In this document: positions 1-35,896 of the stretch, piece by piece | Layout: each line of letters begins with the position of its first letter | Position numbering within the stretch: the first letter of the stretch is position 1 | Made by a program: the position numbers and the translations under genes | NCBI GenBank assembly: GCA_016868105.1 | Contig: VGIA01000014.1 | Location: 1-35,896 of the forward strand | Direction: 5' to 3' | Source: Betaproteobacteria bacterium | GTDB lineage: Bacteria > Pseudomonadota > Gammaproteobacteria > Burkholderiales > SG8-39 | Length of the DNA stretch: 35,896 bases | Notes under the pieces: model-generated | What the model was told of the DNA's origin: nothing | Database searches by the model: none | The model's input: only the letters and a program-made list of their open reading frames with translations

Positions 1-963
1 GCTGCCGTTAGCGACTTCAGAATTGAAGACGTCAGCACCCAAGGTGGTGCGCTTGCTCAAGGCATAGTTCACACCAACGGCAAACTTGGTGTCATTTGCT
101 GAGGTAGCCGTGTAGTTCCCACCAGTCCTAGACTTGTTATAGCCAGCAAGCCAGGTGTAGGCGCCCATGGGGACACTGCCGCTCAAAGAGGAGACACCAA
201 CGGTCTTTTGACCATCGGCGTTCTTGGTCACCGCGTTGATCACATTCAGCTTGGCAAATTTAAGATCGTAGCTAGCCCCTAGGGACGTGCCTTTAGCTTT
301 TGCATCACCGGGGTTGCTGCCAGAATCACCCCAAGTGTTGGCGGTGTTATTTAATTGCAGCCACTGCGCGGTAATCGGACCTCTCGCGTAGTCAATGCTC
401 ACGAGTCTACGCTCGTTCGTACGGGTGGACCTAGAGGTCTGCAAAGAAAGGCTGACACCGTTGAAGTTGGGGGTGGTGTAGTGAACAGCGTTGGCCGTGG
501 TGCCTCCAGCAATCAGGGCAGAAACACTGCCTGAATGGCCTGCAACCATACCAGCGCCGCCCGTGCAACCCCAGGGATCGAAGCCGCAGTTGTGCATTTC
601 ACCAATCTTCCCTAGGCGGACGGTACCGAACCCACCTTGGAGGTAGGCGTTGGCCACGTGTAACAAAGCGTAACCAGTGCCAGCAGAGTTACGGTCGCCA
701 GTGGCAGCGTTAAAACGCATCTGGCTCTGGAAACCACCCTTCATGCCCCCGCCCAGGTCTTCAGTGGTGTTGATGTTGATCGCGTTGGCGCCGCCACCCT
801 GGGAGGCGACATTGGCATCGCCAGAAGCACCTTCAGCGCCGGTGGCCATAATACCGACATTGATGGAACCAGAGATGGTGGCGGTGGACTGAGCGAAAGA
901 AGCCGGGGCGGCCAGGGCAGCCAGAGCACCGGAGACCGCAACTGCCAAAAGTTTCTGTTTCAT
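1..963 (-). CDS. Gram-negative porin (Porin_4 / Burkholderia type), 3' end cut by window edge
   Basis: Outer-membrane beta-barrel channel for passive diffusion of small solutes. The frame is open from the ATG at 961-963 to base 1, giving 321 codons; family members are usually about 340-380 residues, so only a few C-terminal strands are missing. Residues 1-24 form a classic signal peptide (Lys at 2 and 4, Ala/Leu-rich core, SFA before cleavage at about 24/25). The mature start STATISGSINVGI and the later alternating polar/hydrophobic stretches with many Gly, Asn, Thr and Tyr match this family. A perfect AGGAGG ribosome site (complement of 972-977) lies 8 bases before the ATG. Base composition (about 57 percent GC) and T-ending codons differ from the neighbours, as expected for a highly expressed porin. 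Solute specificity cannot be read from the sequence. Confidence 0.93.
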   Translation of the reverse strand, partial: MKQKLLAVAVSGALAALAAPASFAQSTATISGSINVGIMATGAEGASGDANVASQGGGANAININTTEDLGGGMKGGFQSQMRFNAATGDRNSAGTGYALLHVANAYLQGGFGTVRLGKIGEMHNCGFDPWGCTGGAGMVAGHSGSVSALIAGGTTANAVHYTTPNFNGVSLSLQTSRSTRTNERRLVSIDYARGPITAQWLQLNNTANTWGDSGSNPGDAKAKGTSLGASYDLKFAKLNVINAVTKNADGQKTVGVSSLSGSVPMGAYTWLAGYNKSRTGGNYTATSANDTKFAVGVNYALSKRTTLGADVFNSEVANGS

Positions 964-1265
964 TCCATGAACCTCCTGTTGATAAACGCAATCGGGTGGC
1001 AGGCAGCCGAGTTCCTGTTTCCCCCCGGCCCAACCGCCTCAACCCCTCGTGAACTCAGTGAGAAGTTGGTGCCATTCTCCGCCCCCAGCCCCTACCGGCG
1101 CAACGCTTGGGCGCAGTTTTCCGAGGATTCACCCCCCCTCTGTTGCGTCGGAACAACATAATTAAAATGTAGTTAAATCAATGCGTTGCGTTTTCATGCT
1201 CGGATTCCGCACAAACTCCTCTGCGGATCCACCCACCCAGCCCCGCCTTGCAGCCGGCCGCATCG
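964..1265 (-). other. Porin 5' leader and intergenic region
   Basis: No convincing gene lies here. The stretch holds the porin ribosome site (972-977), a pyrimidine-rich segment, a run of seven C at about 1132-1138, and a short inverted repeat TGTTG (1141-1145) / CAACA (1154-1158) next to the likely -10 box. If the promoter assigned at 1155-1181 is right, the porin mRNA has a leader of about 180 bases, long enough for control by small RNAs or structure. That role is inference. Confidence 0.5.
1155..1181 (-). promoter_or_regulatory. Putative sigma70-type promoter of the porin gene
   Basis: On the minus strand TTGATT (complement of 1176-1181) and TATGTT (complement of 1155-1160) are separated by 15 bases, in an island (1155-1182) that is strikingly AT-rich for this genome. 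Each hexamer matches the consensus at 4 of 6 positions. The spacer is shorter than the optimum 17, so the exact assignment is uncertain, but this is the only promoter-like island upstream of the porin. Confidence 0.45.
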
Positions 1266-1301
1266 AAAAAGGGGGCGCGGCTGCGCCTCAATCGCCCCCT
1301 T
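1266..1301 (-). terminator. Rho-independent terminator after trpC
   Basis: A perfect 9-bp inverted repeat, AAGGGGGCG (1269-1277) and CGCCCCCTT (1293-1301), with a 15-base loop. On the minus strand the stem is followed by five T (complement of A1266-1270). It starts 27 bases after the trpC stop and so ends the trp transcript before it reaches the porin promoter. Confidence 0.85.
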
Positions 1302-1328
1302 GCCCTCTGGGTCGGGCTGGCTTGGCCC

Positions 1329-2117
1329 TCAGGCGAACAGCCGGGCCAGCTCGCTGCCCGGATCACCCGCCCGCATGAAGGCCTCTCCCACCAGGAACGC
1401 GTTCACCCCGCCGCTGCGCATCCGCGCCACATCCTCGCGCGTGAGGATGCCGCTCTCGGTGACCAGGACCCGGTCGGCGGGCACCGAGGCGCGCAGCTCC
1501 AGGGTCCTCTCCAGCCGGGTCTGGAAGGTGCGCAGGTCGCGGTTGTTGATGCCCACCAGGGGCGTGCTCAGCTGGAGCGCCGCCCCCAGCTCGGCTGCCT
1601 CGTGCACCTCCACCAGCACCGACATCCCCAACCCCGAGGCAATCGATTCCAGCTCGCACATCTTCGCCGTCGCCAGCGCCGCCGCGATCAGCAGGATGCA
1701 GTCGGCACCCATCGCCCGCGACTCGAACACCTGGTAGGGCTCCACCACGAAGTCCTTGCGCAGCACCGGCAGGCCGCAGGCCGCGCGCGCCGCCCGCAGG
1801 TGCGCCGCGTCGCCGCGGAAAAATTCCCGGTCGGTGAGCACCGACAGGCAGGCGGCGCCGCCCCTCTCGTAGCTGCGCGCGATCGCCGCCGGGTCGTAAT
1901 CGGCGCGGATCTCGCCCTTCGAGGGGCTCGCACGCTTGCTCTCGGCGATCACTGCCGGACGCCCGGCCGCGAGCCGGGCGCGGATGGCGCCGGCAAAATC
2001 GCGCGGAGGCGGGGCCGCCGCGGCACGGCGCTCCATCTCCGCCTGCGCCACCGCGCAGCTGGCGGCGGCGACCTCGCTGGCCTTGACCGCCAGGATCCGC
2101 TGCAGGATGTCGGACAT
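1329..2117 (-). CDS. trpC: Indole-3-glycerol-phosphate synthase
   Basis: Cytoplasmic TIM-barrel enzyme that closes the indole ring of CdRP (1-(2-carboxyphenylamino)-1-deoxyribulose 5-phosphate), the fourth step of tryptophan synthesis. At 262 residues it has the normal length of a monofunctional TrpC. Diagnostic motifs are present: [13 protein letters not shown] at about 58-70 with the catalytic Lys, LRKDF at 119-123, GINNRDL near 190 and VTESGI near 213. The ATG at 2115-2117 starts 28 bases after trpD, on the same strand, and a terminator follows the stop. TrpF activity is not encoded in this protein. The gene is intact, in contrast to the upstream trpE/trpG region. Confidence 0.97.
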
Positions 2118-2145
2118 CAGGACCGCCTGATGTAAGCGAATACTT

Positions 2146-3174
2146 CTACTTCAGGCCCTGGCTAAATGAGACGAACGCCTCCAGCTTGGCCTTCGCCGCG
2201 CCGCTGGCGATCGCCTTGCGCGCGCGCTCGACCCCGTCCTCGTAGGACCTGGCCACGCCGGCGACGTATATCGCGGCGCCGGCGTTGAGCAGCACGATGT
2301 TGAGCGCGGGACCGGACTGGTTCTCCAGCACCGCGAGGATCATCTGCTTTGACTCCTCCACGGTGTTCACCTGGATGGCGCGGCGGTCATAGAACTCCAG
2401 CCCGAGCGCGGACGGATCGAGCTCATATTCGTCGACCTCGCCCTCCTTCAGCTCGCCCACCAGCGTCGGTCCGGACACCGAGATCTCGTCCAGCCCCTCG
2501 CGGCCGTGGACCACCATGACGTGGCGGGAGCCCAGGCGCTGCAGCACCCGCACCTGGATGCCGACCAGGTCCGGGTGGAACACGCCCATGACCTGGTTCT
2601 TCGCCCCGGCCGGGTTGGTGAGCGGGCCCAGGATGTTGAACAGGGTGCGCACGCCCAATTCCTGCCTCACCGGCGCGGCGTACTTCATCGCGCTGTGGTG
2701 GGCCGGGGCGAACATGAAGCCGATGCCGGTCCTGTCGATGGCCTGGGCCACCTGCGCCGGGGTCATCGCGCTGGCGCCGCCAAGGGCCTGCAGCACCTCG
2801 GCGCTGCCAACCGAGGAGGACACCGCGCGCCCCATGTGCTTGGCCACGCGCGCGCCGGCGGCCGCGGCGACGAAGGCGCAGGCCGTGGAGACGTTGAAGG
2901 TGTGCGCGCCGTCACCGCCGGTGCCGCAGGTGTCCACCAGGCGGTGGTGGTCCTTCACCTCGACCATGGTGGCGAACTCGCGCATCACCTGCGCCGCGGC
3001 GGCGATCTCGCCGATGGTCTCCTTCTTCACCCGCAGGCCGACGATGAAGCCGCCGATCTGCGCCGGGGTGAGTTCGCCGCGCATGATCTGGCGCATCACG
3101 TGCAGCATCTCGTCGTGGAAGATCTCGCGGTGCTCCACGGTGCGCTGGATCGCCTCTGCGATGCCGATTTTCAT
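2146..3174 (-). CDS. trpD: Anthranilate phosphoribosyltransferase
   Basis: Transfers phosphoribose from PRPP to anthranilate, the second step of tryptophan synthesis. The protein has 342 residues, standard for a stand-alone TrpD. The PRPP-binding loop CGTGGDG (83-89), NVST (94-97) and the KHMGRAVSS segment (112-120) are all intact, and the rest follows the type III phosphoribosyltransferase fold without gaps. Purine-rich GGGGACGG precedes the ATG. The start lies 10 bases after the stop of the trpE'-'trpG remnant, so translation of trpD was probably coupled to trpG and may now be coupled to the 41-codon remnant. It lies upstream of trpC in the usual trpGDC order. Confidence 0.97.
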
Positions 3175-3184
3175 GTCCGTCCCC

Positions 3185-3310
3185 TTATTTGCCTTCGATG
3201 AAATTCCTCAGCATGGCCTGCCCGTGCTCGGTCCGCATCGCCTCGGGGTGGAACTGCACCCCTTGGACCGCCAGGCCGCGCGCGGCAAGTTGCCCGGAAT
3301 CAGGGTCCAT
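3185..3310 (-). pseudogene. trpE'-'trpG in-frame fusion remnant (41 codons)
   Basis: The minus-strand frame from the ATG at 3308-3310 to the TAA at 3185-3187 ends in LAVQGVQFHPEAMRTEHGQ and then a short tail ending NFIEGK. This is the C-terminus of the glutamine amidotransferase subunit TrpG, including the catalytic-triad motif HPE. A whole TrpG is about 190 residues; only about the last 30 are present. The N-terminal part MDPDSGQLAARG does not belong to TrpG. It resembles the start of betaproteobacterial TrpE (M...LAA.G before YNRIP) and has a well-spaced GGGAG ribosome site. The simplest reading is one in-frame deletion from about codon 12 of trpE to about codon 160 of trpG. The TrpG part is sure; the TrpE part is inference. 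No catalytic function is possible. Confidence 0.8.
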
Positions 3311-3358
3311 CGTGAGGAAACTCCCGCTGCTGCTGCCGATGTTGGAACGCAACTGCGT

Positions 3359-3390
3359 GCGGCCCGGGATTCACCCGCCCGCCGGGCCGC
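3359..3390 (-). promoter_or_regulatory. Strong hairpin in the trp leader (candidate attenuator element)
   Basis: Perfect 9-bp inverted repeat GCGGCCCGG (3359-3367) / CCGGGCCGC (3382-3390) with a 14-base loop, between the Trp-rich leader peptide and the trpE'-'trpG remnant. Its placement fits an attenuation element, but no T-run follows on the minus strand, so it is not a textbook intrinsic terminator. A second inverted repeat (GGCGCC 3414-3419 and 3423-3428) lies inside the Trp codons of the leader. Confidence 0.4.
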
Positions 3391-3408
3391 GCGGGGAGGC
3401 AAGGAGTT

Positions 3409-3474
3409 CTAGCGGCGCCAGGGGCGCCAGCTGCGCCAGCCGAGACAGGGGGTGTTGGTGCGCAAGTTATTCAC
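3409..3474 (-). CDS. Candidate tryptophan leader peptide (21 codons, 3 Trp)
   Basis: The minus-strand frame from GTG (3472-3474) to TAG (3409-3411) ends WRSWRPWRR, with three UGG codons spaced every third codon among the last nine. It sits immediately upstream of the trp remnant and is followed by a strong hairpin (3359-3390). A short peptide with clustered Trp codons in front of trpE is the hallmark of ribosome-mediated attenuation of trp operons. The start codon is uncertain: no good ribosome site is visible before this GTG, and a TTG at 3463-3465 is an alternative. It begins 16 bases after the rpe stop. I infer it from the Trp clustering and position, not from family homology. Confidence 0.45.
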   Translation of the reverse strand: MNNLRTNTPCLGWRSWRPWRR

Positions 3475-3490
3475 GACGGCGGCGAATATA

Positions 3491-4165
3491 TCACGCCGCC
3501 AGGCGCGCGCGCAGGTCGCCGATGGTGGCCGCGTAGTCCTTCGAGCCGAAGATCGCCGATCCCGCCACGAAGGTGTCGGCGCCGGCGGCGGCGACGCGGG
3601 CGATGTTCTCGGCCTTGATGCCGCCGTCCACCTCGAGCCAGATGTCGCGGCCGGTGGCCTGGATGCGCCTGCGCACCTCGCCGATCCTGGGCAGCACCGA
3701 CTCGATGAAGGCCTGGCCGCCGAAGCCCGGGTTGACCGACATCAGCAGCACCAGGTCCAGCTTCTGCAGCGTATGCTCCAGGACCGACAGCGGCGTGGCC
3801 GGATTGAGCGCCAGCCCCGCCTTGCAGCCGTGGTCCCGGATGAGCGCGATGGTGCGCTCCACCTGCTCGCTCGCCTCCGGGTGGAAGCTGATCAGGTTGG
3901 CGCCGGCCCTGGCGAAATCCGGCACGATGCGGTCCACCGGCCGCACCATCAGGTGCACGTCGATGGGCAGCGTGGTGTGCGGCCGGATCCCGGCGCAGAC
4001 CAGCGGCCCCACCGTCAGGTTGGGCACGTAGTGGTTGTCCATGACGTCGAAGTGCACCAGGTCGGCGCCGGCCGCCGCCACCGCGCGCACTTCCTCGCCC
4101 AGGCGCGCGAAATCCGCCGACAGGAGCGAGGGCGCGATGCGGAACGCGGGATCAGTCCTGGCCAT
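3491..4165 (-). CDS. rpe: Ribulose-5-phosphate 3-epimerase
   Basis: Interconverts ribulose 5-phosphate and xylulose 5-phosphate in the pentose phosphate and Calvin pathways. The 224-residue TIM barrel is full length. Visible signatures: SLLSADF near residue 14 (Ser, and Asp at the active site), [14 protein letters not shown] near 38-51 with metal-binding His/Asp, DVHLMV near 70, [10 protein letters not shown] near 142-151 and EVDGGI near 178. In betaproteobacteria rpe commonly precedes gph-trpE-trpG-trpD-trpC; here gph is absent and the trp leader follows at once. It diverges from apaG, with only 38 bases between the two start codons. Confidence 0.97.
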
Positions 4166-4174
4166 GGCGATGCG

Positions 4175-4180
4175 ATTCTA
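4175..4180 (-). promoter_or_regulatory. Putative -10 box for rpe
   Basis: TAGAAT on the minus strand, ending 9 bases before the rpe ATG. A start site 6-7 bases downstream would give a leader of only about 3 bases. No recognisable -35 box is visible. It lies back to back with the apaG -10 box. Confidence 0.4.
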
Positions 4181-4191
4181 GCGCGCCGCAC

Positions 4192-4197
4192 TACAAT
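4192..4197 (+). promoter_or_regulatory. Putative -10 box for apaG (leaderless arrangement)
   Basis: TACAAT followed by exactly six bases (GCGCCC) and the apaG ATG, so transcription would begin at or next to the A of the start codon. No clear -35 box or Shine-Dalgarno site is visible. This suggests a leaderless apaG mRNA; inference from position only. Confidence 0.45.
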
Positions 4198-4203
4198 GCG
4201 CCC

Positions 4204-4587
4204 ATGGTCCAGGACAAGCGCTACCAGGTCGCCGTGAGCGCGGCGGTGAAATACCTGCCCGAGCAATCCGACGAGGACGGCGGGCGCTACGTGTTCGCCT
4301 ACACCATCACCATCCGCAACGCCGGCAGCGTGGCCGCCCAGCTGATCAGCCGCCACTGGATCATCACCGACGCGGCCGGCGCGGTGCAGGAGGTGAGGGG
4401 CGCGGGCGTGGTGGGCGCGCAGCCGCTGCTGCGGCCGGGCGAATCGCACCAGTACACCAGCGGCACCGCGATCGCGACGCCGGTCGGGACCATGCGCGGC
4501 AGCTACCAGATGGTGGCCGAGGACGGCACGCGCTTCGAGGCGCCGATTGCCGAGTTCACGCTGTCGGTGCCGAGGGTGCTGCACTGA
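4204..4587 (+). CDS. apaG: ApaG-domain protein
   Basis: Small immunoglobulin-like beta-sandwich protein of 127 residues, the normal size of bacterial ApaG. The conserved core is clear: [13 protein letters not shown] near 31-43, the RHWIITDA segment near 50-57, then [14 protein letters not shown] and the [20 protein letters not shown] region near 82-105. ApaG is linked to cobalt/magnesium resistance and nucleotide binding in enterobacteria, and the fold occurs in eukaryotic F-box proteins, but its biochemical role is unsettled. It diverges from rpe and is followed by mltA after 77 bases. The start is supported by conserved N-terminal residues and by the -10 box placed just before it. Confidence 0.93.
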
Positions 4588-4664
4588 GGCGGCAGATCAG
4601 CAGCGCGAGGGCCTCCGCCATCTCCAGGCACGCCACCCACATTGCGCGCCGCCTCCTGGCCGCA

Positions 4665-5858
4665 ATGGCGGCGACTGTAGTCCTCGTCGCCGGCTGCGCC
4701 CAGGCGCCCTCGCCCGAGCGCGCCGCGGCCTGCCCGGCGCCGCCTGCCTGCCCTGTGCTTGCCGACTGTCCGGCCTGCCCGCCCCTGAAACCGCCCGCCG
4801 CGGCGCGTTACGAGCCGCGCGAGTTCAGCGCGCTGCCGGGCTGGGCCGCTGGCGCCCAGGCGGCCGCGCTGCGCGCATTCCTCACCGGCTGCGAGCCCCT
4901 GCCCCAGTCCAGCCCGCTCAAGCGGGCCTGCGAGGAGGCAAAGCGCGCGCCACAGGGCGAGGACGCCGCGGCGCGCAGATGGTTCGAAGGCGCATTCTCG
5001 GCCTACGCCGTGATCGGGCCGGAGGGCGGCGCCGAAGGCCTGATCACGGGCTACTACGAGCCGGTGCTGTCGGGCAGCAGGAGGCGCGGCGAGCGCTTCC
5101 GCCACCCGGTGTACGGCACCCCGGAGGACCTGGTGAGCGTGGATCTCGCGGCGGTTGCGCCCGAAACGCGGCACCTGCGCTTGCGCGGGCGGCTCGAAGG
5201 GCGCCGGCTGGTTCCCTATTGGAGCCGCGGCGAGATCGAGGCCGGGGCCATGCGCGCGCCCGTGCTGGCCTGGGTGGAGGATCCGGTCGAGCTGTTCTTC
5301 CTGCAGATCCAGGGCTCGGGCCTGATCGAGCTCGAGCACGACGGCCGGCGCGGCGAGCCGATCCGCCTGGGCTACGCCGACCAGAACGGGCACCCCTACC
5401 GGTCGCTCGGGCGCCACCTGATCGAGCAGGGCAAACTGACGCTGGAGAACGCCTCCATGCAGGGCATCAAGGCCTGGGCTGCGGCCAATCCCGCCGAGCT
5501 TCAGGAGGCGCTCAGCTTCAACGCGAGCTATGTGTTCTTGCGCGAGCTGCCGGCGCACGGCGGACCGATCGGCGCGCTGGGCGCGCCGCTCTCGGCCGGT
5601 GCCAGTCTGGCGGTGGATCCGCGGCACATTCCCCTGGGCGCGCCGGTGTTCCTTGCCACCACGTTCCCGCTGTCGGAGCGGCCGCTGCAGCGCCTGATGG
5701 TGGCGCAGGACACCGGCGGGGCCATCCGCGGCGCGGTGCGCGGCGATTTCTACTGGGGCGGCGGCGCCGAAGCCGGCCAGCAGGCCGGCCGCATGCGGCA
5801 GCGGGGCCGCTTCTGGCTGCTCTGGCCGCGCGGCGAACCGCTGCCGCGCCTGCAGTAG
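4665..5858 (+). CDS. mltA: Membrane-bound lytic murein transglycosylase A
   Basis: Lipoprotein that cleaves peptidoglycan between MurNAc and GlcNAc, forming 1,6-anhydro-MurNAc, during wall growth and turnover. The lipobox LVAGC ends at Cys11 from this ATG, followed by a Cys/Pro-rich linker (to about 45). The MltA domain begins near GLITGYYEPVLSGS (about 125) and contains the insert with FFLQIQGSG. The C-terminal 3D domain ends with DTGGAIRG and GDFYWG; Asp361 in the latter corresponds to the catalytic Asp308 of E. coli MltA, and Asp349 to the conserved Asp297. The length of 397 fits. The start is uncertain: the frame stays open upstream and encodes RRLLAA just before this Met, which would complete a better signal peptide, but no ATG, GTG or TTG is found there. 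Its products feed AmgK/MurU recycling. Confidence 0.93.
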   Translation: MAATVVLVAGCAQAPSPERAAACPAPPACPVLADCPACPPLKPPAAARYEPREFSALPGWAAGAQAAALRAFLTGCEPLPQSSPLKRACEEAKRAPQGEDAAARRWFEGAFSAYAVIGPEGGAEGLITGYYEPVLSGSRRRGERFRHPVYGTPEDLVSVDLAAVAPETRHLRLRGRLEGRRLVPYWSRGEIEAGAMRAPVLAWVEDPVELFFLQIQGSGLIELEHDGRRGEPIRLGYADQNGHPYRSLGRHLIEQGKLTLENASMQGIKAWAAANPAELQEALSFNASYVFLRELPAHGGPIGALGAPLSAGASLAVDPRHIPLGAPVFLATTFPLSERPLQRLMVAQDTGGAIRGAVRGDFYWGGGAEAGQQAGRMRQRGRFWLLWPRGEPLPRLQ

Positions 5859-5880
5859 CCCGCGGCCGGCGCAAGCTTGC

Positions 5881-6618
5881 CTACTTCGCCTTGGCGCCGG
5901 CGGGGGCTTGCTTCATCGCCTCGTCGAGCACGCTGCGCAACTGCTCGGCAGGCAGCCCGCCGCGCAGACGCTCGCCGGTGGCGAGGATGATGGTGGGGGT
6001 GGAATTGACGCCCAAGGACCTGCCCAGTTCCAGCATCTTCTCCATGGGCACGTCGCATTTGGCCTTGGTCGTGATCGGCTTGCCATGCAGCGCGAGCTCG
6101 ATCCACGCCCTGGCGCGGTCGGGCGCGCACCAGACCGCCTTCGAATGCTCGGCCAGCTCCGGCCGGATCACCGGGTACATGTAGTAATAGATCGTGATGT
6201 CGTCGATCTGCGCCAGGGATTTCTCCAACTGCCTGCAGGCCGGGCAGTAGGGGTCGGAGAAAATGGCCAGCACGCGCCTGCCGTTGCCGCGCTGGAGCCT
6301 GACCGCGAGCGCCAGCGGCAGCGAGGCGAAACTGATCGCGCTGAGCTTGCGCAGGCGCTCCTCGGTCAGGTTGCGTCCCGACCTGGTGTCGAACAACATG
6401 CCCTCGAGAACGAAGTTGCCCTGCGGGTCCGAGTACAGCAGCTGCGGGCCCTCCGGCCCCGAAACGTGCACCTCGAACAGGCCCGGGACCGCCGCTGGCC
6501 GCACCGCCTCGATCTTCGTGCCGCCCAGCGCCGGTGCCAGCGCCTTGCGGATGGCGGCTTCGTCGGCCGAGGCGGCCGGCGCCAGCAGGCAGAGGATGAG
6601 GGGCAGCAGGGTTCGCAT
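5881..6618 (-). CDS. dsbC: Thiol:disulfide interchange protein DsbC
   Basis: Periplasmic disulfide isomerase that reshuffles wrong disulfides; it is kept reduced by DsbD. The 245-residue protein has a signal peptide (1-18, ending ASA), an N-terminal dimerisation domain (about 20-80) and a C-terminal thioredoxin-fold domain with the active site FSDPYCPACRQL near 113-124 and the cis-Pro loop NSTPTI near 207. The active site is CPAC, not the CGYC of E. coli DsbC. An additional Cys pair (CAPD...KCD) resembles the second structural disulfide of DsbC. The frame is open far upstream, but the signal peptide fixes the ATG at 6616-6618. It lies 17 bases after the UbiH-family gene, probably co-transcribed, and converges with mltA. 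Confidence 0.92.
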   Translation of the reverse strand: MRTLLPLILCLLAPAASADEAAIRKALAPALGGTKIEAVRPAAVPGLFEVHVSGPEGPQLLYSDPQGNFVLEGMLFDTRSGRNLTEERLRKLSAISFASLPLALAVRLQRGNGRRVLAIFSDPYCPACRQLEKSLAQIDDITIYYYMYPVIRPELAEHSKAVWCAPDRARAWIELALHGKPITTKAKCDVPMEKMLELGRSLGVNSTPTIILATGERLRGGLPAEQLRSVLDEAMKQAPAGAKAK

Positions 6619-6635
6619 CGCGTTGGACTTTCGTT

Positions 6636-7793
6636 CTAGGCCATCGCCTGCCGGACGAGCAGGTTCTTCAGGACCGGCAGGCGGTCGGCCAGGTTCAACC
6701 CGGCATTGCGCAGGCTGGCAAGCGCCCCGCCCCCGCCGCTGCCGAACAGGCCGTGCAGGCCGTGCACCACCGCATCCATCGCGGTCACCGCTCCGGCGCG
6801 GCTGCGCTCGTAGCGCCGCAGCAGGCGCGCTTCTCCCGCGTCGCGGAAGGGCTCGCGCCCGAGCAGCACGCCGGCGAGCGCACGCGCGTCCTGCAGGCCG
6901 AGGTTGGCGCCCTGGCCGGCGAGCGGATGGATCACGTGCGCGGCATCGCCCAGCAGCGCGGTGCGCGGCGCGATCATGCGCTGCGCGCGCAGCCGGCGCA
7001 GCGGGAAGGCGCGCGGTGAGCTCACCAGTGCGAGCGCGCCCAGCGCATGGTGCGAGGCCGCGGCGACCGCGGCGCACAGTTCCTCGGGCGCCAGCGCCAT
7101 CAGGCGCGCCGCTTGCGCCTGCGCCACCGACCACACCATGGACACGCGCTCACCGGGCAGCGGCAGCAGCGCCAGCACCGGCCCGCCCTGGAACCATTGC
7201 CAGGCGAGGTTGCGGTGCGGCCGCTCGCAGCTGAAGTTCGCCACCACCGCGCTCTGGCCATAGCCCTGCTCGCGCACCGCGATGCCGGCCTGGGCGCGCA
7301 CGACGGAGCGCGCGCCATCGGCGCCGATCACCAGGTTCGCCCGCAGCGTCGCGCCGTCGCCGAGCGACAGCGTCGCCCGTTGCGCGTCCACCTCGATGCG
7401 CTCGCATTCGGCGGCGGAGAACACCCCGAGGCCCGAGCGCAGCGCACACTGCAACTCGGCGTCCTCGACGATCCACGCCAGCTCTGCCGCCCCGCTCTGC
7501 CAGGCATCGAAGTCGATGCGCGACTGGCCGTCGTCGCCGAACACCCGCATGCCATGGACCGGGGCCAGTCGATGCCGCGCAATGGCCTGCCAGGCGCCGA
7601 TGCGCTCGAGGAATGCGGCATTACCCGGGCTGATGGCGTAGACGCGGGCCTCCAGGGCGCCGGGGGCGCTCCGGGGTGGTGCCGCCTGCGCGATCAGGGC
7701 GACGCGCAGGCCCTGCAGCGCGCGTGCGAGCGCGGCGCCGACAACGCCTGCGCCCACGATCGCGACCTCGAAATCCGGCCCCGCTGCGCCCAT
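6636..7793 (-). CDS. UbiH/UbiF/COQ6-family FAD-dependent hydroxylase
   Basis: Class A flavoprotein monooxygenase that hydroxylates the aromatic ring during ubiquinone synthesis, using NAD(P)H and O2. The 385 residues carry the three hallmark motifs in order: the Rossmann dinucleotide fold GAGVVG at 14-19, the ADGARS motif near 162 and GDAAHVIHPLAGQGANLGLQDA near 288, which binds the FAD ribityl chain. It is a soluble or peripheral membrane enzyme. A second family member lies at 25214-26293 next to pepP, so this organism has at least two hydroxylases dividing the C5, C1 and C6 positions. Which position this one modifies (UbiF-, UbiI- or UbiM-like) cannot be decided by eye. It precedes dsbC on the same strand and diverges from the tRNA-Met gene. 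Confidence 0.9.
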   Translation of the reverse strand: MGAAGPDFEVAIVGAGVVGAALARALQGLRVALIAQAAPPRSAPGALEARVYAISPGNAAFLERIGAWQAIARHRLAPVHGMRVFGDDGQSRIDFDAWQSGAAELAWIVEDAELQCALRSGLGVFSAAECERIEVDAQRATLSLGDGATLRANLVIGADGARSVVRAQAGIAVREQGYGQSAVVANFSCERPHRNLAWQWFQGGPVLALLPLPGERVSMVWSVAQAQAARLMALAPEELCAAVAAASHHALGALALVSSPRAFPLRRLRAQRMIAPRTALLGDAAHVIHPLAGQGANLGLQDARALAGVLLGREPFRDAGEARLLRRYERSRAGAVTAMDAVVHGLHGLFGSGGGGALASLRNAGLNLADRLPVLKNLLVRQAMA

Positions 7794-7812
7794 CGCCTGC
7801 CCTCTGAAGACT

Positions 7813-7841
7813 TTGACTTCACGCCGCTATTGAGCGAGAAT
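7813..7841 (+). promoter_or_regulatory. Sigma70-type promoter of tRNA-Met
   Basis: TTGACT (7813-7818) and GAGAAT (7836-7841) with the optimal 17-base spacer; the hexamers match the consensus at 5 and 4 of 6 positions. A GC-rich discriminator (TGCGCCCCCT) follows, typical of stringently controlled stable-RNA promoters. The tRNA begins at 7860. Confidence 0.65.
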
Positions 7842-7859
7842 GCGCCCCCTGTCCAACAC

Positions 7860-7935
7860 GGCGAATTAGCTCAGCTGGTTAGAGCAGCGGAATCATAATC
7901 CGTTTGTCCGGGGTTCGAGTCCCTGATTCGCCACC
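7860..7935 (+). tRNA. tRNA-Met (CAT anticodon, elongator type)
   Basis: The cloverleaf is complete: acceptor stem GGCGAAT/ATTCGCC (perfect 7 bp), D arm GCTC...GAGC, anticodon stem GCGGA/TCCGT (one G-U pair) with loop ATCATAA giving anticodon CAU, 5-base variable loop, T arm CGGGG-TTCGAGT-CCCTG and discriminator A7933. The 3' end is encoded as ACCG, so the final A of CCA must be added by nucleotidyltransferase. The 7-bp paired acceptor end rules out initiator tRNA. A CAU anticodon could also be tRNA-Ile2 (lysidine-modified); the GGAATCATAATCC anticodon arm resembles betaproteobacterial elongator tRNA-Met, which I favour. Confidence 0.93.
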
Positions 7936-7956
7936 GCCCCTTTTTCCCTGCCCCTG

Positions 7957-7962
7957 TACACT
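7957..7962 (+). promoter_or_regulatory. Putative -10 box upstream of the 66-residue frame and miaB
   Basis: TACACT followed by exactly six bases (CAGCCG) and an ATG, the same layout as the apaG box at 4192-4197. It could start a leaderless message for the small frame at 7969 and also serve miaB. No -35 box is visible. Confidence 0.35.
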
Positions 7963-7968
7963 CAGCCG

Positions 7969-8169
7969 ATGATTGGTCGCTTCGCACCCCCGGCGGCGCT
8001 GGCGGCAACGGCCGGGGCGCAGATCCGCGAGGCGAACAACCGCACCGCGCTGCCGACGCTGCCGCCGCCGGACACCCGGGTGAAATCCCTGCCCCAGGCC
8101 ACCGGCAACCTGCAGCGCATCTGGATCCTGTCCCGGCAGGAAATCGCCCGGCCCGACCCCGGGAAGTAG
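7969..8169 (+). CDS. Hypothetical 66-residue protein upstream of miaB
   Basis: Not recognised. The frame fills most of the 250-base gap between tRNA-Met and miaB and stops 16 bases before miaB. In its favour, about 90 percent of codons end in G or C, as in the confirmed genes nearby, and a -10-like TACACT sits exactly six bases before the ATG. Against it, there is no Shine-Dalgarno site, high GC makes chance frames common, and the product is rich in Ala, Pro and Arg with no known motif. It has a weakly hydrophobic Ala-rich stretch at about 5-17 and a basic C-terminal half containing LQRIWIL, but no convincing signal peptide or membrane segment. It may be a real small protein or only miaB leader sequence. 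Confidence 0.4.
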
Positions 8170-8185
8170 GCCTCGGCGCCACGCC

Positions 8186-9514
8186 ATGGCCGGCAAATTC
8201 TTCATCCGCACCTTCGGCTGCCAGATGAACGAGTACGACTCGGCGAAGATCGCCGGGCTGCTCGCCGAGCGCAGCGGCATGACCGGCGCCGACACGCCGC
8301 AAGACGCCGACCTCGTCGTCCTCAACACCTGCTCGGTGCGCGAGAAGGCGCAGCACAAGGTGTTCTCGGACCTGGGCCTGCTCAAGCGCCTGAAGCAGCA
8401 GCGCCCGGAGCTGATGATCGCCGTCGGCGGCTGCCTCGCCAGCCAGGAGGGCGGCGCCATCGTGACGCGCGCGCCGCACGTGGATGTGGTGTTCGGCCCC
8501 CAGACCCTGCACCGCCTGCCCGAGCTGCTCGAGCGGCGCCGCGCCGGCGGCCGGCCGCAGGTGGACGTGAGCTTCCCGGAGATCGAGAAGTTCGACCGGC
8601 TGCCCGAGCCCAAGGCCTCGGGCGCCAGCGCGTTGGTCTCCATCATGGAGGGCTGCAGCAAGTACTGCAGCTTCTGCGTCGTACCCTATACCCGCGGCCG
8701 GGAGGTGTCGCGGCCGTTCGACGAGGTCATCGCCGAGATCGCCGCGCTCGCGGGCCAGGGCGTGAAGGAGGTGACGCTGCTGGGCCAGAACGTGAACGCC
8801 TGGCGCGGCGAGATCGACCGCGAGCCCGCCGACTACGCCGAGCTGCTGCGCTATGTCGCCGAGGTGGAGGGCATCGAGCGCATCCGCTACACCACCTCGC
8901 ACCCGCGCGAATTCACCCAGCGCCTGATCGACGCCCACGCCGATCTGCCGGCGCTCTGCTCCCAGGTGCACCTGCCGGTGCAGTCGGGCTCGGACCGGGT
9001 GCTGGCGGCGATGAAGCGCGGCTACAGCGCGCTGGAGTACCGCTCCATCATCCGCCGCCTGCGCCGCGCGCGCCCGGAGCTCAGCCTGCACTCGGACTTC
9101 ATTGTCGGCTTTCCCGGCGAGAACGCCGCCGATTTCGAGGCCACGCTGGCCTTGGCGGCCGAGCTGGGCTTCGACGGCTCCTATGCCTTCATCTACAGCC
9201 CGCGCCCGGGAACCCCCGCGGCGGAACTTCCCGACAACACCACGGCGGCCGAGAAGCTCGAGCGCTTGCAGCGCCTCAACAGGCTGCTGGAGGCGCAGGC
9301 ACTCGCCGCGAGCCAGGCCATGGTGGGCACCGTGCAGCGCGTGCTGGTGGAGGGCCCCTCGGCGCGGCGCCGCGACGAGCTCGCCGGTCGCACTGCCAAC
9401 AACCGCGTGGTGAATTTCCGCGGCCATGCCGCGCTGGCCAACCGCTTCGTCGAGTTGCGCATCACCGGGGTGCGCTCGCACACCCTGCGCGGCGAGATCG
9501 AACGTGCAGACTAG
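8186..9514 (+). CDS. miaB: tRNA-2-methylthio-N6-dimethylallyladenosine synthase
   Basis: Radical-SAM methylthiotransferase that adds the 2-methylthio group to i6A37 of tRNAs reading UNN codons. The 442 residues show the complete architecture: N-terminal UPF0004 domain with cluster ligands Cys12, Cys49 and Cys83; radical-SAM domain with CSKYCSFC giving Cys157, Cys161 and Cys164; and a C-terminal TRAM domain (about 375-440) for tRNA binding. The ATG at 8186 begins [19 protein letters not shown], matching the family start. It heads the conserved miaB-phoH-ybeY-corC-lnt operon and overlaps phoH by 11 bases. Confidence 0.97.
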
Positions 9515-10505
9515 GGCCGCGCCGCGGCCCCTTGAGGTGCGGCTGGAGCCGGAGGACAACCCGCGCCTGGCGCGGCTATGCGGCGCGATGGACGCCAACC
9601 TGCGCCAGATCGAATCGGCGCTCGATGTCGCCATTGCGCGGCGCGGTGCGCGCTTCACGGTGCGCGGCGAACCGGCGCAGGCCGAGCGCGCGGCGCGGGC
9701 GCTGGAGCACTTCTACCGGTGCGCGCGCTCGGAGCTGTCGCTGGAGGACCTGCAGCTGGGCCTGGCCGAAATCAGCATGATGGGCAGGGCTGCCGGCCTG
9801 CCCCCGCGCGAGGGCGAGGACGGCGGCCCGAAACTGATGACGCGCCGGCCCGAACTCCACGGCCGCACGCCACGCCAGGCGCGCTACATCGAGAACATCC
9901 TCGCCCACGACATCACCCTGGGCATCGGCCCGGCGGGCACCGGCAAGACCTACCTCGCGGTGGCCTGCGCCGTGGACGCGCTCAAGCGCGACAAGGTCAA
10001 GCGCATCGTGCTGGTGCGCCCGGCCGTGGAGGCCGGCGAGCGGCTGGGCTTCCTGCCCGGTGACCTGGCGCAGAAGGTGGACCCCTACCTGCGGCCGCTG
10101 TACGACGCGCTCTACGACCTCGCCGGCTTCGAGGAGACCGCGAAGCTGCTCGAGCGCGGCACCATCGAGCTCGCTCCCCTGGCCTACATGCGCGGGCGGA
10201 CGCTCAACCAGGCCTTCGTCATCCTCGACGAGGCGCAGAACACCACCCCGGAGCAGATGAAGATGTTCCTGACCCGGATCGGGTTCGGCGCCAAGGCGGT
10301 GGTGACCGGCGATGTGACGCAGATCGACCTCGCGCGCGGCGCCAGGTGCGGCCTGGTCGAGGCGCGCCGCATCCTCGCCGGGGTGCGCGGCATCGCCTTC
10401 AGCGCCTTCACCGCCGCCGACGTCGTGCGCCATCCGCTGGTGGCGCGCATCATCGACGCTTATGACCGCGACGCCGCGGCAGAAGAAAAAAACGCCGGCC
10501 CCTAG
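9504..10505 (+). CDS. ybeZ: PhoH-like ATPase (YbeZ)
   Basis: P-loop NTPase of the PhoH family, thought to work with the RNase YbeY in 16S rRNA maturation and ribosome quality control. The product has 333 residues. Walker A GPAGTGKT lies at 142-149 and Walker B VILDEAQN at about 239-246; the N-terminal 100 residues resemble the KH-like/PhoH leader region. I chose the GTG at 9504, which overlaps the end of miaB by 11 bases; the conserved block [18 protein letters not shown] starts a few residues later. Upstream ATGs lie inside miaB and encode implausible residues. The gene overlaps ybeY by 44 bases, suggesting translational coupling. Confidence 0.93.
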
Positions 10506-10929
10506 CCGGCTGGCGGTGCAGCGCGCGGTGCGCGCCGCACCGGCGGCGCGCACGCTGCTGCGCTGGGCGCGCGCCGCCGCCGGCGCCGGGCTGCGGGCGA
10601 CCTTGCGCGTGGTCGGGGCCGCCGAGGGCCGGCGCCTGAACCGCGCCTTCCGAGGCCGCAACTACGCCACCAACGTGCTCAGCTTCGGCTACGGCGGCGG
10701 CCGCGGCGATCTGGTGCTGTGCCATCCGGTGATCGCGCGCGAAGCGCGCGATCAAGGCAAGCCGCTGCCCGCGCACTACGCCCACATGGTGGTGCATGGC
10801 CTGCTGCACCTGCGCGGGCTGGACCATGCGCGCCGCGCCGAGGCCGCGCGCATGCAGCGGCGCGAGATCCGCCTGCTGCGTTCGCTCGGGTTCCCGAATC
10901 CGTACCCGTTGAAAGCGGCGCTAAAATAG
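10462..10929 (+). CDS. ybeY: Endoribonuclease YbeY (16S rRNA maturation)
   Basis: Zinc-dependent single-strand endoribonuclease needed for 16S rRNA 3'-end processing and 70S quality control. The UPF0054 signature HGLLHLRGLDH supplies the zinc ligands His112, His116 and His122; the upstream FRGRNYATNVLSF block (63-75) contains the conserved Arg and the YATDVLSF-type motif, here with Asn in place of Asp. At 155 residues it is of normal length. The basic N-terminus ([11 protein letters not shown]) is encoded within the end of ybeZ, and it is possible that a later start is used. Its stop TAG overlaps a TAAAAT hexamer that may be an internal promoter for corC-lnt. Confidence 0.94.
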   Translation: MTATPRQKKKTPAPSRLAVQRAVRAAPAARTLLRWARAAAGAGLRATLRVVGAAEGRRLNRAFRGRNYATNVLSFGYGGGRGDLVLCHPVIAREARDQGKPLPAHYAHMVVHGLLHLRGLDHARRAEAARMQRREIRLLRSLGFPNPYPLKAALK

Positions 10930-10982
10930 CGGCGTCGGCACCCCACCGCCCCCACCCCGGCCCGGCCTCGCGCCCCCCTTGC

Positions 10983-11807
10983 ATGCCTGATTCACAACCA
11001 CCCGGCTTTCTGGAGCGCCTGTGCGCGCTGCTGTTGCGCGAGCCGGCGGACCGCGAAAGCCTGGTGCGGCTGCTGCGCTCGGCCTACCAGCGCAACATCC
11101 TGGATGCCGAGGCGTTCTCCATCATCGAGGGCGCGCTCACCGTGTCCGAGATCCAGGTGCGCGACATCATGATTCCGCGCGCGCAGATGGACCTGATCGA
11201 CATCCACCAGGAGGTCGAGGCCTTCATCCCGCAGGTGATGGCTAACGCGCACTCGCGCTTCCCGGTGATCGACCAGAGCCGGGACGACGTCATCGGCATC
11301 CTGCTCGCCAAGGACCTGCTACGCCACTACGCCGGCGAGGAGGAGTTCAACGTGCGCGAGATGCTGCGCCCGGCGGTGTTCGTGCCCGAGTCCAAGCGCC
11401 TCAACGTGCTGCTGCGCGAGTTCCGCGCCAGCCGCAACCACATGGCGATCGTGGTCGATGAGTACGGCGGCGTCGCCGGCCTGGTGACCATCGAGGACGT
11501 GCTGGAGCAGATCGTCGGCGACATCGAGGACGAATACGATTTCGACGAGGCGAGCGACAACATCCTGCCCGAGCCCGGCGGGCGCTTCCGCGTCAAGGCG
11601 CTGACCCAGATCGCGGACTTCAACGCCGCCTTCGGCACCGGGTTCCCGGACCAGGAGCACGACACCGTCGGCGGCCTGGTGATCGCTCACCTGGGCCGCC
11701 TGCCCAAGCGCGGCGAGACCCTCGCCATCGCCGGCCTGAAGATCCAGGTGCTGCGCGCCGACAGCCGGCGCCTCTACACGCTGATCGTCGAGAAGCCCAG
11801 GCCGTGA
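10983..11807 (+). CDS. corC: CorC-like CBS-domain protein (YbeX)
   Basis: Cytoplasmic protein linked to magnesium/cobalt homeostasis and, in E. coli (YbeX), to ribosome metabolism. The 274 residues comprise a short N-terminal segment (1-58), two CBS domains (about 60-120 and 125-185, with VRDIMIPR and VVDEYGGVAGLVTIEDVLE) and a C-terminal CorC_HlyC FAD-like transporter-associated domain (about 200-272). There are no membrane segments, so it belongs to the short soluble CorC group, not the CNNM/HlyC membrane group. The ATG at 10983 gives MPDSQPPGFLERL, typical for the family; the frame is open further upstream inside ybeY but without similarity. Its TGA overlaps the GTG of lnt by four bases. 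Confidence 0.95.
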   Translation: MPDSQPPGFLERLCALLLREPADRESLVRLLRSAYQRNILDAEAFSIIEGALTVSEIQVRDIMIPRAQMDLIDIHQEVEAFIPQVMANAHSRFPVIDQSRDDVIGILLAKDLLRHYAGEEEFNVREMLRPAVFVPESKRLNVLLREFRASRNHMAIVVDEYGGVAGLVTIEDVLEQIVGDIEDEYDFDEASDNILPEPGGRFRVKALTQIADFNAAFGTGFPDQEHDTVGGLVIAHLGRLPKRGETLAIAGLKIQVLRADSRRLYTLIVEKPRP

Positions 11808-13270
11808 CCCTGCCGGCCTGGCCCGTCGCGTTCCTGGCCGGCGCGGCGGCGGTGCTGGGATTTTCCCCTTTCGACCAGTTCCTCGCCGCGCTCGCCGCGT
11901 TCGCGGTCCTGACCCAGCTGCTGATCGCGGCGAGGACGCCGCGCGCCGCGTTCGGCGTCGGCTACCTCTTCGGGCTGGGCCTGTTCGCCGTCGGGGTGTC
12001 GTGGATCTACGTCAGCCTGCATCGCTTCGGCGCCATGCCGGCGCCGCTGGCGGCGATCGCCACCTTCGCCTTCTGCGCCTTGCTCGCGCTGTTTCCGGCC
12101 ACCGCCGCCTGGCTGCAGGCGCGGCTCACGGCGCGGGCAGCGCCCGCGCTGCGCGCCGCGCTCGCCGTACCCGCCGCCTGGGTCCTGCTGGAGTGGCTGC
12201 GCGGGTGGATCCTGACCGGCTTCCCGTGGCTGTCGGCGGGCTATGCCGCCATTGACGATGCCCTTGGCGGGTTCGCGCCGCTCGGCGGGGTCTACGCCGT
12301 CTCCCTTGCCCTGGCCGGCGCCGCCGGGCTGCTGTGGTGCCTCGTCACCGGCCATGCGCGCTGGCCGGCGGCGGCGGCGCTGGCGTTGCTGCTCGCGGCG
12401 GGGGCCGGTCTGCGCAGCGCCCAGTGGACCACGCCGGCGGGCGAGCCCCTGACCGTGTCGCTCCTGCAGGGCAACGTGCCCCAGGAAATGAAGTTCGACC
12501 CGGCGCGCTACGCGCGCACCCTGGAGGCCTACGCCACGCTGGCTGAAGCCAGCCAGGCCCGCCTCATCGTGCTGCCCGAGACCGCCATACCTCGGTTCCT
12601 GGACCGGGTGGACCCGGCGTACCTGGAGCGGCTGCGCGCCGCCGCGCGCCGCAATGAGGGCGATCTCCTGCTCGGGGTCCCGCTGCGAGAGGGCGAGTCC
12701 TACTACAACGGCGTCGTCAGCCTCGGGGTCTCGCCGCCGCAGAGCTACCACAAGCAGCACCTGGTGCCGTTCGGTGAGTTCGTGCCGCCGGGCTGGGGCT
12801 GGGTGGTGCGCGTGCTGTCGATCCCGCTGTCGGACTTCTCGCGCGGCGCCCAGAGCCAGCGCCCCCTCGCCGTCGCCGGCCAGCGCGTGGCGCTCAACAT
12901 CTGCTACGAGGACGCCTACGGCCGCCAGATCGCGCGCCAGCTGCCCGAGGCCAGCCTGCTGGTGAACGTCTCCAACGTCGCCTGGTTCGGCGATTCGCTG
13001 GCCCCGGCGCAGCACCTGCAGATCGCGCGCATGCGCGCGCTGGAGACCGGGCGCTGGCACCTGACCGCCGCCAATACCGGCATCACCGCCGCCATCGCGC
13101 CCGACGGCTCGGTGCGGGCGCGCATGCCGCAGTACCTTCAGGGCCGGGTGGAGGCGCAAGTGCGCGGGCACGCCGGCGCCACGCCCTACGTCAGGCTGGG
13201 CGACTGGCCGGCGCTGCTCGCGGCGCTGGCGGCGCTCGCTTTGGTCGCGCTGCGCAGCCGCAGCCAGTAA
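11804..13270 (+). CDS. lnt: Apolipoprotein N-acyltransferase
   Basis: Inner-membrane enzyme that adds the third acyl chain to the N-terminal Cys of lipoproteins. The 488 residues have an N-terminal block of about seven hydrophobic segments (8-200) and a periplasmic nitrilase-like domain (about 215-465), followed by a final C-terminal membrane helix. The catalytic triad is intact: Glu259 (VLPETAIP), Lys317 ([12 protein letters not shown]) and Cys367 (NICYEDAYG). It starts with GTG in a four-base GTGA overlap with corC. Substrates encoded nearby include the lipoprotein MltA. Its stop codon TAA forms part of a TAAAAT hexamer before glyQ. Confidence 0.97.
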
Positions 13271-13273
13271 AAT
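13268..13273 (+). promoter_or_regulatory. Putative -10 box for glyQ
   Basis: TAAAAT, built over the lnt stop codon, ends 10 bases before the glyQ ATG; a start 7 bases downstream gives a leader of about 3 bases. TTGGTC at 13241-13246 could be a -35, but the 21-base spacing is poor. Low confidence. Confidence 0.3.
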
Positions 13274-13283
13274 CCACCGCCCG

Positions 13284-14159
<876 letters not shown>

Positions 14160-16211
14160 ATGGAAGCGACGCTGCTGGTCGAGCTGATGACGGAGGAACT
14201 TCCTCCAGGATCGCTTCGAATCCTCTCCGAGGCCCTCGCCGACCATGTCAGCTGCGAGATTATTAAGCATGGATTGAAGACTCCTGATCCCAGGGCGCCC
14301 AGGGGGAGTGTTTTTGCGACGCCGCGACGCCTGGGTGTAGCCATACCTTGGGTTAGCGATCAGGGCTCTGCATCCACCAGCTCCATCGAGGGACCGGTTT
14401 CGAGCAATCAAAAGGCCGTGGAGGGATTCGCCAAGAAGCACAAAGTTTCTCCGGATTGCCTCCAGCGCAAGCAGACCGGCAAGGGCGAGATTGTCGTCGC
14501 CCATCTCACGACTCCGGGAGTTCGGCTTGAGTCTGTATTGGCAGACATAGTTGAGCAGGCGCTCAACAGGCTTCCGGCATCGAAGCTGATGCGCTGGGGA
14601 TCGGGCGAGATCCAGTTCGTGCGTCCGGTTCATGGCCTGGTGATGCTGCACGGAACAAAGGTGATTCCCGGCAGGGTCCTCGGCCTCGAATCCTCCAACC
14701 GCACCCGCGGCCACCGCTTCATGGGCAAGCCCGAGATCACCCTCGCCAGCGCCGAGGGCTACGAGAAGCAGTTGCTGGGCGAAGGCATGGTGGTGGCCGA
14801 CTTCAACAAGCGCAAGCAAACCATCGAGGCCGCGTTGCAGGCCGAGGCCGGGCGCCAGGGCGGCAGCCTGGGCGAGCACGCGGCGCTGCTGGAGGAGGTG
14901 GCGGCGCTGGTGGAGCACCCCAGCGTGTACGTGGGCGAGTTCGACCGGGCCTTCCTGGAGGTGCCGCAGGAATGCCTGATCCTTTCCATGCGGCAGAACC
15001 AGAAATACTTCCCGCTGTTCGACGCTGCGGGCAAACTGCAGCCCAGGTTCCTCATCGTCTCCAACATGCGGGCCGCCGACCCGCGCCACATCGTCGGCGG
15101 CAACCAGCGCGTGGTGCGCCCGCGCCTCGAGGACGCGCGCTTCTTCTTCAACCAGGACCGCAAGCAGCGGCTGGAGGAACGCGTCCGGATGCTGGACAAG
15201 GTGGTGTACCACAACAGGCTCGGCAGCCAGCACAAGCGCATGGAGCGCGTGCGCCTGCTTGCGGGCAGGATCGCCGGCGTGCTGGGCGCCGACCCGCTGC
15301 TCGCCGAGCGCGCCGCCGAACTCGCCAAGGCCGACCTGCTCACCGGCATGGTGGGCGAGTTCCCGCAGTTGCAGGGCATCATGGGGCGGCATTACGCGCT
15401 GCACGACGGGGAACCGGCCGAAGTCGCCGAGGCCATCGAGGCGCATTACCGGCCGCGCTTCGCCGGTGACCGGCTGCCCGAAGGCAGGGTCGCGTGCGCG
15501 GTGGCGCTCGCCGACAAGCTGGAGGCCATCGCCGGCTTGTTCAGCATCGGCCAGCAGCCCACCGGCGACAGGGATCCGTTCGCGCTCCGGCGCGCGGCGC
15601 TGGGCGTGGTGCGGATCCTGGTTGAGCACCGGCTGCAGCTGTCGCTGCATGAGCTGGCGAAGGCGGCATGCCAGGGCTTCGAGGCGAAACCCGCACACGA
15701 GCTAGAGAATTTCGTCTACGACCGCTTCGCCGGCTACCTGAAGGAACTGGGCTACTCGACGCTGCAGGTCGACTCGGTCCTCAGCAAGCGCCCGAGCGGA
15801 CTGGGCATGGTGCCGATGCAGCTGGAGGCGGTGAGGGCCTTCCAGGGGCTGCCGGAAGCCGAAAGCCTGACCGCCGCCAACAAGCGCATCGCCAACATCC
15901 TGAAGCAGGCCGAGGCCAAGGGCGAGACCCCGGTCAACGCCTTGCCGGTTGATCTTGCCGATCCCGCCGACCGCGCGCTGCACCAGGCCATCCGTGTCGC
16001 GGCAGAGAAAGCCAGGCCACTCTACGAGCAGGGCGACTACACGGGCTACCTGAAGAGCTTCGCGGCGCTGAGGGCGCCGGTGGACATGTTCTTCGAAACA
16101 GTGATGGTGATGGACAAGGACGACAAGGTGCGGCGCAATCGCCTCGCGCTGCTGCGCGAGCTTCGCGAGGCCATGAACCGCGTCGCCGACCTCTCCAGGC
16201 TGGCGGCGTGA
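14160..16211 (+). CDS. glyS: Glycyl-tRNA synthetase beta subunit (mosaic 5' end)
   Basis: Beta subunit of glycyl-tRNA synthetase, needed for tRNA recognition and full activity; 683 residues against 689 in E. coli. The family start LLVELMTEELPP (5-16) and FATPRRLG (about 52-59) are present, followed by MRWG and FVRPVH near 149-160, the HD-like central region and a C-terminal anticodon-binding domain. It is intact. Unusually, about the first 180 codons have far more A/T-ending codons (by my count about 33 percent) than the next 115 codons (about 5 percent), with a sharp change near 14695. Overall GC is about 59 percent there and about 69 percent after. This suggests replacement of a ~500-base tract by recombination with DNA of a less GC-rich relative. 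It overlaps gmhB by a GTGA. Confidence 0.97.
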   Translation: MEATLLVELMTEELPPGSLRILSEALADHVSCEIIKHGLKTPDPRAPRGSVFATPRRLGVAIPWVSDQGSASTSSIEGPVSSNQKAVEGFAKKHKVSPDCLQRKQTGKGEIVVAHLTTPGVRLESVLADIVEQALNRLPASKLMRWGSGEIQFVRPVHGLVMLHGTKVIPGRVLGLESSNRTRGHRFMGKPEITLASAEGYEKQLLGEGMVVADFNKRKQTIEAALQAEAGRQGGSLGEHAALLEEVAALVEHPSVYVGEFDRAFLEVPQECLILSMRQNQKYFPLFDAAGKLQPRFLIVSNMRAADPRHIVGGNQRVVRPRLEDARFFFNQDRKQRLEERVRMLDKVVYHNRLGSQHKRMERVRLLAGRIAGVLGADPLLAERAAELAKADLLTGMVGEFPQLQGIMGRHYALHDGEPAEVAEAIEAHYRPRFAGDRLPEGRVACAVALADKLEAIAGLFSIGQQPTGDRDPFALRRAALGVVRILVEHRLQLSLHELAKAACQGFEAKPAHELENFVYDRFAGYLKELGYSTLQVDSVLSKRPSGLGMVPMQLEAVRAFQGLPEAESLTAANKRIANILKQAEAKGETPVNALPVDLADPADRALHQAIRVAAEKARPLYEQGDYTGYLKSFAALRAPVDMFFETVMVMDKDDKVRRNRLALLRELREAMNRVADLSRLAA

Positions 16212-16741
16212 AGCTGATCGTCCTCGACCGCGACGGCACCATCAACCACGACAGCGACCAGTACATCAAGTCGCCCGCGGAATGGAAGCCGATCCCCGGC
16301 AGCCTGGAGGCGATCGCGCGCCTGACGCACGCGGGCTGGCGCGTGGTGGTCGCCACCAACCAGTCCGGCATTGCGCGCGGCCTGTTCGACATGTCGACGC
16401 TGAACGCGATCCACGCCCAGATGCACCTTGCGGTGGCGCTGGCCGGCGGCCGCATCGACGCGGTGTTCTTCTGCCCGCACGCCACCGACTCGAACTGCAA
16501 GTGCCGCAAGCCCAGGCCCGGGATGCTGCTGGAGATCGCCGAGCGCCTGAACACCGACCTTGCCGGCGTGCCGCTGGCGGGGGATTCGCTGCGCGACCTC
16601 GAGGCCGCCGCTGCGGTGGGCGCACGGCCGTTGCTGGTGCTCACCGGCAAGGGAAGGAAGACGCGCGCTGCCGGCGGGCTGCCGGCGGGCAGCGAGGTTT
16701 TCGACGACCTGGCGGGGATCGCGGCCCGGCTTGCTCCATGA
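16208..16741 (+). CDS. gmhB: D-glycero-beta-D-manno-heptose-1,7-bisphosphate 7-phosphatase
   Basis: HAD-family phosphatase in ADP-heptose synthesis for the LPS inner core. The 177 residues show DRDGT with nucleophile Asp7 and acid/base Asp9, the ATNQSG motif II (49-54) and a zinc-binding set CPH...CKC (Cys89, His91, Cys97, Cys99) that separates GmhB from other HAD proteins. AGDS and DLEAA motifs follow near 123-132. It begins with GTG overlapping the glyS stop and ends in an ATGA overlap with plsC. Strict assignment to the beta anomer (LPS) and not alpha (S-layer) follows from the class and from the adjacent LPS gene lptD; that part is inference. Confidence 0.93.
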   Translation: MKLIVLDRDGTINHDSDQYIKSPAEWKPIPGSLEAIARLTHAGWRVVVATNQSGIARGLFDMSTLNAIHAQMHLAVALAGGRIDAVFFCPHATDSNCKCRKPRPGMLLEIAERLNTDLAGVPLAGDSLRDLEAAAAVGARPLLVLTGKGRKTRAAGGLPAGSEVFDDLAGIAARLAP

Positions 16742-17454
16742 CCGCGCTGCGCTCTGCTTTCTTCTTCCTCTTTCTGGTCCTGCTCACGCCGCCCTACGCG
16801 CTGCTGGTGCTGCTGTGCGCACCGCTGCCGCGCCTGGCGCGCAGTCGGATCATCAGCGGCTGGACCCGCATCGTGCTCTGCGCGGCGCGGCCGCTGCTGG
16901 GCATCCGCTACCGCGTGGAAGGGGCGACGAACCTGCCGCGCGAGCCCGCGGTCGTGCTCTCCAAGCACCAGTCGGCCTATGAGACCCTGGCGTTTCAGGA
17001 GATCTTTCCGCCCCAGGTGCACGTGCTCAAGCGCGAGCTGTTGTGGATCCCGTTCTTCGGCTGGGGCCTCGCGCTCATGAGCCCGATCGCGATCGACCGC
17101 TCGCGCGGCATCCGCGCGCTGCGCGAGATCGCGCGCCGCGGCCGCATCCGCCTCGACCAGGGCTTCTGGGTGATCGTCTTTCCCGAAGGCACCCGCGTCG
17201 CCCCCGGCAAGCAAGGCCGCTACCAGCCCGGCGGTGCCTGGCTTGCGGTCCACGCCGGCGTGCCGGTGGTGCCGGTGGCGCACAACGCCGGGCTGGTCTG
17301 GCCGCGCTATGCGTTCGTGAAGTACCCGGGCACGGTCACGTTCCGCATCGGGCCGCAGATCCCGACCAGGGGCCGCGAACCGAACCAGGTGCTTGCGGAG
17401 GCCGAGGCCTGGATCGAGGCCCAGCAGCCCGAACTGTGCGCCGCCGCCTGCTAG
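16738..17454 (+). CDS. plsC: 1-acyl-sn-glycerol-3-phosphate acyltransferase (PlsC family)
   Basis: Inner-membrane enzyme that acylates lysophosphatidic acid to phosphatidic acid. The 238 residues begin with a hydrophobic segment (about 7-30) and contain the acyltransferase motifs. Motif I is KHQSAYE with His77 and Glu82 (H-x4-E instead of the usual H-x4-D), motif III is FPEGTR at 148-153, and motif IV (GVPVVPVAHNAG) is near 180. The H-x4-E variant is usual in one proteobacterial branch of the family. The start is fixed by the ATGA overlap with gmhB; the frame continues upstream without similarity. Gene order glyS-gmhB-plsC-gloA is a betaproteobacterial hallmark. Confidence 0.93.
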   Translation: MTALRSAFFFLFLVLLTPPYALLVLLCAPLPRLARSRIISGWTRIVLCAARPLLGIRYRVEGATNLPREPAVVLSKHQSAYETLAFQEIFPPQVHVLKRELLWIPFFGWGLALMSPIAIDRSRGIRALREIARRGRIRLDQGFWVIVFPEGTRVAPGKQGRYQPGGAWLAVHAGVPVVPVAHNAGLVWPRYAFVKYPGTVTFRIGPQIPTRGREPNQVLAEAEAWIEAQQPELCAAAC

Positions 17455-17511
17455 CGCAGCTGGAGCTGTTGACGCCGCCGGCGGCACCCTTCCCATGCTC
17501 TGAGGCACATG

Positions 17512-17895
17512 ATGAGAATCCTGCACACCATGCTGCGCGTCGGCGACCTGCCGCGCTCGATCAAGTTCTACACCGAGGTCCTGGGCATGAAGCTCTTGCG
17601 CAGCACCGAGCGGCCCGAGCAGAGCTACTCGCTCGCCTTCGTCGGCTACGAGGACGAGTCCCGCGGCTCGGTGCTGGAGCTCACCTACAACTACGGCGTC
17701 GACCGGTACGACATGGGCGGCGCTTTCGGCCACATCGCCATCGAGGTCAGGGACGCGGCGCAGGCCTGCGACAAGGTGAGGCGCAACGGCGGCACGGTCA
17801 CCCGAGAGGCCGGGCCGGTGAAGGGCGGCAGCACCGTGATCGCCTTCGTCGCCGATCCTGACGGCTACAAGATCGAGTTCATCGAGCGCAAATAG
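17512..17895 (+). CDS. gloA: Glyoxalase I (lactoylglutathione lyase)
   Basis: Isomerises the methylglyoxal-glutathione hemithioacetal to S-lactoylglutathione. The protein is 127 residues and closely resembles E. coli GloA across its length, so it should be the Ni2+-dependent, short type. Metal ligands are visible: His5 (ILHTML), Glu56 (SVLELTYN), His74 (FGHIAIEV) and Glu122 (YKIEFIE). Two adjacent ATGs exist at 17509 and 17512; I chose the second because GAGG (17502-17505) is then spaced 6 bases away and the start matches MR.LHTML of the family. Its 3' end overlaps the convergent rsmA by 17 bases, so there is no room for a terminator. Confidence 0.96.
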
Positions 17896-18628
17896 CCGCG
17901 ACGCGGATGTAGTCCTGCGGCGAGAGGTTTTCGGGCCGCAGCCCCGGGTCCAGTTCGAGCGCCGCGAACTGCTGCGGCGCCAGACCGAGCGCGTTGCGCA
18001 GCGTCTTGCGGCGCGCGCTGAAGGCCTTGCGCACCACGGCGGCGAAATTCCCCGGCAGCTCGACAGCGGCGAGCGGCACCAGGCGCACCACGGCCGACTC
18101 GACCTTGGGCGGCGGGCGGAAGGCCCCCGCCGGGACCGTGAACAGCTTGCGCATCGCGAAACGCGTCTGCAGCATCACCGACAGCCGGCCGTACTGCGGC
18201 GTCGAGGGCGCGGCGACCATGCGGTCCACCACTTCCCGCTGCAGCATGAAGTGGAAATCCCGGAAGCGGGCGGCGCTCCCGCACAGGTGGAACAGGATCG
18301 GCGTCGAGATGTTGTAGGGCAGGTTGCCGACGATGCGCGCGCCTTCGGGCAGCGCGCTGAAGTCGAACTCAAGCGCATCGGCCCGATGCAGGCGCAGGCG
18401 ATCCTTGGTGAACTCCGCCTCCAGCGCTTCGGCGAGGTCGCGGTCGATCTCGATCGCGGTCAGCCGGCCGACCTTCTCGAGCAGGCCGCGCGTGAGCGCG
18501 CCCTCGCCCGGCCCGATCTCCACCAGGAGGTCGTCCGGCTTCGGCTCGAGCGCGGCCACGATCCGCGCCAGCACCCCTTGGTCGTGCAGAAAATGCTGCC
18601 CGAAGCGCTTCCTCGGGCGCTGCCGCAT
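17879..18628 (-). CDS. rsmA: 16S rRNA (adenine1518/1519-N6)-dimethyltransferase
   Basis: KsgA: dimethylates the two adjacent adenines in the 3'-terminal hairpin of 16S rRNA as a late check on 30S assembly. It has 249 residues. The SAM-binding region contains FGQHFL (9-14), [10 protein letters not shown] (about 37-46) and the catalytic NLPYNIS (about 103-109). Loss of this gene confers kasugamycin resistance. The ATG at 18626-18628 overlaps the surA stop by one base (TGATG), giving tight coupling; the frame remains open upstream inside surA but carries no similarity. Order lptD-surA-(pdxA)-rsmA matches enterobacteria, except that pdxA is absent and apaG is elsewhere (4204). Confidence 0.97.
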
Positions 18629-19920
18629 CAGAACTGCTCGAGGCGGATTTCGACGTAGGCGCGGTCGCGCAGCTGGCGCAGCCATTCCTGGTAGGCCTCG
18701 TCGGCCTTGCGCTCGCGCAGCACCTGCCGCGCCTGCATGCGCTGTCGCTCCGCTGTCAGCCCGGCGCTGCGCCGCTCCAGCACCTGGATCAGGTGCCAGC
18801 CGAAGGCGGTCTTCACCGGCTGGCTGACTTCCCCTGGCTGCAGTTCGGCCATGGCGCGCTCGAACTCCGGCACGGTGTCGCCGGGAAATACCCACTCCAG
18901 GCTGCCGCCGAGCGAGGCGCTGCCGTCCTCGGAGTGCTGGCGCGCGAGTTCGGCGAAATCCTGCTTGCCGATGACCAGGCGCTCGCGCAGATCGGCGAGC
19001 TTGCGCCGGGCGTCGGCCTCCGCCACCACTTCGCTGGCGCGGACCAGGATGTGCCGCACGCGCGTCTGCGTGACCGGCGCCTCGCCGCCGGCGTTGCGGC
19101 TATCGATCAGCTTGAGGACGTGGAAGCCGGCCGGGCTGCGCAGCACTTCGCTCACCGCCCCCGGGCGCAGCGCCTTGAGCGCGCGGCTGAACAGTTCCGG
19201 CAGCCGGTCCTCCGCGCGCCAGCCCATGGCGCCGCCCTGCAAGGCATCGGCGCCGTCGGAGTAGCTGGCGGCGATCCTGGCGAAATCGCCCCCTGCGAGC
19301 GCCTCGGCCCTGGCCTTGTCGGCCTTGGCGCGCGCCTGTTCGATGCGTTCCGGCGCGGCCTGCTCCGGCAGCCGCACCAGGAGGTGCGCGAAATTGAACT
19401 CGCCGCCGCGACCGGCGCTGCCCTTGCTGTCCTCCAGATACAGGTCGATCTCGGTCTCGTTGACCTCGATGCGCTCGTCCACCTCGCGCTCGCGCAGCCG
19501 CGTCAGCATGATCTGGGCACGCACCTCCTCGCGGAAGCGCTCGAAATTGACCCCGTCGCGCTCCAGCGCGCGGCGGAAATCGGCCAGCGCAAGGTTGTTG
19601 CTCTGCGCCACGCGCTCGAGGCTGCGGTCCAGTTGCACCTCGTCGACGCGGATGCCGTTGTCCTGCGCCAGCTGCAGCTGCGCCTTCTCGAGAATCAGGC
19701 GCTCCAGCAGCTGGCCTTCGAGCAGCGCCGGCTCGGGCAGCGGCGTGCCCTGGCGGCGCAGCTGGCGCTCGGTGGACTCGCGCCGCTCGCGCAGCTCGGA
19801 ATAGGTCACCACCTCGCGGTTGACCACCGCCACGATGCGGTCCACCAGGGACACCGGCTGGGCGTGCGCGGGCAGCGCAGCCAGCAGCCCCAGGGCCGCG
19901 GTCAGGATCAGTCTGGGCAT
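18628..19920 (-). CDS. surA: Periplasmic chaperone / peptidyl-prolyl isomerase SurA
   Basis: Escorts unfolded outer-membrane proteins through the periplasm to the Bam complex; LptD and porins are the best-known clients, and both are encoded in this window. The 430 residues comprise a signal peptide (1-20, ending AHA), the N-terminal chaperone module (DRIVAVVNREVVTYSEL, about 27-43), two parvulin domains (FAHLLVRLP...GFHVLKLID at about 175-275, and VRHILVRASE...GWHLIQVLERR at about 290-390) and a C-terminal helix. The spacing from lptD is only 10 bases. No truncation is seen. Confidence 0.97.
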   Translation of the reverse strand: MPRLILTAALGLLAALPAHAQPVSLVDRIVAVVNREVVTYSELRERRESTERQLRRQGTPLPEPALLEGQLLERLILEKAQLQLAQDNGIRVDEVQLDRSLERVAQSNNLALADFRRALERDGVNFERFREEVRAQIMLTRLREREVDERIEVNETEIDLYLEDSKGSAGRGGEFNFAHLLVRLPEQAAPERIEQARAKADKARAEALAGGDFARIAASYSDGADALQGGAMGWRAEDRLPELFSRALKALRPGAVSEVLRSPAGFHVLKLIDSRNAGGEAPVTQTRVRHILVRASEVVAEADARRKLADLRERLVIGKQDFAELARQHSEDGSASLGGSLEWVFPGDTVPEFERAMAELQPGEVSQPVKTAFGWHLIQVLERRSAGLTAERQRMQARQVLRERKADEAYQEWLRQLRDRAYVEIRLEQF

Positions 19921-19930
19921 TGCGCGCCTC

Positions 19931-22186
19931 CTAGAACACCTGCTCGAACGGCAGGCGCGGCCGCAGGCTCGGCGGCACCAGCGCCGCGCTGCCCGGGTTG
20001 GTGACGGCGTAGCCCGGCACCTGGCGCTTGAGCAGGCTGAGGGTCTCGTCCGTGCCGACGCGGCCCAGGCCGTTCAGCTCCAGTTGAAAGAACAGCGTGG
20101 TGGCCGTGGTCTGGGACGCCGCCCGCAGGCGCAAGAACGCCGCGCGGAACACCCAGCAGCCGCCGTTGTACTCCAGCCCGCCCAGCCCTTCCAGCATGCG
20201 GTTGTCGCGGAACGAATAGTTGTGGCGCCCGATGGCATACCATCCCGGTAGGACCGGCCATTGGCCGGAAAGATCCACCTGGCGCAGCAGGTCGCGATTG
20301 AAACGGTAGCTGGCATTGAGAACCTTGGCGATCTCCGGCGAGTAGCGCAGCTGGGCGCCGTAGCGCTCGGTACGGTTCTCGCGCGCGGCGTAGCGCACCG
20401 TGCCATCGAAGCTCCAGTCGCGCAGGAAGCGCCCGCCCAGCGAGGCGATGATGTCCGACGAATCCACGCTGCGCAGCGGCGTGGCGTCGTTCAGCGCCAC
20501 GCGCTCGTTCCTGGAGTAGTGGCGCTGGCCGATGGTGGCGCGGAACAGCTCCTGCCCCGCGTTGTTCAGCATCCTCGAGGTCAGCGCCAGGGTGACCTGG
20601 TTGGTGTCGCCGAAGCGGTCGCCGCCGGCGAACCGGTTCTCGCTGAACAGGCTGGAGTAGTTGAAGTCCGCCAAGGCGGTGTCGAACAGGGGTATCTGGT
20701 CCTGCCCCCGGTAAGGCACCCACAGGTAATAGGCGCGCGGCTCCAGCGTCTGCGTCAGCTTGTCGCCGAACAGCCTCGCCTCGCGCTCGAAGATCAGGCC
20801 GGTGTCGGCCGACAGCCACGGGATGCTGACCGTCTGGCGCGAAGGCTGGCCCGCGGCGGTGCGCGACAGGTCGTAGTTCGCCGTGCGCAGGCCGACCTTG
20901 GGCGTGAGGAAGTAGCCCGGGGCGAGGACCGGCACCGCCACCGTCGGGTTGAAGGACAGCCGCGACCCCTCCACCCGCGTCGGATGGGCGAAGCGCACGT
21001 ACTCGCCCGGCACGCTGAGGTCGAACAGCCCGCCCAGGCCGTAGCGCGCGGCGCCGAAGCTGATCTGGGGCAGGCGGTCATAGGGCGCGACGATCGGCGC
21101 CAGCGGATCCTGCAGCGTCTGGAATCGCTGCACCCGGCCCCCGAGGTGCAGCTGCACGTCGCGCCACAGGCGATTGTAGTTGAGCACGCCCTCGCGCTGC
21201 AGGGTGGCCTGCGAGACGGTGCCTACCTGGGAAGCGAAGTCGACGAAGTACAGGTTGTCGCTCACCTTGTTGAGGTCCAGGCGCCCGTTCAGGTTCGGCG
21301 TCAGGCGGTGCTGGTGCTGCAGCGAGAACCCGCTGCGCCGGGGCCTCGGCTCCCGGTCCTCGGCCATGTATTCGAGGCGCGCCTGGCCGGTGTAGTCGCG
21401 GTCGAGGTAGCGCAGCCGCGACTTCAACTGCTCGCCGAGCTTGCTCATGTGCACCGGGGTCAGCGTCAGGTCGTACTCGGGGGCGATGTTCCAGTAGAAC
21501 GGCACGCCGAGTTCCAGCCCGCGACGCGTGGACTGCGAATAGTAGGGCGTCAGGAAACCGGACTTGCGCCGGTTCTCGAGCGGAAAACTGGCGAAGGGCA
21601 AGGCAAAGATGGTGGTGTCCAGGAAGCGCAGCCGCATGTCGCGCGCCTTGCCCTGCCCGGCGTCGTAGTCGAGCTCGAGTTCGCCCGCCTCGATGCGCCA
21701 GCCCTCCTTGCCCGGGGCGCAGCTGGTGTAGTGCGCCCGGTGCAGCAGCAGGCGGTTGCGGCCCAAGAACTCGAGCCGTTCGGCGCCGCCGCGGGCGGTC
21801 TGGTCGCGGTTGATAATGAAGCTGGGCTGCTCGAAAACCCCGGTGCCGCTGCCCGGGTCGTAACGCAGGCGCGGACCGAAGTAGCGCTCCGGACCGCGCT
21901 CCAGGCGCACCCCGCCCTCGGCCTCGATGCGGCCGGATTCCTGGTTGTAGCGCAGGAAATCGCTGAAGACGTTGACATCGTCGCGCTTGAGCTCGACCTT
22001 GCCGCGCGCGCTCACCTCCAGCTCGGAGATGCCGTCGATCTTCTCCGCATCGATGGTGGTGGGACCCTTCGGCGCCGCCGCCGCGGGCTTGGGTGCGGGC
22101 GCGGCCGCGGGAGCCTGCGCCCAGGCCGCTTGCGCCCCGAGAGCAAGGATTAGCAGCGCGGCGAGGCGCGCTGGAAGGTGCTGCAT
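19931..22186 (-). CDS. lptD: LPS-assembly protein LptD
   Basis: Outer-membrane translocon that, with the lipoprotein LptE, inserts LPS into the outer leaflet. The 751-residue product has a signal peptide (1-24, ending AWA/Q), an N-terminal OstA beta-jellyroll domain (about 45-190) and a C-terminal 26-strand barrel. The mature protein contains exactly two cysteines, Cys156 and Cys677, one in each domain. In E. coli four cysteines form two interdomain disulfides, of which at least one is needed; here only one such bond is possible. The ATG at 22184-22186 is chosen because it gives a proper signal peptide; an upstream ATG adds MCHFSLL-type residues and is unlikely. It diverges from amgK with 61 bases between. 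Confidence 0.96.
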   Translation of the reverse strand: MQHLPARLAALLILALGAQAAWAQAPAAAPAPKPAAAAPKGPTTIDAEKIDGISELEVSARGKVELKRDDVNVFSDFLRYNQESGRIEAEGGVRLERGPERYFGPRLRYDPGSGTGVFEQPSFIINRDQTARGGAERLEFLGRNRLLLHRAHYTSCAPGKEGWRIEAGELELDYDAGQGKARDMRLRFLDTTIFALPFASFPLENRRKSGFLTPYYSQSTRRGLELGVPFYWNIAPEYDLTLTPVHMSKLGEQLKSRLRYLDRDYTGQARLEYMAEDREPRPRRSGFSLQHQHRLTPNLNGRLDLNKVSDNLYFVDFASQVGTVSQATLQREGVLNYNRLWRDVQLHLGGRVQRFQTLQDPLAPIVAPYDRLPQISFGAARYGLGGLFDLSVPGEYVRFAHPTRVEGSRLSFNPTVAVPVLAPGYFLTPKVGLRTANYDLSRTAAGQPSRQTVSIPWLSADTGLIFEREARLFGDKLTQTLEPRAYYLWVPYRGQDQIPLFDTALADFNYSSLFSENRFAGGDRFGDTNQVTLALTSRMLNNAGQELFRATIGQRHYSRNERVALNDATPLRSVDSSDIIASLGGRFLRDWSFDGTVRYAARENRTERYGAQLRYSPEIAKVLNASYRFNRDLLRQVDLSGQWPVLPGWYAIGRHNYSFRDNRMLEGLGGLEYNGGCWVFRAAFLRLRAASQTTATTLFFQLELNGLGRVGTDETLSLLKRQVPGYAVTNPGSAALVPPSLRPRLPFEQVF

Positions 22187-22226
22187 CGGCGGTGTTTCGG
22201 GATGGAAACGCAGGAGCGAAAAGTGG

Positions 22227-22232
22227 CACAAT
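22227..22232 (+). promoter_or_regulatory. Putative -10 box for amgK
   Basis: CACAAT, 15 bases before the amgK ATG, in the 61-base divergent gap with lptD. A start site 6-7 bases downstream leaves a leader of about 9 bases. No convincing -35 is visible. Confidence 0.3.
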
Positions 22233-22247
22233 TCGGCGCATTCCGCA

Positions 22248-23228
22248 ATGGATTCCAGACTCGCCGCGCTGGAGCGCTGGGTTGCCGCGCAGCTAAGCGG
22301 CGCCCCCTTTACGCTCGCGCCCGCCTCGGCGGATGCCAGCTCCCGGCGCTATTTCCGCGCCAGCCTGCACTCCGGTGCCAGCTATGTCGTGATGGACGCG
22401 CCGCCGGCCACCGAGGATTGCGTCCCGTTCGTGCGCATTGCCGGCCTGCTGCGCGCCGCGGGGGTCCACGCCCCCGAAGTCATCGCCCAGGACCTCGCCC
22501 AGGGCTTCCTGCTGCTCACCGATCTTGGCCGCGAAACCTATCTGGACGCACTGCGCCGGGACGCCGGCGCGCGCGCGCCGGCGCTGTTCCGGGACGCCAT
22601 CGACGCCCTGCTGCGCTGGCAGCTGGCGACGCGACCTCGGGTGCTGCCGCCTTACGACGAGGCTCTGCTGCGGCGGGAGATGGGGCTGTTTAGGCCGTGG
22701 TACGCGGCGCGGCATCTCGGCAAGCCGCTGTCGCCCGCCCAGGGGCAGGCAATGTCGCTGGTCGAGGATGAACTGCTGCGCTCGGCCCTGGCGCAGGGGC
22801 GCGTCTATGTCCATCGCGACTACATGCCGCGCAACCTCATGGTCGCGACCCCCAATCCCGGCGTGCTCGACTTCCAGGACGCGGTGGAGGGGCCGGTCAG
22901 CTACGACATGGTCTCGCTGCTGCGCGACGCCTTCGTCAGCTGGGACGAGGAGCAGGTCCTCGACTGGACGGCGCGCTACTGGGAACGCGCCAGGAAGGCC
23001 GGGCTGCCGGTGGCCGCGGACTTCGCCGAGTTCTGGCGCGGCTTCGAGTGGATGGGGCTGCAGCGTCACCTCAAGGTTCTGGGCATCTTCGCCCGCCTCG
23101 CCTACCGCGACGGCAAGCCGGCCTACCTGGAGGACAGGCCGCGCTTCCTGGGCTACGCGCGCGCCGTGGCGCAGCGCTACGGCGCGCTGGCACCGCTGGC
23201 CAAGCTGCTGGACGAACTGCAGTCATGA
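22248..23228 (+). CDS. amgK: N-acetylmuramate/N-acetylglucosamine 1-kinase AmgK
   Basis: Anomeric sugar kinase of the peptidoglycan recycling shortcut: it phosphorylates MurNAc (and GlcNAc) at C1. The 326 residues belong to the aminoglycoside-phosphotransferase fold, with the catalytic loop VYVHRDYMPRNLM (Asp191, Asn196) and the metal-binding VLDFQDAVEGP (Asp208, Asp211). The adjacent murU gene, overlapping by four bases, fixes the assignment among kinase relatives. In Pseudomonas this pair bypasses fosfomycin-sensitive MurA. It is divergent from lptD, as in Pseudomonas. Start ATG 22248 (MDSRLAALERWV); a frame upstream is open but lies across the lptD start. Confidence 0.92.
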   Translation: MDSRLAALERWVAAQLSGAPFTLAPASADASSRRYFRASLHSGASYVVMDAPPATEDCVPFVRIAGLLRAAGVHAPEVIAQDLAQGFLLLTDLGRETYLDALRRDAGARAPALFRDAIDALLRWQLATRPRVLPPYDEALLRREMGLFRPWYAARHLGKPLSPAQGQAMSLVEDELLRSALAQGRVYVHRDYMPRNLMVATPNPGVLDFQDAVEGPVSYDMVSLLRDAFVSWDEEQVLDWTARYWERARKAGLPVAADFAEFWRGFEWMGLQRHLKVLGIFARLAYRDGKPAYLEDRPRFLGYARAVAQRYGALAPLAKLLDELQS

Positions 23229-23911
23229 AAGCGATGCTGCTGGCCGCGGGTCGCGGCGAACGCATGCGCCCGCTGACCGACGCCGTGCCCAAGCCGCTGC
23301 TCGAAGCCGGCGGCAAGCCGCTGCTCGCCTGGCACCTCGAGCGCCTGGCGGCCGCCGGATTGCGCGAGGTGGTGATCAACGTTTCCTGGCTGGGCGAGCG
23401 CATTGTCGAGCGCTTCGGCAACGGCGCGGAATTCGGACTCGCCATCGCCTGGTCCCGAGAGGCCCCGGCGCCGCTGGAGACCGCCGGCGGCATCGCCACG
23501 GCGCTGCCGCTGCTGGGCGAGGCGCCGTTCGTGTTGATCAATTCCGACGTCTACAGCGATTTCGACCTTGCCAGGCTGGCCTCGCTGCGCCTCGGGGATG
23601 CGCACGCGCACCTGGTGCTGGTCCCCAACCCGGAGCACCATCCCCGCGGCGATTTCTCCCTGCTCCGGGGCAGCGTCGGGCAAGAGGGCGCGCCGCGCTA
23701 CACTTACGCGGGCATTGCGCTGCTCTCGCCGCGGATCGTGGCGGGCGTGGCCGCAGGCACCAAGGCGCCGCTGGGCCCGCTGCTGCACCGGGCGGCTGCC
23801 GAAGGCCGCGCGCGGGGCGAACTGCACGCGGGCTACTGGTGCGATGTCGGCACCCCGCAGCGGCTCGCCGCACTCGATGCGAAGCTCAGGAAAAGGAACA
23901 CCGCACCATGA
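23225..23911 (+). CDS. murU: N-acetylmuramate alpha-1-phosphate uridylyltransferase MurU
   Basis: Converts MurNAc-1-phosphate and UTP to UDP-MurNAc, returning recycled murein sugar to wall synthesis. The 228-residue protein has a nucleotidyltransferase signature at its N-terminus: LLAAGRGERMRPLT (residues 5-18) and PKPLLEAGGKPLL, then INSDVYSD with the metal-binding Asp (near 105) and a C-terminal YWCDVGTPQRL block. It is the short type without an acyltransferase repeat, unlike GlmU. ATGA overlaps with amgK upstream and pepP downstream indicate one transcript. Confidence 0.93.
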   Translation: MKAMLLAAGRGERMRPLTDAVPKPLLEAGGKPLLAWHLERLAAAGLREVVINVSWLGERIVERFGNGAEFGLAIAWSREAPAPLETAGGIATALPLLGEAPFVLINSDVYSDFDLARLASLRLGDAHAHLVLVPNPEHHPRGDFSLLRGSVGQEGAPRYTYAGIALLSPRIVAGVAAGTKAPLGPLLHRAAAEGRARGELHAGYWCDVGTPQRLAALDAKLRKRNTAP

Positions 23912-25227
23912 AACCCGAGGACATCCAGGCTTCGATCTACGGCGGCCGCCGCGCCCGGCTCGCCGCGGCCATGCGGGAAGGCCTCGCCGTGATTCCGACC
24001 TCGCCGGAGCGGATCCGCAACCGCGACACCCATTTCCCCTACCGCTTCGACAGCCATTTCTACTACCTGAGCGGATTCCCCGAGCCCGAGGCGGTGCTGG
24101 TGCTGGTGGCCGGCGCCCAGCCCAGGAGCCTGCTGTTCTGCCGCGAGCGCAACGAGGAGCGCGAGATCTGGGACGGCGTGCGCTTTGGCCCGCAGCACGC
24201 CCGCGAGCGCTTCGGCTTCGACCAGGCGCATTCGATCGCTGCGCTGGACGAGGCGATGCCCAAGCTGCTCGCCGACCAGCCCGTCCTGCACACCCCGCTT
24301 GGCGCGGACCCCGCCTGGGACGGCCGCGTCATGCAATGGCTGAACGCGGTGCGCGCGCAGTCGCGCGCCGGCGTCGCCGCGCCCGAGCGCGTGCACGACG
24401 TGCGCGCGCTGGTGGACGAGTTGCGGCTGGTGAAGGATGCGCACGAACTGGGGGTGATGCGCCGCGCCGCGGCCATCAGCGCCGGCGCCCACCGCCGCGC
24501 CATGGCCCTCGCCCGTCCCGGGGGCACCGAGTACCAGCTCGAGGCCGAGCTGCTGCACGAGTTCCGCCGCCACGGCGCCCAGTTCCCCGCCTACTGGCCG
24601 ATCGTGGCCGGCGGCGCCAATGCCTGCGTGCTGCACTATGTCGCCAACGCCGCGCCGCTGGCCGAGGGCGACCTGCTGCTGATCGACGCCGGCTGCGAAC
24701 TGGACGGCTACGCCTCCGATATCACGCGCACCTTTCCCGTCGGGCGCGCGTTCAGCGCGCCGCAACGGGAACTCTACGAGCTGGTGCTCGCCGCCCAGGC
24801 GGCGGCCATCGCCGCGGTGAGCGCCGGTCGCCGCTGGAACGAGCCCCATGAGGCCGCGGTGCGCGTGCTCGCGCAGGGCCTGCTGGAGCTCAAGCTGCTC
24901 CAGGGCAGCCTGGGCGAAGTGCTGGAGCAGGAGACCTACAAGCGCTTCTACATGCACCGCACCGGGCACTGGCTCGGCCTGGACGTGCACGATGCCGGCG
25001 AGTACAAGCGCGCCGGCGCCTGGCGCACGCTCCTCCCGGGCATGGTGCTCACGGTCGAGCCGGGGCTTTACATCCGCGCTGCGCAGGATATCCCCGAGCG
25101 CTACCGCAACATCGGCATCCGCATCGAGGACGACGTCGCGGTGAGCGCCGAGGGCTGCGAGGTGCTCACGGCGGCAGCGCCCAAGTCGGTGCAGGACATC
25201 GAGGCCATCAAGCGTGACCAAGGCTGA
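23908..25227 (+). CDS. pepP: Xaa-Pro aminopeptidase
   Basis: Dimanganese aminopeptidase P that removes N-terminal residues preceding proline. The 439 residues (E. coli 441) contain an N-terminal creatinase-like domain (1-170) and a pita-bread catalytic domain with all five ligands: Asp260 and Asp271 (LLIDAGCELDGYASDITRTF), His354 (RTGHWLGLDVHD), Glu384 (LTVEPGLYI) and Glu407 (GIRIEDDV). Translation starts at the ATGA overlap with murU. It overlaps ubiH by 14 bases. The pepP-ubiH pairing is old and shared with enterobacteria. Confidence 0.97.
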   Translation: MKPEDIQASIYGGRRARLAAAMREGLAVIPTSPERIRNRDTHFPYRFDSHFYYLSGFPEPEAVLVLVAGAQPRSLLFCRERNEEREIWDGVRFGPQHARERFGFDQAHSIAALDEAMPKLLADQPVLHTPLGADPAWDGRVMQWLNAVRAQSRAGVAAPERVHDVRALVDELRLVKDAHELGVMRRAAAISAGAHRRAMALARPGGTEYQLEAELLHEFRRHGAQFPAYWPIVAGGANACVLHYVANAAPLAEGDLLLIDAGCELDGYASDITRTFPVGRAFSAPQRELYELVLAAQAAAIAAVSAGRRWNEPHEAAVRVLAQGLLELKLLQGSLGEVLEQETYKRFYMHRTGHWLGLDVHDAGEYKRAGAWRTLLPGMVLTVEPGLYIRAAQDIPERYRNIGIRIEDDVAVSAEGCEVLTAAAPKSVQDIEAIKRDQG

Positions 25228-26293
25228 GGTCGCGGTCATCGGCGCCGGCCCGGTCGGCTGCGCCCTCGCCCTCGCGCTGCAACACGGCGGCCGCCCGGTC
25301 CTGCTGTGCGCCAGACCCGGGCCCGCGGCGATGCGCCCGGCCCGGTTCCGTCCGATCGCGCTGTCGCACGCCAGCCGGCTGATCCTGGCGCGCATCGGCG
25401 CCTGGGAGCCGCTGCAGCCGACGCCGATCCGCGCCATCCATGTATCGCAGGCGGGCCATTTCGGCCGCACGCGCCTCGAGGCCGCCGATGCGGGCGTGCC
25501 GGCGCTGGGATACGTGCTCGATTACGGCGATCTGGCCGCTTGGCTGCTTCACCTGGCGCAGGCGCGCGGGATTCCGGTCGCGGCCGAGGCGCCGGCGGCG
25601 GCGCTGCGGGTGCATGCGGAAGGAAGCGCGCAGGGCAATGCGCCCGATGCGCTTGAGAAGGACTACCACCAGGAAGCGCTGGTGGCGCTGGTGGGCACCG
25701 ATCGCCCCGCCACCACTACGGCATTCGAGCGCTTTACCCCCGAAGGCCCGCTCGCGCTGCTGCCCCTGGGCGCTCGCCATGCCGTGGTCTGGGCGACTGC
25801 GCCGCAACGCGCCGCGGAACTGGCCGCCATGGGCGAGGCGGGCTTTCTGGCCGCCCTGGGCGCCGCGTTCGGCACCCGCGCCGGCGCGTTCGTCGCGGCG
25901 GGGGAACGCGGTCGCTTCCCGCTCACGCTGCGGGTGCGCGCCTCCCGCATCGGCCTCAGGCAAGCCTACGTCGGCAACACCTCGCAGAGCCTGCACCCGG
26001 TCGCCGGCCAGGGCCTGAACCTCGGGCTGCGCGACGCCTGGGACCTGGCGCGACTGTTGCGGGATGCCGAGGATCCCGGTGATGCGCGCCTGCTGGCCCG
26101 CTACGCCGCGGCGCGAAGACCGGACGCCATGGCCACCATCCGCGTCACCGACCTGCTGGCCGGGGCTTTCACCGGCGGCGGGCCCCTGCTGGGCGCCGCA
26201 CGCGGCGCGGCCATGACCGCACTGGATGCGTTCGCGCCTGCGCGCCGCTTTTTTGCGCGCCGCATGATCTTTGGCACCGCCGCCGTTCCCTGA
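25214..26293 (+). CDS. ubiH: UbiH-type 2-polyprenyl-6-methoxyphenol hydroxylase, shortened
   Basis: FAD monooxygenase of ubiquinone synthesis, assigned to UbiH by its location after pepP. The 359-residue protein (GTG start) carries GAGPVG (about 11-16), EKDYHQEALVA (near 150), FTPEGPLALLPLG (near 175) and VGNTSQSLHPVAGQGLNLGLRDAW (near 254-277). The second motif is degenerate (HAEGSAQG instead of ADG.RS). Compared with the paralog at 6636, the stretch between the first domain and this motif is about 18-20 residues shorter, so part of the substrate-binding sheet appears to be missing. GNTSQ replaces GDAAH in the FAD motif; variants of this kind are known in the family. Probably functional, but the gap is notable. 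Confidence 0.85.
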   Translation: MTKAEVAVIGAGPVGCALALALQHGGRPVLLCARPGPAAMRPARFRPIALSHASRLILARIGAWEPLQPTPIRAIHVSQAGHFGRTRLEAADAGVPALGYVLDYGDLAAWLLHLAQARGIPVAAEAPAAALRVHAEGSAQGNAPDALEKDYHQEALVALVGTDRPATTTAFERFTPEGPLALLPLGARHAVVWATAPQRAAELAAMGEAGFLAALGAAFGTRAGAFVAAGERGRFPLTLRVRASRIGLRQAYVGNTSQSLHPVAGQGLNLGLRDAWDLARLLRDAEDPGDARLLARYAAARRPDAMATIRVTDLLAGAFTGGGPLLGAARGAAMTALDAFAPARRFFARRMIFGTAAVP

Positions 26294-26352
26294 TTTTCCC
26301 TTTGCGGTGTTTGCGCAGCGCAACAGCGATGTTTTTCGGCAACGAAACGGGA

Positions 26353-26358
26353 TAGAAT
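26353..26358 (+). promoter_or_regulatory. Putative promoter of the dusB-fis-purH operon (-10 TAGAAT)
   Basis: TAGAAT lies in an AT-rich island (about 26291-26360) upstream of dusB, followed by a GC-rich discriminator (TCGCTCCCCTCG) like those of growth-rate-controlled promoters. The T-rich stretch 26332-26336 may serve as a weak -35 region. In enterobacteria dusB-fis is controlled by stringent response at such a promoter; that comparison is inference. The predicted leader is about 38 bases. Confidence 0.5.
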
Positions 26359-26396
26359 TCGCTCCCCTCGCGACAGATCCCACACCACCGCAATCA

Positions 26397-27377
26397 ATGC
26401 AGCTTGGCGTGCACACCCTGAGCAACGGATTGTTCGTCGCTCCGATGGCGGGGGTGACCGACCGCCCGTTCCGCAGCCTGTGCCGCCGCTACGGCGCCGG
26501 GCTGGCGGTGTCGGAGATGGTTTCCTCGCGTCCCGAGCTGCGCCACAGCCGCAAGTCGCGCCTGCGCCGGGAGCATGAAGGTGAAACGCAGGGCCCGGCC
26601 GGCCCCGTTTCGGTGCAGATCGTCGGCGCCGACCCGGCGCTGATGGCCGAGGCGGCCCGGTTCAACGTCGACGAGGGCGCCGACATCATCGACATCAACA
26701 TGGGTTGCCCGGCGAAGAAAGTGTGCAACCTCGCCGCCGGCTCGGCCCTGCTGGAGAACGAGCCGCTGGTGGCACGCATCCTGGAGGCGGTGGTGGCCGC
26801 GGTTAAGGTCCCGGTCACCCTGAAGATCCGCACCGGCCCGGCGCCGGAGCGCCGCAACGCGGCGCGCATCGCGCGCATCGCCGAGGGCGCCGGGATCCGG
26901 CTGCTCGCGGTGCACGGCCGCACCCGCGCCTGCGGTTTCCGCGGCGAAGCGGAGTACGACACCATCGCCGGGGTGAAGGCCGCGGTGCGGATCCCGGTGA
27001 TCGCCAACGGCGACATCGCCACCGGCGCCGACGCGAAGCGGGTGCTGGCGCGCACCGGCGCCGACGGGCTGATGATCGGCCGCGGCGCGCACGGCCGGCC
27101 GTGGATCTTCCGCGAGATCGCGCATTTCCTCGCCACCGGCGAAGCGCTCCCCGGCCCGACCCCCGCCGAGCAGCGCGCGCTGGTGTTAGAGCACCTGCGC
27201 GGCCTGTACGAGCTCTACGGCGAGGACCTGGGCCTGCGCGTGGCGCGCAAGCACCTGGGCTGGTACCTGCGCCCGCTCCCCGGGGGCGAAGAGTTCCGCC
27301 GCCGCGCCTGCGCCATCGAATCGGCCCCGCAGCAGCTCGACGCGGTGGCGCGCTTCTACGACAGGCTGCAGGCGTGA
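26397..27377 (+). CDS. dusB: tRNA-dihydrouridine synthase B
   Basis: FMN enzyme that reduces uridine in the tRNA D loop. The 326 residues start with [21 protein letters not shown], the family hallmark, and include the catalytic Cys104 in NMGCPAKK, followed by KIRTG (near 142), HGRTR (near 173) and the FMN-phosphate loop IANGDI...[15 protein letters not shown]. It is paired with fis as in enterobacteria, with a four-base GTGA overlap. A frame open upstream reaches into ubiH, but the ATG at 26397 gives the conserved N-terminus. Confidence 0.96.
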
Positions 27378-27613
27378 GGCGCAGTTCCGAGCTCGCCGAA
27401 GCCGTGAAGCGCGCCCTGGAGCGCTACTTCAAGGACATGGACGGCGAGAAGCCCACGGCGATCTACGACATGGTGCTGAAGAACATCGAGAAGCCCCTGA
27501 TCGAGACCGTGCTCCTCAAGGCCTCGGGCAACCAGTCGCAGGCCGCGGCGATGCTCGGCATCGACCGCAACACCCTGCGCAAGAAAATCCAGCAGCTGCG
27601 GATCAAGGCGTGA
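27374..27613 (+). CDS. fis: DNA-binding protein Fis
   Basis: Small nucleoid-associated protein that bends DNA and activates stable-RNA promoters. The 79-residue product (GTG start) has the Fis C-terminal helix-turn-helix nearly intact: [19 protein letters not shown] and [13 protein letters not shown] (about 47-76). Betaproteobacterial Fis lacks the first ~20 residues of the 98-residue E. coli protein, which fits this length. It is sandwiched by GTGA overlaps with dusB and purH. Fis might act on the tRNA-Met promoter (7813), but no binding site can be claimed. Confidence 0.95.
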
Positions 27614-29166
27614 AGGTCGGCAGGGCGCTGCTCAGCGTCTCGGACAAGGCGGCGGTGGTCGAGTTCGCCCGCGCCCTCGCCGGCATGGGCGTCGCCCTGC
27701 TCTCCACCGGCGGCACCGCGAGGCTGCTGGAGAAGGAAGGCATACCGGTGACCGAGGTCTCGGCCCATACCGGCTTGCCGGAGATGCTCGACGGCCGGGT
27801 CAAGACCCTGCACCCGAAGATCCACGGCGGCCTGCTGGCGCGGCGCGACTCGCGCGAGCACATGGCGCAGATCGACCGGGCGGGCATCCCGCCCATCGAC
27901 CTGCTGGTGGTGAACCTGTATCCGTTCCAGGCCACGGTCGCCGACCCCGACTGCCCGCTGGAGGAGGCGATCGAGAACATCGACATCGGCGGGCCGGCGA
28001 TGCTGCGCGCGGCGGCCAAGAACTACGGCGGCGTCGCAGTGGTGGTGGACCCGGCCGATTACGGCCGCGTGCTGGAGGAGATCCGCGCCACCGGCGGCGT
28101 CGCCGAGGCGACGCGCTTCATGCTGGCGCAGAAGGTCTACGCGCACACCGCCGCCTACGACGGCGCCATCGCCAACTACCTGAGCTCGCTGGAGGGCGAC
28201 AACCGGCGCGGCGCCTTTCCCGGGGTGCTCAACCTGCAGCTGTTCAAGCGCCAGGACATGCGCTACGGGGAGAACCCCCACCAGAGGGCGGCGTTCTACC
28301 GCGACGCGCATCCGGTGCCCGGCGGCATCGCCGCCTTCTCCATCCTGCAGGGCAAGGAGCTGTCCTACAACAACATCGCGGATGCGGACGCGGCCTGGGA
28401 ATGCGTCAAGAGCTTCGCCGAGCCCGCCTGCGTCATCGTCAAGCACGCCAACCCCTGCGGCGTGGCGATCGCCGACGGCCCGCTGGCCGCCTACCGCAAG
28501 GCCTTCGCCACCGACCCGAGCTCGGCCTTCGGCGGCATCATCGCCTTGAACCGGGCGCTGGACCGCGCCGCCGCGGAGCAGATCGGCAGGCAGTTCGCCG
28601 AGGTCATCATCGCCCCGCGCGTCGAGCCAGCGGCGCGCGAGTCTCTTGCCGGCAAGCAGAACCTGCGCGTGCTGGAAGTGCCGCTTGCGCACGAGGTACA
28701 GCCCCACGACTACAAGCGCGTCGGCGGCGGCCTGCTGGTGCAGTCCAGCGACGCCGCCACGCTGGAACGCAAGGCGCTGAAGGTGGTGACCAAGAGGCAG
28801 CCCGACGAGGCGCAGTGGAACGACCTGCTGTTCGCCTGGAAGGTGGCGAAGTTCGTCAAGTCGAACGCGATCGTGTTCTGCCGCGGCGGTGCCACGCTCG
28901 GTGTCGGCGCCGGGCAGATGAGCCGCATCGACAGCGCGCGCATCGCCTCGATCAAGGCGGCGAACGCGAAACTGTCGCTGGCCGGTTCGGCAGTCGCCTC
29001 GGACGCGTTTTTCCCGTTCCGCGACGGCCTCGACGAAGTCTTGGATGCCGGCGCCGGGGCGGTGATCCAGCCCGGCGGCAGCGTGCGCGACGAGGAGCTG
29101 ATCGCCGCCGCGGACCAGCGCGGCGCGGCGATGGTGTTCACCGGCCTGCGCCACTTCCGGCACTGA
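27610..29166 (+). CDS. purH: Bifunctional AICAR transformylase / IMP cyclohydrolase
   Basis: Catalyses the last two steps of IMP synthesis. At 518 residues (E. coli 529) it is full length. The N-terminal IMP cyclohydrolase (MGS-like) domain spans about 1-195 ([40 protein letters not shown]), and the C-terminal transformylase domain contains KHANPCG near 278-284 and [10 protein letters not shown] near 462. It begins with GTG overlapping the fis stop and is followed by purD after 16 bases. Confidence 0.98.
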
Positions 29167-29182
29167 GGGCGGGGCGGCCGCG

Positions 29183-30454
29183 ATGAAGCTCCTGGTGATC
29201 GGCTCCGGCGGGCGCGAGCACGCGCTTGGCTGGAAGCTGGCGCAGAGCCCGAAGGTGCAGAAGGTGTTCCTCGCCCCCGGCAACGGCGGCACCGCCGCCG
29301 AGAGCGGGCTGGAGAACGTGGCCATCACCGGCATCCCGGACCTGATCGGCTTCGCGAAGCAGCAGCAGGTCCACCTCACCGTGGTCGGCCCCGAGGCGCC
29401 GCTCGCCGCGGGCGTGGTGGACGCCTTCCAGGCGGCGGGCCTGCGCATCTTCGGCCCGCTGCGCGCCGCGGCGCAGCTGGAGGCGTCCAAGGATTTCGCC
29501 AAGCGCTTCATGGCGCGCCACGGCATTCCGACCGCGCGCTACGAGAGCTTCACCGACCCCGCCGCGGCGAAGGCCTACGTGGCGCGCAACGGCGCGCCGA
29601 TCGTGATCAAGGCCGACGGCCTCGCCGCCGGCAAGGGCGTGGTGGTGGCCGCCACCACTGCGGAGGCGAACGCCGCCATTGACGACATGCTGGTGGGCGG
29701 CAGGCTGGGGGCGGCCGGCGACAGGCTGGTGATCGAGGAGTTCCTCGAGGGCGAGGAGGCGAGCTTCATCGTCATGGCCGACGGCGCGCGCGCCCTGCCG
29801 ATGGCCACCAGCCAGGACCACAAGCGGCTGCGGGACGGCGATCTGGGCCCCAACACCGGCGGCATGGGCGCCTATTCGCCGGCGCCGGTGGTGACCCCGC
29901 AGCTGCACGCCCGCGTCATGCGCGAGATCATCCAGCCTGCGATCGCCGGCATGGCGAAAGACGGCACGCCCTATGTCGGCTTCCTCTACGCCGGTCTGAT
30001 GATCGACAAGGCCGGCAGTCCGCGAACGCTCGAATTCAACTGTCGCCTCGGCGACCCGGAGACCCAGCCGATCCTGCTGCGCCTGAAGTCCGACCTGCTG
30101 CAGCACATGGAGCAGGCCCTCGAGGGCCGGTTGGACGGCGCCAGGGCCGAATGGGACCGGCGCGCCGCGCTGGGGGTGGTGCTGGCGGCGGCCGGCTACC
30201 CCGGCGAACCGCGCCGGGGCGACGCCATCGAGGGCCTGACGCGGGCAACGGAGGACTGCCGCGTGTTCCATGCCGGCACCCGGCTGCAAGGCAAGGCGGT
30301 GCTCAGCAACGGCGGCCGGGTCCTGTGCGTCACCGCGCTCGGCGATTCGCTCAAGATGGCGCGGGCGCGCGCCTACGAAACGGTCGATCGGATCGGCTTT
30401 GAGGGCATGCAGTACCGGAAAGACATCGGTCATCGCGCGCTGAGGAAGGGCTGA
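29183..30454 (+). CDS. purD: Phosphoribosylamine-glycine ligase (GAR synthetase)
   Basis: ATP-grasp enzyme joining glycine to phosphoribosylamine in purine synthesis. The 423 residues begin [19 protein letters not shown] and contain NGGTAAE (near 35), [13 protein letters not shown] (near 70), SKDFAKRF and the ATP-grasp segments [18 protein letters not shown] (near 137-154) and [24 protein letters not shown]. The C-terminus ([11 protein letters not shown]) is intact. It is linked to purH and followed 5 bases later by hemF. Confidence 0.98.
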
Positions 30455-30459
30455 GTGCA

Positions 30460-31356
30460 ATGGACCTCAGGGCGGTCCGCGACTACTTCTGCGGCCTGCA
30501 GCAGCGCATCGTGCGCGCGCTGGAGACCCTGGAGGGCGGCCGTTTCCTGTCCGATTCCTGGGAGCGCCCGGAGGGCGGCGGCGGGACCACCCGGGTGCTG
30601 GAGGACGGTGCGCTGTTCGAGCGCGCCGGCGTCGCCTTCTCCCATGTCTCGGGAGCGCTACTGCCGCCCTCGGCGAGCGCCTCGCGCCCGCAGCTTGCCG
30701 GCCGCGGCTTCGAGGCCACCGGCGTGTCCCTGGTCCTGCATCCGCGAAACCCCTATTGCCCGACGGTGCACATGAACGTGCGCCTGTTCACCGCGACCAA
30801 GGCGGGGGAGCAGCCGCTGTGGTGGTTCGGCGGCGGCATGGACCTCACGCCCTATTACGGCTTCGAGGAGGACGCGCGCCATTTCCACGCCACCTGCCGG
30901 CGCGCCCTGGATCCGCACGGAGTCGAGCGCTACCCCCGCTACAAGAAGTGGTGCGACGAGTATTTCTTCCTGAAGCACCGCAACGAACCGCGCGGCATCG
31001 GCGGCATTTTCTTCGACGACCTTGCCGAGCCTGATTTCGACGGCGCCTTCGCCCTGGTCCGGTCGGTGGGCGAGCATTTCCTGACTGCCTACACGCCGAT
31101 CGCCCAGAAGCGACGCGGCATGCCCTACGGCGAGCGCGAGCGCGAGTTCCAGGCCTGGCGGCGCGGGCGCTACGCGGAATTCAACCTGGTGTTCGACCGC
31201 GGCACCCTGTTCGGCCTGCAATCGGGCGGGCGCACCGAGTCCATCCTGATGTCCATGCCGCCGCGTGTGGCCTGGCGCTACGGCTGGAGCCCGGCCCCGG
31301 GCACGCCCGAGGCCGCGCTATTCACCGATTTCCTCAGGCCGCGGGACTGGGCCTAG
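30460..31356 (+). CDS. hemF: Oxygen-dependent coproporphyrinogen III oxidase
   Basis: Decarboxylates coproporphyrinogen III to protoporphyrinogen IX using O2; cytoplasmic homodimer. The 298 residues (E. coli 299) are collinear with the family: [19 protein letters not shown] (near 35), [15 protein letters not shown] (near 93-107), [43 protein letters not shown] and the C-terminal [17 protein letters not shown]. An O2-dependent enzyme indicates aerobic or facultative growth, in keeping with the two O2-dependent ubiquinone hydroxylases. It converges with hemY. Confidence 0.98.
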
Positions 31357-31377
31357 CGGCCCGGCGCCCTGCGCCGA

Positions 31378-32568
31378 TCAGGGCAGTTCGGCACCCAGGC
31401 GATGATGCTTCTGCGCGTCGCCAGGGCGGCCGTCGCGCTCGGCCAGGCGTGCGAGCGCAAGGTGCACCGCGCGCGATTTCTCGAACGACAGGCTGGCCTC
31501 GAGGTAATCGCGCGACTTGCCCCAGAGGCCGGCCTGCTTGCACAGGCGCCCGAGCGCGAGCAGCAGCCGCGGGTCCTCGGCGTGCGCGGGCAGCCAGCGC
31601 TCGGCGCGCTCCAGGCGCGCCCGCGCCTCGCGCTCCAATTCCGGCGGCTCCAGCGGCGGCAACTCGGCGAACTGCGCCACCAGCGCGTCGCTCCAGTCCG
31701 CGTTCAGGCTGTTCTCGATGATTTCGCGCGCCAGCGCGGCCTCGCCCAGCGCGGTGGCGTGCGCCGCCGCGGCCGCGGCCACGCGCGGGTGCAGCCGGTC
31801 TGCGGCCGGGATGCTGCGCCAGCGCGCCGCCAGCGGCGCCCGGTCCCCGGCGGCACGAGCCAGCAGCTCGGTCTGCGCCTGGACACGGTACTCCTCGGCG
31901 ATCGCCGGGTCGATGGCGGCGCGCTTGCCCAGCATGGAGGCGAGGCGCAGCACCTCTGCCCAGTTCTGCGCGCCGCGCTCGGCGCGCAGCAGCATGCGCG
32001 CGGCGGCGATGTTGCGCGGGCCGGCGCCGTGCAGGCTGCGCAGGGCGTCGCGCGCGCCGGTGAAATCGCCCTCGTCCAGGGCCAGCTCGGCCCTGGTCAG
32101 GAGCATGGCCGCCTGCATCGACTCGCCCACGTTGCCGGCTCGCTCCAGCCAGAGGTCGCGCCGCTCGCGCTGGCGCAGCTGGTGGGCGGCGCGCGCCGCG
32201 ATCAGCGCCGCAGGTCCGGGGGCGGCGCCCGCTTCCCAAGCGAGTACGGCCTCCTTCTCGGCGCGCGCGTAGCGGCCCTCGTAGTAGGCCTGCAGGGCGG
32301 CGGCAAGCGCGAGCTGCGCCTGCTCGCGGCGGCGGCGCCCGCGGTAGGCACGCACCTGCGCCGGCAGCGCCAGCGTGTGGCGCACCAGCCCCAGCGCCAG
32401 GTAGAGGGCCGTAAACGCGGCGGCCAGCGCCGCAACCGATAGGAGCAGAGAAACCTCGACGCGCCAGGGCGGCACCACCAGCACCACCACGGCCTCGCTG
32501 AGGCGGCCCACCACCGCCAGCGCCACGGCGGCGGCGAACACCGCGACCAGCCAGAACAGGCCCCTCAC
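31378..32568 (-). CDS. hemY: HemY: heme-cluster membrane protein with TPR repeats
   Basis: Inner-membrane protein of unknown biochemical function found with hemX in proteobacterial hemCDXY clusters; not the Bacillus protoporphyrinogen oxidase of the same name. The 396-residue product has two N-terminal membrane helices (about 4-20 and 40-62, separated by VVPPWRVEVS) and a long Ala/Leu/Arg-rich helical region with TPR-like pairs (AYYEGRYARAEKEA, RAERWLPAHAEDPRLLLALGRLC, DYLEASLSFEKS). It starts with GTG 12 bases after hemX. It may act as an assembly factor; recent work in enterobacteria suggests a role in the heme pathway, but I cannot judge from sequence. Confidence 0.92.
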   Translation of the reverse strand: MRGLFWLVAVFAAAVALAVVGRLSEAVVVLVVPPWRVEVSLLLSVAALAAAFTALYLALGLVRHTLALPAQVRAYRGRRRREQAQLALAAALQAYYEGRYARAEKEAVLAWEAGAAPGPAALIAARAAHQLRQRERRDLWLERAGNVGESMQAAMLLTRAELALDEGDFTGARDALRSLHGAGPRNIAAARMLLRAERGAQNWAEVLRLASMLGKRAAIDPAIAEEYRVQAQTELLARAAGDRAPLAARWRSIPAADRLHPRVAAAAAAHATALGEAALAREIIENSLNADWSDALVAQFAELPPLEPPELEREARARLERAERWLPAHAEDPRLLLALGRLCKQAGLWGKSRDYLEASLSFEKSRAVHLALARLAERDGRPGDAQKHHRLGAELP

Positions 32569-32580
32569 GGCCTCAGGAAC

Positions 32581-33648
32581 TCACTTGCGCTGGCGCGCAG
32601 TCTTGAAGCCGCGCACCGCATCCAGGCTGTCGCTGATCGTCGGCGCCTCGAAGCTGAGGGTTGCCGACGACAACTGCTTCAGCTGCGCCAGCGCGCCCTG
32701 CGCCGCCTTCGAGCGGGCGTCGAAATAACGCTGGATCCAGCCCTGCGCCGCGCGCAGGTCCTCGCGGTATCCCGCCTCGTTGCGCGTCAGCAGCGACAGG
32801 CGCGCATTGAGCAGCCGCAGCTTCAGGTTCTCGCGCAGGAAGTAGGCCTGCGCCGGCGGCAGCAGCGGCGGCTCCTGGCCCTCGACCCGGCGCACCACCA
32901 CCAACTGGCGCAATTCGCGCCAGATTTCCGATCCGAGGCGCTCGGCCATGCCTTGCGGCTCGGCCGGCTTGCCGGCCTTGGCGGCGGCGCCGGCTTCGCC
33001 TCGGCCGCGCTCTGCGGTTCGCTCCTCGTAGGCGAGCGGCAGGGCGTCCACCGAGGCGATCAGCCCGTCCAGGCGCAGGCTCATGCCGGGAAGATCGAGC
33101 GTGGGCAGAGCCTTCAGGCGCTCGATGTCGCGCGCCAAGGCGCGGCGCACGACCAGGAACTGCGGCCGGTCCGAGCGCGACAGCCGGCTCTCGGCCAGCT
33201 GCAGCGCGAGCAAAGCGGCACGCACGTTGCCCGAGAGCAGCAACTGCTGCTGCGCGATGGCAAGCACCTGCTCGATCTCCGCCAGCTGCCATTCGTCGCG
33301 GTTGCGTGCCAGCTCCTGGTACAGCGCCTCGAGCGCCGAGTGCTGGGCCTGCGATTCGGCCAGGCGCGATTCCATCGCGCTCAGCCGCGCCTGCGCCTCG
33401 CGCAGCCCTTCCTGCGCCTGGCGCGCCACGGCGCGCGCCTCGCGGCTCTCGGCTTCGATGTCGCGCAGGCGTCGAGCCAGTTCCTCCTGGGTCGAGCCGA
33501 TCCGGCTGCGGGTGTCGAGCCAGAGCGCCGCCACCACGGCGGCCAGGACCGCGAGGCCGAGCGCAATCAGTCGCAGGCGCTGGCGGCCGCTTGCCGGCCC
33601 GGCGCCGGCGGCCGCAAGCGTGGGCTGAGGGTTGGCGGGTTCGCTCAT
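32581..33648 (-). CDS. hemX: HemX: heme-cluster membrane-anchored protein
   Basis: Bitopic inner-membrane protein of the hemCDXY cluster. It is often annotated as uroporphyrinogen-III C-methyltransferase, but no SAM-binding domain is present here. The 355 residues include a short cytoplasmic tail (1-23), one membrane helix (about 25-43), a coiled-coil stretch (about 50-110, rich in Glu, Arg, Ala, Gln) and a mainly helical periplasmic domain with AIAQQQLLLSGNVRAALLALQLAE (about 130-155) and a Lys/Ala linker near 225. No enzymatic motif is visible. It follows hemD after 6 bases. Confidence 0.92.
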   Translation of the reverse strand: MSEPANPQPTLAAAGAGPASGRQRLRLIALGLAVLAAVVAALWLDTRSRIGSTQEELARRLRDIEAESREARAVARQAQEGLREAQARLSAMESRLAESQAQHSALEALYQELARNRDEWQLAEIEQVLAIAQQQLLLSGNVRAALLALQLAESRLSRSDRPQFLVVRRALARDIERLKALPTLDLPGMSLRLDGLIASVDALPLAYEERTAERGRGEAGAAAKAGKPAEPQGMAERLGSEIWRELRQLVVVRRVEGQEPPLLPPAQAYFLRENLKLRLLNARLSLLTRNEAGYREDLRAAQGWIQRYFDARSKAAQGALAQLKQLSSATLSFEAPTISDSLDAVRGFKTARQRK

Positions 33649-33654
33649 CTCGGT

Positions 33655-34422
33655 TCAGTTTCCCTGCGCGAAGTATGCCACCAGCCGTTGGAGCATTTCG
33701 CCATCGCCGGGCCCGGCCACCACGGCGCGCGCCACGCCGAGCCGCGCCGCCGCCTCGGCTAGGCGCGGGTGCGGAACGAACAGCGGCGTGGCCCGCAGCA
33801 GGCGCGCGCCGGCCTCCCCCAGCAGCGCCGCGAGGTTGCCGAGCGCCTCGGCGGAGTTGACCGTCACCGCATCAAGGTCGCCCCGCGCCCAGGCGAGCAG
33901 CAGCGGCGCGGGGTCGGCCCGTGGCCGGACCCTGCGGTAGCACTCGGCGTACTCCACCACGGCGCCGCGCGCCTGCAGCGCCGCGCGCAGAAACTCGCGT
34001 CCGCCCTCGCCGCGGATGATGACTACGCGGCAGCCCCGGATCGCGGCGAGCGCCGGCAAGGCGAGCAGCGCCTCGCTGTCGGCAAGCCCCTCGGGCGCAA
34101 GTACGCCTCGCACCCCCCTGTCCTGCAGCAGACGCCGCGTGCCGGCGCCGACCGCTGCGGCGCGAACCCCGTCGGGCCAGGGCCGGTCGAGCAGCGCCAG
34201 GCCGCGCTCGACGGCGTTGGCGCTGACGAAGATCGCGAAGTCGAACTCGCCGAGGCGGCCGAGCAAAGCGCGGGCCGGGGCCGGATCGAGCGCCTCGGCG
34301 ATCTCGATCGCGGGAAACACGATCGCCTCGCCGCCGGCCTCTCCGATCAGGCGCGCAAGCGCCTCGGACTGGTGCAGCGGCCGCGTCACCAGGATGCGGC
34401 GGCCCGCCAGCGGCCCGCTCAT
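33655..34422 (-). CDS. hemD: Uroporphyrinogen-III synthase
   Basis: Cyclises hydroxymethylbilane with inversion of ring D to make uroporphyrinogen III. The family is poorly conserved, but at 255 residues this product has the typical two-lobe pattern: [18 protein letters not shown] (about 8-25), [11 protein letters not shown] near 63-73, [11 protein letters not shown] near 88, [12 protein letters not shown] near 135 and [12 protein letters not shown] near 186. It overlaps hemC by four bases (ATGA). Position between hemC and hemX strongly supports the assignment. Confidence 0.94.
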
Positions 34423-35342
34423 GAGCCCAGCGCAGCCAGGATTTCCGTGGCGCCGCGCCGCCGCAGGAGCTGCGCGGCCTGCTCACCCAGCCTCTCCGGG
34501 CCCGCGGCCGGACCCTCGCATTGGGCACGCGCGATGCGCCCTCCGTCGGGGGAGGCCACCAGCGCACGCAGCCGCAGCGATCCCCCGGAGAGTTGCGCGT
34601 GCGCGGCAAGCGGTATGGCGCAATTGCCCCCGAGCGCGCGGCTGACCGCGCGCTCGGCACGCACGCAGGCGCTGGCCTCCGGGTCGGCCAGCGCCGCCGC
34701 AAGCGCGCGCACCTCGCCGCTCTGCGCAAGGCACTCGATGCCGAGCGCCCCCTGGCCCGGTGCCGGCAGGCTGTCCTCGAGCGAGAGCCGGCCGCGGATC
34801 CGCGCCTCCAGCCCCAGGCGCTTCAGACCCGCCGCGGCAAGCACCACGGCCGCATAGTCGCCCCGGTCCAGTTTCGCCAGCCGGGTTTCCACGTTGCCGC
34901 GCAGCGGCCGGATCTGGAGTCCCGGATGGCGCGCCGCGATCTGGGCCTGGCGGCGCAGGCTGGAGGTGCCCACCACCGCGCCGCCGGGAAGCGCGGCGAG
35001 GGAATCGAACCGGCTGCAGACGAATGCGTCGCGCGGATCGTCGCGGTCGCAGATCGCGGCCAGCGCGAACCCGGACGGCAGTTCGGCCGGCAGGTCCTTC
35101 ATCGAATGCACGGCAAGGTCGGCCCGCCCCTGCGCCAGCGCCGCCTCCAGCTCCTTGATGAACAGGCCCTTGCCGCCCTGCTTGGCGAGCGACACCTCCG
35201 GCAGCTCATCGCCGCGGGTGCTCAGCGCCAGCAACTCCACGCGCAGGCCGGGATGCGCACCCTCCAGGCGCGCCTTGACGTGCTCGGCCTGCCAGAGCGC
35301 CAGGCGGCTGCGCCGGGTGGCGATCACGATCCGGTCAATCAC
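34419..35342 (-). CDS. hemC: Porphobilinogen deaminase (hydroxymethylbilane synthase)
   Basis: Joins four porphobilinogens into hydroxymethylbilane on a covalent dipyrromethane cofactor. The 307 residues have the cofactor-binding Cys241 in [12 protein letters not shown], the N-terminal [25 protein letters not shown] (near 61), [11 protein letters not shown] (near 78-88, with the catalytic Asp) and [10 protein letters not shown] (near 128). It starts with GTG (complement of 35340-35342), overlapping by GTGA the deleted frame upstream. In related genomes algR precedes hemC at this point. Confidence 0.98.
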
Positions 35343-35674
35343 GCCGGTTCTCCGCCGCCCGCTGCCGCAGCGCCTGCCACTGCCTCGAATATCAGGTGCA
35401 GGCGCCCGCCGGTGTTCTCCGGCGCCGTGCGGCTGCCGCCCCTGCCGCTGCCCTGCTGCGGCGCGCGCACGCCCGCGGGCTGCGCATTGTCGAGCAGCGC
35501 CATTGCGCGCAGGAAGAATTTCGCGGCCCGCGCCAAGTCATGCTCGGCGGCGAGGATGACGCCGAAGGCGAGCGCGTTGACGGCGATCAGGACGCGCGCG
35601 ATCAGGCCCGGGTTGCAGAAGTCCGTGAGGGCGTCGGTCCGGGGGTTTTGCCTTATACTGGCCATTGTCGGCAA
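35339..35674 (-). pseudogene. Probable internally deleted algZ-type sensor kinase
   Basis: The 111-residue open frame starts with DFCNPGLIARVLIAVNALAF (about 18-37), one hydrophobic helix resembling the first segment of AlgZ/LytS-type histidine kinases (DF.N..VLLRVLLAVNLLA). It then continues with Gly/Arg/Ala-rich residues ending in [11 protein letters not shown], reminiscent of the NTRERL.L.F motif near the end of such kinases. The remaining ~240 residues, including the H-box, are missing. In many betaproteobacteria and pseudomonads algZ-algR lies between argH and hemC; here algR is also absent. So a large in-frame deletion is likely, but my recognition of the two ends is by pattern only. 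It could alternatively be an unrelated small membrane protein. It overlaps hemC by four bases. Confidence 0.5.
35654..35659 (+). promoter_or_regulatory. Putative -10 box for argH
   Basis: TATACT in a small AT-rich stretch 50 bases before the argH ATG; no good -35 is seen. On the opposite strand TAGAAT (complement of 35690-35695) could serve the algZ-like frame. Confidence 0.35.
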
Positions 35675-35709
35675 GCGGTGCTTAAGCGCATTCTATTCCT
35701 CTATCCCGC

Positions 35710-35896
35710 ATGGCTTTTCCGAAGAACAGAACCGCGCGCGCTGCCGGGCAGCGGTCGGGTCGGTCCCGGGTCAGGCAACCCTGGTCGGGTCGCTTCAGCG
35801 AGCCGGTGGATGCGTTCGTGCAGCGCTTCACCGCGTCGGTCGCGTTCGATCGCCGGCTGGCAAGGCACGACATCGCCGGCTCGATCGCGCACGCGC
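35710..35896 (+). CDS. argH: Argininosuccinate lyase, N-terminal part (cut by window edge)
   Basis: Last enzyme of arginine synthesis, splitting argininosuccinate into arginine and fumarate. Only 62 codons are present. After a basic start (residues 1-24) the frame reads [20 protein letters not shown] (residues 25-44) and then [19 protein letters not shown], the family's invariant N-terminus (W.GRF....D..V..F.AS..FD..L...DI.GS.AH). The ATG at 35710 gives a slightly extended N-terminus; no clear ribosome site is visible. It is divergent from the algZ/hemC group, as in related genomes. Confidence 0.95.

Follow-up and report, generated by a model that had tools for sequence, protein, structure and literature searches.

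The genomic region in front of trpD is best explained by one deletion, and we consider it likely that this deletion occurred and that anthranilate synthase was lost with it. The window, by which we mean the whole 35,896-nucleotide stretch analyzed here, is the entire contig C14 of a draft genome of 2.51 Mb (190 contigs, 96.09% complete, 0.57% contaminated). Its minus-strand frame 3310..3185 runs from ATG to TAA over 41 codons and joins 12 codons of trpE to 29 codons of trpG in frame. A single deletion of about 1.9 kb would have removed trpE from codon 13 onwards together with all of trpG except the final 29 codons, and would have left a cell unable to make anthranilate from chorismate. Judged from gene content, such a cell probably depends on an external supply of anthranilate or a related compound. 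The features concerned are collected in Table 1.

Table 1. Features around the scar frame, in window coordinates
Feature	Coordinates	Strand	Evidence
rpe, marker of the ancestral order	3491..4165	-	TIGR01163, 307 bits (cut-off 212.6)
TATATT, promoter -10-like, 10 bases 5' of the trpL GTG	3485..3490	-	sequence; putative function
trpL-like leader ORF, VNNLRTNTPCLGWRSWRPWRR, three Trp codons	3409..3474	-	W-R-rich frame end, nine genus relatives
GGGAG ribosome site, formerly of trpE, 10 bases 5' of the ATG	3321..3325	-	sequence; aligned with GGAG of G007
First 12 trpE codons (MDPDSGQLAARG)	3275..3310	-	aligned with the G007 trpE start MHPDFPQLAAAG
Last 29 trpG codons and stop; HPE motif	3185..3274	-	PF00117; TrpG tails of eight relatives
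trpD, anthranilate phosphoribosyltransferase, intact	2146..3174	-	TIGR01245, 404.7 bits (cut-off 199)
trpC, indole-3-glycerol phosphate synthase, intact	1329..2117	-	NF001373, 381 bits (cut-off 317)

The fused frame and the locus of its relatives

The 41-residue peptide consists of MDPDSGQLAARG followed by 29 residues derived from TrpG. Its C-terminal part matches positions 160-187 of the GATase model PF00117 (E 8e-7, above the cut-off) and also aligns with the TrpG ends of relatives. Its N-terminal part and the ribosome site together can be aligned with the beginning of trpE (TrpE MHPDFPQLAAAGYTR) in G007, the nearest relative with undeleted sequence (82% identical in TrpD), at a local score of 36 that none of 500 shuffles reached. 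The N-terminal part alone aligns more weakly with seven other relatives, the scores being reached by 0, 0, 3, 4, 6, 41 and 45 of 500 shuffles. The 180 bases between the rpe stop and the scar ATG also align with the rpe-trpE spacer of G007 (score 118) and with that of G008 (score 180), in both cases with 0/500 shuffles as high; of the other seven relatives, six give a clear spacer alignment, reached by 0 or 1 of 500 shuffles, and L040 gives a weak one, reached by 20 of 500. The assignment of the 12 N-terminal codons to trpE is thus based on the G007 alignment, on their position and on an LAA-G motif.

Synteny and alignment therefore agree with the earlier note, which had described a 41-codon frame fusing the start of trpE to the end of trpG. 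Its TrpE-like first 12 codons, its HPE-containing trpG end (29 codons, where some 30 had been claimed), the retained ribosome site of trpE and the frame stop 10 bases before trpD (coordinates 3185 and 3174) all stand. The active site of a functional TrpG, as of glutamine amidotransferases, is a Cys-His-Glu triad; in the 41-residue frame this triad is incomplete, the HPE part being present and the cysteine part absent.

What has been lost can be read from the relatives. We searched 13 genus genomes, the window genome included, and found TrpD in 10 and Rpe in 12 of them; ten stretches from nine relatives were compared, the tenth being the other PF00425 (chorismate-binding enzyme) locus of G008. 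The order rpe-trpE-trpG-trpD lies on a single contig in seven relatives. In G007, trpE-trpG-trpD-trpC share one contig, a second, overlapping contig holds rpe and the beginning of trpE, and G011 has a PF00425 match beside rpe on the same strand. In G008, the closest relative, contigs break on both sides of the trpEG region, C255 ending 211 bases past the rpe match and C238 beginning at trpD codon 19; the G006 contig stops within rpe, of which only the start is seen, and G001 yielded neither rpe nor trpD. Compared with the ordinary genus locus, rpe-trpE-trpG-trpD-trpC, the window shares the neighbors and the leader region and differs in that trpE and trpG are cut to 12 and 29 codons. The missing stretch is about 1.9 kb long; counted on the codon positions in G007, it comes to 1924 bases. 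The earlier proposal that gph was deleted as well proved wrong, since trpE directly follows rpe, with no gph between them, in the relatives seen.

Some other genus genomes carry extra sequence within the locus. In G008 (L042:973-3091), trpD and trpC stand about 2.1 kb apart, with DUF5615 and PIN-domain frames in between, and inserts between trpE and trpG measure about 1.9 kb in G009 (L035:5826-7740) and about 1.6 kb in G010 (L040:4235-5841), the latter with a methyltransferase-like frame.

The trpG remnant has diverged. Its 22-residue tail shows 4-5 differences from each of eight relatives, the 28 pairs among these relatives differing by 0-2; the tail of G007, which lies at a TrpD distance similar to that of the window genome, differs from those of the other relatives by only 1-2. 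Two of the tail residues (R for L, Q for H) occur in none of the 57 other distinct tails, which were taken from 91 of the 108 loci scanned, and one of these 57 scores below the window tail. Tail divergence of this kind would not be expected of a mis-splice from a working trpG; it favors a genuine deletion of some age over an error of assembly.

Retention of the lower pathway and candidate sources of anthranilate

Both trpD and trpC are intact, as had been claimed, and score above their cut-offs. The remaining genes, trpF, trpB and trpA, lie together on contig C36, where we read the adjacent frames by eye as truA, accD and folC. All five proteins, TrpD, C, F, B and A, exceed their NCBIfam cut-offs, the TrpA match covering positions 1-237 of 256. 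Against G008, dN/dS was 0.14 for TrpD, 0.25 for TrpC, 0.15 for TrpF and 0.06 for TrpB (part of the protein), with Rpe at 0.24 as the yardstick; TrpA, comparable with G007 only, gave 0.40. Amino-acid changes unique to the window genome or to G008, respectively, numbered 12 and 4 in TrpD, 11 and 15 in TrpC, 5 and 0 in TrpF, and 1 and 3 in TrpB, which sums to 29 and 22 over these four proteins; Rpe had 9 and 6. These comparisons indicate that the lower genes are, on the whole, under purifying selection, which may have relaxed slightly for TrpD and TrpF on the window branch. A change of KHGNR to KHMGR in TrpD was considered as a mark of lost function and rejected, because G007, which has both trpE and trpG, shows it too.

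On the reading that we prefer, the lower pathway would be kept for anthranilate salvage, either directly from neighbors or via kynurenine and the cell's own kynureninase. Alternatively, the deletion could be recent and the organism simply a tryptophan auxotroph in which decay has yet to reach the lower trp genes, a view that accepts both the deletion and the loss of the synthase and differs only on the reason for the persistence of these genes. In its favor, TrpD and TrpF show somewhat more amino-acid changes on the window branch, and the genome measures 2.5 Mb, compared with 2.9-3.6 Mb in the six other genus genomes that are at least 90% complete. However, substitutions have had time to arise in the trpG tail at sites that hardly vary elsewhere, yet all five lower genes are still open and above cut-off, and we regard a recent loss as possible but rather unlikely.

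The salvage reading finds a candidate anthranilate source in a kynureninase gene (kynU) at C7:39978-41138, which scores 303 bits against TIGR01814 (cut-off 246.4), contains the KYNU_C domain and is flanked by a zinc-dehydrogenase-like and an xdhC-like gene. By analogy with Chlamydia caviae, kynurenine could supply anthranilate here. Tryptophan 2,3-dioxygenase is encoded on C9, and neither this gene nor kynU is linked with the trp genes on C14 and C36. A loop from tryptophan through kynurenine and anthranilate back to tryptophan brings no net gain of tryptophan without an external supply of kynurenine.

Kynureninase scores above cut-off in 3 of 65 family genomes, namely the window genome, G015 and G081; PF00425 is represented in G015 by a weak sole match (2.9e-48) and in G081 by a strong one (2.3e-94). 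G008 carries the same kynU, clipped by a contig end and 87% identical over 78 residues, and G007 and G004, both of which have TrpE, carry kynureninase homologues of 42-43% identity. G008 does not show that kynU accompanies the loss of trpE, because a fused-type anthranilate-synthase-like protein, albeit one below the cut-offs, is present there (see below). The sample does not support the notion that kynU and loss of trpE travel together.

The dioxygenase occurs in 19 of the 65 family genomes. We also considered two classes of this enzyme, one of them tied to trpE loss, and ruled this out: the split PF03301 match that suggested it is a search effect, and the split-match dioxygenase of G008 is 90% identical to the enzyme of the window genome. 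In G011, G008, G071 and G061 (L165, L166, L186 and L187) the next gene after tryptophan dioxygenase encodes a kynureninase-like paralogue with 31-32% identity; no such paralogue was found beside the dioxygenase in the window genome.

Anthranilate synthase in the rest of the genome

No PF00425 match was obtained in any of the 190 contigs of the draft, the same search being positive in 14 of 14 control genomes. The model matched in 38 of the 41 genomes of the relatives search, the two other blanks being 72% and 56% complete. Across the family, 55 of the 65 genomes (each at least 85% complete) have a PF00425 protein and ten, the window genome included, have none. The blank family genomes include G055, G056, G057 and G071; G056 and G057 are 98% complete, and G057 is assembled in about 10 contigs.

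As for the glutaminase component, the genome holds eight PF00117 matches, the scar tail and seven other proteins. Four of the seven are CarA, PyrG, GuaA and HisH, above their respective cut-offs, and the other three are amidotransferase-like and fall below every family cut-off compared. None of the seven is a second TrpG, the best listed score against the TrpG/PabA models being 51 bits (CarA) compared with a cut-off of 121. The draft thus contains neither component I nor an intact TrpG and possesses TrpD, C, F, B and A. The earlier note's view that anthranilate synthase would be lost at this locus is supported by a 96% complete draft in which neither a PF00425 protein nor TrpG is found.

PF00425 matches once, in TrpE-like form, in 8 of the 13 genus genomes. 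A CADD-type p-aminobenzoate (pABA) synthase was found in none of the 13; its control search matched in 1 of 14 genomes and rose above cut-off in none. Without TrpE the draft retains no chorismate-binding enzyme, and synthesis of the folate precursor pABA may be touched as well.

G008 deserves separate mention. A 659-residue frame there (L043:1054-3030, minus strand) finds its best models among the fused-type anthranilate synthases, at 329.6 bits compared with a cut-off of 645, and scores 298.6 against TrpE-clade3 compared with a cut-off of 739, the matches covering part of the length. We rejected the possibility that the weak PF00425 match of this genome is PabB, its best models being the fused-type synthases, albeit below cut-off. 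Because this fused-type anthranilate-synthase-like protein is present, G008 cannot be counted among the genomes without anthranilate synthase. Weak PF00425 matches also occur in G003 and G015.

A different account of the blank is that the population is mixed, with trpEG kept in some cells and the assembler having chosen the deleted form or the binning having lost the other contig. The ends of the G008 contigs on both sides of trpEG are what a branching assembly graph could leave. Against this, the window contig passes unbroken through the junction, none of the 190 contigs carries trpE, and a functional allele that was still frequent would leave the tail divergence unexplained, so that we hold a mixture to be improbable. 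It is less probable still that trpE and trpG have moved to a region missing from the draft: some 4% of the genome may indeed be absent, but trpE lies beside rpe in the assembled genus loci, and the draft reveals neither a second chorismate-binding gene nor another TrpG, which also disfavors the relocation raised before.

An assembly or bin artefact, such that the junction exists in no cell, is very unlikely even for a draft in 190 contigs. In eight relatives, no run longer than 7 bases close to the junction, or longer than 11 over a wider stretch, is common to trpE and trpG, which is too short for an assembler to join on if it used word lengths in the usual range, as we assume; moreover, the join is in frame and the tail has unusual residues. 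The collapse contemplated in the earlier note is unlikely on the same grounds. The deletion with loss of anthranilate synthase is the reading that we carry forward.

Predicted expression of the scar and comparison with known systems

The deletion would leave the putative promoter, the trpL leader and the ribosome site driving a meaningless 41-residue peptide. Translation of the scar would run to within 10 bases of trpD, presumably coupled to that gene, so that trpD and trpC would stay expressed and could still be under tryptophan control. The leader has counterparts in nine relatives, G008 included, with three Trp codons in seven, two in L036 and one in L040. In the window it is unannotated, and its peptide ends in WRSWRPWRR. 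The TATATT hexamer in front of it is matched by TATAGT shortly 5' of the leader start in L158, L037, L039, L040 and L041, and by TATATT in G008; its distance of only 10 bases from the GTG suggests a nearly leaderless transcript.

Upstream of trpE, frames with at least two Trp codons occur in 26 of 59 rows, the window included, a count that has no chance control. Pairing between the leader and the trpE ribosome site ranged from z -7.3 to +2.0 over the 59 rows, with the window at 0.0. Long complementarity of this kind (z -3.0 to -7.3) was seen in L002, L018, L020, L039, L116, L122 and L130, where it could possibly mediate translational control. An Rfam scan of 1200-4300 returned only a CRISPR-repeat match, below the gathering score.

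Partial tryptophan pathways without TrpEG have been published before, and what the window adds is the clean in-frame scar. Chlamydia caviae, C. felis and C. pecorum have the lower pathway without anthranilate synthase and with kynU in the operon, which reads trpR-trpD-trpC-trpF-trpB-trpA-kynU-prsA once the letters used in that paper are translated into the classic names, and a leader peptide has been proposed in C. felis (PMC3937554). Like these species, the window genome keeps the lower pathway, lacks anthranilate synthase and has a kynureninase as a possible source of anthranilate. Unlike them, with kynU in the trp operon and kynurenine made by the host, it carries kynU on another contig and has a tryptophan dioxygenase of its own; a fused scar is not described for Chlamydia in the portion of PMC3937554 drawn on here.

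Among gut bacteria, variant A3 (TrpABCDF without TrpEG) was reported in 38 of 2856 genomes, and anthranilate salvage was proposed for it (PMC9026213). The same trp genes are present and missing in the window genome, in which, by contrast, the deletion junction can be seen, a feature not described in the portion of PMC9026213 that we draw on. We put little weight on the further idea that a betaproteobacterium, as opposed to a host-restricted parasite (its habitat being guessed), might run a pathway cut off from chorismate and fed by the kynurenine of others, using a kynureninase that few members of its family possess.

Taken together, one sequence captures a pathway that would have lost its entry step with the rest unharmed, an in-frame deletion having spared leader, ribosome site and the approach to trpD. 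The scar would thereby mark a precise nutritional dependence of this organism, on anthranilate or on kynurenine.
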